DNA of 59,193 nucleotides, taken from assembly GCA_016932995.1 (NCBI GenBank), contig JAFGBU010000028.1, positions 1 through 59,193 of the forward strand. The letters run 5' to 3'. Positions 1-59,193 of this stretch are shown one piece after another (the stretch's first letter is position 1; each line of letters begins with the position of its first letter). A program made the translations under genes and the position numbers. The notes under the pieces are model-generated. The model made no database searches. It had not been told where the DNA came from and worked only from the letters and a program-made list of their open reading frames with translations. The stretch is from Desulfovibrionaceae bacterium. GTDB taxonomy: Bacteria; Desulfobacterota; Desulfovibrionia; Desulfovibrionales; Desulfovibrionaceae.

Positions 1-1436
1 CGGACCATGCCCAGATAGCCGTTGTTCAGGATGACCACCTTGACCGGCAGGTTGCAGCCCACGGCCGTGGCCATCTCCTGGATGTTCATCTGGATGGAGC
101 CGTCCCCGGCGATGTCGATGACCAGGGCCTCGGGCAGCCCCATCTGGGCGCCTATGGCCGCGGGGAATCCGTAGCCCATGGTGCCCAGGCCGCCCGAGGA
201 CAAAAACATGTTCGGCTTCTTGACCTTGAAGAACTGGGCGGCCCACATCTGGTTCTGGCCGACCTCGGTGGTGATGACCGCGTTGCCCTTGGTGATCTCG
301 TATATCTTCTCGACCACGAACTGCGGCGGGATGGTCTTGCCGTCGTTCTTGTAGGTCAGGGGGTGCTCCTTGGCCCAGGTCCGGACCTGGGCCAGCCAGT
401 CCTTGTGCGCCCCGTCCCAGTCCATCTGGCCGATGCTCGGTTCGAGCTCCCTGTTCAGGGCGGCCAGGGCCTCCTTGCAGTCCGCGACCAGGGGCACGTT
501 GACCTGGACGTTCTTCTGGATCGAGGTCGGGTCGATGTCCACGTGCACGATGCTGGCCTTGGGCGCAAAGGTGCTGACCTTGCCGGTGACCCGGTCGTCG
601 AAGCGCGCGCCTATGGCCAGGACCAGGTCCGCGTTGTTCACGGCCATGTTCGCCGTGTACGTGCCGTGCATGCCGAGCATGCCCATCCACAACGGGTCCG
701 TGCCCGGAAAACAGCCCAGGCCCATCAGCGTGGCCGTGACCGGTATGCGCACATTCCTGGCCAGCCAGGTGAGCTCCTCGTTGCTCCTGGAGCTGATCAC
801 CCCGCCGCCGGCGTAGATCACCGGCCTCTCGGACTTCTTGATCAGCTTGGCCACCTTGCGGACCTGGCCGATGTGCGGCTTGACCGTCGGGTTGTAGCTG
901 CGCATGGTTATCTCGCCCGGGTCCTCGTACTTGGTCTTGGCGGCCATGACGTCCTTGGGCAGGTCCACGAGCACCGGGCCTGGACGGCCGGTCCGGGCGA
1001 GATAAAAGGCCTGCTTCACTGTCTTGGCCAGGCTGTTTATGTCCTTGACCAGGTAGTTGTGCTTGGTGCACGGCCTGGTGATGCCGACTATGTCCACCTC
1101 CTGGAAGGCGTCGTTGCCGATCAGGGGCGTGGGCACCTGTCCGGTGAAGATGACCACGGGTATGGAGTCCATGTAGGCCGTGGCTATGCCGGTGACCGTG
1201 TTGGTGGCCCCGGGGCCCGAGGTGACCAGGCATACGCCGACCTTGCCCGTGGCCCGGGCGTACCCGTCCGCGGCGTGGATGGCGCCCTGCTCGTGCCTGA
1301 CCAGGACGTGCTTGACAGGATAGTTGGGCAGCTCGTTGTAGATGTCGATCACGGCCCCGCCCGGGAAGCCGAATATGACGTCAACTCCTTCTTTTTTCAG
1401 ACTTTCCAAAAGAATCTGAGCCCCTTTGAGCTCCAT
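1..1436 (-). CDS. ilvB: Acetolactate synthase large subunit (C-terminus cut by window edge)
   Basis: Catalytic subunit of acetohydroxyacid synthase, the ThDP- and FAD-dependent enzyme that condenses two pyruvates, or pyruvate and 2-oxobutyrate, in branched-chain amino-acid synthesis. About 478 residues are visible of the usual ~560. The translation begins [13 protein letters not shown] and has the N-terminal ThDP domain with the catalytic Glu in [15 protein letters not shown] (about residue 49), the central FAD/Rossmann domain, and the start of the C-terminal ThDP domain with GDG ([10 protein letters not shown]) and the NN pair in VILNNGYLG close to the edge. The ATG lies 3 bp after the upstream DUF465 stop, so the two are probably cotranscribed. 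The small subunit ilvN would be expected just beyond the window. The family is certain. Choice among ThDP paralogues rests on overall resemblance. Confidence 0.95.
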
Positions 1437-1439
1437 GCG

Positions 1440-1670
1440 TCACCCCTCCAGTTCGCGGTATTTGTCCAGCAGGTACTGCAACTTGGTCTTGCCCGCCAGC
1501 TTCTTCTTCTTGAGTATCTTGAGCTCCTGCTTCTGAGTCGGGCTCAGGTAAGGCTTGGACTCCATCTTCTCAAGCATCTTCTCGTACTCGATATGCTGGT
1601 CCCATAGGGCCTTTAGCTCGGTGTCCTGGACACCATACTTGTCGATCAACGATAGCTCCTTGGCTTCCAT
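1440..1670 (-). CDS. DUF465 / YdcH-family small helical protein
   Basis: A 76-residue, highly charged protein predicted to form two antiparallel helices. The pattern (an H-x2-Y element near residue 26, then a Lys-rich ELKILKKKKLAGKTKLQ stretch) matches the DUF465/YdcH family, whose biochemical role is unsettled. There is no signal peptide, membrane segment or cysteine. It lies between the DUF167 gene and ilvB with a 3-bp gap to ilvB, which suggests cotranscription but not a shared function. The ATG at 1670 is the only sensible start. Confidence 0.85.
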   Translation of the reverse strand: MEAKELSLIDKYGVQDTELKALWDQHIEYEKMLEKMESKPYLSPTQKQELKILKKKKLAGKTKLQYLLDKYRELEG

Positions 1671-1705
1671 GGGCTTCTCCTTGTGTCAGAGGTTGTCCTT
1701 GGATA

Positions 1706-2017
1706 TCAAGCCTCGCCTTCCGGAACGACGGCGTCCCAGCGCGGATCGGTGTCGGACTCGATGATCAGGGTCTTCATCCTGCCTGTCTGGCCCTTGTCCA
1801 GGGCGACCTGGCCGGGCCTTAGCCCGAGCAATCCGGCCACCAGGGCGACCAGGGATTTGTTGGCCTTGTTGTCCACGGCCCTGGCCCTCAAGCGTATCTT
1901 GGGCCGATCCCGGTACAGGCCGGCCGGGCCGTCTTCCTTGGCCCCGGGCTGGACCCAGACATCCAGACGCCAGCGTCCGGGCCCGGCCGGACGGACGAAT
2001 CCGGGAAGCCCGTCCAC
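1706..2017 (-). CDS. DUF167 / YggU-family protein
   Basis: A 103-residue protein with the DUF167 features: DVWVQPGAKEDGPAGLY near the N-terminus, then KIRLRARAVDNKANKSL, then a LGLRPGQVALDKGQTGRMKTL segment. This small alpha/beta family often sits beside yggT and divIVA genes, as here. The start is a GTG at 2017, 9 bp after the DivIVA-like stop, with no other in-frame start nearby. Molecular function is not established for the family. Confidence 0.85.
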   Translation of the reverse strand: MDGLPGFVRPAGPGRWRLDVWVQPGAKEDGPAGLYRDRPKIRLRARAVDNKANKSLVALVAGLLGLRPGQVALDKGQTGRMKTLIIESDTDPRWDAVVPEGEA

Positions 2018-2026
2018 GCCGGCCGC

Positions 2027-2530
2027 CTACTCGGCCTTTTTGAGAAACTTGACCTTGGCCTCCATCTTTTCCAGCTTTTCGATGTCCGGGTCCCGGGAAT
2101 CCAGAAACCTCATGTGGGTCTCCAGTATCCCCCGGAGCTGGAGCTCGTAATGGGCGCGCTGCCGCTTCAGGTTCTCCAGGTCCTCGTGGACCTGGGCCAG
2201 CCGATAGTAGCCCTGCTGCACCGTGGCCTCGGCCTTGACCTTGGCCTCGTCGATGATCAGCCGGGCCTCCTTCTCGGCCGAGCCCTTGATGTCGTCGACC
2301 ATGCGCTGGGTGCTCATGAGCGTGTCCCTCAAGGTCTCGTCGCGCTGCCGGTACTCCTTGACCGAGACCTCCAGGTCCTTGACCTTCCTGAGCAGGTCGC
2401 GCTTGTCCTCGGCGGCCTGGCCCAGGACCTCGGCCAGCTCGAGCATGAGCTGATCGACCTCGGCGCAGGAGTATCCGAAGAGCTTCTTGGTGAACTTCTT
2501 GTTCAAGAGATCGACCTTGGAAACGTTCAT
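2027..2530 (-). CDS. DivIVA-domain coiled-coil protein
   Basis: A 167-residue protein. The first ~35 residues (MNVSKVDLLNKKFTKKLFG, then YSCAEVDQLM) match the DivIVA N-terminal domain that recognises curved membrane or anchors to it. The rest is an almost continuous charged coiled coil to about residue 150. The family acts as a polar or septal scaffold, and the exact role in Gram-negative Desulfobacterota is unclear. The ATG at 2530 is preferred because GGAGG lies 8 bases upstream. An ATG at 2548 (MTEAFAMNV) overlaps the YggT stop as ATGA but lacks an equally good ribosome site. It sits in a yggT-divIVA-DUF167 cluster, an order also common in other phyla. Confidence 0.85.
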   Translation of the reverse strand: MNVSKVDLLNKKFTKKLFGYSCAEVDQLMLELAEVLGQAAEDKRDLLRKVKDLEVSVKEYRQRDETLRDTLMSTQRMVDDIKGSAEKEARLIIDEAKVKAEATVQQGYYRLAQVHEDLENLKRQRAHYELQLRGILETHMRFLDSRDPDIEKLEKMEAKVKFLKKAE

Positions 2531-2544
2531 TGCAAAGGCCTCCG

Positions 2545-2838
2545 TCATCTCATGGCCAGGGCCAGATCGACCAGGTTCCCGACCACGAACACCTTGAGGA
2601 CCTCGGCCGCCAGGATGACCAAAATCGGCGACAGGTCGAACCCGCCCACGACCACAAAGGGCAGAAGCCGCCTGACGCGCAGGAACACGGGCTCGGTCAT
2701 GGCCCGCAAAAAGCGGACTATGGTGTTGTAGGGATCGGGGTTGACCCAGGTGATCACCGCGGAGATGATCACCACCCAGATGTAGATGGTCAGGGCGTAG
2801 TCCAGAACCGTGGCCAGGGCCAGGACCAGATGAGACAT
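2545..2838 (-). CDS. YggT-family integral membrane protein
   Basis: A 97-residue, very hydrophobic protein with two halves, each made of a membrane segment followed by a short loop. The first half has YIWVVIISAVITWVNPDPYN and the second FDLSPILVILAAEVLK. The W-x-NPDP and D-x-SPI elements are YggT family marks. The ATG at 2838 is chosen because a G-rich GGGGG run lies just upstream. A GTG at 2850 would add four residues and has no ribosome site. It is followed directly by the DivIVA-like gene, so the pair may act together at the membrane. Function in the family is not settled. Confidence 0.85.
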   Translation of the reverse strand: MSHLVLALATVLDYALTIYIWVVIISAVITWVNPDPYNTIVRFLRAMTEPVFLRVRRLLPFVVVGGFDLSPILVILAAEVLKVFVVGNLVDLALAMR

Positions 2839-2944
2839 CAATACCCCCACAAAGCAGGCTCATGCGCGCCGCCCTCGGGCGACCGCGGCTGAGGTTAAAC
2901 TGTCACACCGCCAATCAAGAATCAAGGCCTTTGGTCCGGCCCGA

Positions 2945-3610
2945 TCAGCCGCCGTACGCCCGGCGCAGGCACCAGAGCAACGTGCCGTAATCAGGGACCA
3001 TGACCTCGGCCTCCAGGTACTCGTTCTTGTAGGACCAGAAACGCACGCCCGCGGCGCACGCGGTCTGCTCGTCGACCCTGGAGTCGCCGAGGTAGGCGAC
3101 CTGGTTCGGCGGCATGTCCCAGGCGTCCAGGATCACATTGACGCTCTCGGGATGCGGCTTGGGGTTGGCGACCCCGGCGGCCGTGACCACCGGGAGAAAG
3201 AACTCGGTCATGTCCAGGTGGTCCAGGAGCAGGTCCATGGTCGTGGTCCGATTGGTGTTCACGGCCATCCTGAAGCCCATGCGCCTGAACCACAAAAGGG
3301 CCTCGCGCAGGCCGGGCTCCTTTCTTATCTTCGGCAGCATGTCCCGGTAGTCGAACTCCTTGCGCAGGGCAAAGGCCTGGTCCCAATGCTCTTCGGGCAG
3401 GATGCGCCTCAGGGAGTCGAAGACGTTGTGGGAATGGGTGTAGGCCTCCTGGTCCGGAGACATGGGCCCGAGCCCGAACCTCTCCCGAAAGGCGTTGTAG
3501 TACCAGATGTTGGCCCCCAGGGAGTCGACCATCACCCCGTCGCAGTCGAAGATGACGCCCCTGAGCCCGCCGAGCACGCCGCAGTCCATCAGCTCGTTGA
3601 GAATGATCAC
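2945..3610 (-). CDS. HAD-superfamily phosphatase (phosphoglycolate-phosphatase-like)
   Basis: A 221-residue HAD hydrolase with all four motifs. Motif I is GVIFDCDGVMVDS with nucleophile Asp at about residue 22. Motif II is AVNTNRTT. The conserved Lys is in ANPKPHPESV, and motif IV is YLGDSRVDEQTA. The cap is helical, as in the PGP/Gph group. The substrate cannot be read from sequence. The start ATG overlaps the stop of the upstream unknown gene (ATGA at 3610-3607), so the two are translationally coupled. This makes the unknown protein and the Cys-rich protein before it its most likely partners. Confidence 0.88.
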   Translation of the reverse strand: MIILNELMDCGVLGGLRGVIFDCDGVMVDSLGANIWYYNAFRERFGLGPMSPDQEAYTHSHNVFDSLRRILPEEHWDQAFALRKEFDYRDMLPKIRKEPGLREALLWFRRMGFRMAVNTNRTTTMDLLLDHLDMTEFFLPVVTAAGVANPKPHPESVNVILDAWDMPPNQVAYLGDSRVDEQTACAAGVRFWSYKNEYLEAEVMVPDYGTLLWCLRRAYGG

Positions 3611-4416
3611 CCGGTCTCCTCCCGGCCCAGGAGGGCCACCCTGAGCCTGGTGTCCAAGAGGCCCAGGTCGTCCGGCCGGCCCCTTCCGGACAGCCGCCAG
3701 ACGCTTTCCTCGGCCACAAGGCAGCCTTTTGGCGGATCGATCAACGGGTCCCGGGGCGCCGGGGCCGGGGAGAACTCCAGGCCGGCCCCAATCCAGGCCT
3801 CGCGGATCTCCGGGTCCACGGTCAGCAGGGTGACCCCGGGGGGCAGAAACATGGACCAGGACTCGAGTGCAATCCGCCAGGGCAGGGTCTCGGGCGCGGA
3901 AACGGTCGCGTTCAGGTCGGCCAGGGTCCGGTTGAGCTCCAGGGCCTCGCTGTCCGAGGGGTCCGGCTCGAGGCCCAGGGCGTCGCCGAAGCGCCTCCAG
4001 GAGTCCTGCATCCCGCGCTCCAGGCCGATCACGTCCACGAGCCGCTCCTCAAAGGCCCAGGCCAGAAGCAGGGCCATGTGGGCCCTGACGCGCCGCTCCT
4101 CAAGGGCCCCGGACAGGGCGCCCCCGGCCACGCGCGCCAAAAGCTCGTCCTGCACGGAGCGGCTCTCGGCGCGGTTGAAGCCGCCCGGCTCTCCGACGCT
4201 GAACCAGGCCAGCTCCCCGGGCCTTGCGAACTGCTCGCCGAAGCGCAGGCACTCGTCCACCACCCGCCTGACGCCCGAGGCGTCAATGGGCATGCCGGGC
4301 GGCCTGAAGAACATGTCCTGGTCCGGGGCGGCCAGGCCCGGGTCCAGGAACCTGGCCCCGGTCACCGGCTCCAGGGGCCAGAGCTCGACGTGCATGCAGG
4401 GAAAGAACAGATTCAT
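3607..4416 (-). CDS. Conserved hypothetical protein, unknown function
   Basis: A 269-residue soluble protein without a recognised domain. It begins MNLFFPCMHVELWPLEPVTG and is acidic, with a helix-rich middle (about residues 75-160) and no signal peptide, membrane span or cysteine cluster. A GGAG ribosome site lies 9 bases before the ATG at 4416. It is the middle gene of a tight unit (Cys-rich protein, this protein, HAD phosphatase) and overlaps the phosphatase start by 4 bp. That suggests a shared task, but no function can be assigned. Confidence 0.75.
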   Translation of the reverse strand: MNLFFPCMHVELWPLEPVTGARFLDPGLAAPDQDMFFRPPGMPIDASGVRRVVDECLRFGEQFARPGELAWFSVGEPGGFNRAESRSVQDELLARVAGGALSGALEERRVRAHMALLLAWAFEERLVDVIGLERGMQDSWRRFGDALGLEPDPSDSEALELNRTLADLNATVSAPETLPWRIALESWSMFLPPGVTLLTVDPEIREAWIGAGLEFSPAPAPRDPLIDPPKGCLVAEESVWRLSGRGRPDDLGLLDTRLRVALLGREETG

Positions 4417-4440
4417 GTCTTGGCGCTCCGAACAACGGTT

Positions 4441-4815
4441 TCAGGCCAAAAAATCAGCCGCCTGATAATGCCGGCACTGGCCCGGACATTCGGGCAGGGC
4501 CTTGAGACAGAGCTCGCCCAGGGCGTGGGCGCAGCCGGGCAGGTCCGCGCCGGGCAGGCAGAGGTAATCGGGGCACTCGCAGTCCAGGTCCACGAGCCTC
4601 TGGAAACGCCGCTCCCAGAGCGCGACGGCCGCGTCCCGGCCCAGGGAGAAGGCCTCGGCCTGGCCCAGGAAGTCGTCGTAGGCCGTTTCCCAGGCCAGCA
4701 GGACCCTGCACCGCCAGTCCCGGTTGAGGCCCGGGTTCAGGGTCTCCTCGTAAAGGCAGCGGCCCTTTTGGTAAAAACGGCAGCCTCGGCCCGGAAGCCG
4801 GTGAATCTTGGCCAT
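4441..4815 (-). CDS. Small cysteine-rich protein, unknown function
   Basis: A 124-residue protein with about ten cysteines in two groups. The N-terminal group has [10 protein letters not shown] and DWRC. The C-terminal group is a dense set of seven within [25 protein letters not shown]. This could bind zinc or an iron-sulfur cluster, but the pattern matches no family I can name. The ATG at 4815 (MAKIHRLPG) is preferred to starts further upstream, which would add a compositionally different N-terminus. It is the first gene of the three-gene unit with 3607-4416 and the HAD phosphatase, and lies back to back with tatA. Confidence 0.72.
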
Positions 4816-4948
4816 TTCAACGCCCGTCAGGGACCGGCCCGCAGGGATCGTCCAGGGGCCGGAAAAGCAAAAAATAAGGGCCCAAGGGCAAAAAGTAAAG
4901 GCCGAAGCGCCGGGCAAGGGGCCCGCAACGAAGTTTCCACAACGCTCC

Positions 4949-4977
4949 TTGACGCCGCAATCCGTCCGGCGTATAGA
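4949..4977 (+). promoter_or_regulatory. Sigma-70-type promoter for tatA
   Basis: TTGACG (4949-4954), a 17-bp spacer and TATAGA (4972-4977) are close to the housekeeping consensus. They lie about 29 bp before the tatA start, leaving a short leader that holds GGAGG at about 4994. Confidence 0.7.
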
Positions 4978-5005
4978 GCGCGTAACTCTTCAATGGAGGC
5001 CGGAC

Positions 5006-5218
5006 ATGTTTGGAATCGGAATGCCCGAACTGCTCATAATCCTGGTGATCATCCTGATCATCTTCGGGGCCAACAAGCTGCCCGAGATAGGCGGCGGACT
5101 CGGCAGGGCGATCAAGAACTTCAGAAAGGCGACCAACGAGCCCGAGGAAATCGACGTCACGCCCAACAAGAAGTCCGAGGCCTCTGAACAGGGCCCGGAA
5201 AAGAAAGACTCCAAGTAG
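5006..5218 (+). CDS. tatA: Sec-independent protein translocase TatA
   Basis: A 70-residue TatA/E protein that forms the pore-building oligomer of the twin-arginine translocase, which exports folded, often cofactor-containing proteins. It has a single N-terminal membrane helix ([23 protein letters not shown]), the conserved FG hinge, an amphipathic helix ([14 protein letters not shown]) and a charged tail. Start ATG 5006 has GGAGG 7 bases upstream. It is monocistronic, with a promoter in front and a terminator behind. tatB and tatC are not in the window. TatB is less likely because of the short tail and the typical TatA hinge. Confidence 0.93.
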
Positions 5219-5236
5219 GCGAACGCAATGCCCGTG

Positions 5237-5265
5237 AACCGGCGGCCCTGCCGCCGGTTTTTTTT
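5237..5265 (+). terminator. Rho-independent terminator of tatA
   Basis: A perfect 9-bp stem, AACCGGCGG (5237-5245) with CCGCCGGTT (5251-5259), has a CCCTG loop and is followed by an eight-T run. It lies 19 bp after the tatA stop. Confidence 0.9.
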
Positions 5266-5280
5266 CGCCCCAGACCGACC

Positions 5281-5853
5281 CTAGTCCCCATTCCCGCCGT
5301 TGGCCGGAAAAAAGGCCAGGCCTCTCAGCACGTAGTGCAGCCCGGAAAACATGGTCATGAAGGCCGTGGCGGCCACGATGATCTCCTGCAACTGGGGGTA
5401 GTCCAGGGAAAAGGTCCGCTGGAACATGACGAAGAGCACCAGGATGATCTGGAGGCTGGTGGTGATCTTGCTCGAACACAACGGGCTGATGTTGCGGCTG
5501 ATCTCCACGCCGAAAAAGTGCAGCAGGGCCAGGCCTCCGAGGATGATGACGTCCCTGGTCACGACGATCACGGTCAGCCAGGACGGTATCCAGCCCTGCA
5601 TGGTCAGGCAGATGAAGGAGGTGACCAGGAGTATCTTGTCCGCCAGGGGATCGAGCATGCTGCCCAGGCGCGAACGCTGCTTGAGCAGCCGGGCCAGGAA
5701 TCCGTCCAGGGCGTCGGTCAGTCCGGCCACCCCGAACAGGACCCAGGCCAGGGCAAAACGGTGCTCCAGATAGGCCATGACAAAGGCCGGGGTCAACAGG
5801 ACCCTGACGATGCTCAGCAGATTGGGAATGGTCCAGTTGTTCTCCCTGGTCAA
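5281..5853 (-). CDS. CDP-alcohol phosphatidyltransferase (PgsA-like)
   Basis: A 190-residue integral membrane enzyme of the CDP-alcohol phosphatidyltransferase family, which transfers a phosphatidyl group from CDP-diacylglycerol to an alcohol. The catalytic signature D-x2-DG-x2-AR-x8-G-x3-D-x3-D is complete in DALDGFLARLLKQ and GSMLDPLADK. It has about six membrane segments. A second, more typical pgsA lies at 43173-43727, so this copy may use another alcohol or serve another condition. It follows two secreted-protein genes with a 24-bp gap. Confidence 0.87.
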   Translation of the reverse strand: MTRENNWTIPNLLSIVRVLLTPAFVMAYLEHRFALAWVLFGVAGLTDALDGFLARLLKQRSRLGSMLDPLADKILLVTSFICLTMQGWIPSWLTVIVVTRDVIILGGLALLHFFGVEISRNISPLCSSKITTSLQIILVLFVMFQRTFSLDYPQLQEIIVAATAFMTMFSGLHYVLRGLAFFPANGGNGD

Positions 5854-5877
5854 TGCAACCCGCCCCCTATTCGAAGG

Positions 5878-6795
5878 TCAGCCGTCTGAACGCGGCAGGC
5901 TGAAGTTGAGCCCGCGCGCCGAGAGGTATTGCCGCAGCCTGGTCTCCAGGGCCGCCCCGTTGACCACCCTGATCTCCCAGGAGCCGACTATCCCGGAAGG
6001 CTGCATGTCCAACTCGATGAGCCTGACGTCCTCCACTACCCCCTCCCAGCCGCGCAGGACGCTGTCGAACTCCTGGGCCCCGTCAGGGGCGAACCAGCCG
6101 GAGACCTTGAGGACCTGGTCCTCGGAGCGGGCCGAGGCGGCCGTGCGGCCGGAAAAATAGCCCCGCCACAGGGTGAACCACAACGCGGCCGCGTTGTGGT
6201 CCTCGGAGCGCCACTCCCGGCCCCCGACCCTGAGCAGGCCCTTGAGCCGACCGTCGGGGTCGCGGGAAAGCTCCAGGCACGGATACGGACCCTCGGCCTG
6301 CCTGAGCCCGACCAGAAGCGAGACCTCGGCGATGGCCTGAAGGTCCGCCTCTGTAAGCCCGGGGCCGGGCCTTAGGCAATAGCTCTCGAAATCCCGGCCG
6401 GTCATGAACAGGCCCATGTCCTGCAAGGCCTTGCGAAGCTCGCCGCGGTTGACGTCGACCTCCAGGACCAGGTTCAGGCCCTGGTCCGAGGTCTCGGCCG
6501 AGACCTCCTTGTAGCCCTGGACGTACTTGCCCGCGCTGGCCGCCAGGTACTTCTCCAACAGGACCAGGCGTTCCTCGGACAAAGGTTCGGGCAAAAGCCC
6601 CCGGGCGGTCTGGACCACGGCCTGCAGAAAGCCCAGGTCCCGGGCCTGGAGGCGCTGCTGGTTGGGCGAGACCCCCTCCTCGGCCGGCTTGAGCACATTG
6701 ACCTCAAGGGCCGAGGAGGCCGCGGGCCAAGCAAGGGACGCGAGGCATAAAAACGCCGCCAGGGCCAGGGCGCATGAAACGCGCTTGATATCCAA
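5878..6795 (-). CDS. Secreted protein of unknown function (LPP20/FlgT-like style)
   Basis: A 305-residue exported protein. The N-terminus MDIKRVSCALALAAFLCLAS has the n- and h-regions of a signal peptide, with likely cleavage after ASSA. The mature part has an alpha/beta pattern with a long amphipathic helix and a TSDQGLNLVLEVDVN strand, as in periplasmic LPP20/FlgT-type domains, but no secure family match. The start is a TTG at 6795, decided by GGAGGG 4 bases upstream. It makes the signal peptide begin properly, whereas an ATG at 6834 would add a long non-signal stretch. It follows the LPP20-like gene and precedes the phosphatidyltransferase. Confidence 0.72.
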   Translation of the reverse strand: MDIKRVSCALALAAFLCLASLAWPAASSALEVNVLKPAEEGVSPNQQRLQARDLGFLQAVVQTARGLLPEPLSEERLVLLEKYLAASAGKYVQGYKEVSAETSDQGLNLVLEVDVNRGELRKALQDMGLFMTGRDFESYCLRPGPGLTEADLQAIAEVSLLVGLRQAEGPYPCLELSRDPDGRLKGLLRVGGREWRSEDHNAAALWFTLWRGYFSGRTAASARSEDQVLKVSGWFAPDGAQEFDSVLRGWEGVVEDVRLIELDMQPSGIVGSWEIRVVNGAALETRLRQYLSARGLNFSLPRSDG

Positions 6796-6845
6796 TCGTC
6801 CCTCCGGGCCGCTGCACGATCCACGGCCGTCCATCCGGGGCCCGC

Positions 6846-7814
6846 TCAATCTATCACCAGCGCGACACTGCATTTCCGGGCCGCGTCGCCGGCCTTGAAC
6901 AGGTTGCGCGCGGCCGCCGCGTCGGGGGCCGAGATCACCAAGTCCACGCCGTCCCCGCCCGCCAGGCGCACGGCCTTGACCCTCAGGGGCCGGTCCCCGG
7001 CCCGGGCAAGCACCAGGGCCGCGTCCGGCGAGGCGGCGTAGGCCGCGAGGCCGTAAGCCTCGGCCGAGGCCCTGGAGACCAGGAACGGGCCGTACGCGGC
7101 CTGGCCGTTCTGTCCGTAAATCACCGGCAAGAGGGCCGGGACCGCGCCCAGGCCCCTGGCGTCGACCACAAGGCCGGTGTACGCGCCCAGGCTGGCCAGG
7201 GAGGCCGGCCCGGGCAGGGCGGCCGATCCAAAGCCCTCAAGGGCCGCCTTGCCCGAGCCCGAATCCGGCAGAGCGGGCCGGGCCGGGGCCAGGCAGGACT
7301 CCGGGTCCGCGCAGTCCGGCGAGAGCCTTGGGGATATGCCGCTCAAAAAGGGCGCGGTCAGCGGCAGGACGATGCCCGAAAGCTGGCCGCGCAGGCTGAC
7401 CGCCACGGTCACCTCCAGGTCCCGGTCCCCGTCGTCCTCCCTGCTGATCATGGAGTTCTGCAAAAAGGCGCGCACCCGGGAGTCCAGGGCCGGATCGGCG
7501 TCCAGGACCCGGCCCACGGTCGTGGCCGAGTCGATCCTCATGGACCTCAGGATGACCAGCAAGTCCTTTCTGGCCTCCACCGCCGCCCTGCGCACGGCCA
7601 TGGACTGCTCCCTGAGCGGGTCCAGGCCGCTCTTGGCCGCAGGCGCCGGGCGCGTGGCCGAGACCTCCCCGGTCCCCCAGTCCACGACCCCGTTGTCCAC
7701 GGCCTGCCTGTACCCGGAAAGATCAAGCCCCCCTGGCTCCTGGCCGCAGGCCAAGACAGGGGCCAGGGCCAGGGCCGAGAGGATCAAGGCGCAGGCGAAT
7801 TTGCGAAGAGACAT
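6846..7814 (-). CDS. Secreted LPP20-domain-like protein
   Basis: A 322-residue exported protein. Its signal peptide MSLRKFACALILSALALAPV is followed by a possible lipobox (APVLAC), so a lipoprotein is possible. The segment VVDWGTGEVSATRPAP, then a helix VRRAAVEARKDLLVILRSM and RIDSATTVGRVL, resembles the LPP20/FlgT-N type seen in envelope and flagellar accessory proteins. There is an Ala-rich low-complexity C-terminal half. It is the first gene of a three-gene run (5281-7814) and is divergent from sixA. Its role is unknown. Placement in the family is by pattern only. Confidence 0.72.
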   Translation of the reverse strand: MSLRKFACALILSALALAPVLACGQEPGGLDLSGYRQAVDNGVVDWGTGEVSATRPAPAAKSGLDPLREQSMAVRRAAVEARKDLLVILRSMRIDSATTVGRVLDADPALDSRVRAFLQNSMISREDDGDRDLEVTVAVSLRGQLSGIVLPLTAPFLSGISPRLSPDCADPESCLAPARPALPDSGSGKAALEGFGSAALPGPASLASLGAYTGLVVDARGLGAVPALLPVIYGQNGQAAYGPFLVSRASAEAYGLAAYAASPDAALVLARAGDRPLRVKAVRLAGGDGVDLVISAPDAAAARNLFKAGDAARKCSVALVID

Positions 7815-7921
7815 CAGGCGTCACCCATCAGGCCGTGCCGACGATCCCGCACGTCCCGCAACGGTCCATCCGCATGTATACCGGTCATGAGATTAAGGCA
7901 AGGTTCTGAACGAGCTTTTCC

Positions 7922-7950
7922 TTGCCCGGCCAGGGCCTCCGTGCTAGCTT
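7922..7950 (+). promoter_or_regulatory. Possible promoter for sixA
   Basis: TTGCCC (7922-7927), a 17-bp spacer and TAGCTT (7945-7950) lie 38 bp before the sixA start. The -10 hexamer TAGCTT is the same as at the trxA promoter in this window. The -35 is weak. Confidence 0.4.
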
Positions 7951-7987
7951 GGGCTTCAACCGAACAACCGTTGACCGCGGGAAGGAC

Positions 7988-8479
7988 ATGCGTCTCTATC
8001 TCATGCAGCATGGGGTCTGCCTGCCCAAGGAGGCGGACCCGGAACAGGCCCTGAGCCCGGTCGGCCGCGAGGTCGTGGAAAAAAACGCCCGGGCCCTGTG
8101 CAGGATGGGCCTGTGGTTCGACGCCGTGGTCTCCAGCCCCAAGAAGCGGGCCGTGCAGACCGCGGCCATAGTGGCCGAGACCACGGGCTTCCCGGTCCAG
8201 GCCATTGTCCAGACCGACATGCTCCGGGCCACCATGCAGGCCGAGAACAGCTTAGAATTCCTGAAGGATCTGAAGGGCAAGCAGTCGGTGTTCGCGGCCG
8301 GGCACCTGCCCTCGCTGGGCAATGTGGCCTCGCTGCTCCTGTGCAAAAGCGGCCGGGTGTCCCTGGACATCAAGAACGGCGGTATCACCTGCCTGGAGAC
8401 CCCGACCCTGGCCCCGGGCAGCGCCACGCTGATGTTCATGCTCACCCCGGCCCAACTGATGTACTTCTCCGCCGCGTAG
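7988..8479 (+). CDS. sixA: SixA-like phosphohistidine phosphatase
   Basis: A 163-residue member of the histidine phosphatase superfamily. The N-terminal phosphate-binding motif is present as MQHG (nucleophile His8), with QHG instead of the commoner RHG, a SixA-group variant. SSPKKRAVQTA carries the conserved Arg, and AGHLPSLG carries the second catalytic His. SixA dephosphorylates HPt domains of phosphorelay proteins, which is notable because two stand-alone HPt proteins are encoded nearby (19149-19490 and 32405-32815). The physical link is an inference. ATG 7988 has GAAGG just upstream. The end overlaps the convergent miaA by 38 bp. Confidence 0.87.
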   Translation: MRLYLMQHGVCLPKEADPEQALSPVGREVVEKNARALCRMGLWFDAVVSSPKKRAVQTAAIVAETTGFPVQAIVQTDMLRATMQAENSLEFLKDLKGKQSVFAAGHLPSLGNVASLLLCKSGRVSLDIKNGGITCLETPTLAPGSATLMFMLTPAQLMYFSAA

Positions 8480-9410
8480 CCCGGCCTGGGCCGGGACCCC
8501 CGAGCCATTTCAGGACCGACTTCACGACCCGGGCCTCAAGGCCCGGCGAAAACCAGCGGATTTCCCGATCCGGCCTGAACCAGGTCAGCTGGCGCTTGGC
8601 GTAGGCCCTGGTGTTCTTGAGCCACAGCCGCCCGGCCTCGGCCAGGTCCAGCTCGCCCAGGTGATGGGCCAGAAGCTCGGCGCAGCCTATGCCGCTCCAG
8701 GCCGGGGCGCCCCTGTCCGGACACCTGTCCCAGGCCCGGCGGACCTCGTCCAGGGCCCCGGCCGAGAGCATGGCCGCGATGCGTTCGCCGAGCAGCGGGG
8801 TCAGGTCCTCCAAATCCAGGCCCACGCCGATCTTGAGGCACTCATAGACCGGCCGTTCGAGCCTCTTCGAATGCCACCAGGTCATGGTCCTGCCCGTGGC
8901 CAGGTAGACCTCCGCGGCCCTGGCGTTGCGCTGGGTGTCGTTGGGATGGATCACGGCCGCGTAGTCCGGGTCCAGGCGGGCGAGCTCGGCGTGCAGGGCT
9001 TGGGGCCCCTCGCGGTCGATCCTGTCCAGGACCCGGGACCTGACCTGGGGCGGGATGTCCGGTATCGGGGCCATGCCCTCCAAGAGGGTCTTGAAGTAGA
9101 GCCCGGTCCCGCCGACCAGGACCGGCAGCAGGCCCTTTGAGCCCGCCTCGGCCACGGCCTCCCCGGCCAGCCGGGCAAAGGCGGCCGCGCTCATGGCCTG
9201 GCCGGTGTCCAGAAAGCCGTACAGCCGGTGCGGGCAGACCGCGACCTGCTCCGGGGTCGGCTGGGCGGTTATGACCGGAAAGTCCCGGTAGACCTGCCTG
9301 GAATCGCAGTTGACGACCAGCGAGGGCACGGCCCGGGCCAATTCCAGGGCGGCCGCGGTCTTGCCCGCGGCCGTGGGGCCCACGATGCATACGACCCTGA
9401 TCCCGTCCAT
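8442..9410 (-). CDS. miaA: tRNA dimethylallyltransferase MiaA
   Basis: A 322-residue enzyme that adds a dimethylallyl group to A37 of tRNAs reading UNN codons. The P-loop GPTAAGKTAAALELA is at about residue 11. The D-S-R-Q-V-Y substrate motif (NCDSRQVYRDFPV) follows, then GGTGLYFKTLLEG and the C-terminal KRQLTWFR, all characteristic. Length is normal. The C-terminal tail is Arg/Gly-rich and overlaps sixA on the other strand. It lies 10 bp after the coaD C-terminal fragment, in a beta-CASP-rsmD-coaD-miaA run. Confidence 0.95.
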   Translation of the reverse strand: MDGIRVVCIVGPTAAGKTAAALELARAVPSLVVNCDSRQVYRDFPVITAQPTPEQVAVCPHRLYGFLDTGQAMSAAAFARLAGEAVAEAGSKGLLPVLVGGTGLYFKTLLEGMAPIPDIPPQVRSRVLDRIDREGPQALHAELARLDPDYAAVIHPNDTQRNARAAEVYLATGRTMTWWHSKRLERPVYECLKIGVGLDLEDLTPLLGERIAAMLSAGALDEVRRAWDRCPDRGAPAWSGIGCAELLAHHLGELDLAEAGRLWLKNTRAYAKRQLTWFRPDREIRWFSPGLEARVVKSVLKWLGGPGPGRATRRRSTSVGPG

Positions 9411-9420
9411 GGCCGCGGTC

Positions 9421-9932
9421 TCAGGCCGACTCGGGCCGGGCCACGCACCGGGCGTAGAGCCTGGGCACCACCGAGTCCGGCACCAGCCCGGCGATGTTGC
9501 CGCCGTGGGAGGCGACCTCCTTGATGAGCGTGGAGCTCAGGTACATCCACTTGTAGTCGGTCATCAGGAACACGGTCTGGATCTCGCGCCTGAGCTTGCG
9601 GTTCATCAGGCCATCTGGAACTCGAACTCGAAGTCGGACACCGCCCGCAGACCCCTCAAGATGACCCCGGCGCCCCGCGCGGACACGTAGTCGATGAGCA
9701 GGCCGTCAAAGGGCTCCACAACCACCCCGCGCCGGTCCGCAAAGACCTCCCTGGCCATGTCCACGCGCTCCTCCAGGCTGAACAGGGTCTTCTTGGGCGT
9801 GCTCTGGGCCACGGCCAGGATCACGGTCTCAAAGACCTTGAGGCCCCGCTTGACCAGGCTCACATGGCCCTTGGTCAAAGGGTCGAAGGTCCCCGGATAG
9901 ACAGCCGTCCTGCAATTCAGTTCCTGTTCCAT
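9421..9932 (-). pseudogene. coaD: Phosphopantetheine adenylyltransferase CoaD, split by a one-base frameshift
   Basis: PPAT catalyses the fourth step of coenzyme A synthesis and is normally a single ~160-residue protein. Here the first reading frame (9932-9606, 108 residues) has the T/HxGH nucleotide motif in PGTFDPLTKGH and ends FEFEFQMA followed by TGA. The remainder, MNRKLRREIQTVFLMTD through the LSSTLIKEVASHGG motif, is in another frame (9606-9421, 61 residues). Restoring one C after ATGGCC gives FQMALMNRKL, the usual family sequence. The halves share one base (TGATG), so stop-start reinitiation is possible. As the gene is normally essential, a sequencing or assembly error is the likeliest reason. 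A true split or frameshift-decoded gene is the alternative. The start ATG at 9932 has GAGG upstream and overlaps rsmD. Confidence 0.85.
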
Positions 9933-10480
9933 AGTGCAATCCTCGTCTGGCCGTAGGAACGCTCGGTCACAAGCCCAAGACCGGCCGACACGGCCTGGTC
10001 CGGCAGATCGACCCCGGCCTCGAACTCGGCCAGGACAAAGCCTCCCTCGGCAATCCAACACTTTTCAAGACACTTTTCAAGGGCCGGCCCCAAAAGCCCC
10101 CGGCCATAGGGCGGGTCGATGAACACCAGCCCGAAGCCGGTCTCGGGCCGGGCCGAGAGCACACAGAGCGCGTCGCGCTCAAGGACCCGCCAGCGCTCCC
10201 TGGCCAGGCCCAGCTCGCGCAGGTTGGCGCTCAAAAGCCCGGCCGCCCTGCGGGCCTGCTCCACGAACCAGACCTCGGCCGCGCCCCTGCTCAGGGCCTC
10301 GAGGCCCAGGCTGCCGCTGCCCGCGAACAGGTCCAGGACCCTGAGCCCGGGCCAGCGGACCCCCCGGGCCTCGAGCATGGAGAACACGGCCTGGCGGACC
10401 TTGGACGTGGCCGGCCTGTACCCCGGCCCGTCAGCGGTCCTGATGACCCGGCCCTTCAGGCTGCCGCCGGAAATGCGCAT
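9917..10480 (-). CDS. rsmD: 16S rRNA (guanine-966-N2)-methyltransferase RsmD
   Basis: A 187-residue class I methyltransferase. It begins MRISGGSLKGRVIRT, followed by the RPATSKVRQAVFSML helix typical of RsmD. The SAM-binding motif is VLDLFAGSGSLGLEALSRGA, and the catalytic DPPY is in VFIDPPYGRG (about residue 122). It methylates G966 of 16S rRNA during small-subunit assembly. It is usually paired with coaD, as here (16-bp overlap). One oddity is a four-residue duplication (CLEKC) from a perfect 12-bp tandem repeat at 10058-10081. Confidence 0.94.
   Translation of the reverse strand: MRISGGSLKGRVIRTADGPGYRPATSKVRQAVFSMLEARGVRWPGLRVLDLFAGSGSLGLEALSRGAAEVWFVEQARRAAGLLSANLRELGLARERWRVLERDALCVLSARPETGFGLVFIDPPYGRGLLGPALEKCLEKCWIAEGGFVLAEFEAGVDLPDQAVSAGLGLVTERSYGQTRIALWNRN
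10058..10081. repeat. Perfect 12-bp tandem duplication inside rsmD
   Basis: ACACTTTTCAAG occurs twice in direct succession. It is in frame, so RsmD gains a repeated four-residue unit near EKCLEKCW after the DPPY motif. It looks like a recent slippage product. Confidence 0.85.
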
Positions 10481-10496
10481 TCACGCCGCCTGCGGC

Positions 10497-12104
10497 CTAC
10501 ATCTCGGAAATGAGCTCGAGCATGCGGCGGTTGACCTCCAGGAGCCGGTCCCGGACCTCGGTCTGGTCGAGCCAGGGCTTGGCCCCGACATCCCCGAGCC
10601 TGGTCTTGAGCTCGGCGAACAGGTGCTCGGAATCCTTCATCAAAAAATTCCAGTCCACGCGGGGCGTGGCCCTCTCCTCGTCCAGGACCGGGACCATGCG
10701 CCTGCCCGGCTCCAGGGTCAACTCCTCCAGGTAGTCGGGCGCGTGGACCTCCAGGGACAGGCGCTCCCTGATGAGCCTGGCCAGGACCTTCTGGGACCTG
10801 GGCTCGCCGTGGACCAGGATGACCTTCATGTCCTGGTCGTGGAACGCGGTCAGCCAATCCAGGAGCTCGCGCTGGCCGGCGTGGGCCGAAAACCCGCCGA
10901 TGGTGAACACCTTGGCGGCCACGGCGATCTCCTCGTTGAAGATGGTGATCTTCTTGGCGCCGTTGACGATCTTGCGGCCGGGCGTGCCCTCGGCCTGGTA
11001 GCCGACAAAGACCACGCTGGCGCCCTTGCGCCACAGGTTGTGGCGCAGGTGGTGCTTGACGCGGCCCGCGTTGGCCATGCCGCTGGCCGAGATGACCACG
11101 GCCGGGCCGGGGGTCTCGTTGATGGCCCTGGACTCGTCCGTGCTCAGGGTGAACTTCAGGTTCTTCATCCTCAGGGGATGCTCGCCGTTCTTGATGAACT
11201 CCTTCATCCGCTCGTCGTAGAACTCGGGATAGCGCTTGAATATCTCGGTCGCCCTGATGGCCAGGGGGCTGTCCAGGTACACGGGCATGTCCTTGGGCAG
11301 CCTGCCCTGCCGAAAGAGCAGAAACAGGCTGTAGATGATCTGCTGGGAGCGCTCCACGGCAAAGGCCGGGATGACCACCTTCTCGCCGTGCCGGTAGCTG
11401 TAGCCCACGGCCTCGGCCAGCTCGTCCAGGCTGTTCTGCTCGTCCTTGTGGTTGCGGTCGCCGTAGGTGGACTCCATGAACAGGTAGTCCGGGGTCTCGG
11501 CCGGGTCCGGGTCGTTGACTATGAGCTGCTCGGGTCGGCCGATGTCCCCCGAGAAGACCATCTTGGTGCTCTGCGCGCCGTTGGCGTAGGTCAGCTCGAT
11601 GAACGCCGCGCCCAGGATGTGGCCGGCGTCCTTGTAGGTCACCCTAAGCCCGGGCGCGGGCTCGAAGGACTCGCCGTAGTTCACGGTCCGGATCAGGGGG
11701 ATGGCGGCCTGGGCGTCGGCCTGGTGGTAGAGGGCCTCGACCAACCTGTCGCCGTGGCGCTGGCGCTTGCGGCTCTTCCACTCGGCCTCCATCTCCTGGA
11801 TGTGCGCGCTGTCCAGGAGCAGTATCTCCATCAGGTCCCGGGTCGGCGCGGTGGCGTAGACCGGGCCCTTGAAGCCGTTGGCCACCAGCCGGGGCAGAAG
11901 CCCGGTGTGGTCGATGTGGGCGTGGGTCACCAGGATGAAGTCCAGCTCTTCCGGGCGGTAGTTGGACATGTCCAGATTGCGCTTCTCTATCTCCTCGTTG
12001 CCCTGGTGCATGCCGCAATCGACCGCGAAGCGGCGTCCCTGGGACTCCAGGACGAAACAGGATCCGGTCACGGTCTTGGCCGCCCCCAAAAAGGTCACCT
12101 TCAT
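10497..12104 (-). CDS. Beta-CASP metallo-beta-lactamase RNA-processing protein
   Basis: A 535-residue protein of the metallo-beta-lactamase/beta-CASP/RMMBL type, related to the CPSF73 and YSH1 group of ribonucleases. The metal motif HxHxDH is in THAHIDHTG at about residue 61. Further ligands lie in KDAGHILGA and FSGDIGR. The beta-CASP region has VVIPAFAVERSQ and ISASGMANAGR, and the C-terminal RMMBL part has GGFSAHAGQRELLDW and VHGEPRSQ. It probably acts as an endo- or 5'-exoribonuclease. Substrate is unknown. Start ATG 12104 has GAGGTGG upstream. It is the first gene of the run to rsmD, coaD and miaA. Confidence 0.9.
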   Translation of the reverse strand: MKVTFLGAAKTVTGSCFVLESQGRRFAVDCGMHQGNEEIEKRNLDMSNYRPEELDFILVTHAHIDHTGLLPRLVANGFKGPVYATAPTRDLMEILLLDSAHIQEMEAEWKSRKRQRHGDRLVEALYHQADAQAAIPLIRTVNYGESFEPAPGLRVTYKDAGHILGAAFIELTYANGAQSTKMVFSGDIGRPEQLIVNDPDPAETPDYLFMESTYGDRNHKDEQNSLDELAEAVGYSYRHGEKVVIPAFAVERSQQIIYSLFLLFRQGRLPKDMPVYLDSPLAIRATEIFKRYPEFYDERMKEFIKNGEHPLRMKNLKFTLSTDESRAINETPGPAVVISASGMANAGRVKHHLRHNLWRKGASVVFVGYQAEGTPGRKIVNGAKKITIFNEEIAVAAKVFTIGGFSAHAGQRELLDWLTAFHDQDMKVILVHGEPRSQKVLARLIRERLSLEVHAPDYLEELTLEPGRRMVPVLDEERATPRVDWNFLMKDSEHLFAELKTRLGDVGAKPWLDQTEVRDRLLEVNRRMLELISEM

Positions 12105-12277
12105 GAATCCACCTCGAGAATTGAAGTTCCAGGGTCCGATCCGGACCCTTCCAGGTCCGGGCGATTCCGTGTACATTCGCCGCCTGGGAAAACCAGATTC
12201 GCGTCGCCGGCTTGTTTTTGCTACAAATAAGCACGGCCAGCAACATATTTCAGGGCCCTAAGGCCGGGGGAAGGTCA

Positions 12278-12934
12278 ATGCACAGGAGCAAGCAATACCT
12301 CATAGACGACCTGTCCATGCACGAGTCGTGGAGGCTGTTCAAGATCATGTCCGAGATAGTCGACGGCTTCGAGACCTTGAGCGACATAGGGCCGGCCGTG
12401 TCCGTGTTCGGCTCGGCCCGGACCCTGGCGGGCACGCCCCTCTACGCCCAGGCCGAGGACCTGGCCAGGCAGCTGACCAAGGCCGGGTTCTCGGTGATAA
12501 CCGGCGGCGGCCCCGGGCTCATGGAGGCGGCGAACAAGGGCTGCTTCGAGGCCGGGGGCGAGTCCGTGGGCCTGCACATCCACCTGCCCCTGGAGCAGAA
12601 GTTCAACTCCTATCTCAACGTGCGCTGCGACTTCCGCTACTTCTTCGTGCGCAAGCTGGTGTTCATCAAGTACGCCCTGGCCTACGTGGCCCTGCCCGGC
12701 GGCTTCGGCACCCTGGACGAGGTCAGCGAGGCCCTGGTGCTCATCCAGACCAAACGCATCAAGCCCTTCCCGATCATCCTGATGGGCTCGGAGCACTGGC
12801 AGGGGCTCGCGGAGTGGTTCAAGTCCCGGATGGTGGCCAATGGATTCTGCCGCCAGGAGGACCTGGACCTGTTTTTGATCACCGACTCCGGCGAGGAGGC
12901 CGTGGCCCACATCAAAAAGCACGTGATCGTCTAG
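12278..12934 (+). CDS. LOG-family (TIGR00730) Rossmann-fold protein
   Basis: A 218-residue protein of the lysine-decarboxylase-like/LOG family. It has both signature motifs: GGGPGLMEAANKG (about residue 85) and PGGFGTLDE (about residue 145). Family members hydrolyse nucleoside 5'-monophosphates to free base and ribose phosphate, for example cytokinin riboside monophosphate. It is not a lysine decarboxylase in spite of older names. The N-terminal ~40 residues (LIDDLSMHESWRLFKIMSEIVDGFETL) are an added helical segment seen in one LOG subgroup. ATG 12278 has GGGGGAAGG upstream. It is monocistronic and divergent from the beta-CASP gene. Confidence 0.9.
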   Translation: MHRSKQYLIDDLSMHESWRLFKIMSEIVDGFETLSDIGPAVSVFGSARTLAGTPLYAQAEDLARQLTKAGFSVITGGGPGLMEAANKGCFEAGGESVGLHIHLPLEQKFNSYLNVRCDFRYFFVRKLVFIKYALAYVALPGGFGTLDEVSEALVLIQTKRIKPFPIILMGSEHWQGLAEWFKSRMVANGFCRQEDLDLFLITDSGEEAVAHIKKHVIV

Positions 12935-13263
12935 GGTTGCTCAACCCTGACAGGCAACATTTTGTAATAATTGAGTGTTAGAAAAAGTATAGACTTTTTC
13001 TAGAAAAAATATCCTTTGGGAACGGGCCATTTCAAGGCCCACGCGGACCAAAAAGCCCCTGGCTGGGCATGGAACCGGTCACGCGGGCCGAAAGGCCCTG
13101 TTGGACCTTGGAGCGGTCAAGCGGCCGCCCCCTGCCTGGACATGGGAGCCATCAAGAAGATGCCGCGGCAAAGGCCGTCGCCGCAAGGCCGGGCCCAAGC
13201 CCTGGCCGCAGACCGGGCCTGACCTCCGGGACGCGCCGCGGCCGGCGGATCGTTTCGCGAAGA
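12935..13263. other. Gene-free convergent interval with AT-rich island and CTAG motif
   Basis: About 330 bp with no credible gene. It opens with a palindrome at the LOG stop (AGGGTTG-CT-CAACCCT, 12933-12948). An AT-rich island follows at about 12958-13012, holding AGAAAAAG/CTTTTTCT arms and the perfect 14-bp palindrome TTTTTCTAGAAAAA (12995-13008). The rest is a GC-rich tract with two similar segments containing CGGTCA-x-GCGG. A short reading frame in it (13016-13222) has no ribosome site. It could hold a small RNA or decayed sequence. Confidence 0.5.
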
Positions 13264-13506
13264 TCAGAGGAAATCAGGATCAACGCTCGCCCTGCCCCCG
13301 GCCATGACCGTCTTCAGATAGCGGATCATGCGCTCGTCCACGGGCACGATGGGAAAGCTCTTGCGGCAGGCGTCGCACTGGGCCATGGCCGGCCTGGTCG
13401 GGGAGATGAGCGGCACCTCGCGGCCGCAGAACGGGCAGGGATAGAGATAGATGACCTCCATGCCCGCCGGTCGGACCGGGCTGACCGGCCTTTTGTCCTC
13501 GCTCAC
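13264..13506 (-). CDS. Small zinc-ribbon protein
   Basis: An 80-residue protein with two CxxC knuckles, CPFC (about residue 24) and CDAC (about residue 44), forming a likely zinc ribbon, then a basic C-terminal helix region. The start is a GTG at 13506 that overlaps the gpmI stop (GTGA), with a long GGAGGGAGGG purine run directly upstream, so it is translationally coupled to gpmI. Partner and function are unknown. A nucleic-acid or protein-binding adaptor is possible. Confidence 0.75.
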   Translation of the reverse strand: MSEDKRPVSPVRPAGMEVIYLYPCPFCGREVPLISPTRPAMAQCDACRKSFPIVPVDERMIRYLKTVMAGGRASVDPDFL

Positions 13507-15053
13507 CCCTCCCTCCTCCTCAAAAGGCTCTTCCCGGTCATGGCCTCCGGGGGCTCGACCCCCCAGAGGTCCAAGATAGTCGGCGCGATGTCGCCGAGCC
13601 TGCCCGGGACCAGGCCGAACCCGGCGCTGTCCCCGGCGATCAGGGCCAGGGGCACCGGGTTGGTGCTGTGCGCGGTCTGCGGCCCGCCGTCCGGACCGAT
13701 CATCTCCTCGGCGTTGCCGTGGTCCGCGGTCAGAACCAGCCTGCCCCCTGCGTCGAGCACGGCCTCGGCTATGCGGCCCGCGCAGGCGTCCACGACCTCG
13801 CAGGCGGTCACGGCCGCGGGGATGATCCCGGTGTGCCCGACCATGTCCAGATTGGCCAGGTTGCAGACGCACAGATCGTATTTCCGCCACACGGACAAAA
13901 GCCTGTCCGTCACCTCCCGGGCGCTCATCTCGGGCTTCAGGTCGTAGGTGGCCACGTCCCTGGGCGAGGGGGCCATGTGCCGGTCCTCGCCCAGAAAGGG
14001 CTCCTCGCGGCCGCAGTTGAAGAAGTAGGTCACGTGCGCGTACTTCTCGGTCTCGGCTATGCGCAGCTGGGCCAGACCCAGGCCGGAGACCACCTCGCCG
14101 AGTGTCCCGGTCACGTCCTCGGGCGCGAACGCGGCCGGGAGCGGAAAGGTCGAGTCGTACCGGGTCATGGTCGCAAGGCCCGCCAAAACCGGCCTCCGGC
14201 CGCGCTTGAACTCCGCGAACCCCGGATCGAAAAAGGCCCGGCACATCTGCCTGGCGCGGTCGGCCCGGAAGTTGAAGAAGAACACCCCGTCATTGTCCAT
14301 GATCCGGCCGAGCGGAGCGCCGCCAGGCCCCACCAGGACCCTGGGCCGGACGAACTCGTCGGTCTGGCCCGCCTCGTAGGCCCGGGCCACGGCCTTGACC
14401 GCATCCCCGGCCGGCTCGCCCCGGCCCGCGACCATGGCCAGGTAGGCGGGCTCGTTGCGCTCGAAGTGTCTGTCCCGGTCCATGGCGAAGTAGCGGCCGG
14501 TGACCGTGGCCACTTGGCCGAAGGAGCGCTCGGCCATGCGCCGGACCAGGGCCTGGACATAGCCCAGGCCGCTCGTGGGCGGCGTGTCCCGGCCGTCCAG
14601 AAACACGTGCACAAAGGCCTCGGACAGGCCCCTGGCCCGGGCCAGGTCCAGGAGGGCGTAAATGTGCCTCTGGTGGCTGTGGACCCCGCCGTCCGAGACC
14701 AGGCCGAGCAGGTGCAGCCTGCCGCCCGCGGCCTTGACCCGGTCCATGATCTCGGACAAGACCCGGTTCGAGGCCAGGCCGTCGGCCTCGATGGCCATGT
14801 CGATGCGGGTCATGTCCTGGTAGACCACCCTGCCCGCGCCGATGTTCATGTGCCCGACCTCGGAGTTGCCCATGAACCCCTCGGGCAGGCCCACGTCCCG
14901 GCCCGAGCAGGCCAGCCTGGTGTGCGGCCGGGTCTGGAACATGCGATCCAGGACCGGGGTCCTGGCCAGGCTCACGGCGTTGCCCGGACCCGGCGGGGCG
15001 AGGCCGAAGCCGTCCAGGATGAGCAGGACCAGGGGCCTGCGGCCGGACATCAT
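13503..15053 (-). CDS. gpmI: 2,3-bisphosphoglycerate-independent phosphoglycerate mutase
   Basis: A 516-residue Mn-dependent enzyme of the alkaline phosphatase superfamily that interconverts 3- and 2-phosphoglycerate in glycolysis and gluconeogenesis. The metal Asp is in LILDGFG near the start, and the phosphoserine motif is FMGNSEVGHMNIGAGR (about residue 65). Other active-site elements are SDGGVHSHQ, DGRDTPP, NFRADRARQM, NLANLDMVGHTG and LTADHGNAEEM. Length is normal. ATG 15053 overlaps the rsfS stop (ATGA), with another ATG directly after it, and is preceded by GAGGGTGGGGG. It forms an operon with rsfS and the zinc-ribbon gene. Confidence 0.96.
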   Translation of the reverse strand: MMSGRRPLVLLILDGFGLAPPGPGNAVSLARTPVLDRMFQTRPHTRLACSGRDVGLPEGFMGNSEVGHMNIGAGRVVYQDMTRIDMAIEADGLASNRVLSEIMDRVKAAGGRLHLLGLVSDGGVHSHQRHIYALLDLARARGLSEAFVHVFLDGRDTPPTSGLGYVQALVRRMAERSFGQVATVTGRYFAMDRDRHFERNEPAYLAMVAGRGEPAGDAVKAVARAYEAGQTDEFVRPRVLVGPGGAPLGRIMDNDGVFFFNFRADRARQMCRAFFDPGFAEFKRGRRPVLAGLATMTRYDSTFPLPAAFAPEDVTGTLGEVVSGLGLAQLRIAETEKYAHVTYFFNCGREEPFLGEDRHMAPSPRDVATYDLKPEMSAREVTDRLLSVWRKYDLCVCNLANLDMVGHTGIIPAAVTACEVVDACAGRIAEAVLDAGGRLVLTADHGNAEEMIGPDGGPQTAHSTNPVPLALIAGDSAGFGLVPGRLGDIAPTILDLWGVEPPEAMTGKSLLRRREG

Positions 15054-15442
15054 CCCCCACCCTCTTTGGCCTTGAACCCCACGGCCCGGGCCTCGGACCA
15101 CAGGCCCTCGATGTTGTAGAACAGCCGCAAATCCTTCTGAAAGACATGGACGACCACGTCGTTCAGGTCCATGAGGATCCACTGGCCGGCGCGGAAGCCC
15201 TCCATGCCCAGGTACTCGATCCCGGCCCGGCCCGTCTGGTCCAGGACGTGGTTGGCCAGGGCCTGGGCCTGGCGGACGTTCTTGGCCGTGACCAGGACCA
15301 GGGCCTCGGTCACCGAGCTCAGCCCGCTCACGTCCAGGACCACGATGTCCAGGCCCTGCTTCTCATCCAGCCAGCCGGCCACGAGCAGGGCCTTGTCCAC
15401 GGCCGACATCTCAGTCTGAGTTTTGATGGCCTCTCCCGTCAT
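15050..15442 (-). CDS. rsfS: Ribosomal silencing factor RsfS
   Basis: A 130-residue DUF143/Iojap-family protein. RsfS binds L14 on the 50S subunit and blocks subunit joining under starvation. Family marks are the WLDEKQGLDIVVLDVSGLSS strand, the LVTAKNVRQAQALA segment and the C-terminal WILMDLNDVVVHVFQKDLRLFYNIEGLW. The start ATG at 15442 (MTGEAIKTQ) has a weak GGGA site directly after a strong hairpin. It is the first gene of rsfS-gpmI-zinc ribbon, driven by the promoter at 15522-15550. Confidence 0.92.
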   Translation of the reverse strand: MTGEAIKTQTEMSAVDKALLVAGWLDEKQGLDIVVLDVSGLSSVTEALVLVTAKNVRQAQALANHVLDQTGRAGIEYLGMEGFRAGQWILMDLNDVVVHVFQKDLRLFYNIEGLWSEARAVGFKAKEGGG

Positions 15443-15448
15443 TTTCCC

Positions 15449-15469
15449 GGTCCGCTGAAACAGCGGACC
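15449..15469 (-). promoter_or_regulatory. Hairpin in the rsfS leader next to the start codon
   Basis: A perfect 9-bp stem GGTCCGCTG/CAGCGGACC with a three-base loop. In the rsfS transcript it ends about 6 bases before the ATG and abuts the weak ribosome site. There is no T-run, so it is not a terminator. A translational control role is possible. Confidence 0.6.
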
Positions 15470-15521
15470 ACTGTTTCGTCCAACCCGCGCCTGGACACGC
15501 GGTGCGCCTGGTCCAAGCCGG

Positions 15522-15550
15522 ATTGTACGGGATTGCTGACCGCTTAGCAA
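15522..15550 (-). promoter_or_regulatory. Promoter of the rsfS-gpmI operon
   Basis: On the minus strand TTGCTA (15550-15545), a 17-bp spacer and TACAAT (15527-15522). The -10 matches the consensus at five of six positions. It predicts a leader of about 70 nt carrying the hairpin at 15449-15469. Confidence 0.6.
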
Positions 15551-15642
15551 CGGGATCAGGGCCGCCAAAAGGGGCCGCGCAAGGGGCCTGAACTTGACTC
15601 CGACCGGCGGATGGGGCAGACAAACCATGCCAGAGGACCGCG

Positions 15643-15801
15643 ATGCCAAGGTATTCCGATTGTAGCCGTCGGTCGGCCGACAGGGCCCGTGGCCGCTTCC
15701 GGCCGCAGCTGACTTTTGTGGCCACGGACCAGTCCGTGGCTCTTTTTCATGGCCCTCGCCCCGCGACCAGGGATACGCAAACAGGATTTCAAGGAGGGTG
15801 A
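15643..15801 (+). CDS. Possible 52-codon leader ORF ahead of the CoA ligase gene
   Basis: An ATG at 15643, preceded by AGAGGA, opens a 52-codon frame that runs through the terminator-like hairpin at 15721-15747. It ends in TGA placed between the ribosome site and the ATG of the CoA ligase gene (GGAGGGTGAGATG). Such a layout would suit translation-coupled control. The encoded peptide is Arg-rich and resembles nothing known, and GC-rich DNA gives many chance frames, so this is a weak call. Confidence 0.25.
15721..15747 (+). terminator. Terminator/attenuator upstream of the CoA ligase gene
   Basis: A strong inverted repeat, GCCACGGAC (15721-15729) with GTCCGTGGC (15732-15740), is followed at once by TCTTTTT. 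It sits 56 bp before the CoA ligase start on the same strand. No plus-strand gene ends here, so it most likely acts as an attenuator in that gene's leader. Confidence 0.65.
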
Positions 15802-15802
15802 G

Positions 15803-17104
15803 ATGATCTTTGACCCGGAAATGGAGACCCGGCCCAGAGAGGACCTCGAGGCCCTACAAACCAAAAGGCTCAAGGCCCTGGTCGAGAGGGTCTACGCCAA
15901 CGTGCCGTTCTACAGGAAAAAGTTCGACGAGCTGGGGATCAAGCCCAATGACCTGCGCGGCCTGGAAAACCTCAAGGACCTGCCGTTCACCGAAAAGCAG
16001 GACCTGCGCAACAACTATCCCTTCGGCATGTTCGCGGTCTCCAAGGAGAACATCGTCCGCATCCACTCCTCCTCCGGGACCACGGGCAAGGCCACGGTGG
16101 TCGGCTACACCAGGCGCGACGTCAAGAACTGGGGCCGGTGCATGGCCCGGGCCCTTGGAATGGCCGGGGTCACCAGCCAGGACCTGATCCACAACGCCTA
16201 CGGCTACGGCCTGTTCACCGGCGGTCTCGGGGTCCATTACGGGGCCGAGGAGCTGGGCGCGGCGGTGATCCCGGTCTCCGGCGGGGGGACCAAGCGCCAG
16301 GTCATGCTGCTCAAGGACTTCGGGGCCACGGTCATCTGCTGCACCCCGTCCTACAGCCTGTTTCTGGCCGAGACCGCCAAGGACATGGGCATCGACTTCC
16401 GCGAGCTGCCCCTGCGCGTGGGCGTGTTCGGGGCCGAGCCCTGGAGCGAGTCCATGCGCAAGGACATCGAGTCCAAGCTCGGGCTCATGGCCCTGGACAT
16501 CTACGGCCTCTCGGAGGTCATGGGCCCGGGCGTGGCCATGGAATGCCACACGGCCCAGAACGGCCTGCACATCATGGAGGACCATTTCCTGGCCGAGATC
16601 ATAAACCCGGAAACCGGCGAGCAGCTCCCCCCGGGCGAGGTCGGCGAACTGGTCATCACCACCCTGACCAAGGAGGCCATCCCCCTGGTGCGCTACCGCA
16701 CCCGCGACCTGACCTCCCTCAACACCACGCCCTGCCGCTGCGGCCGGACCCTGGCCCGCATGAACAGGATCATGGGCCGCAGCGACGACATGCTCATCAT
16801 CCGGGGGGTCAACGTGTTCCCGTCCCAGATCGAGTCCATCCTGGTCGAAACCGAGGGCCTGAGCCCGCACTACCAGCTGATAATCAAGCGCAAAGGGGCC
16901 CTGGACAGCCTCGAGATCGAGGTCGAGGTCGATGAGCCGATATTCTCGGACAAGATCAAAAATTTACAACTCCTGGAAACAAAGGTACAAAAAAACATAA
17001 AGGAATTCCTCGGGGTCACGGCCAAATGCAAGCTCGTGGAGCCCAAGACCCTGGAGCGTTCCGTGGGCAAGGCCAAGCGCATCGTGGACCTGAGGAAGCT
17101 GTAG
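15803..17104 (+). CDS. Phenylacetate-CoA ligase family adenylate-forming enzyme
   Basis: A 433-residue acyl-adenylate ligase of the PaaK type, which activates an aryl or arylacetic acid with ATP and CoA. It has the P-loop-like [15 protein letters not shown] (about residue 93), the [12 protein letters not shown] adenylate motif, the YRTRDLTSL motif, and the C-terminal lid with [20 protein letters not shown]. In anaerobes such genes are paired with indolepyruvate ferredoxin oxidoreductase and may handle arylacetyl-CoA products. No iorAB is in the window. Excellent ribosome site (AAGGAGG). Followed by an ACT-domain gene after 52 bp and preceded by an attenuator-like hairpin. The substrate is not determinable. 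Confidence 0.9.
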
Positions 17105-17156
17105 GGCCGACGGCCGACATGGCTGTGAAGAGAACCAAAACCCAAGCGAGGAACAC

Positions 17157-17588
17157 ATGAAAGCCGATCAGCTATCCATATTTCTGGAAAACAGGGCCGG
17201 CCGCCTGGCCGAGGTGACCAAGATACTCTCCGAGGCCAAGGTGAACATCAGGGCCCTGTCCCTGGCCGACACCTCGGACTTCGGCATCCTGCGGCTCATT
17301 GTCTCGGACTTTGAAAAGGCCAGGGACACGCTGAAAAAAGAGGGCTTCACCGTGGGCCGGACCACGGTCGTGGCCGTGGAGGTCCCGGACAGGCCCGGCG
17401 GATTGCACAACATACTGGACATGTTGCAGAAAGAAGGCATCAACGTGGAGTACATGTACGCCTTTGTGCAGCAGAGCGGCAACAACGCGGTGATCATCTT
17501 CCGCTTCGACCGCACCGACCAGGCCATAGACATCCTCAAGGCCAACAACGTGCCCATCGTACCGGGCCCGACCCTCTACAACCTCTAA
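17157..17588 (+). CDS. Tandem ACT-domain protein
   Basis: A 143-residue protein made of two ACT domains, at about residues 1-68 ([20 protein letters not shown]) and 69-143 ([20 protein letters not shown]). ACT domains bind amino acids to regulate enzymes. In many anaerobes this gene follows the phenylacetate-CoA-ligase-family gene, as here, which suggests it senses an aromatic or branched amino acid for that pathway. That role is inferred from gene order. ATG 17157 has GAGGA upstream. Confidence 0.9.
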
Positions 17589-17604
17589 TCTCCAAGACCG
17601 ATCC

Positions 17605-17630
17605 CCCGGGGGCCGCGGCCCCCGGGACCC
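17605..17630 (+). terminator. Probable terminator after the CoA ligase-ACT pair
   Basis: A perfect 22-bp palindrome (17605-17626), with arms CCCGGGGGCCG and CGGCCCCCGGG, lies 16 bp after the ACT stop, followed by a pyrimidine-rich ACCCTTTCTCCC tail. The T-run is poor, so efficiency is uncertain. Confidence 0.5.
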
Positions 17631-17646
17631 TTTCTCCCCCGCTCAC

Positions 17647-17675
17647 TTGTCCGGCCGCATTCTTTGAGCTAACGT
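17647..17675 (+). promoter_or_regulatory. Possible rtcB promoter with near-leaderless start
   Basis: TTGTCC (17647-17652), a 17-bp spacer and TAACGT (17670-17675). The predicted transcription start would fall at or next to the rtcB ATG (17682), and no good ribosome site is present. Both hexamers are imperfect. Confidence 0.3.
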
Positions 17676-17681
17676 CTGAGC

Positions 17682-19112
17682 ATGGACATCTCCCTTTTCG
17701 AGCGGCGCTCGGAATACGAATGGCTCCTGCCCGCCCAGGGCGAGATGCGGGTCCCGGCGAAGTTCTTCGCCACCAGGCAGTTGCTGCTCGACATGGACCC
17801 GGACGCGATCCGCCAGGCCGTGAACGTGGCCTGCCTGCCGGGCATAGTAGAGGCCTGCGTGGTCATGCCCGACGCGCACACCGGATACGGATTTCCCATC
17901 GGCGGGGTGGCCGCGTTTGACCCCAAGCGCGGCGGAGTGGTCTCGGCCGGGGGCGTGGGCTTCGACATCGCCTGCGGGGTGCGCACGCTGACCACGGACC
18001 TGACCCGGGAGGACATCCTGGCCCGCCAGGAGGAAGTGGCCGAACGGCTCTTCGCCCAGGTCCCCTGCGGGGTCGGCTCGGGCGGCGACCTGAGGCTTGA
18101 CGACCGGGAGCTGGAGCACATGCTGCTCAAGGGCGCGTCCTGGGCCGTGGGCCGGGGCCTCGGGGTCCCCAGGGACCTGGAGCGCGCCGAGGAGCGCGGC
18201 TTCATGCCCGGGGCCAGGCCGGAGTTCGTCTCCAAAAAGGCCAAGGAGCGCGGCCGCGACCAGATCGGCAGCCTGGGCTCGGGCAACCACTACCTGGAGG
18301 TCCAGTGGGTGGCCGAGATACTGGACCAGGCCCTGGCCAGGGCCTTCGGCCTTGAACTGGGCGCGGCCGTGGTCAGCATACACTGCGGCTCGCGCGGCCT
18401 GGGACACCAGATCGGCTCGGACTATCTCCCGGAAATGGCCGAGCGGGCGGACAGACACGGCATCAGGCTGCCGGACAGGGAGCTGGCCTGCGCGCCGATA
18501 CACTCGGACCTGGGCCAGCGCTACCTCGGGGCCATGCTCGCGGGCGTCAACTGCGCCCTGGCCAACCGCCAGGCCATAACCCACCTGGTCCGCCGGGCCT
18601 TTGCCGAGGTCCTGCCCGACTCGGACCTCAGGCTCGTCTACGACGTGGCCCACAACACCTGCAAGGTCGAGGAGCACCTGGTCGAGGGCAGAAAGACAAG
18701 GCTCTTCGTGCACCGCAAGGGCGCCACGCGCTCGTTCGGCCCGGGCCACCCGGCCCTGCCGGCGGACCTGGCCGAGGCCGGCCAGCCGGTGCTCGTGGGC
18801 GGGAGCATGGGCGCCTCGTCCTTCATCCTGGCCGGGACCAGGGCGGCCCTGGAAAAGTCGTTCGGCTCGGCCTGCCACGGCGCGGGCCGGGCCATGAGCC
18901 GGGCCCAGGCCAGGAAGCGCTACAAGGGCCGCGACGTGGCCGAGGGCCTCGGGCGCAAGGGCATACTGATCAGGAGCGCCTCGTTCAAAGGCGTTGCCGA
19001 AGAGGCGCCGGGCGCGTATAAGGATATCATGGAAGTCGTGTCCTCGGCCGCGGGCGCCGGGCTGGTGGTCCCGGTGGCCAGGCTGGAGCCCCTGGTCTGC
19101 GTCAAGGGATGA
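17682..19112 (+). CDS. rtcB: RNA-splicing ligase RtcB
   Basis: A 476-residue Mn/GTP-dependent ligase that joins 2',3'-cyclic phosphate or 3'-phosphate ends to 5'-hydroxyl RNA ends. Metal-binding and active-site motifs are all present: MPDAHTGYGFPIGG, GGVGFDIACGVRTL, LGSGNHYLEVQ, SIHCGSRGLGHQIG, and VHRKGATRSFGPG with the guanylylated His region. No rtcA, rtcR or archease gene is adjacent, so this is the orphan type rather than the enterobacterial stress operon. It is followed by a stand-alone HPt gene after 36 bp. The ribosome site is weak (see the promoter entry). Confidence 0.95.
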   Translation: MDISLFERRSEYEWLLPAQGEMRVPAKFFATRQLLLDMDPDAIRQAVNVACLPGIVEACVVMPDAHTGYGFPIGGVAAFDPKRGGVVSAGGVGFDIACGVRTLTTDLTREDILARQEEVAERLFAQVPCGVGSGGDLRLDDRELEHMLLKGASWAVGRGLGVPRDLERAEERGFMPGARPEFVSKKAKERGRDQIGSLGSGNHYLEVQWVAEILDQALARAFGLELGAAVVSIHCGSRGLGHQIGSDYLPEMAERADRHGIRLPDRELACAPIHSDLGQRYLGAMLAGVNCALANRQAITHLVRRAFAEVLPDSDLRLVYDVAHNTCKVEEHLVEGRKTRLFVHRKGATRSFGPGHPALPADLAEAGQPVLVGGSMGASSFILAGTRAALEKSFGSACHGAGRAMSRAQARKRYKGRDVAEGLGRKGILIRSASFKGVAEEAPGAYKDIMEVVSSAAGAGLVVPVARLEPLVCVKG

Positions 19113-19148
19113 CCCGGCCGGACCTTGGACCTGAAGCGGGAAACTAAA

Positions 19149-19490
19149 ATGAACAAGGCCATAAATCCCGTATGGTTGAAGTCGATGTCCGCCAAGCGCG
19201 AACTGCTCAGGAACATGTTCGCGGTCTTTTTGGCCGAGGAGCCGGCCAGGATGGACAAGATAAGATCGGCCCTGAAATCCGGACGGACCAAGGAGCTGAA
19301 GTTCCTGGCCCACTCCCTCAAGGGCTCGGCCGCGACCCTGAACGCCGAGAGGCTCAAGGCCTGCTGCCAGCGCCTGGAAAACGCGACCAAGATCGAGGAC
19401 ATCGATCAGGCCCTGGTCTGCTTCAGCGACCTGGAGACCGAGATCGAGGCCGTCTATGCCGTCATGCTCAACTATTTGGAAAACAACTGA
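19149..19490 (+). CDS. Stand-alone histidine phosphotransfer (HPt) protein
   Basis: A 113-residue, all-helical protein with the HPt motif LAHSLKGSAATLNAERL, placing the phospho-accepting His at residue 55. HPt proteins shuttle phosphate between response regulators. No kinase or regulator is adjacent, so the partners are unknown. It is probably cotranscribed with rtcB. The start ATG at 19149 (MNKAINPVW) has GGGAAA upstream. An ATG at 19125 is less likely. The SixA-like phosphatase at 7988-8479 could act on it (inference). Confidence 0.83.
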   Translation: MNKAINPVWLKSMSAKRELLRNMFAVFLAEEPARMDKIRSALKSGRTKELKFLAHSLKGSAATLNAERLKACCQRLENATKIEDIDQALVCFSDLETEIEAVYAVMLNYLENN

Positions 19491-19545
19491 AAAATCCGGC
19501 CATAAGGCCGGGGCCGCAGGAGGCGGTTTCCCTGCGGCCCCGGCC
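19490..19545. terminator. Overlapping hairpins between the HPt gene and dapB
   Basis: Two stems share one arm. A 15-bp perfect stem pairs GGCCGGGGCCGCAGG (19506-19520) with CCTGCGGCCCCGGCC (19531-19545). A shorter stem, CCGGCC/GGCCGG (19496-19511, loop ATAA), is followed on the minus strand by ATTTTT and fits a dapB terminator. The two cannot form at the same time. Confidence 0.7.
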
Positions 19546-19556
19546 AGCGAAAGAAA

Positions 19557-20342
19557 TCAGAACAGATCGGACATGCCGTAGAGCCGCCCGGGCTTTTGGC
19601 CCTTGAGCCACTTGGCCGCCCTGAGCGCGCCCTGGGCAAAGGTCTGCCTGGAATGGGCCCTGTGGGTGACCTCGATGCGCTCGCCGGGCCCCAGAAAATA
19701 GACCGTGTGCTCGCCGACCACGTCCCCGCCGCGCAGGGTCTGGACCCCGATCTCGCCGCTGGTCCGGGGCCCGATGATGCCCTCCCGGCAATATTTCCTG
19801 GCCTTGTCGTAGTCCAGGCCCCTGGCCCGGGCAAGGCATTGGGCCAGCTTGATGGCCGTGCCGCTGGGCGCGTCGGCCTTTTTGTTGTGGTGCATCTCGA
19901 CCATTTCTAAATCATAGGCCTCGCCCAGCTTCTGCACCAGGTCCGGCAGGACCTGGAGCAGGACATTGACGCCCACGCTCATGTTCGGGGCCCAGAACAG
20001 CGGGATGTCCCTGGCCGCGTCCTCCAGCTCGGCCAACTGCTGGGAGTCCAGGCCCGTGGTCCCGATGACCGCCGGGTTGCCGTGCCTGCGGGCCACGCGG
20101 ACCATGCCCACGCTCGCCCCCGGGGCCGTGAAGTCGATAATCACGGCCCCGGCCTTGCGCGGCAGTATGGAATCCAGGTCGCTGGTGACCACGCAGCCCA
20201 ACGTCTCCAGGCCGCCGACCTTTTCCGGCCGCTCCACGGCCGCGGCCAGGTTCAGGTCCGGGTCCGCCTTGACCAGACCTGCCAGGGTCGAACCCATTCG
20301 GCCCTGGGCGCCCATGACGATCACCTCGCACACATTGTCCAT
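19557..20342 (-). CDS. dapB: 4-hydroxy-tetrahydrodipicolinate reductase
   Basis: A 261-residue NAD(P)H-dependent enzyme of the lysine/diaminopimelate pathway. The nucleotide motif [15 protein letters not shown] is at the N-terminus. The signature with the catalytic His and Lys is [15 protein letters not shown], and the C-terminal [21 protein letters not shown] is typical. The ATG at 20342 is chosen because AAGGGGG lies 6 bases upstream. A TTG two codons earlier would sit on top of that site. It is the last gene of the uvrB-K+ channel-ligA-dapB run. Confidence 0.96.
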
Positions 20343-20367
20343 CGCCAACCCCCTTGAGTTCGCAGGA

Positions 20368-23458
<3,091 letters not shown>

Positions 23459-23466
23459 GTGTCCGG

Positions 23467-25467
23467 CTACCCCGACTGCAGAAGCCGCTCCCGCAAGAGG
23501 ACCAGGCGGTCCCTGATCCCGGCGGCGCGTTCGAACTCAAGATCCCTGGCCGCCTCGCGCATGCCCCGCTCCAGGGCCCTGATCTCCCTCTCCAAACCCT
23601 TGCGGTCCAGGCCGTAGACAGCCGCGTCCTCCCGGATGAGGCCAGGGGCCTGGGTCCCGGGCCGAACCGAGAGCCGCGCCAGGACGTTGTCCAGGTCCTT
23701 GCGCACCGTACGCGGGACTATGCCGTATTTTCTGTTGTAATCCAACTGTTTTTTGCGCCGCCTCCCGGTCTCGTCCATGGCCTCGGCCATGGAGTCGGTG
23801 ATCCTGTCGGCGTACAGGATGACCGCGCCGCGGACGTTTCTGGACGCCCGGCCAAAGGTCTGGATCAGGGAGCGCGCCGAGCGCAGAAAGCCCTCCTTGT
23901 CCGCGTCCAGGATGGCCACCAGCGAGACCTCGGGGATGTCCAGGCCCTCGCGCAGCAGGTTGATGCCCACGAGCGCGAAGAACTCGCCCGACCTCAGGGC
24001 CTGGATCACGGCCATGCGCTCCAGGGTCTCGATGTCCGAATGCAGGTACCGGGCCGGCACGCCCATGTCGTTCAGGTGCTCGGTCAAGTCCTCGGCCATG
24101 CGCTTGGTCAGCGTGGTCACCAGGACGCGCTCGTCCCTGGCCATGCGCTCCCGGCACTCGGACATCAGATCGTCCACCTGGCCCTTGACCGGCCGGACCT
24201 CGACCAGGGGATCGACCAGCCCGGTGGGCCTGATGACCTGCTCCACCACCAGGCCCTGGGCGCGCTCCAGCTCAAAGGGCCCGGGCGTGGCCGAGACGAA
24301 CACGACCTGGCCGATGCGTTCCAGGAACTCCTCGAAGTTCAGCGGCCGGTTGTCCAGGGCCGAGGGCAGCCTGAAGCCGAAGTCCACCAGGGTGGTCTTT
24401 CTGGAGCGGTCGCCCTTGTACATGCCCGCGACCTGGGGCACGGCTATGTGCGACTCGTCCACGAACAGCAGATAGTCGTCCGGAAAGTAGTCCAGCAGCG
24501 TGGCCGGGGGCTGTCCCGAGGCCCGGCCGTCCAAGTGCCGGGAGTAGTTCTCCACCCCGTTGCAGTAGCCGAGCTCCTCGATCGCCTCGAGGTCGAACAG
24601 GGTCCGCTGCTCCAGGCGCTGGGCCTCGACCAGCCGGCCCCGGTCCCTGAACCAGGCCAGGCGCTCGGCCAGCTCCAGGCGGATGTCCTCCATGGCCCGG
24701 TTCAGGTTGTCCCGGTCCGAGACATAGTGGCTGGCCGGATAGACGACCGTCTTGGACAGCCTGGCCCGGACCTGGCCGGTGAGCGGATCGGTCTCCAGGA
24801 TCGACTCGATCTCGTCCCCGAAGAACTCCACGCGCAGGGCCGTGTCCCGGCTGTAGGCCGGGATGATCTCCAGGGCGTCGCCGCGGACCCTGAACACGCC
24901 CCGGTGCAGGTCGTAGTCGTTGCGCTCGTAGTGGACCTCGATGAGCCGGTCCAGGAGGCGCTCCATGGACAGGCGCCGGCCCTGCTCCAGGGGGGTGACC
25001 ATCCGGGCGTAGTGCTCCGGGGAGCCCAGGCCGTATATGCAGGACACCGAGGCCACGATGAGCACGTCCCTGCGCGTCAGCAGGGCGTGGGTCGCGGCGT
25101 GGCGCAGCTTGTCGATGTCGTCGTTGATGGACGAGTCCTTCTCGATGTAGGTGTCCGAGTGAGGCAAATAGGCCTCGGGCTGGTAGTAGTCGTAATAGCT
25201 GACGAAATACTCGACCGCATTGCGCGGGAACAGGGCCTTGAACTCGTTGTACAGCTGGGCGGCCAAGGTCTTGTTCGGGGCCAGGACCAGGGCCGGCCGG
25301 TCCAGGCGGGCGATGACCTCGGCCATGGTGAAGGTCTTGCCCGAGCCGGTCACGCCCAGAAGGACCTGGTCGCGCACCCCGGCCCTGATGTTTGAGACCA
25401 GCTCGTCTATGGCCCCGGGCTGGTCGCCCGCGGGAGTGAACCCGGTCACCAGTTCGAAGACGGACAA
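23467..25467 (-). CDS. uvrB: Excinuclease ABC subunit B
   Basis: A 666-residue damage-recognition helicase-like subunit of nucleotide excision repair. The Walker A motif is GVTGSGKT (about residue 39). The beta-hairpin that clamps DNA is [12 protein letters not shown], and the DEAD-type box is LLFVDESH. The helicase C-domain has [11 protein letters not shown] and QTFGRASRN, and a C-terminal UVR motif (about 625-660) binds UvrC. The start is a TTG at 25467, preceded by GGGG. No nearby ATG fits. It is the first gene of the minus-strand run and divergent from the orphan gene at 25571. Confidence 0.96.
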
Positions 25468-25570
25468 ATCCGCACCCCAAAACCCGGCCCGGCCGCTTCT
25501 CGGCCTTGTCCGCCGGGGTTAAAAAACGTATCCTGGCCCTGAATAAAACCCATACGACCGGAGTCAACCA

Positions 25571-26059
25571 ATGAACATGAACATAGTCTATCCCGGCGCC
25601 CGGACGCCAGTCGAACGCGCCTTTGCCCTGTCCATGACCATCAAGAGCTTCAAGGGCCGCCGCAACGTGGAGGTCCACCTGTTCAGATACGCCTGGGACA
25701 AGGCCGAGGAGGGGTCATATCCCTGGGAAAGGATAATCGGGGCCCCGATAGAGCCCGGGCTTGCGGCCGACCCGACCAGCAGCCGCCGCGTGGTCATGGA
25801 GGCGTTCACTGAACAGGAGCGCGACCAGCTCGTCGAGTATCTCAAAGCCCAGTACGGCACAAGGCTCTCGGCCATAACCTCCCTGCCGCTCGACTTCCCG
25901 GTGCCCATGGGCCTGCCCGCGCTCTCGGACATGACCGAAGGCAAGGACATCGGGTTTGTGCGCTTCGAGAAGATCCCCAGCTACAAGCTCGATTTCCCCC
26001 TGCGCGGCCTCTACGACCTGAGCCAGCACAAGCCCATGGTCGAGATCGACGAGGACTGA
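25571..26059 (+). CDS. Conserved hypothetical protein, unknown function
   Basis: A 162-residue soluble protein beginning MNMNIVYPGARTPVERAF. It has an alternating alpha/beta pattern and a Pro-rich LDFPVPMGLPALSDM loop, no cysteines, signal peptide or membrane segment, and an acidic end (VEIDED). I do not recognise a family. A GGAG site lies 7 bases before the ATG. It stands alone on the plus strand between divergent uvrB and convergent aat, with the five-hairpin block directly after its stop. Confidence 0.7.
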   Translation: MNMNIVYPGARTPVERAFALSMTIKSFKGRRNVEVHLFRYAWDKAEEGSYPWERIIGAPIEPGLAADPTSSRRVVMEAFTEQERDQLVEYLKAQYGTRLSAITSLPLDFPVPMGLPALSDMTEGKDIGFVRFEKIPSYKLDFPLRGLYDLSQHKPMVEIDED

Positions 26060-26069
26060 ACCCCGGCCG

Positions 26070-26220
26070 GCTAGGAGGTTGTTGATAAACAACCTCCGCG
26101 CGCCAGGACGGCGCGCCCGGAATCATTGGCTTCCAATGATTCCGGAGAGTTGGCAAAACCGCGTTTTCGCCAAATCGAGTTGAAAAAGTCCAGGACGGAC
26201 TTTTTCAACATTCTGCTAGG
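26070..26220. repeat. Block of five consecutive hairpins (palindromic element)
   Basis: Between the stop codons of convergent genes lie five back-to-back inverted repeats. H1 26074-26097 has GGAGGTTGTT arms. H2 26098-26116 has GCGCGCC arms and loop AGGAC. H3 26117-26145 has a 13-bp stem CCGGAATCATTGG. H4 26150-26173 has TTGGCAAAAC arms with one bulged base. H5 26179-26209 has a 13-bp stem GTTGAAAAAGTCC and loop AGGAC. GCTAGG occurs at both ends (26070-26075 and 26215-26220), like a target duplication, and the second copy supplies the aat stop codon. It would also terminate transcription from both sides. Confidence 0.85.
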
Positions 26221-26914
26221 GGTCGAAAGACCACCGGCCGCGCCGGGTGGGATGTGAAAGGGAGTCGGCGAGCATGGCCAGGAACCGGGACCTGGGGACC
26301 TCGCGGGCCCCGAACCTGAGCACGTGCCCGGTGGTCTGCTGGCAGTCCACCAGATCGAAGTCCCACTGCCCGAGCTGGCGGACCAGGCGCACAAAGGCGG
26401 CCTTGGAGGCCTCGGCCCGGTTGTGGAACATGGACTCCCCGAAAAAGGCCCGGCCCAGGGACACGCCGTAGAGCCCCCCGGCCAGGGGCCCGTCCGGGTC
26501 CCCGGCCGACCTGACCTCCACGCTGTGGGCGTAGCCCAGCTCATGCAGCCTCAAGTAGGCCCGGACCATGTCCTCGACTATCCAGGTCCCCTGCTGGCCG
26601 GGCCTGGGCGCGGCCGCGCAGGAGCGGATCACGGCCTCGAAGTCCCGGTCCATGCTGAACACGAATCCGCCCTGGTTCATGATCCGGGCCAGACGCCTGG
26701 GCACGTGCAGCCCGGAGGGCACAAGCACCGGCCTGGGGTCCGTGGACCACCACAGGATGGGCGAGTTCTCGGCGTACCAGGGGAATATGCCCCGGGCGTA
26801 GGCGGTCAAGAGCCTTTTGGGGCTCAGGTCGCCGCCCACGGCCAGCAGGCCGTCCGGGTCGGCCTCGCGCGGGTCCGGGAAGACGCAGTCCTCGAAGAGC
26901 CTGTAGATGACCAT
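26216..26914 (-). CDS. aat: Leucyl/phenylalanyl-tRNA-protein transferase
   Basis: A 232-residue enzyme that adds Leu or Phe to the N-terminus of proteins carrying basic N-terminal residues, making N-degrons for ClpS/ClpAP. Family marks are FPDPREADPDGLLAVGGDL, GIFPWY, ILWWSTDPRPVL, GTWIVEDMVRAY, LYGVSLGRAFFGESMF and DCQQTTGHVLRFGA. Full length. It lies downstream of clpS-clpA on the same strand, so the whole N-end-rule branch is encoded together. Its stop codon lies inside the GCTAGG repeat at the edge of the hairpin block. Confidence 0.96.
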   Translation of the reverse strand: MVIYRLFEDCVFPDPREADPDGLLAVGGDLSPKRLLTAYARGIFPWYAENSPILWWSTDPRPVLVPSGLHVPRRLARIMNQGGFVFSMDRDFEAVIRSCAAAPRPGQQGTWIVEDMVRAYLRLHELGYAHSVEVRSAGDPDGPLAGGLYGVSLGRAFFGESMFHNRAEASKAAFVRLVRQLGQWDFDLVDCQQTTGHVLRFGAREVPRSRFLAMLADSLSHPTRRGRWSFDP

Positions 26915-26968
26915 GGCCGGAGATCGGCTCTGGCTGCCCGGGCAAGGCGCAACCGGGCCGCGCGACGC

Positions 26969-29344
26969 CTATTTGCCGCGCAGGGGCCCGGCCTGGCGCT
27001 CGAAGCGGAACGCGAACTCGCCCGACCGGCCGAGGTTTTCGAGCCGGGCCTTTTTGGGCCCGGCCTTTTTGGACCCGGTCTTTTCGGCCTTGGCCCCGGG
27101 GCCCAGGTCGACCTCCACCCGGCCGCCGTTCTTGAGCTCCCCGAAGAGCAGCTCGTCGGCGATGGCGTCCTTGATCTCGGTCTGGATGACCCTGGCCATG
27201 GGCCTGGCCCCGAAGGCCGGGTCAAAGCCCATCTCGGCCAGCCTGGTCCTGGCCGCAGGGGTCAGGGAGACCCTGGTCCGCCTGTCCTTGAGCTGGTCGT
27301 TGAGCTCGCGGATGAACTTGTCCACGATGCGCTCCATGATCGCCTGGTCCAGGGCCCTGAAGGGCACGATGGCGTCGAGCCGGTTGCGGAACTCGGGGCT
27401 GAATATCCGTTCCGCGGCCTTCAGGCAGTGGTCCTCGCGGTCGCCCTCGCTGTCGCGGGAAAACCCGATGTTGCCCTTGGCCATGTCCCGGGCCCCGGCG
27501 TTGGAGGTCATGAGCAGGACCACCTGCCGGAAGTCGGCCTTGCGGCCGTTGTTGTCCGTGAGCGTGGCGTAGTCCATGACCTGGAGCAGGATGTTGAAGA
27601 TGTCCGGGTGGGCCTTCTCGATCTCGTCGAAGAGCAGCACGCAGTGCGGGTTCTTGCGCACCGCCTCGGTGAGCAGCCCGCCCTGGTCAAAGCCGACGTA
27701 GCCGGGCGGCGCGCCGATGAGCCGGGCCACGGCGTGCTTCTCCATGTACTCGCTCATGTCGAAACGCAAAAACTGGACGCCCATCACATCGGCCAGCTGG
27801 CGGGCCAGCTCGGTCTTGCCGACCCCGGTCGGTCCGGTGAGCAGAAAGCAGCCCATGGGCCGGCCCGGCTGGCGCATGCCCGCCCTGGAGCGCTTGATGG
27901 CCCGGGACAGCGTCTCCACGGCCGGGTCCTGGCCAAAGACCGCCTGCCTGATCTCGGCGTCCAGGTTCATGAGCCTGCCCCTGTCCGAGCTGGTCAGGCG
28001 GGCCGAGGGGATGCGGGCCATGCGGGCGACGACCTTTTCCACGTCGGCCACGGTTATCTTGGCCTCCTTGCGCTTGAACCCGGAAAGCCGGTACAGGGCC
28101 CCGGCCTCGTCGATGACGTCGATGGCCTTGTCCGGCAGGTAGCGCTCGTTTATGTACCGGGCCGAGAGCTCGGCCGCGGCCCGCAGGGCCTTGGGCGTGT
28201 AGCTCACGCCGTGGTGCTCCTCGTAGTAGGGCTTGAGCCCCTTGAGGATGTCCACGGTCTCGTCCACGCTGGGCTCGGATATCTCTATCTTCTGGAAACG
28301 CCTGGACAGGGCCCGGTCCTTCTCGAAGTGATTCTTGTACTCCTCGTAGGTCGTGGACCCGATGCAGCGGACCTCGCCGGAGGCCAGAAAGGGCTTGAGG
28401 ATGTTCGAGGCGTCCAGGCTCCCGCCGCTCACCGCCCCGGCCCCGACTATGGTGTGGATCTCGTCCACGAACAGGATCGCCCCCTGTATCTTGGTCAGGG
28501 CCGAGAGCACGGCCTTGAGCCGGGCCTCGAAGTCGCCGCGGTACTTGGTCCCGGCCAGGAGCGCGCCCATGTCCAGGGCGAATATCTCGGCGTCCAGGAA
28601 CTCGTCGGGCACATTCTGCTCGACGATCATCCTGGCCAGGCCCTCGGCCATGGCCGTCTTGCCCACCCCGGGGTCGCCGACGAAGATGGGGTTGTTCTTG
28701 CGCCTGCGGGCCAGGACCTGGACCGTCCGCTCGAGCTCGGCGGCGCGGCCGATGAGCGGGTCTATGAGCCCGTTGGCGGCGCGGTCCGTGAGGTTGTGGG
28801 TGAACTCCTCGAGCGGGGTCCTTTTACCGGGCGGCGCGACCGGCCTGGGGCCGGGCTGAACCGAGGGCCTGGGCCCGACCTCGTCCTTGTCCTCGGCCGC
28901 CTCCCAGGCCTGCTCCCTGGGCATGGCGTGCGAGATGTACTCGAGGATGTCCAACCTGGAGACGTCGTGGGTCTTCAGGAAGTACACGGCGTAGGAGTCC
29001 TCCTCGTCGAACAGGGCGGCCAGGACGTCCCCGATCTCGACGATGTCCTTTCCCGCGGCGCGCTTCTGCCACACGGCCCGCTGCAGGACCCGCCGGACGC
29101 CCACGGTCTGGATGACCTCGGTCTTGACGTTCTCGGGCAGCGGCTCCAGGTTCTCGACAAAGAACTTCTCCAGCTGCTCCTTGAGCTTGGAGACGTCGGC
29201 CCCGCAGGTCCCGAGGATGTCCCGGCCCGAGTCCTCCGAGGCCAGGGCGAAAAGGAGGTGCTCAAGGGTCAGGTACTCGTGATTGCGGCTCTTGACCTCG
29301 TTGACCGCCGCAGTCAAAGCGCTTTCAAGACCTTTGCTCAGCAT
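26969..29344 (-). CDS. clpA: ATP-dependent Clp protease ATPase subunit ClpA
   Basis: A 791-residue AAA+ unfoldase. The N-domain (about 1-145, two Clp-N repeats) binds ClpS. The first AAA module has GDPGVGKTAMAEGLA and the second has GPTGVGKTELARQLA, followed by the ClpB D2-small domain. The C-terminus (about 745-791) is extended by a Lys/Gly/Ala-rich tail with short repeats (KKAGPKKA), coded by a repetitive tract at about 27045-27090. The gene follows clpS by 6 bp. Its ClpP partner is encoded elsewhere in the window (52247-52846). Confidence 0.95.
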   Translation of the reverse strand: MLSKGLESALTAAVNEVKSRNHEYLTLEHLLFALASEDSGRDILGTCGADVSKLKEQLEKFFVENLEPLPENVKTEVIQTVGVRRVLQRAVWQKRAAGKDIVEIGDVLAALFDEEDSYAVYFLKTHDVSRLDILEYISHAMPREQAWEAAEDKDEVGPRPSVQPGPRPVAPPGKRTPLEEFTHNLTDRAANGLIDPLIGRAAELERTVQVLARRRKNNPIFVGDPGVGKTAMAEGLARMIVEQNVPDEFLDAEIFALDMGALLAGTKYRGDFEARLKAVLSALTKIQGAILFVDEIHTIVGAGAVSGGSLDASNILKPFLASGEVRCIGSTTYEEYKNHFEKDRALSRRFQKIEISEPSVDETVDILKGLKPYYEEHHGVSYTPKALRAAAELSARYINERYLPDKAIDVIDEAGALYRLSGFKRKEAKITVADVEKVVARMARIPSARLTSSDRGRLMNLDAEIRQAVFGQDPAVETLSRAIKRSRAGMRQPGRPMGCFLLTGPTGVGKTELARQLADVMGVQFLRFDMSEYMEKHAVARLIGAPPGYVGFDQGGLLTEAVRKNPHCVLLFDEIEKAHPDIFNILLQVMDYATLTDNNGRKADFRQVVLLMTSNAGARDMAKGNIGFSRDSEGDREDHCLKAAERIFSPEFRNRLDAIVPFRALDQAIMERIVDKFIRELNDQLKDRRTRVSLTPAARTRLAEMGFDPAFGARPMARVIQTEIKDAIADELLFGELKNGGRVEVDLGPGAKAEKTGSKKAGPKKARLENLGRSGEFAFRFERQAGPLRGK

Positions 29345-29350
29345 ACGCCG

Positions 29351-29665
29351 TCACACCCCTTCCATGCTGCATCTGAGCGGGAACCCCGCCCTCTTGGCCA
29401 AACGGTGGACCAGGTCCACCTTGGTCTCCGCCACCTCGGCGGTATAGACGCCGCAGACGCCTATGCCCTCGTTGTGGACCGCAAGCATTATATTCATGGC
29501 CTCCGAGCTGCTCTTTGAAAACACGTTGATCAGTATCTCGACCACGAAATCCATGGTCGTGTAGTCGTCGTTGTGGAGCATGACCTTGTACTTGCGGGGC
29601 TCCTTGAGCTCCTCGTCAAAAATGGCCTCCGGTTGGATGCGCTCGTCGGAAAATGGCCTGCTCAT
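29351..29665 (-). CDS. clpS: ATP-dependent Clp protease adaptor ClpS
   Basis: A 104-residue adaptor that hands N-end-rule substrates to ClpA. The substrate-binding pocket is seen in KVMLHNDDYTTMDFVV, and the C-terminal domain in VHNEGIGVCGVYTAEVAETKV. The ATG at 29665 gives the usual length. An in-frame ATG at 29707 would add 14 residues, and neither has a good ribosome site. The leader between them holds a TGCGGA/TCCGCA stem. It is cotranscribed with clpA and probably aat. Confidence 0.93.
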   Translation of the reverse strand: MSRPFSDERIQPEAIFDEELKEPRKYKVMLHNDDYTTMDFVVEILINVFSKSSSEAMNIMLAVHNEGIGVCGVYTAEVAETKVDLVHRLAKRAGFPLRCSMEGV

Positions 29666-29773
29666 GACGCTAACCAACTGCGGACTTCGCTCTCCGCACT
29701 GAGACATATATTAAGTTCAATCCAAACGGGTGTCGAGACCGGGCCAGGACTTTTTTCCGCGGCCCGCGGGCCG

Positions 29774-30364
29774 TCAGGACGAATCAGCCATGAGTTCGGC
29801 GCGCACATCCTCCTCAAAGACGAAATCCTCCTGATCGTCAAGGCCCCTGTCCCGGCGGTACTGCCTGTTCAGGGCGTGGTAGGTCTCGGTGCTCGAGGCC
29901 AAGACCGCAAGTCCGAGCTCGGCCGCGGCCGAGGCCATGGCCTCGACAGGGCCCTCCAGCTCGACGAAGTCCCCGAACTGGAGCCTGTCCAGGCACACGT
30001 CGCAGCCCGCCAACCTCCACTTCTCGCGCACCTTCTGGTAGCGAAAGGCCGGGCAAAAGCCCAAGACCTCCAATGCCCGAAGCAGGGCCGAGAAATCAGC
30101 GACCTCGGTCTCGTACTCGTCAAGGACCTTGAACCCCTCGGGAACCGGGCCCTGCGGGGGTCTCTTGACCGTGAGCGCGACCCGGCCGTTGCTGCGGCGC
30201 AGGCGCAGCAGGACGTTTTTGGCGCGAAGCGAGCGGGCCCGGTCGTCAAGGACCAGGTTGTCCTCGAACCAGCGCCCCAGCCTCCGGGCCCCGCGCTCGC
30301 GCAGGGCCTTGCGTACGGCCTCATGGTCCGCGCCCAGGTACTTGATCTCCATCTCCAGGGCCAT
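29774..30364 (-). CDS. CYTH-domain protein (CyaB/ThTPase-like)
   Basis: A 196-residue member of the CYTH family (class IV adenylate cyclases, thiamine triphosphatases and inorganic triphosphatases). The ExExK metal and phosphate motif is at the very N-terminus (EMEIKY). Tunnel residues follow in LRLRRSNGRVALTVKRP, EYETEV, REKWRLAGCDVCLDRL and FVELEG. Activity cannot be decided from sequence. Triphosphatase is at least as likely as cyclase. ATG 30364 has AGGGAG 7 bases upstream. It lies between cheB and clpS on the minus strand. Confidence 0.87.
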   Translation of the reverse strand: MALEMEIKYLGADHEAVRKALRERGARRLGRWFEDNLVLDDRARSLRAKNVLLRLRRSNGRVALTVKRPPQGPVPEGFKVLDEYETEVADFSALLRALEVLGFCPAFRYQKVREKWRLAGCDVCLDRLQFGDFVELEGPVEAMASAAAELGLAVLASSTETYHALNRQYRRDRGLDDQEDFVFEEDVRAELMADSS

Positions 30365-30465
30365 GGGGCGGCTCCCTGCGGGTCCAATTTGTCCTGATTC
30401 TACGGGAAATCAATCCGGGAGACAACAACGGCCTCGCGGCCCAGGCAGGCGGCGTTTCGCGGGGC

Positions 30466-31518
30466 TCAGGCCAGGCAGCGCCGGACCGCCTCCGCGGCCA
30501 TGTCCTCCAGGGACAGGACCTGCCTGACCCCGCCGAGCTTGACGGCCTCCTGGGGCATGCCGAAGACCACGCAGCTCGCCTCGTCCTGGGCCACGGTCCA
30601 GGCCCCGGCGTCAAAGAGCTCGCGCATGCCGCAGGCCCCGTCGTCGCCCATGCCGGTCATGATCAGGGCCACGGCGTTGCGGCCGGCGAAACGCGCCCCG
30701 GAACGGAAGAGCACGTCCACCGAGGGCCGGTGCCTGGAGACCATGGGCCCGCCCCTGATCTGGACGAAGTAGCGCGTCCCGCTGCGGCCGAGGAGCATGT
30801 GCCTGTCGCCCGGGGCGATGAGCGCCCGGCCCCTGAGCATGGCGTCACTGTCCTCGGCCTCCTTGACGCTTATGGCGCACAGGTTGTCGAGCCTCTTGGC
30901 AAAGGCCGCGGTGAAGTGCTCGGGCATGTGCTGGACAATGGCCACCGCCGGGCAGTCGGACGGCAGGGCCTCCAGAAAGACCCGCAGGGCCTCGGTGCCG
31001 CCCGTGGACGCGCCCACCAGGATGACCTTCTCGGTGGTGGACAGGGAAAACGGCCGCGGCCCGGCCGAAACCGGGGCCCGCGCGGGCCTCGCGGGCGGCG
31101 TGGTCCTGGGCCTGGCCCGGAACGCGGCCTTGACCGCGTCGCAGATGCGCACCCTGGACTCCTCCAAAAACTCCCTGGCCCCGAGCCTGGGCTTGGCAAT
31201 GACCTCGACCGCGCCCAGGTCGAGGGCCCTCAAGGCGGTCTCGCCGCCCTCGGGGGCCAGGGAGGAGCAGATCACCACCGGCAGGGGGTGCTGGGTCATG
31301 ATCTTGCGCAGAAAGGTCAGCCCGTCCATGCGCGGCATCTCGATGTCCAGGGTCAGGACGTCCGGGGCCTGGAGGCGCATCTTCTCGGCGGCCACAAAGG
31401 GGTCCCCGGCCGCGCCCAGGACCTCGATGTCCGGGTCCGAGCCCAAAATGTCGCTCAAAACGCGGCGCACCAGGGCCGAGTCGTCGACCACCAGGACCTT
31501 GATCTTGTCCCTGGTCAT
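30466..31518 (-). CDS. cheB: Protein-glutamate methylesterase/glutamine deamidase CheB
   Basis: A 350-residue chemoreceptor demethylase. Its receiver domain (1-125) has the acidic pocket VDDSALVRR and phospho-acceptor Asp58 in [12 protein letters not shown]. After a Pro/Arg-rich linker (about 135-160) comes the esterase domain with the catalytic triad in [10 protein letters not shown] (Ser), IVQHMPEHF (His) and MTGMGDDG (Asp). Its start overlaps the cheR stop by 4 bp. The unit HPt-cheR-cheB contains no receptor, CheW or full CheA gene. Confidence 0.95.
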
Positions 31519-32408
31519 TCGCGGGTCCCGAGTTTTCGATAAACGGTCGGGGCCGCCTGGCCGAGGGGCAGGTCCATGCCCGCGAGGCTCTCGGAATGGC
31601 CGATGAACAGGTATCCGCCCGGGGCCAGCCTGGCGCAGATGCGCCTGAACAGACGCACCTGGACAGCGCGGTCGAAATAGATGACCACGTTGCGGCAGAA
31701 CACGACCTCGTGGCAGCCCTCAAAGCAGAACTCGTCCATGAAGTTCTGATGCGCGAACCTGACCTTGGCCCTGATCTCCGGGGCCACCCGGACCAGGCCC
31801 TCGGAAGCGCCCCGGCCCCTCAAAAGATATCTCTGCCTCATGGCGTCCGGTATCCGGCCTATCCCGTCCATGGGGTACACGGCCCTGGCCGCGGCCTCGA
31901 GCGCGCTCCGGGACACGTCCGTGGCCAGGACGTTGAAGCCGAATCCGGGCCTCTGCCGGCCGAACTCGCTCAGGACCATGGCCAGGGTATAGGCCTCCTC
32001 GCCCGTGGAGCAGCCCGCGCTCCAGACCGAAAGCCCCCCGGATCGGACCTCCCAGAGCCCGGGCAAGACGGTTTGGACCAATATCTCGAAGTGCCTGGGC
32101 TCCCGGAAAAAGGAGGTCGTATTGGTGGTCACCGCGCTGATCAGCGCGCACATCTCGGCGCCGCCGCCCGGCCCGAGCACCAGGCCGCAGTAGTCCTCCC
32201 AGGAGGACAGGCCCAGGCTGCGCAGACGCCTGGCCAGCCTGGCCTCGAGCATGGTCTTTTTCGACAACGGCAGCTTTATGCCCAGCCTGGCGGTTATCAG
32301 CCCGCCCAGGGACCGGAACTGGCCCTCGCTCATGGCCGGCAGGCCCGGGCCCGACGAGCCGGGGTCCGGGCCGTTCCGGGATCGAACGGGCCGGGGCGGC
32401 CCGTTCAC
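31515..32408 (-). CDS. cheR: Chemotaxis protein methyltransferase CheR
   Basis: A 297-residue SAM-dependent enzyme that methylates receptor glutamates. It has a helical N-domain (about 25-95, [15 protein letters not shown]) and a methyltransferase domain with [33 protein letters not shown] and [12 protein letters not shown]. The GTG start at 32408 overlaps the upstream HPt stop (GTGA) and has GGGAGGG upstream. It adds a disordered Pro/Gly-rich lead of about 25 residues. An ATG at 32333 would give the compact form but has no ribosome site. No TPR or pentapeptide-binding extension is present. Confidence 0.94.
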
Positions 32409-32815
32409 GCCCCGCCCTCCCCGGGGCGGGGCGACCCTGCGGCCAGGCGCATGCGTTTGAGTATCCAGCGCCCGGTGAGCGCGGCCTCGCCCTGGGCCGG
32501 GCCGCCGTTCTCCACCAGGCCCAGGAGGTGGTCCTTGGCCTCCAGGGCCAGAACGACAAGCTCCCTGGACACGAGCAGGCCCTCGCCCCTGGCCCGCTGG
32601 AACAAGTCTTCGAACTCATGGGCAAAGCCCGAGATGTGATCGAGCCCGAACATGGCGCCCAGGCCCTTTAGGTTGTGCAGCTTGCGAAAGGCGCGGTTGA
32701 GCAGGATCATGTCCCAGGGCGCGTCCTCCAGGCCCAAAAGCACGACCTCCAACTCGGACAACAGCTCGCCAGCCTCGTCCAGAAACTCCTGGTAATAATC
32801 CGCGCCCTGCGACAT
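32405..32815 (-). CDS. HPt-domain protein resembling CheA P1 alone
   Basis: A 136-residue helical protein. The N-terminal ~105 residues match the P1 phosphotransfer domain of CheA: YYQEFLDEAGELLSELE, then FRKLHNLKGLGAMFGL with the acceptor His at residue 47, then FAHEFEDLFQRAR. The P2, dimerisation, kinase and CheW-like parts of CheA are absent, and the frame closes normally into cheR with a GTGA overlap. So it looks like a real single-domain protein and not a broken cheA. It must be phosphorylated by a kinase encoded elsewhere. Confidence 0.85.
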   Translation of the reverse strand: MSQGADYYQEFLDEAGELLSELEVVLLGLEDAPWDMILLNRAFRKLHNLKGLGAMFGLDHISGFAHEFEDLFQRARGEGLLVSRELVVLALEAKDHLLGLVENGGPAQGEAALTGRWILKRMRLAAGSPRPGEGGA

Positions 32816-32931
32816 GTCGGCCTCCCTGCGGGCAAAGGCCCGCCGCCCAGGTGAAACAGGTCCCGCCCAAATAGTAAACGCGTTATAAAATGGTAGATAC
32901 TATATGCGCGAATTAATGACAACGGGTTCGA

Positions 32932-32946
32932 CCCGTCAGGCCCGCA
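32932..32946 (-). terminator. Weak hairpin downstream of the DUF2062 gene
   Basis: ACGGGT/ACCCGT arms with a 3-base loop lie 11 bp after the DUF2062 stop, followed on the minus strand by TGTCATTAATT. The T-run is poor. The adjoining AT-rich stretch (about 32870-32930) probably holds the promoter of the HPt-cheR-cheB unit, but no clear hexamers stand out. Confidence 0.35.
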
Positions 32947-32956
32947 GGAGAGGAGA

Positions 32957-33502
32957 TTATCTTGAGGAACGTCTTCTGAGCAGGCGCAGGGCCCTGCGCC
33001 TGCGGTAGCGCCGGACCACACAGAGCGAGGCCAGGTAGGCGGCCGCGGCCGAGGGAATCCCGGCCACCACGCCCCCGAACATCATGACCAAAAAGAACCG
33101 CCAGCCGTACTGGATCATGTCCTTCATGCTCAGTCCGTCGGGATTGCTGAACAAATGGCTCTTGACGTAGGCCAGGCTGAACATCTGCTGGTCGAACTCG
33201 AGGCCCATGAGGCCCAGGAAGAATCTGCCCACGACGAACAGCATCAGGTAGAAGGGGATCATGTTGAAGGGGTTGGAGATGAAGGTCCCCAGCCAGGCAG
33301 GGAGCTTGCTGGCCCTGAAGACGAAGGCCAGGGCCAGGACGGTCACGGACTGAAACGGGATGATGGGCAGAAACCCGACGAACACGCCCAGGCCGCAGCC
33401 CAGGGCGATGCTGTGGGCCGAGGCCCTGGTCCTGAGCACCCGCAGATACCAGTACCGGACAGTGCGCTTGATGCGCGTCCAACGGTCGTAGTCTCTGGCC
33501 AA
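32957..33502 (-). CDS. DUF2062 integral membrane protein
   Basis: A 181-residue protein with a basic N-terminus, three to four membrane segments and a very basic Arg-rich C-terminus (RRYRRRRALRLLRRR). The segment ALGCGLGVFVGFLPIIPFQS followed by LGTFISNPFNMIPFY is the DUF2062 signature. Function is unknown. The start is a TTG at 33502 with GGAG 7 bases upstream. It is the last gene of the trxA-to-DUF2062 run, 31 bp after the EF-G gene. Confidence 0.85.
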   Translation of the reverse strand: MARDYDRWTRIKRTVRYWYLRVLRTRASAHSIALGCGLGVFVGFLPIIPFQSVTVLALAFVFRASKLPAWLGTFISNPFNMIPFYLMLFVVGRFFLGLMGLEFDQQMFSLAYVKSHLFSNPDGLSMKDMIQYGWRFFLVMMFGGVVAGIPSAAAAYLASLCVVRRYRRRRALRLLRRRSSR

Positions 33503-33533
33503 AAGTCGCTCCGGACAGGATCGCGGAAAGGCA

Positions 33534-35585
33534 TCAGTTCAAGACGTCGAACCTGGCGAACTTCATGACGAACCCTGCCCGGCCCTGGGTGGCGGAACGC
33601 AGCTCGGTGGAGAAGCCGAACAGGCCCGAGAGCGGGGCCAGGGCCTGGACCAGCTTCTGGCCGCCGCGGTCGATCAAATTCTCGATCTTGGCGCCCTTGC
33701 TCCCCAGCAGGCCGACCACGTCGCCGACAAAATCCTGGGGCGCGTTGACCTCGATCCACATGATCGGCTCCAGGAGCCTGGGCCCCGCGCCGGCCAGGGC
33801 CTTTTTCAGGGCCATGGCCGCGGCCATGCGGTATCCGGCCGGGCTGGACTCGTTTTCGCGCCTCAAGAGATCAAGTATCCTGACCTTGACGTCCTGCACC
33901 GGATAGCCCTTGAGCACCCCGCTCTGCAGGCCGTCGGAAACGCCCTCCTCCACCGCGTCCACCCAGTCCCTGGGCCAGGACCCGGTGTCGAACTCGAAGA
34001 CCACGCGCCTGCCCTTGCCCCGCTCCCGGGGCTCCACGGCCAGGCGCACGCCGCCGTGGTGCATGACCTCTCCGAGCTCGCGCCTGAACTCCTCCTGGGC
34101 CTCGAAGGCCGCGCTCACGGTCTCCTGGTAGACCACCTGGGGCCTGCCGGTGCGCGGCTCAAGGCCGTGCTCCCGCTTCATGCGCTCGAGGACCACGTCC
34201 AGATGGAGCTCTCCCATGCCCGAGAGTATGATCTGGGCGGTCTCCTCGTCGCGCCTGAGGCTCAAGGTCGGGTCCTCCAAAAGGCACCTCTCCAGGACCT
34301 CGCCCAACTTGTCGGACTCCTCGGAGTTCCTCGGCTCTATGGCCAGGGAGATGACCGGCTTGTAGTCCGCTATGCGCTCCAGTATCACGGGCTCGGACCT
34401 GGTCGCCAGGGTGTCGCCGGTGCGGGCGAAGCGCATGCCCGCCGCGGCCACGATGTCCCCGGCCCGGACCCGGTCGACCTTTTCCCTGCGCTCGGCGTGC
34501 AGCCTGAACAGCCTGGCCACGCGTTCCTCGCGGTCCTGGGTGACGTTCAGCACCGTGTCGTTGGCCTCCAGGACCCCGGAATAGACCCGCAGCAGGGCGA
34601 TCTTGCGCCCGGAATCCATGGACACCTTGAAGACCAAGGCCGACAGGGGCTCTGCGGGGTCGGCCCGAAAGGAGCGCTTGGCCTTGGTCCCGGGATCGAC
34701 TCCGACCTGGGCCGGGACCTCGGCCGGGCCGGGCAGATAGTCGCAGACCGCGTCCAGGACCATCTGGACCCCGATGTTCCGCAGGGCGGAGCCGGCCAGC
34801 ACCGGGACCAGCTTCAGGTCCAGGGTGGCCTTGCGGATGGCCGCCTTGATCCTGTCCACGGGCAGGTCCCGGCCCGAGAGATAGAGCTCCATGAACTCGT
34901 CGTCCTGGTCGGCCAGGGTCTCCAGGAGCCTTTCCCGCCACGCTGCCAGGCGCTCGAGCTCGTCGCCGGAAAGCTCCAGGCTCTGGTACTGCGCGCCCTG
35001 GCTCTGCTGATCAAAGACCAGCCTGCGCATGGCCACGAGATCGAACACGCCCTTGAACTCCTGGCCCTGGCCGTCCGGCGCGCAGATGGGCAGGGGCCTG
35101 GCCCCGAGCTTGGAGGCCATGGACTCCAGGACGGCCTCGAAATCGGCCCCGGGCCGGTCCATCTTGTTCACAAAGGCCAATTTGGGCACGTGGTAGGCCT
35201 CGCTCTGCCTCCAGACCGTCTCGGACTGGGGCTCCACCCCGCTGACCGCGCAGAACACGCCCACTGCCCCGTCCAGCACCCGCAGGCAACGCTCGACCTC
35301 GATGGTGAAGTCCACGTGGCCCGGGGTGTCGATGATGTTGATCAAAAAGTCCCGCCACAGGCAGGAGGTCAGGGCCGAGGCGATGGTGATCCCGCGCTCC
35401 TGCTCCTCGGGCATGAAGTCCATGGTCGCGGTGCCGTCGTGGACCTCGCCCATCCTGTGTATCTTGCCGGAATAATAAAGCATCCTCTCGGTGAGCGTGG
35501 TCTTGCCGGCGTCGATGTGGGCGATGACGCCGATGTTGCGCAACCGTTCGAGATACTTGGCGGAAGGGGGTTTCTTGGCGCTCAT
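33534..35585 (-). CDS. fusA: Elongation factor G (probable second, specialised copy)
   Basis: A 683-residue translational GTPase that drives translocation or ribosome recycling. G1 is AHIDAGKTTLTERM, the switch region is EEQERGITIASA, G3 is DTPGHVDF and G4 is NKMDRPGAD. Domains II-V follow, including SGMGELHLDVVLERM. It is not in a str operon (no rpsL, rpsG or tuf). With its slightly short length, this suggests it is one of the paralogous EF-Gs known in spirochaetes, planctomycetes and deltaproteobacteria, possibly split between elongation and recycling roles. That assignment needs a tree. The ATG overlaps the upstream unknown gene (ATGA). Confidence 0.92.
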   Translation of the reverse strand: MSAKKPPSAKYLERLRNIGVIAHIDAGKTTLTERMLYYSGKIHRMGEVHDGTATMDFMPEEQERGITIASALTSCLWRDFLINIIDTPGHVDFTIEVERCLRVLDGAVGVFCAVSGVEPQSETVWRQSEAYHVPKLAFVNKMDRPGADFEAVLESMASKLGARPLPICAPDGQGQEFKGVFDLVAMRRLVFDQQSQGAQYQSLELSGDELERLAAWRERLLETLADQDDEFMELYLSGRDLPVDRIKAAIRKATLDLKLVPVLAGSALRNIGVQMVLDAVCDYLPGPAEVPAQVGVDPGTKAKRSFRADPAEPLSALVFKVSMDSGRKIALLRVYSGVLEANDTVLNVTQDREERVARLFRLHAERREKVDRVRAGDIVAAAGMRFARTGDTLATRSEPVILERIADYKPVISLAIEPRNSEESDKLGEVLERCLLEDPTLSLRRDEETAQIILSGMGELHLDVVLERMKREHGLEPRTGRPQVVYQETVSAAFEAQEEFRRELGEVMHHGGVRLAVEPRERGKGRRVVFEFDTGSWPRDWVDAVEEGVSDGLQSGVLKGYPVQDVKVRILDLLRRENESSPAGYRMAAAMALKKALAGAGPRLLEPIMWIEVNAPQDFVGDVVGLLGSKGAKIENLIDRGGQKLVQALAPLSGLFGFSTELRSATQGRAGFVMKFARFDVLN

Positions 35586-36478
35586 GGGCCGCCCCGGACG
35601 CGCGGCCAGGCCAGGCCCCAGCCGATGCGCTCGACAAGAAAGGACGCGGGGCAAAGGCCCGGCCAGACCCAGCAGCACTCCTGGCCCGGGCCAAAGGCCA
35701 GGCCGCAGTTCTCAAGGACGCGCTCCAGGCGCGCCGAAGGCGCGTAGGCCACGTCAAGGCCAAGGCCCAGGAAGTCCTCGAACCCGCCGGGCAGGCGCCT
35801 GAAACGGCCGCCCAGCGGCCCGGGGTCCGCGCCCATGATCCGAAAATCGGCGTCCGGCTGGGCAAAGGCCAAGGCCGCGAGATCGAAGTCCCCGGGCCCG
35901 TCCAGCCAGACCCCGGCCTCGGGCAAGGCGGGCGCGTTCCAGACCGCGAAACCCAAGGCCCCCTGCGGCTCGCGGACCAGATTCTGAACCGTCCTGCCCA
36001 GGGCCAGGACCAGACAGCCCTCGCGGCCGGGACCGATGTCACCCAGAAGCCGGCCGAACTGCCTGGGTCCGGCCTGGCAGACGAGCTCCACCCCGGCCAG
36101 CTCGAAGAGCGTCAGGACCTCGTCGGACATGGGCCCCCCGCCGCCCACCCTGACCGCGGCCAGGTTCGCGGCCCCGCTGGTCAGGGCCGGGACGAGCGCG
36201 GCCGCGATCCGGGCAAAGGAGCCGTAGTCCCGGTCAAAGGCCACCAGGACCAGTTCCCTGGGCGAGGTCCGGCGCATGGTGGACGCGCCCGACTCCCAGG
36301 CCAGGGTCTGGACCGAGTCCGAGACCCCGGAGGGCCGGGTCCAGTCGTAGAGCCTGGCGATGCAGGTCTTGATCCAGGCCCGGCGCGCGGCGGGCAGGGA
36401 TTCGTAGGCCCGGGCAAAGGCCCGGTCCTTGACGGCCAGGGCCGTGAACCAGTCGGGGAATGCGGGGGGTGCGTGCAT
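35582..36478 (-). CDS. Conserved hypothetical protein coupled to EF-G
   Basis: A 298-residue soluble protein that I cannot assign. It begins MHAPPAFPDWFTALAVKDRAF and has a helical N-terminal third. Two alternating strand-helix regions follow, VLVAFDRDYGSFARIAAALVP and GCLVLALGRTVQNLV, reminiscent of dehydrogenase-like Rossmann folds but without a nucleotide motif. The C-terminus is Trp/Gly-rich. There is no signal peptide or membrane span. It overlaps the EF-G start by 4 bp and lies 37 bp after bamD, so it is made from the same message. A link with EF-G is inferred from coupling only. Confidence 0.7.
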   Translation of the reverse strand: MHAPPAFPDWFTALAVKDRAFARAYESLPAARRAWIKTCIARLYDWTRPSGVSDSVQTLAWESGASTMRRTSPRELVLVAFDRDYGSFARIAAALVPALTSGAANLAAVRVGGGGPMSDEVLTLFELAGVELVCQAGPRQFGRLLGDIGPGREGCLVLALGRTVQNLVREPQGALGFAVWNAPALPEAGVWLDGPGDFDLAALAFAQPDADFRIMGADPGPLGGRFRRLPGGFEDFLGLGLDVAYAPSARLERVLENCGLAFGPGQECCWVWPGLCPASFLVERIGWGLAWPRVRGGP

Positions 36479-36515
36479 AGGCGAAAAAGGGCCGGGACCC
36501 GGGATCAGGACGCGG

Positions 36516-37253
36516 CTAGAGCCACTTCTTGAGCCATTTCTTCCAGCTTCCCTGGATCTCCTGCCGCTCGTCCTCGGAAAGGGTCTTCTGATACTCGTAA
36601 TAGGAGTACTCGGCCCGGCGCTTGGCGTAGGACCTCACGTCGGCGATGTCGCCGTAGTTCTCCACGACGTAGATGTATCTCTTCCAGGCCGGGCCGTACT
36701 GCTCGGTCCTCCAGAAGAAATCGGCCACGAATATCTCGTGCTCGGCCAGGACCCGCCGGCATTTGACCACGTATTCATTGGAGGACTTGGCGTAGTCGCT
36801 GTCCGGAAAGGTCTCCTCCACCCGGTAGAAATACTCCAGGGCCTCGCGCACGTTGTCCTGGCGCAGGTCGATGGACCTGAACATGTTGTAGCTGGCCAGC
36901 CCGATCTGGTACAAAACGTAGGGCGTGTCCTCGTGGCTCGGGTGCATGGCCTCGAACTCCTTGTAGGCGTCCACGGCCTGGATGTACTTGCCGTCCAGGA
37001 AATAGGCGTCCCCCAGGGCGACCTCGGCCTTGGGCGTGAACGGGCTGAACGGGTAGCGGTCCTTGAGCTTGACAAAGGCCTGGGCCGCGTCGCCGTACTG
37101 CTTGTCCTTCATGTACTCCATGCCGGACTCGTAGAGCTCCTGGGCGGTGTCCTCGGGCGGGGGCAGAAAATAGTAGTCTATGATCCCGCAGCCGGCGATC
37201 AGAACGGCCAGGGCCAGGGCCCCGGCAAGCAGGAAAAACGGCCTACGAGACAT
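36516..37253 (-). CDS. bamD: Outer-membrane assembly lipoprotein BamD (YfiO)
   Basis: A 245-residue lipoprotein of the BAM complex that inserts beta-barrels into the outer membrane. The signal peptide ends in the lipobox IAGC (Cys at about residue 22). The mature part is a string of TPR-like helices, starting AQELYESGMEYMKDKQYGDAA and with FSPFTPKAEVALGDAYF, as in BamD. Its start overlaps the trxB end by 11 bp. It confirms a Gram-negative envelope. Confidence 0.92.
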   Translation of the reverse strand: MSRRPFFLLAGALALAVLIAGCGIIDYYFLPPPEDTAQELYESGMEYMKDKQYGDAAQAFVKLKDRYPFSPFTPKAEVALGDAYFLDGKYIQAVDAYKEFEAMHPSHEDTPYVLYQIGLASYNMFRSIDLRQDNVREALEYFYRVEETFPDSDYAKSSNEYVVKCRRVLAEHEIFVADFFWRTEQYGPAWKRYIYVVENYGDIADVRSYAKRRAEYSYYEYQKTLSEDERQEIQGSWKKWLKKWL

Positions 37254-38166
37254 TGAGCTTTTCCAGATAGGCGAAGGCCGAGCTGGCCGCGGTGGCGCCG
37301 TCGCCCACCGCGGTCACGACCTGACGGCAGTTTTTCGAGCGCACGTCGCCCGCGGCGAATATCCCGGGCACGCTGGTGTTCATCTCGCTGTCCGTGATTA
37401 TGCCCACCGCGTCCCTCTTGATCTCCGGGGGCGCGAACTCGAGGATCGGTTCAAAGCCCACGAAGATGAAGCACCCGTCCACCTCCAGGGTCCGCCTCTC
37501 CCCGCTCTTCAAGTCCTCGATCACCAGGCCCGAGACCTCGCCCTGGCCGACTATCTCCCTGGGCACACTGCTTCTGAGCACCTCTATCTTGGGGTTGGCG
37601 AAGCACTTGTCCTGGAGATACCTCTCCCCGCGGAACTCGTCGCGCCGGTGCACGAGATGGAGCCTGCGCACCAGCCGCGCCAGGTACAGGGATTCCTCCA
37701 GGGCCGAGTTGCCCCCGCCGATGACGGCCACGACCTTGTCCCTGAAGAAGTTGCCGTCGCACAGGGCGCAATAGGACACCCCGCGTCCGGCGAGCTCCCG
37801 TTCCCCGGGGATGTCCAGCTTGCGGTACCTGGCCCCTGAGCACAGGATCACGGTCTTGGCCTCGATCGTCTCCGGGCCGACGCGCACCACGTGGGCGCCC
37901 TGGCCGGGCCGGATCTCGGAGACCTCGTCCATGATCCTGTCGTGGGGATACCTGTCGATCTGGGCAGCGAACAGGTCGGCCAGCTCGAACCCCTTGATCC
38001 CCTTGGGAAACCCGGGATAGTTTTCAATCTCCTCGGTCATCAGCACCTGGCCGCCGGGAGAGAGCTTCTCCACGAGCAGGGCATCGACGCCGGCCCTGAG
38101 CAGGTAAAGCATCGCCGTCAGACCGGCGGGGCCTCCCCCGATGACCATGGCGTCGTATGACTTCAT
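37243..38166 (-). CDS. trxB: Thioredoxin reductase
   Basis: A 307-residue FAD/NAD(P)H disulfide reductase that reduces thioredoxin. The FAD motif is VIGGGPAGLTAMLYL at the N-terminus. The redox pair is Cys133/Cys136 in SYCALCDGNFF, a CALC variant of the usual CATC. The second nucleotide motif is VIGGGNSALEESLYL, and the C-terminal FAD contact is GIFAAGDVRSKNCRQ. It follows trxA by 4 bp and overlaps bamD. The cofactor preference (NADPH or another donor) cannot be read with certainty. Confidence 0.95.
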   Translation of the reverse strand: MKSYDAMVIGGGPAGLTAMLYLLRAGVDALLVEKLSPGGQVLMTEEIENYPGFPKGIKGFELADLFAAQIDRYPHDRIMDEVSEIRPGQGAHVVRVGPETIEAKTVILCSGARYRKLDIPGERELAGRGVSYCALCDGNFFRDKVVAVIGGGNSALEESLYLARLVRRLHLVHRRDEFRGERYLQDKCFANPKIEVLRSSVPREIVGQGEVSGLVIEDLKSGERRTLEVDGCFIFVGFEPILEFAPPEIKRDAVGIITDSEMNTSVPGIFAAGDVRSKNCRQVVTAVGDGATAASSAFAYLEKLNVS

Positions 38167-38170
38167 CGGC

Positions 38171-38491
38171 CTAGAGGACCTTCTTGCTGATCATTTCCTT
38201 GATGCTGCTCTTGGACACCGCCCCGGTGGTCTGGTCCAGGACCTCGCCGGCCTTGAACAGGATCAGCGTGGGGATGGCGCGGATCCCGTACTTGCTGGGG
38301 GTCCCCGAGTTCTCGTCCACGTTCATCTTGCAGATCTTGACCTGCCCGGCGTACTCCTCGGACAACTCCGCGATCACCGGCCCCATGGCCCGACAGGGCC
38401 CGCACCACGGGGCCCAAAAATCAATGAGCACGGGCAGTTCGCACTTGAGGACCTCTTGCTCGAAACTGCCGTCGGTAATCTCTATAGTCAT
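38171..38491 (-). CDS. trxA: Thioredoxin
   Basis: A 106-residue thioredoxin with active site WCGPC (Cys30, Cys33) in VLIDFWAPWCGPCRAM, the buried acidic region KICKMNVDENS, and the cis-Pro in IRAIPTLILFKAG. The ATG at 38491 (MTIEITDG) is preferred over the ATG two codons earlier because AAGGAG lies at a proper 6-base distance from it and touches the earlier one. It is the first gene of a run with trxB and bamD, under the promoter at 38616-38644. Confidence 0.95.
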   Translation of the reverse strand: MTIEITDGSFEQEVLKCELPVLIDFWAPWCGPCRAMGPVIAELSEEYAGQVKICKMNVDENSGTPSKYGIRAIPTLILFKAGEVLDQTTGAVSKSSIKEMISKKVL

Positions 38492-38615
38492 ACACATCTC
38501 CTTTTCATTCCGACATGGGAGCGGCCATTGCCGCGAACATCGAACACCGCCCCCCGGCTGTTGACCGGCAAAAGCCGCACCGAACCGAAAACAAACTCCG
38601 CGCAATGAAGCAACA

Positions 38616-38644
38616 AAGCTAGTGTCAGTAAGGTAAACTGTCAA
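38616..38644 (-). promoter_or_regulatory. Promoter of the trxA-trxB-bamD run
   Basis: On the minus strand a perfect TTGACA (38644-38639), a 17-bp spacer and TAGCTT (38621-38616). It predicts a leader of about 115 nt before trxA. Confidence 0.65.
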
Positions 38645-38682
38645 GCGGGAATGGCTGCGGCCCCGACCGCCGAGCGCCCGGC

Positions 38683-39753
38683 TCACGACTCGCGCACCCA
38701 GTCCTCGGGCACGGCCCTGCCCCTGGGAACGGCCTCGAGGTCCAGGCCGTGCCGGCGCCCAAAGCCCAGGATCAGCCTGCCGGCGTGGGCGATCATGGCC
38801 GCGTTGTCGGTGCACAAATCCGGGCCGGGCAAGGACAGGATCAGGCCGTGGTCTGCGGCCAGCTCGGCCATGGCCCGCCTGAGCATGGAGTTGGCGGCCA
38901 CCCCGCCCGCGACCACCAGGGAACGCGCCCCGGCGCAGGCCCGAAGGGCCCGCTCGACCTTTATGCGCAGCGTGTCGACCACGCTCCAGTTGAACGAGGC
39001 GCAGACCCGGGCCAGGTCCACAGGGGGGTCGTCAAGGACCGAATCCAGCCCCTCGAGGCGCAGGTCCTCGAAACGCAACCCCTGGCGGCCGGACAAATGC
39101 TGGATCACCGCGGTCTTGAGCCCGCTGAAGCTGAAGTCGAGGCTGGCGTTGTCGATGTAGGCCCTGGGGAACATGTCCCTGTCCGGCTCGGCGCGGCCGG
39201 CCAGCCGGTCCACAAGGCGGCCCCCGGGATAGGGAAGGTTCAGGTCCTTGGCCACCTTGTCAAAGACCTCGCCGGCCGCGTCGTCCAGGGTCCGGCCCAG
39301 GGGCCGGAAATCCAGCGGAGATTCGATGAAATAGGTATTGGTGTGCCCGCCCGAGACCAGGAGCCCGAGCGCCGGGAAGGTCATCTCCCCCTCCAGGCCC
39401 GGGGCCAGGAGATGGGCCCAGAGGTGGTTGACGCCCACCAGGGGCGCGTCCAGGGACAGGCACAGGGCCTTGGCGAAGCTCACGCCCACCAGCAGGCTGC
39501 CCAGGAGCCCGGGCCCCCTGGCCACGGCCACGGCCCCGAGGTCAGCGGACCGGGTCCCGGTCTCCCGGAGAAGCTCCCGGTAGATCAAGGGCAGGACCCG
39601 CAAGTGCTCCCTGGAGGCGATCTCGGGCACGACCCCGCCGAACACGGCGTGCACCGCCTCCTGGGAGGCCAGACGCTGGCCCAGGAGCCCGTGCTCCGAG
39701 ACCAGGGCCACGCCGGTCTCGTCGCACGAGGTCTCGACGCCCAGGCAGAGCAT
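38683..39753 (-). CDS. tsaD: tRNA N6-threonylcarbamoyladenosine transferase TsaD
   Basis: A 356-residue enzyme that, with TsaB and TsaE, transfers threonylcarbamoyl to A37 of ANN-decoding tRNAs. It has the ASKHA-fold phosphate motif GVETSCDETGVALV, the metal ligands in NHLWAHLLAP, LLVSGGHTNTYF, and the C-terminal VAGGVAANSMLRR and DNAAMIAHAG. Full length. The ATG at 39753 shares one base with the fbp stop (TGATG). The divergent trx promoter is not involved. tsaD is the last gene of the long pcm-tsaD run. Confidence 0.96.
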   Translation of the reverse strand: MLCLGVETSCDETGVALVSEHGLLGQRLASQEAVHAVFGGVVPEIASREHLRVLPLIYRELLRETGTRSADLGAVAVARGPGLLGSLLVGVSFAKALCLSLDAPLVGVNHLWAHLLAPGLEGEMTFPALGLLVSGGHTNTYFIESPLDFRPLGRTLDDAAGEVFDKVAKDLNLPYPGGRLVDRLAGRAEPDRDMFPRAYIDNASLDFSFSGLKTAVIQHLSGRQGLRFEDLRLEGLDSVLDDPPVDLARVCASFNWSVVDTLRIKVERALRACAGARSLVVAGGVAANSMLRRAMAELAADHGLILSLPGPDLCTDNAAMIAHAGRLILGFGRRHGLDLEAVPRGRAVPEDWVRES

Positions 39754-40766
39754 CAGGCCTTTCCGGCGTAGATGTCCAAGACCTTCTGCACGTCCTGCTT
39801 GGAGCCGATGAACAGGGGCACGCGCTGGTGGAGCTGCTCCGGCTCGATGTCCAGTATCCGCCTCTCGCCGTCCACGGCCATGCCCCCGGCCTGCTCCACG
39901 AGCATGGCCAGGGGCGCGGCCTCGCACATCAGGCGCAGCTTGCCCCTGGGCTTCTTGGGGTCGCGGCGGTCGGCCGGGTACATGAAGATGCCCCCGTAGA
40001 TCAGGTTGCGGTGGAAGTCCGAGACCAGGGAGCCGATGTACCGGGAGCTGTAGGGCTTGGAGGACTCGTTTCCAGGGTTCTTGAAGTACTCGACGATCCT
40101 GCGCGTGGCCGGGTCCCAGTAGTGATAATAGCCCTCGTTCACGGAGTATATCCTGCCCCGTTCCGGGATGCGGATGTTCGGGTGGGAGAGCAGAAACTCG
40201 CCCACCCCGGGGTCCAGGGTGAAGCCGTTCACCCCGTTGCCGGTGCTGTACACCAGCATGGTCGAGGTGCCGTAGAGGAAGTAGCCCGCCGCGATCTGCT
40301 CCGAGCCCTTTTGGAGCACGTCCGTGGACAGGATCGGCGTCTCCTTGGGGCTCTTGCGCCGGTAGATGGAGAATATGGTTCCGATGTTCACGTTCACGTC
40401 GATGTTCGACGAGCCGTCCAGGGGGTCGAAGATGAACACGTAGCCGCCCGTGGGCAGGCCGTGGGGTATCTCGATGATGTCGGCGTTCTCCTCCGAGGCC
40501 ATGGCGCAGAGCACCCCGCAGCGGGCCATCCTGTGGATGAGTACCCGGTTCGAGTACTCGTCGAGCTTCTTGACCTCTTCGCCCTGGACGTTCCGGTCGC
40601 CGGTAAACCCGAGCACGTCCACCAGGCCGGCCTTGTTGACCTCCCGGGAGATGATCTTGGCGGAAAGGATGAGCTCGTTGAGCAGCCTGGTGAAGCGCCC
40701 GGTGGCCATGGGCTCCTCTTTCTGATGCAGCAGCAGGTGCTCGGTGACGGTGATCTGCTGGGTCAT
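39753..40766 (-). CDS. fbp: Fructose-1,6-bisphosphatase, class I
   Basis: A 337-residue gluconeogenic phosphatase. Class I marks include [27 protein letters not shown], the metal/active-site [13 protein letters not shown], the [19 protein letters not shown] substrate segment and [15 protein letters not shown]. The ATG at 40766 ([10 protein letters not shown]) has GGAGG 7 bases upstream. Translation is linked to tsaD by a stop-start overlap. Confidence 0.96.
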
Positions 40767-40814
40767 GCCCGCCTCCAATGGCCTTTGGCCCGGCCGCTCC
40801 ATGGGCCCAGGCCG

Positions 40815-41606
40815 TTAAAAAAACCAGGATGATTCACTGTGCTTGGGGTCCACGCTCCTGGTGGCGTAGATGAAGTAGTCCCTGCCGATATACCGGACCA
40901 GCCAGGTGTAGTACTCCTCGCCCACCTGGACCTGGCCCTGGACGTTGTCCTTGAGCAGCTCCGGCCAGTCGACCGCCAACAGGCCCTCCCTGTTCACCTC
41001 GGCCCCCAGGGACCAGACCCCGCCGCCCGGATGGACGATGATCAGCTCCTCGGGCTTGGGGCACATGGACATCAGGTCCCGGGGATCGAAGCTGACCACG
41101 ATCAGGCCCATGAACTCGACATCCTTGAAGAACGGCGTGCCTATGTACAGCTCCGGGCCGAGGTCCGGGTAGTCGACAACGGTCTTTAAAAAGGTCTCCC
41201 GCCACACGGCCTCGAACTTGAGCGGCTGGGTGAAACGCTTCAGCGGCAGGGGCGGGACCCTCTCCAGCATCTTGCCCTCGGCGTCGGCCACGATCAGGCT
41301 GTGGGCCCACGGAAAACGCGCGAAGAGCAGATCGACCCATTCCTTGGGGGGGTAGACGTCCTGATCCTCTATGTAGTTGATGAGCGAGGACAGGGGACCG
41401 TCCACCGGGGTGAAGAGCAGGGCCAGCTTTTCCTGGTTGGGGTTCTCGAACTTGTAGCTGTCGTAGTCGATCTCAGGGGCCGGGTCCACGAACTCCTTGG
41501 CCTTTCCCGCGACCTCCTTGGTCTGCTTCCAGGTGGTGTCCACGGTGCTGCAGGCGCACAAAAGACAGATCAAAAGGACGGCCGCGGCCGACAAGGTCGT
41601 TTTCAT
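40815..41606 (-). CDS. Lipoprotein with possible sensory (Cache-like) fold
   Basis: A 263-residue exported lipoprotein. The signal peptide MKTTLSAAAVLLICLLCACS has a lipobox (LCAC). A short coiled tether (about 25-40) is followed by an alpha/beta domain with HSLIVADAEGKMLERVPP, LYIGTPFFKDVEFMGLIVVSFDPRDL and LIIVHPGGGVWSLG. These phrases resemble extracytoplasmic Cache/PAS-like sensor domains, but no signalling output domain is attached. It lies between the TPR gene and fbp. Function unknown. Confidence 0.75.
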   Translation of the reverse strand: MKTTLSAAAVLLICLLCACSTVDTTWKQTKEVAGKAKEFVDPAPEIDYDSYKFENPNQEKLALLFTPVDGPLSSLINYIEDQDVYPPKEWVDLLFARFPWAHSLIVADAEGKMLERVPPLPLKRFTQPLKFEAVWRETFLKTVVDYPDLGPELYIGTPFFKDVEFMGLIVVSFDPRDLMSMCPKPEELIIVHPGGGVWSLGAEVNREGLLAVDWPELLKDNVQGQVQVGEEYYTWLVRYIGRDYFIYATRSVDPKHSESSWFF

Positions 41607-41701
41607 ATCCGGACACTACCTGTTCCGCCGGCCGATGCGCCCCGCGGACGCGAAGCCGACAACGGCGGCGTTTGCTGATTGCCTCGATATCGGGCCGAGC
41701 C

Positions 41702-42517
41702 CTATGCCCTTACCCTGGCCTCGAAACGGGCGGCCAGGGTCTCCAGGGTGCTGATGAGCCGGTTCTTGGCGTGCAGGCTGAAGGCGTCGCGTTCGTCCTC
41801 GTCCGCCTTGCCGCCGGACCTTGCGGCGGGACCTCCCGCGGCCTTCAAATCCGCCTCAAGACACTCGATGCGGCCGGCCAGATCCTTCCGGGTCGGGCCG
41901 GGTTCGGCCTTTTTCCAAAGATCCCGGTATATTTCAAGCGCACCCTGAAAATCCCCCTGGGAGGCCAGAAGATCGGCCATGGTCCGGGTGCGCAGGCTTC
42001 CGGGCTCGATGTCCGGGCCGATCGTCTCCAAGGACGGCTCAGGCGCCCGGACCACGGCCTCGGTCTCGGTCGCGGGCGGCGCTGCCTCCGGGGCCTTCAG
42101 GGGCCCCACCAGCCTGGCGGACAGGGAGTTGACCCCCTCCAGGACCACGTCCATCCACCTGACGGGCGTGCCCGACAGGTTGGAGGCCACGAGCATCAGA
42201 AAGACCGCGAAGTCCCGCTGCTCCGCGGGCAGGGACTGGGCCCAGAGCCTCCAGAAGGCCGGATAGTTCCTCAGCGGCCCGACAATGCCCCCGAGCAGCT
42301 CCACGGCCTCATGCTCGCGGTTCAGGCTGGCCAGGACCTGGATGAGCAGCAGCCGGGCCTCCATGAAATCGGGATGGCGGTCCAATCCCTTTCTGAGGGT
42401 CGTGACCGCGTCCTCGTAGCGCTCGGACTCGACGAACAGCCTGGCCAGGGAGAAAAAGACCTTGGAGCCCGGTTCCAGGGAGAGAACTTCTTGAAACCAC
42501 TCAATTTTCTTCGACAT
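41702..42517 (-). CDS. Tetratricopeptide-repeat protein
   Basis: A 271-residue cytosolic protein with N-terminal TPR-like helical pairs (WFQEVLSLEPGSKVFFSLARLFVESERYEDAVTTLRKGLDRHPDFMEARLLL, about residues 7-60). A Pro/Ala/Glu-rich linker follows (about 140-165), then another TPR (LLASQGDFQGALEIYRDLWKK) and a coiled tail. Likely a protein-interaction scaffold. Partner unknown. It overlaps the upstream DivIC-like gene by 17 bp, so a link with cell division or the envelope is possible but unproven. Confidence 0.78.
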   Translation of the reverse strand: MSKKIEWFQEVLSLEPGSKVFFSLARLFVESERYEDAVTTLRKGLDRHPDFMEARLLLIQVLASLNREHEAVELLGGIVGPLRNYPAFWRLWAQSLPAEQRDFAVFLMLVASNLSGTPVRWMDVVLEGVNSLSARLVGPLKAPEAAPPATETEAVVRAPEPSLETIGPDIEPGSLRTRTMADLLASQGDFQGALEIYRDLWKKAEPGPTRKDLAGRIECLEADLKAAGGPAARSGGKADEDERDAFSLHAKNRLISTLETLAARFEARVRA

Positions 42518-42830
42518 CCCGTGCCTCTTTGCCTTTGTCGGCGGCCTTGTCCGGAAAGACGTACAATATTTCGCCGTCCTTGACGAAATTCATGCGCTCG
42601 CGGATCATGTCCTGCTGGTGGTCCGGGTCCGACTTGAGCCTGGTGATCTCCCGGCTCAGGTCCTGGCTCCTCTTTTCAGCGGCCCTGAACTCGGTCGCCA
42701 GCGCCTCGTGCCTGCCCCTGAGGTCCATGTAGGCCAGGATGCCCTGGTCGCTCCAGATGAGGCGAAAGAACAAAAAAAGGTTCAGCAGGATAAGCGCCCA
42801 GAGAAACATCCGGCGTCCAAGCATGTCCAC
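42501..42830 (-). CDS. FtsB/DivIC-like septum protein
   Basis: A 109-residue bitopic membrane protein. A short basic N-terminus leads into one membrane helix (FLWALILLNLFLFFRLIW), then a coiled coil (about 40-75) and the DivIC/FtsB-type IRERMNFVKDGEILYVFPD motif. FtsB family proteins link the divisome with FtsL and FtsQ. The start is a GTG at 42830, or the ATG at 42824. Neither has a clear ribosome site, and the upstream gene ends 4 bp before. Confidence 0.82.
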   Translation of the reverse strand: MDMLGRRMFLWALILLNLFLFFRLIWSDQGILAYMDLRGRHEALATEFRAAEKRSQDLSREITRLKSDPDHQQDMIRERMNFVKDGEILYVFPDKAADKGKEARDVEEN

Positions 42831-42834
42831 AAAC

Positions 42835-43110
42835 TCACTGCAGGCGACGCTGCGCGTCCCCGTGCTCCTGGGCCAGGGACAAGGGCCCCCTGAGCTCCTC
42901 CAAAAACGTCGAGGTGGCCTTTTCCACGCGCCGGACGTCGTCCTCGGTCAGATCGAGCCGGTCGACCTTTTCCAGAAAATTCTTGAGCACATCGAACTCA
43001 TCGGTCAGCGAGGCCCCCAGCTCGAGCTTGCGCAGCTCGGGCTCCAGGTCCAGTATGGTCTGCAGGCAATTGGCTATCCTGGCCAAATGGTTCATCGTCT
43101 TCTTTTCCAT
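42835..43110 (-). CDS. Small helical protein, unknown function
   Basis: A 91-residue acidic, all-helical protein without cysteines or membrane segments (MNHLARIANCLQTILDLEPELRKLE start region apart from one Cys). It may be a two-helix coiled coil. An in-frame ATG five codons in (MNHLAR) is an alternative start. It lies between pgsA and the DivIC-like gene and was not matched to a family. Confidence 0.65.
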   Translation of the reverse strand: MEKKTMNHLARIANCLQTILDLEPELRKLELGASLTDEFDVLKNFLEKVDRLDLTEDDVRRVEKATSTFLEELRGPLSLAQEHGDAQRRLQ

Positions 43111-43172
43111 CGCGCTTTAGTCCACCGCATGCCCGGCCTCAACCTGAAACAACGCCCTTCAGGACCGCGGCC

Positions 43173-43727
43173 CTAGGCGGCCAGCCACTTTTTGTAGAAC
43201 GAGTACAGATAATTCCCTCCCGAAAAAACCGTAAACACCAAAGCCAGATAGAGCAAGACCAGCCCGATGGCCGCGGGGTTCAGCCCGAACAGCGGATAGT
43301 GCCAGGTCAGGGCGATTATCGCCGCAAGCTGGACAATGGTCTTCAGCTTGCCCAGGTTGTCCGCGGCCATGACCTCGCCCTTTTCCGCGGCCATGGCCCG
43401 GACCCCGGTGACCAGGAGCTCGCGGCAGATGATTATGATCACCACCCAGGCCGGCGCCCAGCAGAGCTTGACCAGCATGATCAGGACCGAGCCCACCAGG
43501 AGCTTGTCCGCCAGCGGGTCCAGGAACTTGCCCATGCTGGTGATCCTGCCCTGGCGTCGGGCCACCAGGCCGTCGAACAGGTCGGTCAGCGAGGCCAGAA
43601 GGAACAGGACGCTGGCCGCGCAGGCCGCGAACCGCCACTGGTACCAGTAGACGAAATAGAGCAGGAGCACGATCAGCGGCGCGGCGACTATCCGCGCCAG
43701 GGTCAACGAGTTGGCCAGATTGAACAT
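43173..43727 (-). CDS. pgsA: CDP-diacylglycerol-glycerol-3-phosphate 3-phosphatidyltransferase
   Basis: A 184-residue membrane enzyme that makes phosphatidylglycerophosphate, the committed step to phosphatidylglycerol. The start MFNLANSLTLARIVAAP is typical of PgsA. The catalytic motif is complete in SLTDLFDGLVARRQGRI and GKFLDPLADKLLVG. Five to six membrane segments. The ATG at 43727 is preceded by a G-rich site. It lies 22 bp after mrp. The family is certain, and it is the better PgsA candidate of the two in the window. Confidence 0.92.
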   Translation of the reverse strand: MFNLANSLTLARIVAAPLIVLLLYFVYWYQWRFAACAASVLFLLASLTDLFDGLVARRQGRITSMGKFLDPLADKLLVGSVLIMLVKLCWAPAWVVIIIICRELLVTGVRAMAAEKGEVMAADNLGKLKTIVQLAAIIALTWHYPLFGLNPAAIGLVLLYLALVFTVFSGGNYLYSFYKKWLAA

Positions 43728-43749
43728 GCCTGCCCCCCGTGAGGCCGCC

Positions 43750-44637
43750 TCAAGCGTGGACAGTCGAGGCCGCCTCGAGGCTGTTGGCGGCGGCCTCGGC
43801 CACCTTTTCACCCAGTCCGAGCAGGGCGGTCTTGGCCGCGCTGTCGCCCTCCAAGAGCACCACCGGCACCCCCCTGTCGCTGGCCACCACCGCGGCCGGG
43901 TCCAGGGGGATCGCGCCCAGGAACTCGAGCCCGTACTTCACCGCCAGCTCCCTGCCGCCGCCCTTCTTGAACAGGTCTATCTCCCCGCCGCAAAACGGAC
44001 AGACCAGCCCGCTCATGTTCTCGACCACCCCGAGGATGTTGGCCTTGGCGTACTGCAAGAAGTTTATGGCCTTGCGCACGTCGGCCAGGGAGACCTCCTG
44101 CGGGGTGGTGACCACGATGCACAGGGCGTCCGGGATGGTCTTGAGCACGGTCATGGGCTCGTCGCCGGTGCCCGGGGGCGAGTCCACGACCAGAAAATCG
44201 AGCTCGCCCCACTGGACGTCGGAAATGAACTGGCGGATGGCCGAGGTCTTCATGGGCCCGCGCCAGAGCACGGCCTGGTCCGGGTCGAGCAGCAGGGACT
44301 CCATGGACACCACGTGCAGGTTGTCGTTGAACCTCTTGGGGCTGATCAGGTTGCCGCGCCCGACCTCCAGCTGGCCCGAGAGGCCGAGCAGGGTGGGCAC
44401 GCTGGGCCCGTGTATGTCCACGTCCATGAGCCCCACCCGGTGGCCCCTGGCGGCCAGGGCCGCGGCCAGGTTCACGGCCACCGAGCTCTTGCCCACCCCG
44501 CCCTTGCCGCTCATCACGAATATCTTGAACCTGATCTTCTCCAGGGTCGAGGAGATCAGCTGGTCCTGGAGGGCCGTCTTGGCCCCGCTCATGCCCGCCT
44601 TGTCCGGGGGACAGGCGCTGTTGGACTTGGCATTCAT
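43750..44637 (-). CDS. Mrp/NBP35-family P-loop ATPase (Fe-S carrier)
   Basis: A 295-residue ATPase of the Mrp/NBP35/ApbC group, involved in iron-sulfur cluster delivery. The deviant Walker A is VMSGKGGVGKSSVAVNLA (about residue 42). Further marks are MDVDIHGPS, SPPGTGDEPMTVL and the C-terminal CxxC (VCPFCGGEIDLF) that binds the bridging cluster. A single Cys in the N-terminal tail (SACPPDKAG) takes the place of the four-Cys NBP35 N-motif. ATG 44637. It lies between DUF368 and pgsA. Confidence 0.92.
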   Translation of the reverse strand: MNAKSNSACPPDKAGMSGAKTALQDQLISSTLEKIRFKIFVMSGKGGVGKSSVAVNLAAALAARGHRVGLMDVDIHGPSVPTLLGLSGQLEVGRGNLISPKRFNDNLHVVSMESLLLDPDQAVLWRGPMKTSAIRQFISDVQWGELDFLVVDSPPGTGDEPMTVLKTIPDALCIVVTTPQEVSLADVRKAINFLQYAKANILGVVENMSGLVCPFCGGEIDLFKKGGGRELAVKYGLEFLGAIPLDPAAVVASDRGVPVVLLEGDSAAKTALLGLGEKVAEAAANSLEAASTVHA

Positions 44638-44681
44638 ATCCGCATACCCTAAGTCAAGTTCAGATCGAAAAATCCCACGAC

Positions 44682-45662
44682 TCAGACCCCGCCGCGGCCG
44701 GCCGAGAGCCGGTCCAGGACCAGGACCGCGGCCGCGGCGACGAGCATCAGGCCCAGGGCCAGATAAAAGCCGCAATCAAGGTCCGAGGGAAAAGACGCCT
44801 GCTCCCTCAGGACCACGGTCCTGAGGCCCACGAGCTTGGTCTCCAGGACCTGTTTCCAGGGCCAGACCTTTCTCAACGCCCCTAACATAAAGCCGGTCAG
44901 AAGGCTAATGGTTGGGCCGTGCCATTTCTTCAATAAATAATGAAGAAGCCTAGAAAAGCAAGCCAAACCAGCGACCGCGCCGCAGCCGAAGACCGCAAGG
45001 ATCAGCAGGTTGTCCAAGGCCAGGGGGTTCTTGAGGGCCTTGGTGATGAACCCGTACTTGCCTATCAACAGCAGGACAAAGGCCCCGCTGATGCCCGGAA
45101 GGATCATGGCGCAGATCGCCAGGGCCCCGGACAGAAACACGAACCAGAAGGCCTCCGGGGTGCTCACGGGCACGAGCCCGACAAGCAGGAAGCTGCCCAC
45201 CGCGCCGAAGAGGAGCAAAAGCGCGTTGACCGGGCCCCAGGCGCCGACCCGCCGCCCGACCACCAGGACCGAGGCCGCGATGAGCCCGAAAAAGAACGCC
45301 CAGACAGGGATCGGGTGGCGCTCGAGCAGATAGCTCATCAGCCTGGCCATGCACAGCAGGGCGACTGCTATGCCCGCGACAAGGGGCGCAAGAAAACGCG
45401 CGTGGACCCGGGCCAGGGCCCCGGCCAGGTCCAGCCTGGCCAGCCTGGCCGCGAACTCCAGGTCAAAGGACCGGACCGCGTCCACGAGCTGGTCGTATAT
45501 GCCGGTGATAAAGGCGATGGTCCCCCCGGACACGCCGGGGATGATGTCCGCCACGCCCATGCACAGGCCCTTCAGGCCCAACAGGGCCGCCTCCCGGAGG
45601 CCGTTCGGGCCCGGGCCCTGACGCCAGGCCGCGGCCAGGCCGGTCTTGGCCGAACCGGTCAT
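44682..45662 (-). CDS. DUF368 membrane protein (undecaprenyl-phosphate translocase candidate)
   Basis: A 326-residue polytopic membrane protein with about eight to nine segments. The two inverted DUF368 motifs are GVADIIPGVSGGTIAFITG (about residue 36) and AMILPGISGAFVLLLIGKY (about residue 190). DUF368 proteins have been shown in other bacteria to recycle the undecaprenyl-phosphate carrier across the membrane. The same role here is inferred by family. It lies 31 bp after pcm and 44 bp before mrp. Confidence 0.9.
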   Translation of the reverse strand: MTGSAKTGLAAAWRQGPGPNGLREAALLGLKGLCMGVADIIPGVSGGTIAFITGIYDQLVDAVRSFDLEFAARLARLDLAGALARVHARFLAPLVAGIAVALLCMARLMSYLLERHPIPVWAFFFGLIAASVLVVGRRVGAWGPVNALLLLFGAVGSFLLVGLVPVSTPEAFWFVFLSGALAICAMILPGISGAFVLLLIGKYGFITKALKNPLALDNLLILAVFGCGAVAGLACFSRLLHYLLKKWHGPTISLLTGFMLGALRKVWPWKQVLETKLVGLRTVVLREQASFPSDLDCGFYLALGLMLVAAAAVLVLDRLSAGRGGV

Positions 45663-45693
45663 GCGCAGCCTCCGGCCCTTGCCCGGCCGCCGG

Positions 45694-46350
45694 CTACCAA
45701 CCGTGTTCCCCTATCAGGTCCACGAAGCTCACCCCGCCCTCGTCGCGCTCCTCAAGCACGCCGCCCTGCTTGACGACCACTACCAGCCGCTGGAAGCGCC
45801 TGGACCGGCCCACGGGGATGACCAGCCTGCCCGGGTCAGCGAGCTGGTCCACTAGCGGCCCGGGGACATTGGGCCCCCCGGCGGTGACCATGATGCGCTC
45901 AAAAGGGGCCTCCTCGGGCCAGCCCATGGTGCCGTCGCCGAGCTTCAGCCGGATGGAGAACAGGCGCAGGTCCGCAAAGCGCTTGCGCGCGGAGTAGAAA
46001 AGATTCTTGACCCGCTCCACGGTGTAGACCTCGGCCCCCATGTGGGCCAGGATCGCGGCCTGATAGCCCGAGCCGGTGCCGATCTCGAGCACCCGCATGC
46101 CCGGTTTGAGGTCCAGGAGCTCGGACATGAGCGCGACGATGTAGGGCTGGGAGATGGTCTGGCCCTCGCCGATGGGCAGCGGACCGTTGGTGTAGGCCTT
46201 CTCCCCCAGGGCCTCCTCCACGAACAAATGCCTGGGGACCTCGCGCATGGCCGCGAGCACCGCGGGATCCGAGACCCCGCGGGCCTGGATCTGCTCGGCG
46301 ACCATCTTCTCCCTCAATCGCCTGGGGTCCAATCTCAAGAAACGCTCCAT
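45694..46350 (-). CDS. pcm: Protein-L-isoaspartate O-methyltransferase
   Basis: A 218-residue SAM-dependent repair enzyme for isoaspartyl residues. N-terminal [17 protein letters not shown] and [18 protein letters not shown], the [15 protein letters not shown] segment, SAM motif [19 protein letters not shown] and [12 protein letters not shown] are diagnostic. The ATG at 46350 keeps the conserved N-terminal helix. An ATG at 46305 has a stronger ribosome site (GAGGGAG) but drops 15 residues. First gene of the run to tsaD, divergent from the CBS gene. Confidence 0.93.
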
Positions 46351-46429
46351 TTTTTCAACGGCCTGCCGTTGCAGATCAGATTTCCCACCCCAAGTCAACC
46401 ACGACGCGCAAAACCCCCTAATCCCGGGC

Positions 46430-46456
46430 TTGACAGGCCTTGGCCTTTCAAGAATG
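46430..46456 (+). promoter_or_regulatory. Possible promoter of the CBS-domain gene
   Basis: A perfect TTGACA at 46430-46435 is followed at 17-19 bp by weak -10 candidates (AATGCT or TGCTAT). It lies about 40-60 bp before the CBS-gene start, in the divergent interval with pcm. Confidence 0.4.
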
Positions 46457-46493
46457 CTATTACGAGGCACCGCGCAATCAAAGGAGAAAATCC

Positions 46494-46925
46494 ATGATCA
46501 GGGTCAGGGACCTGATGTCCAAAAAGGTTTTCACCCTCTTCGAGACCGACGACCTGGGGAGCGCCCGCTCGCTCATGTCCCTACAACGCATAAGGCACAT
46601 CCCGATCATCTCCGAGGACAACCACTTCACCGGACTGCTCACCCACCGCGACATCCTCTCGGCCACCATCTCCAGGCTGGCCGAGGTGGACGCCGAGACC
46701 CAGGAGGAGATAGACGCCGGCATACCCATCCGCGAGATCATGCGCCAGAACGTGAGCACCATCGGCCCGGACGTCGACATCAAGGACGCGGCCGGCATTC
46801 TCCTGACCAACAAGTACGGCTGCCTGCCGGTCATAGAGGACGGCCTGCTGGTCGGCATAATCACCGAGGCCGACTTTCTGAAGCTGGCCATCAGCCTCAT
46901 GAACGCCCTGGAAGAACAGCAATAG
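46494..46925 (+). CDS. CBS-domain-pair protein
   Basis: A 143-residue protein made of two CBS motifs forming one Bateman module: about 1-60 ([21 protein letters not shown] and [19 protein letters not shown]) and 77-137 ([17 protein letters not shown] and [19 protein letters not shown]). Such modules bind adenine nucleotides and act as energy sensors, usually on a partner. No effector domain is attached. AAAGGAG lies before the ATG. It is followed by the M23 peptidase gene after 95 bp. Confidence 0.9.
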
Positions 46926-46978
46926 CCGCCCCCTTGTCCGGCCCCCTTTTGGCCCCCCCTTGTCCAGGGTCCGAAAAA

Positions 46979-47005
46979 TATGTAGAGTTTCTCTAGAAAC
47001 AAATC
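46979..47005. promoter_or_regulatory. CTAG-centred intergenic motif upstream of the M23 gene
   Basis: The sequence around TGTAGAGTTTCTCTAG, followed by AAACAAAT, contains GTTTC/GAAAC arms (46987-47000) around TCTA, directly before the ribosome site of the peptidase gene. It aligns closely with the islands at about 12987-13010 and 56564-56588. Confidence 0.45.
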
Positions 47006-47020
47006 AACAGGGAAAGGCGC

Positions 47021-48352
47021 ATGAACAACACCAAATCCGGCCCGAAGTTCAAGCTGATCTTAATTCTCGCGGCCGTGGTCCTGGCCGTTGGCGGGTACTT
47101 CCTGCTCAGGGACACCGACCCGCCGGCATTGTCCCTTTTGCCGAACGTCGGGCGCGTCTCCCCGGACACGGTCCTGACCCTCAAGGCCGAGGACCTTGGG
47201 CTGGGCCTGAAGGACCTCGAGGTCCGGCTCGTCCAAAAGGGAAAAAGGACCGGGCTCCTGGCCAAGGACTTCGCCCAGGGCGAAATCCGGTTCTCAACCG
47301 ACCTGACCCTGTCCGGGACCGAGATATTGGAAGGTCCGTTCGAGATCGAGATCGAGGCCAGGGACCGCTCCCTGTATCCCCTGGGCCAGGCCGGAAGGAG
47401 CCGGCTGGTCCGGAACCTGGTCCTGGACGCCACCCCGCCCCGGATATCCGTGGAGAGCGGCCAGCACAACCTCAACCAGGGCGGCTCGGGCCTTGTGGTC
47501 TACAAAAGCGACGAGGACCTGGGCAGGACCGGGGTGCTCGTGGGCGAGAGGTTCTTTCCGGGCTATCGGCAGACCGGGGACAAAGACCAGAACAGGGTCT
47601 ACGCCTGCCTGTTCGCCATGCCCTACGACACCCCGCCGGCCGAGTTCAACCCCAGGATCGTGGCCCGGGACCTGGCCGGAAACGAACGCCTGCGCGCGAT
47701 CCCCGTCCACGCCAACGCCAGGGCCTTCCGGCTCTCCAAGATCAACGTCTCCGACCAGTTCCTGGAGCAAAAGATGCCCGAGTTCAGGAAGTTCTTCCCC
47801 AACGCCCCCTCCCTGCTCGACGTCTTTCTCAAGGTCAACCGCGAGCTGCGGGTCGAAAACCGGGCCAGGCTCAAGGAGATCGGCCTGGACACCTCGCCCA
47901 CGCCCATGTGGGAGGGCCCGTTCCTGCGCCTGCCCAACTCCGCGACCATGGCCGGGTTCGGCGACCGCCGCGAGTACCTGAGCCAGGGCAAAATGATCGA
48001 CGAGCAGACCCACCTGGGCATCGACCTGGCCAGCGTGAAGAACGCCCCGATTCCGGCCGCGAACAACGGGATGGTCGTTCACACCGGGTACCTGGGCATC
48101 TACGGCGACGCGCTGATCATCGACCACGGCCTGGGCCTGCAGAGCCTCTACGCCCACCTGAGCGAAACAGCCGTGAACAACGGGGACAACGTGTCCCAGG
48201 GCCAGATCATCGGCCGGACCGGCGTAAGCGGCCTGGCCGGCGGGGACCACCTGCACTTCGGAATCCTGGTCTCGGGCCTGCCCGTGCAGCCGCGCGAATG
48301 GTGGGACGCGACCTGGATGCGCAACAACGTGGACGGCAAGCTCGGCAGATAG
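47021..48352 (+). CDS. M23/LytM-type metallopeptidase, membrane-anchored
   Basis: A 443-residue envelope protein. An uncleaved N-terminal anchor (FKLILILAAVVLAVGGYFLL, about 10-29) precedes a long periplasmic region of strands (about 30-310). The C-terminal M23 domain has the zinc ligands in THLGIDLAS (HxxxD) and HLHFGILVSG (HxH), plus AANNGMVVHTGYLGIYG. Both zinc motifs are intact, so it is probably an active peptidoglycan endopeptidase and not a degenerate LytM activator. AGGGAAAGG lies before the ATG. Confidence 0.92.
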   Translation: MNNTKSGPKFKLILILAAVVLAVGGYFLLRDTDPPALSLLPNVGRVSPDTVLTLKAEDLGLGLKDLEVRLVQKGKRTGLLAKDFAQGEIRFSTDLTLSGTEILEGPFEIEIEARDRSLYPLGQAGRSRLVRNLVLDATPPRISVESGQHNLNQGGSGLVVYKSDEDLGRTGVLVGERFFPGYRQTGDKDQNRVYACLFAMPYDTPPAEFNPRIVARDLAGNERLRAIPVHANARAFRLSKINVSDQFLEQKMPEFRKFFPNAPSLLDVFLKVNRELRVENRARLKEIGLDTSPTPMWEGPFLRLPNSATMAGFGDRREYLSQGKMIDEQTHLGIDLASVKNAPIPAANNGMVVHTGYLGIYGDALIIDHGLGLQSLYAHLSETAVNNGDNVSQGQIIGRTGVSGLAGGDHLHFGILVSGLPVQPREWWDATWMRNNVDGKLGR

Positions 48353-48374
48353 CCCCGATCCCCTGGAGCAGGAA

Positions 48375-48411
48375 CAACAAGGGCCGGGCGCTTCGCGCCC
48401 GGCCCTTGTTG
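48375..48411. terminator. Strong hairpin between the M23 gene and lon
   Basis: A perfect 17-bp stem (48375-48391 with 48395-48411) and a TTC loop lie between convergent stops. The arms end in CAACAA/TTGTTG, so a mixed T-rich tail is present on either strand. Likely a bidirectional terminator. Confidence 0.75.
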
Positions 48412-48427
48412 CCTGACCGCGACCCGG

Positions 48428-50881
48428 CTAGTGGGTCGGCCGCTGATACTCTTCCTTGACCAGGAAGTTGGACAGCGGGGCCACGTCCGCGCGGCCGCAG
48501 AATATGCTCGCCGAGTCCGGGCAGACCAGGGCCTTTTCCAGGACCTGGTCCATGTTGTCCACGGTCACGATCTCCAGGTCGCGCAGGATGTTCGCCGGGA
48601 CCTCCTTGAGGTCCTTCTCGTTCTCTTTGGGGATGAGCACCGTGGACAGCAGACCCCTGTGGGCGGCCAGGAGCTTCTCGCGCAGGCCGCCGATGGGCAG
48701 GACCCTGCCGCGCAGGGTGATCTCGCCGGTCATGGCCAGGTCGTTGCGCACCGGGAGGTTCAACAGGGCCGAGACAATGGCCGTGACCAGGGTTATGCCC
48801 GCCGAGGGGCCGTCCTTGGGCGTGGCCCCGTCGGGCACGTGCACGTGGATGTCGATGTCCTTGTAGAACTCGCGCTTGAGCCCGAAGACGTCCGAGCGCG
48901 AACGCAGATAGGACAGGGCCGCCTTGGCCGACTCCTGCATGACCTCGCCCAATTTGCCGGTGATCTCCACCTTGCCCTTGCCCTGCATCAGGACCACCTC
49001 GACCATGAGTATCTCCCCGCCCTGCTGGGTCCAGGCCAGGCCGGTGCACACGCCGACCTGGGGCCGGTCCTCGCGCTCGCCGTAGCGGTACTTGGGCACG
49101 CCCAGGAAACCGGACACGTTGCGGCTGCTGACCTGCACGGTCTCCTCCAGGTCGTTGTCCTCCAAGAGCCTCATGGCCGCCTTGCGGCAGATCGAGGCCA
49201 TCTCCCGCTCCAGGTTCCGGACCCCGGCCTCCTTGGTGTAGTGGCGGATGATCTCCAGCAGGGCGTTGTCCGAAAAACGCAGGTTCAACTCCTTGAGGCC
49301 GTGCAGCTCGAGCTGCTTGGGCTTAAGAAAGCTCTTGGCTATGGCCAGCTTCTCGGTCTCCAGGTAGCCGGGCAGGCGGATGATCTCCATGCGGTCCTGG
49401 AGCGGCGGCGGGATGGAGTGCAGGGTGTTGGCCGTGGTGATGAAGAACACCTTGGACAGGTCGTAGTCCAGGTCCAGGTAGTGGTCGTTGAAGGCCACGT
49501 TCTGCTCCGGGTCCAGGACCTCCAGGAGCGCGGCCGAGGGATCGCCCCGGAAGTCCGTGCTCATCTTGTCCACCTCGTCCAGGCAGAACACCGGGTTGTT
49601 GTACTTGCAGCGCCGCAGGGACTGGATGATCTTGCCCGGCAGGGCGCCGACGTAGGTGCGCCTGTGGCCGCGTATCTCGGCCTCGTCGCGGACCCCGCCC
49701 AGGGACAGGCGCACGAACTCGCGGTCCATGGCCCTGGCTATGGACTTGGCTATGGACGTCTTGCCCACGCCCGGAGGGCCGACGAAACAGAGGATCGGGC
49801 CCTTTATGGCCTCGACCAGGCTCTGCACGGCCATGTACTCCAGGATGCGCTCCTTGGGCTTTTCCAGGCCGTAGTGGTCCTCGTCCAGTATCTTCCTGGC
49901 GCTCGCGATGTCCAGGTCCAGGGGCTTGTACACGTTCCAGGGCAGGTCCAGGACCCAGTCCACGTAGTTGCGGACAACGGTGTACTCGGCCGAGGACTGC
50001 GGCATGTGCTTGAGCTTCTTTATCTCCTTTTTGACCCGCTCCTTGTTCTCCTCGGACATCTCCTTGGCCTCGAGCCTGTCCTCCAGGTCCTTGGCCTCGG
50101 CCAGGGGGTCGTCCTCGCGGCCCATCTCCTTGTTTATGGCCTTGATCTGCTCGTTCAGGTAATACTCCCGCTGGTTCTTCTCCATCTGGGTCTTGACCCG
50201 GCCCTTGACCCGCTTCTCGATGGTCACGATCTCTATCTCGCCCAAAAGCAGCTCGTAGACCTTCTCCAGCCTGTTGACCGGGTCCGTGGTCTCCAGGATG
50301 TCCTGCTTGGCCTTGAAGTCGACCTTCAAGTGGGGCATGACCGCGTCCGCGAGCCTGCCCGGGGACTTGATGCCGGACATGGCCAGGATGGTCTCCGGCG
50401 CGAGCTTCTTGTTGATCTTGCTCAGGTTCTCCAGGGACTCGTGGACCGCCCTGACCAGGGCGTCGCCCTCTGTGGACTGGTCGGCGTGCTCGCGGACCCG
50501 GGACACGCGCACCAGGGGGTACTCGCCGCCCTCGATCAGGTCCGTGGTCCTGTCGGACCAGGTGGCCCGGTACAGGCCCTCGAAAAGGACCTTGATGGTC
50601 CCGTCCGGGAGCCTGAGCATCTGGAGTATCTTGGCCACCGTGCCCATGGCGAAGATGTCCTCGGAGTCCGGGCGCTCCTTTTCCGGGCTCTTCTGAGTGG
50701 CCAGAAATATCTTCTTGCCGTAGTCGGCCAGCGCGCTCTCAATGGCCTTGATGGACGCCTCCCGGCCCACGAACAGGGGCACTATGGACCGGGGGAACAT
50801 GACCACCTCCCGCAGGGGCATCATGGGCAGGATCAAGGGCTCGCTGTTCGACCTGCGGTCATTGGGTCCGTAATCGGACAT
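48428..50881 (-). CDS. lon: ATP-dependent protease Lon (LonA)
   Basis: An 817-residue AAA+ serine protease that degrades misfolded and regulatory proteins. The substrate-binding N-domain (about 15-210, [15 protein letters not shown]) is followed by a coiled region. The ATPase module has [15 protein letters not shown] and the Walker B CLDEVDKM. The protease domain has the catalytic Ser in [14 protein letters not shown] and the catalytic Lys in [13 protein letters not shown]. Length is normal. ATG 50881 has GGAGG 4 bases upstream. It lies after clpX with its own promoter in the 103-bp gap. Confidence 0.97.
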
Positions 50882-50932
50882 CTTTCCTCCGAACTATTGA
50901 ACGTCCCGGCCGCCTGGGCCGGTATAACTACC

Positions 50933-50960
50933 ATGATAAGGAACCCGCAGGGGTTGTCAA
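50933..50960 (-). promoter_or_regulatory. Promoter of lon
   Basis: On the minus strand a perfect TTGACA (50960-50955), a 16-bp spacer and TATCAT (50938-50933), five of six matches. It lies in the clpX-lon gap, about 45 nt before the predicted ribosome site. Confidence 0.7.
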
Positions 50961-50984
50961 ACGGAAACAGCGAACCCGCCGCGG

Positions 50985-52235
50985 TCAGGCGCTCTTCACT
51001 TCCTGCTGATAGATGAGCAGGGGCTCGACGGCCTTGTCCACCACCGAGCTGTTGATGACGCACTCCTTGACCCCGGGCAGGGAGGGAAGGCGGTACATGA
51101 CGTCCAGCATGATGCCCTCCATGACGTTGCGCAGGCCCCTGGCCCCGGTCTTGCGCTCTATGGCCTTGGCCGCGATGGCCTTGAGCGCGTTGTCGCTGAA
51201 CCGGAGCGAGACCTTGTCCAGCTCGAAGAGCTTCTGGTACTGCTTGACCAGGGCGTTCCGGGGCTCGGTGAGGATGCGCACCAGGTCCTCCCGGGTCAGG
51301 TCCTCGAGCGAGGTGATGACCGGTATGCGGCCCACGAACTCGGGTATGAGCCCGAACTTGATCAGGTCCGTGGGCTGGGTCTGGTTGAGCATCTCGCCCA
51401 TGTCGGCCCGGCTCCTGGACTCCACCTTGGCCCCGAAGCCCATGCTCGATCCCTGGACCCGCTGCTGGATGATCTTGTCCAGGCCGATGAACGCCCCCCC
51501 GAGGATGAACAGGATGTTGGAGGTGTCCATGCGGATGAACTCCTGCTGGGGGTGCTTGCGGCCGCCCTTGGGCGGGATGTTGGCCTCGGTGCCCTCGATG
51601 ATCTTGAGCAGGGCCTGCTGCACGCCCTCGCCGGACACGTCCCTGGTGATGGACGGGCTGTCGCCCTTGCGGGCGATCTTGTCGATCTCGTCGATGTAGA
51701 TGATGCCCCGCGAGGCCGCGTCGATGTCGTAGTCCGCGTTCTGCAGGAGCTGGACCAGGATGTTCTCCACGTCCTCGCCCACGTATCCGGCCTCGGTCAG
51801 GGTGGTGGCGTCGGCGATGGCGAACGGGACCTTGAGGATGCGCGCCAGGGTCTGGGCCAACAGGGTCTTTCCCGAGCCGGTCGGGCCTATGAGCAGGATG
51901 TTGCTCTTGTCGATCTCCACGTCGTCGCCGGCGCTCACGGAGTAGAAGACGCGCTTGTAGTGGTTGTGCACGGCCACGGACAGGATCTTCTTGGCCATGG
52001 TCTGGCCGATGACGTACTCGTCCAGGAGCTTGTTTATCTCCTGGGGGGCGAGCAGCCTGCCGTCGGCGAACTCCTCGCTGACCGTCTCCTGGGCCATTAT
52101 GTCGTTGCACAGGCCGACGCACTCGTCGCAGATGTAGACGTCCGGCCCGGCGATGAGCCTCTGGACCTCGGACTGGGACTTGCCGCAGAATGAACAGCAA
52201 AGCTCCGAGGCCACGTTCGGCTTCTTCCTGGACAT
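50985..52235 (-). CDS. clpX: ATP-dependent Clp protease ATPase subunit ClpX
   Basis: A 416-residue AAA+ unfoldase for ClpP. The N-terminal zinc-binding domain has CSFC and CDEC (about residues 14-39). The ATPase has [15 protein letters not shown] (about residue 119) and [12 protein letters not shown]. The ClpP-docking IGF-type loop is seen in SSMGFGAKV and the pore loop in [11 protein letters not shown] 52235 has GGGGGAAGG upstream, 11 bp after the clpP stop. Confidence 0.97.
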
Positions 52236-52246
52236 GCCCCTTCCCC

Positions 52247-52846
52247 CTACTTGGCTTCCATCTCGCCCCGGGAGGCCATGATCTTGTCGATTATGCCGTA
52301 CTTCACGGCCTCCTCGGCGTCCATGTAAAAATCCCTCTCCGTGTCCTTCTCGATCTTTTTCATGTCCTGGCCGGTGTGGCTGACCAGGATGTGGTTCAGC
52401 TCCTTGCGCAGCCTGAGTATCTCCCTGGCCTGGATGTCGATGTCCGTGGCCTGGCCCTGGGCCCCGCCAAGGGGCTGGTGGATGAGTATCCGGCTGTGCG
52501 GCAGGGCGTATCTCATGCCCTTCTCGCCCGCGGCCAGGAGCAGGGCCCCCATGCTGGCGGCCTGGCCGAAGCACAGCGTGGAGACCGGGGCCGAGATGTA
52601 CTGCATGGTGTCGTAGATGGCCAGGCCCGCGGTGACCGAGCCGCCGGGCGAGTTTATGTACATGAAGATGTCCTTTTCCGGGTCCTCGGACTCCAGAAAC
52701 AGGAGCTGGGCGCAGATCAGGCTGGAGACGTGGTCGTCCACCACGTCGCCCAAGAGGATGATGCGGTCCTTGAGCAGCCTGGAGTATATGTCGTAGGCCC
52801 GCTCGGTGCGGCCCGTCGTCTCGATCACGATGGGAACGGCGGTCAT
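52247..52846 (-). CDS. clpP: ATP-dependent Clp protease proteolytic subunit
   Basis: A 199-residue serine protease with the full triad Ser98 ([15 protein letters not shown]), His123 ([11 protein letters not shown]) and Asp172 (DTERDFYMD), and length like the well-studied ClpPs. The ATG at 52846 ([10 protein letters not shown]) has AGGAGA 5 bases upstream. It works with ClpX here and ClpA (26969-29344). Upstream lie a terminator and a 14-bp tandem repeat that separate it from tig. Confidence 0.97.
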
Positions 52847-52942
52847 GGCTTCTCCTGGCCTGTCCGGCCAAATTGGTCTTACGAATGATCGGCCCTTTGG
52901 GCCCCGAACCTTAGCCCGGGACAACAGGCAATGCCCGCCTCC

Positions 52943-52997
52943 GGTCCCGAACCGCGGGTCCCGAACCGCGGGTCCCGAACCGCGGGTCCCGGACCGC
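52943..52997. repeat. 14-bp tandem repeat between tig and clpP
   Basis: The unit GGTCCCGAACCGCG occurs three times without change (52943-52984), followed by a fourth, altered 13-bp copy (GGTCCCGGACCGC). It lies about 100 bp upstream of clpP. The unit is not coding on either strand. Confidence 0.9.
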
Positions 52998-53028
52998 ATT
53001 CTGAAGCATTCCCGGGGCCAAAACAAGC

Positions 53029-53051
53029 AAAAAGGCCGGGCCCGTCCGGCC
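53029..53051 (-). terminator. Rho-independent terminator after tig
   Basis: On the minus strand GGCCGG (53051-53046) pairs with CCGGCC (53039-53034) around a 6-base loop, followed by TTTTT. It lies 43 bp after the tig stop. A promoter-like TTGACT-16-TATACC (53088-53061) lies just before it. Confidence 0.75.
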
Positions 53052-53093
53052 CAGGCAGAGGGTATATATCCGAACCCGGGAGAGTCAAGGCGG

Positions 53094-54398
53094 CTAGGCG
53101 CCGGCCTCGGCCGCGGGCACCTCCCTGATCTCGACCTGCTGGTATATGGCCTCCATGGCCTTGTCCGCGAGCAGGCGGTCCTTGAGCGGGACGATCATGT
53201 TGTTCTGCTCGTAGAACTGCCTGATGAAAAGCACGTCCTGCTTGGCCTGCATGGCGACCTGCCGAAGCGCGGCCTCGACCTCCTTGGGATCGACCTCCAG
53301 GCCCTCCTTCTTGGCCACGGCCAAGAGGAACAGCTCCTGCTTCACGGCCTGCTCGGCCCTGGGCCTGAACTCCGCGCGCAGGTCCTCGAGGCTCTTGCCC
53401 AGGGACTCCAGGCTCCTGCCCTGGCGTTCGAGCTTGAAGGCCTGGTCCTCGATGAGCCGTTGCAAACGGTCCTCGACCATGGACGGCGGCAGGGGATAGT
53501 CCAGGTCCTTGAGCAGCCTGTCCAGGAGCTCGCTCTGGGACTTGCCCCTGACGAGCTGCTTCTGGCTGCTCAGAAACGAGGCCTTGATGGCCTCGCGCAT
53601 GGTCGCAACCGAGTCGAAGCCCGCGATCCTCTTGGCCAGCTCGTCGGTGAGCTCCGGGATATCCTTCTGCTTTATGGCGTGCAGCTTGGCCTTGATGGTC
53701 AGGGTCTGGCCGGCCATGTTGGTGTTTATGAAGTCCTCGGGAAAGGCTATCTCCCGCTCGCCGGACTCGCCGGGCTTGAGCCCCTTGACCAGGTCCTCGA
53801 ACTCCTCCAAGGCCTGCCTCTGGCCCAGGACCAGGTCGAAGTTCTCGGCCTTGACGCCGTCGAACAGCTCGCCGTCCTTGTAGGTCCCGAAGCTCACGGT
53901 GACTATCTCCCCGTCCCTGGGCTCGCGCACGTCCTCGATGGGCGTGATCGTGGCGGCGTTGTCCAGAATCCTGTTCTCGACCTCGCGGATCCGGGCCTCG
54001 TCCACCTCCACGGCCTCCTCCTCGACCACCAATCCCTTGTACTCGGGCAGCTCGAACTCCGGGGCGACCTCGAAGGAGATCGAGTACTCGAAGTCCTGGT
54101 CCCTGACGAGCTCCTTGGCCTCGACCTCGATCCTGGACAGGGGCGCCAGGCCCAGGGAGTTGATGGCCTCGTTTATCTGGTAGTTGATCAGGTCGGTCGT
54201 GGCCTCGGTGTAGAGCTGCTTCTTGAACTTGGACTCGATGACCGAGGCCGGGGCCCTGCCCTTGCGGAAGCCCTTGATCTCGTAGCGGGTCTTGTACAGG
54301 GCCACGGCCGTGGACAGGGCGCCGTTGACCTCCTCGCTTTGGACCTTGAAGACTATCTTCTTCTGAACAGGGGAGATGTCCTGGATATCGTATTCCAT
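53094..54398 (-). CDS. tig: Trigger factor
   Basis: A 434-residue ribosome-associated chaperone and peptidyl-prolyl isomerase. The ribosome-docking signature [16 protein letters not shown] is at about residue 53. The FKBP-type domain lies at about 160-245 ([20 protein letters not shown]), and the rest is the helical chaperone cradle. ATG 54398 ([13 protein letters not shown]) has AGGAGG about 10 bases upstream. It lies 54 bp after tRNA-Leu on the same strand and is probably cotranscribed with it. Confidence 0.96.
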
Positions 54399-54452
54399 GG
54401 TCTGCTTTCCTCCTAAAGGCCGCATCCTGATCCGGCGCGTCCGTTTTCAGCT

Positions 54453-54537
54453 TGGTGCGGGCGGAGGGACTCGAACCCCCAAGCCGTTAGGCACCAGATC
54501 CTAAGTCTGACGCGTTTACCAATTCCGCCACGCCCGC
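54453..54537 (-). tRNA. tRNA-Leu (anticodon UAG)
   Basis: An 85-nt cloverleaf on the minus strand. The 7-bp acceptor stem is GCGGGCG/CGCCCGC. The D-arm has GGTAAACGC. The anticodon loop is CTTAGGA with anticodon UAG, reading CUN codons. A long variable arm (GGTGCCTAACGGC) is of class II type, and the T-arm has GGTTCGAGTCC. The discriminator A and the CCA end are encoded. No integrase or duplicated 3' end was seen, so it is not an obvious insertion site. Confidence 0.96.
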
Positions 54538-54548
54538 AAAGAGTCCAG

Positions 54549-54578
54549 TACATACGCAAGCCGGTTTCAGACTGTCAA
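54549..54578 (-). promoter_or_regulatory. Probable tRNA-Leu (and tig) promoter
   Basis: On the minus strand TTGACA (54578-54573), an 18-bp spacer and TATGTA (54554-54549), 11 bp before the mature tRNA 5' end. Confidence 0.55.
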
Positions 54579-54595
54579 CCACGACCCGCAAACGA

Positions 54596-55969
54596 TCACT
54601 CCCCCCGGCCCTCCAGGACCGCGGACAGGCGGGCCACAAGGTCCACAAGCTCCTGCGTATCGCGCGCCAGCAGCCGTATCATGGGCTCCTTGCCCTTTTC
54701 GCCGGGGTCGCAGACGGCCTTCACCGCCTCGGCCCGGGGGTGCCTGCGCAGGGCCTCATAGGTGCCCCACTCCAGGGTGCCGCCCTCCAGGTCCTTGATC
54801 CGTCCGGGCTCCTCGGCCCGGTCGAACCAGGCCCGCTCCAGGCCCAGGCGGTCCAGGCCGGCCAGGGTCCGGTCGTCGTACCTGACGTTCGCGGCGCAGC
54901 TGACCTCGGGGCAGACCCTGCGCGCGGCCAAAACCACCTTTGCCATATGCGAGGAGGCCCCGAACTCGGGCCTGCCGGCCACAATGACCAGGCCCTTGCG
55001 GGTGCAGGTGATGCGGCCTGAAAACGCGGCCACGTCGTCTATGCCCTCGGCCTGGGGCAGGGCCAGGGCCAGGTTCATGCGCACCTCGGGGATCAGCCGG
55101 CCCAGGCCGGCCACGGCGCACAGCCTCCGGCCGGCGGCGTCCAGGTCGTCCAGTATCCGGGACCGGGCCAGCTCCTTGTGCAGCGGCGCGAGATGGTTCG
55201 GCGGGCCGCCGCCCTTGCCGATCCTGAACCCGGTCCGCAGGGCGCTGTTCAGATAGCCCTGGGCCCTGCGGATGGCCGCGGTGAGCTCCAGGCCCTGGCC
55301 CAGGCCGGTGGCTATGGCCGCGGACAGGGCGCAGCCCGTGCCGTGCACGTTCCCGGTCCTGACCCTGGGCTGGATGAACGGGATGGGCTTGCCGCCCCGG
55401 GACACGAACCAGTCCGTGGCCATGACCGACTCCATGTGCCCGCCCTTGATGAGCACGGCCTTGGGGCCGAGGTCCAAAAGACCGGCCGCGGCCCTGGCCA
55501 CGTCCTTGGTCGAGGCGATGCGCAGCCCGCTGAACAGCTCGGCCTCGGGCAGGTTGGGCGTGAGCAGGTCGGCATGGGGGAATACCTGCTCGACCATGGC
55601 GCTGACCGCGTCCTCCTCCAGGAGCCTGGCCCCGCCATGGGCCACGCAGACCGGATCGACGACCAGGGGATAGCTCTTCTTGCGCAGGAAGATGGCCACC
55701 GCCTTGATGATCGGCGCGCTGTAGAGCATTCCGGTCTTGGCCGCGGAAATCTTGAGGTCCGAGACCACGGACTGGAGCTGCCGGGCCACGAACTTGGCCG
55801 GGGGCGCGTGTATGGCGTCCACGCCCACGGTGTTCTGGGCGGTCAGGGCGGTTATCACGCTGGCCCCGTAGGCCCCGAGCATGGCGATGGTCTTGAGGTC
55901 GGCCTGAACGCCCGCCCCGCCGCTGGAATCCGATCCGGCGATGGTCAGTATGCACGGGAGGCTTTGCAT
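54596..55969 (-). CDS. thiD: Fused HMP-P kinase ThiD and thiamine-phosphate synthase ThiN
   Basis: A 457-residue bifunctional protein of thiamine synthesis. Residues 1 to about 265 are ThiD (ILTIAGSDSSGGAGVQADLKT, VDPVCVAHGG, IKGGH, NVHGTGCALSAAIA), which phosphorylates hydroxymethylpyrimidine. Residues from about 285 are a ThiN domain (PEVRMNLALALPQAEGIDDVAAFSGRI, then EFGASSHMAKVV), which joins the pyrimidine and thiazole phosphates and can replace ThiE. ThiDN fusions are known in archaea and some bacteria. ATG 55969 has GGAG upstream. No thiamine riboswitch was recognised in front. Confidence 0.9.
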   Translation of the reverse strand: MQSLPCILTIAGSDSSGGAGVQADLKTIAMLGAYGASVITALTAQNTVGVDAIHAPPAKFVARQLQSVVSDLKISAAKTGMLYSAPIIKAVAIFLRKKSYPLVVDPVCVAHGGARLLEEDAVSAMVEQVFPHADLLTPNLPEAELFSGLRIASTKDVARAAAGLLDLGPKAVLIKGGHMESVMATDWFVSRGGKPIPFIQPRVRTGNVHGTGCALSAAIATGLGQGLELTAAIRRAQGYLNSALRTGFRIGKGGGPPNHLAPLHKELARSRILDDLDAAGRRLCAVAGLGRLIPEVRMNLALALPQAEGIDDVAAFSGRITCTRKGLVIVAGRPEFGASSHMAKVVLAARRVCPEVSCAANVRYDDRTLAGLDRLGLERAWFDRAEEPGRIKDLEGGTLEWGTYEALRRHPRAEAVKAVCDPGEKGKEPMIRLLARDTQELVDLVARLSAVLEGRGE

Positions 55970-56067
55970 ATGAACGGCTCCACAGACAAACGCGCGGAAA
56001 ACGGCGCGCGTTTCCCGGGCATGGACCTGTCGTTGTCGCGGGATGTTAAACGAATCGGGGCCCGGCC

Positions 56068-56496
56068 TCAACCGCAAGAGAGCTTCACGTAGTCGTCCAG
56101 GGGGATACCGTTCCAGACCTTGCTCACCCAGTAGGCCGTGGCCCAGATCATCACCGCGGTGGCCTGGAGGTCGGAAAGACGCCTGAGCTTGACCTCGAGA
56201 TTGCTCTTGCTCGCCCCGTGGTGGATGTGAACGCTCCTCTCAGAGCAGGCCTCCTGAACCCGGAGCACTAGATAGGCCTGCTTCGACTGGCTGGGCAACA
56301 GCTTCACGTCGCGGTGGGATTCCAGGATGGTCTTGAGCTCCGCAACCGAGAACTCGCTGGAGACGCCCCGTATGGACTTGAAGAAGACGTCCACGGCCCA
56401 GGGCAGGATGAACTCCGCCCCGGCGCTCTTGGTCTTGAAGTAATCCTTCAGCCACTTCTCGTGATCCTGAGAAATTCGGGCTGCGACTTGTGGCAT
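56068..56496 (-). CDS. Hypothetical protein, possible ribbon-helix-helix-type N-terminus
   Basis: A 142-residue protein with no family I can name. The first ~40 residues (a VAARIS strand, then DHEKWLKDYF and AGAEFILPWAVDVFF helices) loosely suit a ribbon-helix-helix or dimerising fold. The middle is helical and polar, and the C-terminal part (LQATAVMIWATAYWVSKVW) is hydrophobic but short for a membrane span. GGAG lies before the ATG. It sits in the AT-richer accessory end next to the MerR-type gene, with a CTAG motif in the gap. Confidence 0.65.
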   Translation of the reverse strand: MPQVAARISQDHEKWLKDYFKTKSAGAEFILPWAVDVFFKSIRGVSSEFSVAELKTILESHRDVKLLPSQSKQAYLVLRVQEACSERSVHIHHGASKSNLEVKLRRLSDLQATAVMIWATAYWVSKVWNGIPLDDYVKLSCG

Positions 56497-56563
56497 GGTC
56501 CTCTCCTCAAGGGCTTAGTCTCATGCTCATCACGGGTACATAAACAAAAAACAATAAAATGAT

Positions 56564-56588
56564 CAAGATTTTTTCTAGACTAATTTCA
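56564..56588. promoter_or_regulatory. CTAG-centred intergenic motif after the MerR-type gene
   Basis: AAGATTTTTTCTAGAC followed by TAATTT in an AT-rich 89-bp gap. It aligns with the islands at about 12987-13010 and 46979-47005, sharing the A-G-A-n-TTT-n-TCTAGA core. Confidence 0.4.
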
Positions 56589-57557
56589 GCACCCCGGCTG
56601 GCCCGAAAACAGGTCCCTGACCTGCCGGAACAGACCCAGGATAAGCGCCTGCGGGACGTTCTCGCCGTCGATGGTCATGGCCTTTATCCTGGTGACCTCG
56701 TTTTTGTTCGGAGTCAGGGTGCCTTCGGTGTCCAGGACGACCCTGCGCCGCCGGGCCTGGCCGCCGTCCCTCACCAGGACCGTGAGCCGCCAGGTCCGGC
56801 CCTTGCCGCCCCAGGACATGTTCACGGTCCTGGCCGGACCGGCCAGGTCGTCTATCAGGCCCGCCAGATCGCCGAGGGAAAAATGCCTGCTCCCCTTGCC
56901 CATGACGCCCAGATACTCGCCGGCGGCGGACCTGATCACCAAAGGCCGGCCCAGATACCCGCGCGGCGGACGAAGCGCACCGCCAGCAGCCGGATCGGCA
57001 CCGGCCGGATCGGCTCCGGCCGGATCGGACCGGCGCTGACCGTCCGAGAGCAGCCTTTTCAAATCCGAATTTTGGCTGCGCAGATCAGCCAACTCGGCCG
57101 CAAGCTCGGTGATCCGCGCCTGGACGCGCTCGCCGTCCTGCTCGCGCCGGGACCTCAGGTCGGACAAATCCTCGCGCACAGAGGCCAGCTCGGCCACGAG
57201 CCTGGATTGGGCCTCCAGGGCCTGGCAGAGCCTGTCCATCAGCTCGGGAACCCGGGCCCCGCCGTTTTCGGGCTGAAAAAGCCCGCGGTCGTGCCCGCGG
57301 CCGTGCGGGAACAGGTCTTGATAGTTGCTGGACAGGTCATGATCGATCTGCTCGGAGCTCACGCCTTGCTCGTACATCTTCCTGATCCTCTCAAATATTT
57401 CGAGGGCCTGTGGCGGATAGAACCTGCGCTTGCCCCTGCCCGCGGCCTGGGGAATGAACATCGAAAACTTGTCCCGGTAATAGGCGATGGATGACGGCGG
57501 CACGCCCAGCCTGCGGCTGATCTCGCGCAAGGACAAAAAAGCGTCTGAAACAATCAT
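56586..57557 (-). CDS. MerR-type regulator with coiled coil and unknown C-terminal domain
   Basis: A 323-residue protein. Residues about 8-75 form a MerR-type winged HTH (LSLREISRRLGVPPSSIAYY, then GKRRFYPPQALEIFERI). A coiled coil (about 105-170, REDLSDLRSRREQDGERVQ) is the usual dimer element. It is followed by a short Pro-Ala-Gly-Asp tandem repeat (about 176-192) and a C-terminal domain (about 195-323, strands and one helix, one Cys at the end). There is no metal-binding Cys pattern. It resembles phage or accessory MerR proteins. The start ATG at 57557 has no clear ribosome site but lies 28 nt after a predicted transcription start. Confidence 0.78.
   Translation of the reverse strand: MIVSDAFLSLREISRRLGVPPSSIAYYRDKFSMFIPQAAGRGKRRFYPPQALEIFERIRKMYEQGVSSEQIDHDLSSNYQDLFPHGRGHDRGLFQPENGGARVPELMDRLCQALEAQSRLVAELASVREDLSDLRSRREQDGERVQARITELAAELADLRSQNSDLKRLLSDGQRRSDPAGADPAGADPAAGGALRPPRGYLGRPLVIRSAAGEYLGVMGKGSRHFSLGDLAGLIDDLAGPARTVNMSWGGKGRTWRLTVLVRDGGQARRRRVVLDTEGTLTPNKNEVTRIKAMTIDGENVPQALILGLFRQVRDLFSGQPGC
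56989..57033. repeat. 15-bp tandem repeat in the MerR-type gene
   Basis: Three units of GCCGGATCGGCNCCG (the third degenerate) encode the repeated Ala-Asp-Pro-Ala-Gly units in the linker between coiled coil and C-domain. Confidence 0.8.
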
Positions 57558-57591
57558 TGGATACAGCTGCTTGTTTTGTTGTTTATTTTTT

Positions 57592-57620
57592 TTAATATCT
57601 TTATGATGCTATAATGTCAA
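57592..57620 (-). promoter_or_regulatory. Promoter of the MerR-type gene with flanking inverted TTGTTG elements
   Basis: On the minus strand a perfect TTGACA (57620-57615), 17 bp and TATTAA (57597-57592). The AT-rich region is flanked by TTTTGTTGTTT (about 57574-57584) and AAACAACAAAA copies (about 57637-57657) in inverted orientation, which could be operators for autoregulation. Confidence 0.65.
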
Positions 57621-57666
57621 TAAAATTTTATAAAAAAAACAACAAAAAAACAACAAATGAAGACAC

Positions 57667-57698
57667 AAAAAAATCCGCCCGAACGGACGGATTTTTTT
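57667..57698. terminator. Bidirectional terminator between the MucR-like and MerR-type genes
   Basis: AAAAAAATCCG...CGGATTTTTTT with 9-bp arms (57673-57681 and 57684-57692). On the minus strand the only imperfect pair is a G-U wobble, so it best serves the MucR-like gene ending at 57763. Confidence 0.85.
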
Positions 57699-57762
57699 GA
57701 CTGATGACTGACAGCTAACGATCGGAGGATCGAAATGTCGAAAGGCTGACGCGCTGAAGCGC

Positions 57763-58155
57763 CTACTTCTTTTTGCCCCTCTTTTTCCAGAGCTGCATCT
57801 CCTTCATCTTCTTGCGCCGCTCGCGCTGCAGGGACTTGCAGACCAGGGGACAGCCCCGCTTGTAGCCGAACTTCTCGCGGTATTCCGGGGGCGTGAGGTC
57901 ATGGCTGGCCAGATGCTTCTTGGTCAATATCTTGAAAGACTTGCCACAGACACAGCAGATGATCGATTTCTCCCTGATGGACTTTTGCGGATCGCAGGCC
58001 ATGGCCTCCTCCGCAGCAACCTGACCGCCTTCCGCAATGGCCCGAATGCCAAAGGCAAGCTTCCTGACCATGGTGGTTATTTCATCTTCGGTCATGGTTC
58101 TCACGCTGGCCTGCGCCTTCACTATTTCCAGGGCTTCTTTCAGATAGTCTTCCAT
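57763..58155 (-). CDS. Ros/MucR-family zinc-finger transcriptional regulator
   Basis: A 130-residue regulator. The N-terminal helical region (about 1-55) is for oligomerisation. The zinc finger is CCVCGKSFKILTKKHLASHD (two Cys, two His) followed by LTPPEYREKFGYKRG, the hallmark of Ros/MucR, and a basic tail (RERRKKMKE, KKRGKKK). MucR proteins bind AT-rich targets and often repress their own gene. The 437-bp AT-rich interval upstream fits that. ATG 58155 (MEDYLKEALE) has GAGGAG 6 bases upstream. Confidence 0.92.
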   Translation of the reverse strand: MEDYLKEALEIVKAQASVRTMTEDEITTMVRKLAFGIRAIAEGGQVAAEEAMACDPQKSIREKSIICCVCGKSFKILTKKHLASHDLTPPEYREKFGYKRGCPLVCKSLQRERRKKMKEMQLWKKRGKKK

Positions 58156-58592
58156 GGTTTCTCCTCGACAAAGCATTCATTTTTAGTCTTGATGCTCAAC
58201 AAAAACACAATCAATTTACATATGCCATATCTAAAATAAACACGCAAGTCCACTTTTTTTGTTACACACTAAAAATTATTTTACCGGCTATCAAACAAAC
58301 GAATATATTGCTGACAATGCCGCAAATGCAACGACCTGTCTTCAAACTATGCGACCGGTTGCAAAACAGGCGTCGGGGCTCTTTGCAACCCAACCTGCGG
58401 CATGGTTGTCCTGAGCGGCAAAGGCCAGGCCTGGACCATGCGCCGCGGCATTGACGGCCCCTGTCCCCTGTTGCCCAGGCCACAATATAACATATTTATA
58501 TTGTTAAATATTTTTATAATGTTCTGCTTGATTGCCCAGCCCCTTTTGGGGTAGTCTCAATCAAGTTAAATAAATCCAGAAGGAGGCGCGCC
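58156..58592. promoter_or_regulatory. AT-rich divergent regulatory interval with palindromes
   Basis: 437 bp without a credible gene between the divergent MucR-like gene and the membrane-protein gene. It holds AT-rich tracts at both ends, an inverted repeat GGTTGCAAA/TTTGCAACC (58357-58365 and 58382-58390), and a 21-bp palindrome of CAATATAA and TTATATTG arms around CATAT (58483-58503). A perfect TATAAT at 58515-58520 has its -35 position inside the palindrome. The last 60 bp lead to an AGAAGGAGG ribosome site. Confidence 0.55.
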
Positions 58593-59193
58593 ATGGAAAA
58601 AGCCCCGGACAATGTACGTCAGATCGACACGGCCAAGAAAAGCGCCGAGGCCATGGCCCAGAAGCTCGTTGACGACTCCCGCCGCGACATGGGCAAGGTG
58701 GGCCTGATCATCTCCCTGCTGGCCATTGTCCTGCTGGTGGTCTTTTATTTCGGCCTCAACCAGAACATCAGGGGCCTTTCCCAGGAAATAAGCAAGCTCG
58801 GCGCGCTCAAGGGCGACGTGACCCAGGTCCAGGAACGCCTTGAGGTCCTTGAAAAGGCCCCGCAACAGATCCGAAACATGGTCTATCAGGGGATAATCCA
58901 GGACATGGCCCAAAAGGCGGGATTCCTCAGCGGCCAGCTCGACGAGACCCAGGCCCAGAAGCTGGTCCAGGTCCAGAACCTGTTGCGCGAGGTCATGAGC
59001 AGCACCCTGGCCACCCCGGCCCCTGAGGCCGAGGCCCCTGCCGAGCCTTCGGCCCAGGCGACCGAAGCCAAGGCCAGCGAGGAAAAGACCCCGGAAACCG
59101 AGGCCAAGGCCCCTGCCGAGCCTTCGGCCCAGGCCCCGGAAACCGAGATTCCCGAGGCCGAGGCCGCGGTCGAGCCTTCCGCACCCGCCCCCG
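58593..59193 (+). CDS. Single-pass membrane protein with coiled coil and Ala/Pro/Glu-rich tail (3' end cut)
   Basis: About 200 residues are visible and the frame is open at the edge. A charged cytosolic N-terminus (MEKAPDNVRQIDTAKK) is followed by one membrane helix (VGLIISLLAIVLLVVFYFGL, about 36-55). A coiled-coil region follows (about 56-140), then a low-complexity tail of Ala, Pro, Glu and Ser with a 28-bp direct repeat. It could be a tethered envelope scaffold. No family was recognised. Excellent ribosome site (AGAAGGAGG) before ATG 58593. Its promoter region is shared with the MucR-like gene. Confidence 0.82.
   Translation, partial: MEKAPDNVRQIDTAKKSAEAMAQKLVDDSRRDMGKVGLIISLLAIVLLVVFYFGLNQNIRGLSQEISKLGALKGDVTQVQERLEVLEKAPQQIRNMVYQGIIQDMAQKAGFLSGQLDETQAQKLVQVQNLLREVMSSTLATPAPEAEAPAEPSAQATEAKASEEKTPETEAKAPAEPSAQAPETEIPEAEAAVEPSAPAP
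59032..59134. repeat. 28-bp direct repeat in the tail of the last gene
   Basis: A 28-bp segment beginning AGGCCCCTGCCGAGCC occurs at 59032-59059 and again, without change, at 59107-59134. The two are 75 bp apart and in frame, and encode APAEPSAQA-type units. Confidence 0.85.

Follow-up and report, generated by a model that had tools for sequence, protein, structure and literature searches.

REP and BIME sequences are mobilised by a RAYT transposase, MITEs form a class in which an autonomous relative with the same ends is not strictly required, and bcr1 of Bacillus cereus is a mobile intergenic repeat with a conserved multi-stem RNA structure. A REP or BIME consists of a palindrome of 20-40 bp with a GTAG-type tag (PMC3733652), and bacterial MITEs such as Correia/NEMIS, RUP, ERIC and QMITE2 are repeats of ~100-200 bp with terminal inverted repeats and a target duplication, found as dispersed, mostly intergenic copies with a very stable folded transcript (PMC2229807, PMC10969869). 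Chunjie of Geobacter uraniireducens is a further MITE, of 178-235 bp, with inverted and direct repeats and tens of copies (PMC10969869), and the CIR of Caulobacter, made of two arms and a linker, bears a conserved short motif (GANTC) at the terminal loop of its predicted RNA (PMC2229807). CsrB and CsrC are sRNA genes with many GGA sites, 22 of them in CsrB, and their RNAs fold into repeated hairpins whose loops carry CAGGA(U/A/C)G (PMC7652899).

The element that we describe lies in a window of 59,193 nucleotides, that is the whole stretch of DNA analysed (positions 1-59193 of contig JAFGBU010000028.1, assembly GCA_016932995.1, from a Desulfovibrionaceae bacterium). An initial annotation had reported five consecutive hairpins there between two convergent genes, with the loop AGGAC common to the second and the fifth, and both observations are borne out by the sequence, the hairpins H1 to H5 abutting at 26074-26209 (Table 1). 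The RNA fold of 26050-26230 has a z-score of -8.8 on the plus strand and -9.6 on the minus strand, its stability being matched by 0 of 200 shuffles on either, and the DNA fold of 26071-26219 has a z-score of -12.2, again with 0 of 200 shuffles as stable. The repeat GCTAGG that had been seen on both sides of the block and taken for a target duplication does exist, yet the word that was duplicated is the 4-bp CTAG and not GCTAGG, as comparison with other copies places the extra G of each GCTAGG in the flank on one side and in the element on the other. The right-hand repeat does supply the stop codon of aat (Leu_Phe_trans, PF03588, E 3.9e-68), as had been proposed; CTAG reads as TAG on both strands, and a lone CTAG without the element would give aat an identical stop. 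The left neighbour gene (162 aa) has no Pfam match. Within the element the right terminal inverted repeat consists of the 3' arm of H5 and the tail (CAGAATGTTGAAAAAG on the minus strand), and the apical sequence of H4 recurs, slightly changed, in several other genera. Over the window as a whole CTAG is strongly avoided, with 19 occurrences observed and 189 expected from base composition.

Table 1. Features of the element and its immediate surroundings, in window coordinates
Feature	Positions	Strand	Basis
Left copy of target duplication, CTAG (YTAR)	26071..26074	none	20 places with both ends compared
141-bp element core, H1-H5 and right tail ATTCTG	26075..26215	+	own-genome copies, alignment A1
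H1, palindrome with left terminal inverted repeat GAGGTTGTTGA	26074..26097	+	fold, end-motif search, alignment
H2, GCGCGCC-AGGAC-GGCGCGC, CsrB-like loop CAGGACG	26098..26116	+	
H3, variable stem; sister copies show inverted loop (CTT/AAG)	26117..26145	+	alignment A1
H4, apical GGCRAAACCGCGYTTTCGCC	26147..26176	+	
H5, palindrome of A-tract / GTCC-AGGAC-GGAC / T-tract	26179..26209	+	
Right CTAG copy; 26216-26218 is the aat stop codon (TAG on -)	26216..26219	none	
aat, leucyl/phenylalanyl-tRNA-protein transferase; neighbour, outside the element	26216..26914	-	Pfam

The genome search that the annotation had proposed was run on the 2.48 Mb and 49 contigs of the own genome, and the outcome that would have refuted a mobile element, a single copy with unconserved stems, did not occur. 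There are 29 places, comprising 19 near full-length copies (90-100% identity, with target duplications), 7 that are truncated at contig ends and 3 with internal deletions; since the contig-end pieces are 2 left halves and 5 right halves that may pair up, the copy number is 27-29. Exactly 141 bp separate the YTAR words in all 17 full copies with both ends visible, and in the 20 places with both ends, which include the 3 deleted forms, the two YTAR words are identical in 12, one transition apart in 6 and two transitions apart in 2, the words being CTAG, TTAG, TTAA, CTAA and decayed forms of these. The terminal inverted repeats GAGGTTGTTGA and CAGAATGTTGA are alike in 8 of 11 letters, and every one of the 34 exact end-motif matches in the own genome falls at an element. 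In the 3 short forms H2 contributes its left half and H5 its right half, the two being fused at the loop region CCRGGACGG that both hairpins have; each form is a simple deletion between direct repeats. One own-genome copy (L014) has a rearranged H1/H2 junction at its left end, with H1 lengthened into a larger palindrome.

The element therefore offers the features of a MITE, being a short non-coding repeat in dispersed copies with terminal inverted repeats and a target site duplication, and we have little doubt that by anatomy it is one. It resembles bcr1 in being a mobile intergenic repeat with a conserved multi-stem structure and differs from it in ends, target and host; we know of no GGA-loop theme in bcr1. 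The description 'REP/MITE-like' given by the initial annotation thus holds for its MITE half only, as a REP or BIME mobilised by RAYT was rejected on anatomy alone, the unit being one of 141 bp with terminal inverted repeats and a duplicated target. In its size, ends, target duplication, dispersed and mostly intergenic copies and very stable (here predicted) fold it is like Correia/NEMIS, RUP, ERIC and QMITE2, and like Chunjie in its inverted and direct repeats and tens of copies, Chunjie being different in length; with CIR it shares a conserved short motif in a loop of the predicted RNA, although the arrangement, the motif and the host group are other. Most known MITEs, however, are one stem-loop formed from paired ends (PMC2229807), whereas the element has five local hairpins in fixed order, and unlike those MITEs its stems are fully replaced between lineages whilst two loops are kept. 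Compared with CsrB, each unit has two GGA hairpins, the units are mobile and numerous and the stems are long, with no promoter or transcript shown. MITEs are a known kind, but the five-hairpin form with GGA loops is clearly new, and no earlier description of the phylum-wide five-hairpin core was found, the main gap in that search being subscription journals.

Absence of copies at orthologous sites had been named as further support for mobility, and this is met in part: genome G532 has two elements in one locus (L180), and neither is present where this locus aligns in the sister species G489, but the flanks have diverged. At the first of these sites the intergenic stretch differs in G489 and an intact single target is not seen; the second element has AAGTAT on both sides in G532, and the diverged G489 flank lacks a clean single copy. 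A candidate empty site in g201 (G663 C1:2186059) was rejected because the sisters G491 and G573 hold different sequence there. No genome of the same genus was among the 59 relatives searched, so that the window's own site is without comparison.

The element looks to be non-autonomous, and the transposase that moves it is unidentified. No gene-bearing relative with the same ends occurs at the 34 exact end-motif matches of the own genome, and DDE_Tnp_1, the only transposase family searched for, was not found in that genome. A longer end motif gave 52 matches, spread over 8 of the 12 other genomes examined, and no autonomous parent is present in the 30 of these loci that were fetched; 29 hold the element, in one case (L234) ~200 bp from the motif according to the covariance model, and L240 is a solo end with no element. 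The assembly breaks within copies of the element at contigs C3, C7, C8, C16, C38, C39, C44, C47 and C48, and a transposon that shares these ends may therefore have gone unassembled. YTAR is also the target of the IS5 group of ISfinder, and in its 4-bp target the element agrees with an IS5-group derivative.

The annotation had offered a structured RNA as an alternative to a mobile element, to be examined by covariance analysis, and this alternative may hold, as the array proves to be conserved with strong covariation although an RNA function has not been shown; the two readings of the block are not mutually exclusive. A first covariance model, built from the 19 own copies, was run at E 0.01 against 297 genomes of the order and matched 14 (own genome included), which belong to 11 genera and two families. 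A second, built from 42 matches and run at E 1e-4 against 395 genomes of the phylum, matched 16, again with the own genome, in 12 genera and 7 families, at most eight candidates per genome being scored. Two alignments follow from these searches: A3, with 42 rows, holds matches at E 5e-6 from 46 loci given, omits the weaker matches of the order search and still counts four rows with an unrelated left half (L128, L141, L142 and L154), and A4 has 82 rows, of which 80 are distinct. Stem sequences differ between lineages and yet pair, with double changes in 53 of 54 pairs in both A3 and A4; co-varying cells number 510 in A3 against 127 in shuffles, and 1001 in A4 against 271, and the covariation is lost when the partners are slid by 1-3 columns. 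A3 and A4 were fitted to the structure and hence lean towards pairing. In the ungapped own-genome alignment A1, double changes occur in 6 of 54 pairs, with 12 co-varying cells against 5.4 in shuffles.

Other search keys were less productive. Exact CCAGGACGG word pairs matched in 15 of 247 genomes, but judged by their letters the matches are elements in just two of these, the own genome and G016, this key finding few elements because the loops vary. A pattern scan from H4 to H5 returned 13 stretches on named contigs, from UBA6814, Desulfovibrio sp. Kf353_bin37, Im510_bin1, two Paracoccus and one Spirochaetales record; seven loci were scored with the model (6 of the 13 stretches together with L034), of which L164, L165 and L172 hold elements, and both Paracoccus loci and the Spirochaetales locus were discarded as they have no model match at E 0.1. 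The locus L034 (G004, ~1501-1740) carries a solo end, CTAGCAGACTGTTGAAAAA, behind which stand hairpins that have CAGGAC as their loop (CCGCAGGACAGCGG, CCCCAGGACGGGG); it has no covariance-model match at E 0.1 and is maybe a distant arrangement. The ends themselves vary by lineage when compared by eye, most being CAGNNTGTTGAAAAA with YTAR, those in G026 and G415 being of the TACCA type with TGA, and those in G489 and G532 GATGAMTTC, with a 6-bp duplication in one copy. No Rfam family is matched above gathering on the element, either in the window, where a tRNA elsewhere is the one match, or in 15 element loci, and with permissive settings the stretch 25900-26400 yielded only 9 weak matches, the best at E 0.016 and all below gathering.

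The loops of H2 and H5 behave differently from the others. Among 123 elements (A3 and A4 without L314, a second fetch of L190), GGA stands in the loop of H2 in 106 and of H5 in 117, against 15 for H1, 5 for H3 and 2 for H4, whereas the reverse complement TCC is found in 1 loop of H2, 0 of H5, 2 of H1, 17 of H3 and 10 of H4. The letters next to GGA vary (AGGAC, ATGGAT, ACGGAT, AAGGAT, AGGGAT) with GGA mostly constant, and the loops read CAGGACG, CAGGATG, CAGGAAG, CATGGATG and CACGGATG, which can be summarised as CA(N)GGANG. The first model was built on copies with AGGAC and might favour GGA, so a further model was made with both loops masked, from 17 of the 19 own copies (two gapped rows were dropped), and applied to every one of the 39 loci of A3 that lie outside the own genome and to 46 of the 81 in A4. 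It recovered elements on the same strand in 85 of 85 loci (E 4e-21 to 1.5e-5), with GGA in the loop of H2 in 70 of 86 and of H5 in 83 of 86, and in 13, 4 and 1 for H1, H3 and H4. The loop of H4, under the same models, turns over between lineages and serves as an internal control.

How the stems stay paired is a separate matter. Template switching is described as a process that homogenises arms and inverts spacers (PMC8604942; PMC8794818), and changes of the corresponding kind are found within genomes: fully compensated columns number 149, a figure inflated by subfamilies that share a genome, against 148 one-sided ones (47 G:T, 33 A:C and 68 others), in the own copies L010 and L015 GC has become TA in both arms together, and the loops of H3 and H5 occur inverted among the own copies, that of H5 in 2 of 19. 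Such changes speak for template switching as the means by which the arms are corrected. RNA-level selection on the stems is not clearly visible, as an excess of G:T over A:C is not clear (12 against 12 columns in A1; 47 against 33 elsewhere, p 0.15), and this asymmetry, not being significant, was abandoned as a proof of such selection. The fitted alignments taken whole do show 80 G:T against 36 A:C and 118 against 78, a lean that the fit may cause.

It is very probable that the locus is a mobile element with a conserved five-hairpin array. Since template switching leaves the fixed loops unexplained, arm correction for the stems together with selection for the GGA loops is the simplest joint reading. 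We infer that a transposase acting in trans, now absent or unassembled, would have moved the element; that the stems may stay perfect largely because replication template switching copies one arm from the other; and that the loops could persist because transcribed copies offer a pair of GGA hairpins to a protein that binds RNA, for which CsrA is the most plausible candidate. By inserting at stop codons and gene ends the element leaves the genes intact, and its copies would come to lie at the 3' termini of transcripts. The naming of CsrA is the tentative step, inferred against contrary evidence and without data on transcription or binding, and we would sooner doubt it than assert it. What makes the element of wider use is that five palindromes stay perfectly paired through complete sequence turnover with two loops fixed, a clean natural case in which mutation-driven arm correction can be distinguished from selection on an RNA loop within one element.

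The rival that survives best is that of a purely selfish MITE, in which the hairpins would be a by-product of template switching with no RNA function and the loops merely ancestral sequence, and this remains a real possibility, if one short of probable. It would sit well with within-genome double changes being as common as one-sided ones (with the inflation already noted), with the inverted loops, with the lack of an orientation bias reported below and with the unclear excess of G:T. Template switching does not protect loops, though, and yet GGA is kept on one strand in H2 and H5 whilst its neighbours vary and the loop of H4 turns over.

The conserved array with its GGA loops suggests a working RNA, perhaps a CsrA decoy, although transcription and binding are both inferred. 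H2 and H5 meet the CsrB-like criterion of GGA in hairpin loops of the CAGGA(U/A/C)G type, the Rsm form of this loop being CANGGANG. The RNA-protein part could also stand alone, the element then being a dispersed CsrA decoy or a cis-acting CsrA site borne by a transposon, which we hold to be unlikely but within reach. The loops fit the sequence carried by CsrB hairpins, with variable letters around a fixed GGA, and the SELEX consensus of CsrA is RUACARGGAUGU, but in the SELEX ligands runs of paired bases are mostly no longer than 4, and a very stable stem may be unfavourable to binding (PMC7652899), whilst the stems of the element are long and very stable. A CsrA gene is present in the own genome and, of 27 further genomes in which the model has matches, in 26 (a 28th, G233, was left aside), a share for which no base rate in the phylum was established; G415, which is 97% complete and has elements, gave no CsrA match. 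Further points against are the inverted H5 loop in some own copies, the want of an orientation bias, G:T not being clearly above A:C in the stems, and the lack of any transcription data. In Geobacter sulfurreducens, moreover, it is FliW that is reported to antagonise CsrA. No member of the CsrB/CsrC family of sRNAs is characterised in that species (PMC13407953).

A broader form of this idea is that of a transposon class spreading CsrA-binding RNA through the phylum, its copies, tens to a genome, acting as two-site GGA hairpin modules and jointly as a mobile and dispersed counterpart of CsrB, with the core carried by different transposon ends (CAGNNTGTTGA with YTAR; TACCA with TGA; GATGAMTTC) because the RNA module itself is kept. 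We regard this as speculative and rather unlikely. If the GGA hairpins do bind CsrA, the decoys of this regulator would be supplied by a transposon.

The insertion sites bear on another rival, that of a mobile bidirectional terminator or insulator in which H5, with its A-tract, short GC stem and T-tract, would stop transcripts of either strand at gene ends. At 15 of the 29 own-genome sites the duplicated YTAR takes in a neighbour's stop codon (that of aat was added by hand, as our home-made gene caller had picked a shadow frame there); YTAR contains TAG or TAA, so that insertion there leaves the gene intact. For comparison, the window has 64 YTAR words, of which 11 overlap the stop codon of a called gene, 21 fall in coding sequence and 32 between genes, the stop-overlapping share of the non-genic words being 11 of 43. 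These sites at stop codons speak for a terminator, as do the surplus of 3' over 5' gene ends among those facing own-genome elements (30 to 17), the A:T pairs adjoining the GC stem of H5, kept in 39-41 of the 42 rows of A3, and the precedent of the terminator-like SPRITE elements (PMC10969869). Outside the own genome, however, 5' and 3' gene ends hardly differ in how often they face the element (52 against 60, p 0.51). A consensus scan called 0 terminator sites inside the element, the T-tract of H5 lies within its stem, and four other stems and the GGA loops would be left unexplained, so that we consider this reading distinctly unlikely. With respect to its neighbours the element has no strand preference, neither in the own genome (left reading in 13, right reading in 17, with the window's copy corrected) nor at 64 sites in 17 other genomes (33 against 27, p 0.52). 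A chance or local cluster of terminators, for which only the place between convergent genes speaks, can be set aside as it is refuted by 27-29 copies with exact ends and by the phylum-wide covariation.

Two further observations were made at loci mentioned above. In G491 and G573 (L215/L216), at the position that matches the G663 site, other sequence stands between YTAR ends, as if one element had taken the place of another. At ~975-1124 of L180 in G532 lies a different dispersed repeat of ~150 bp with more than 40 matches in the sister G489, which folds as one long hairpin and represents another MITE-like family.
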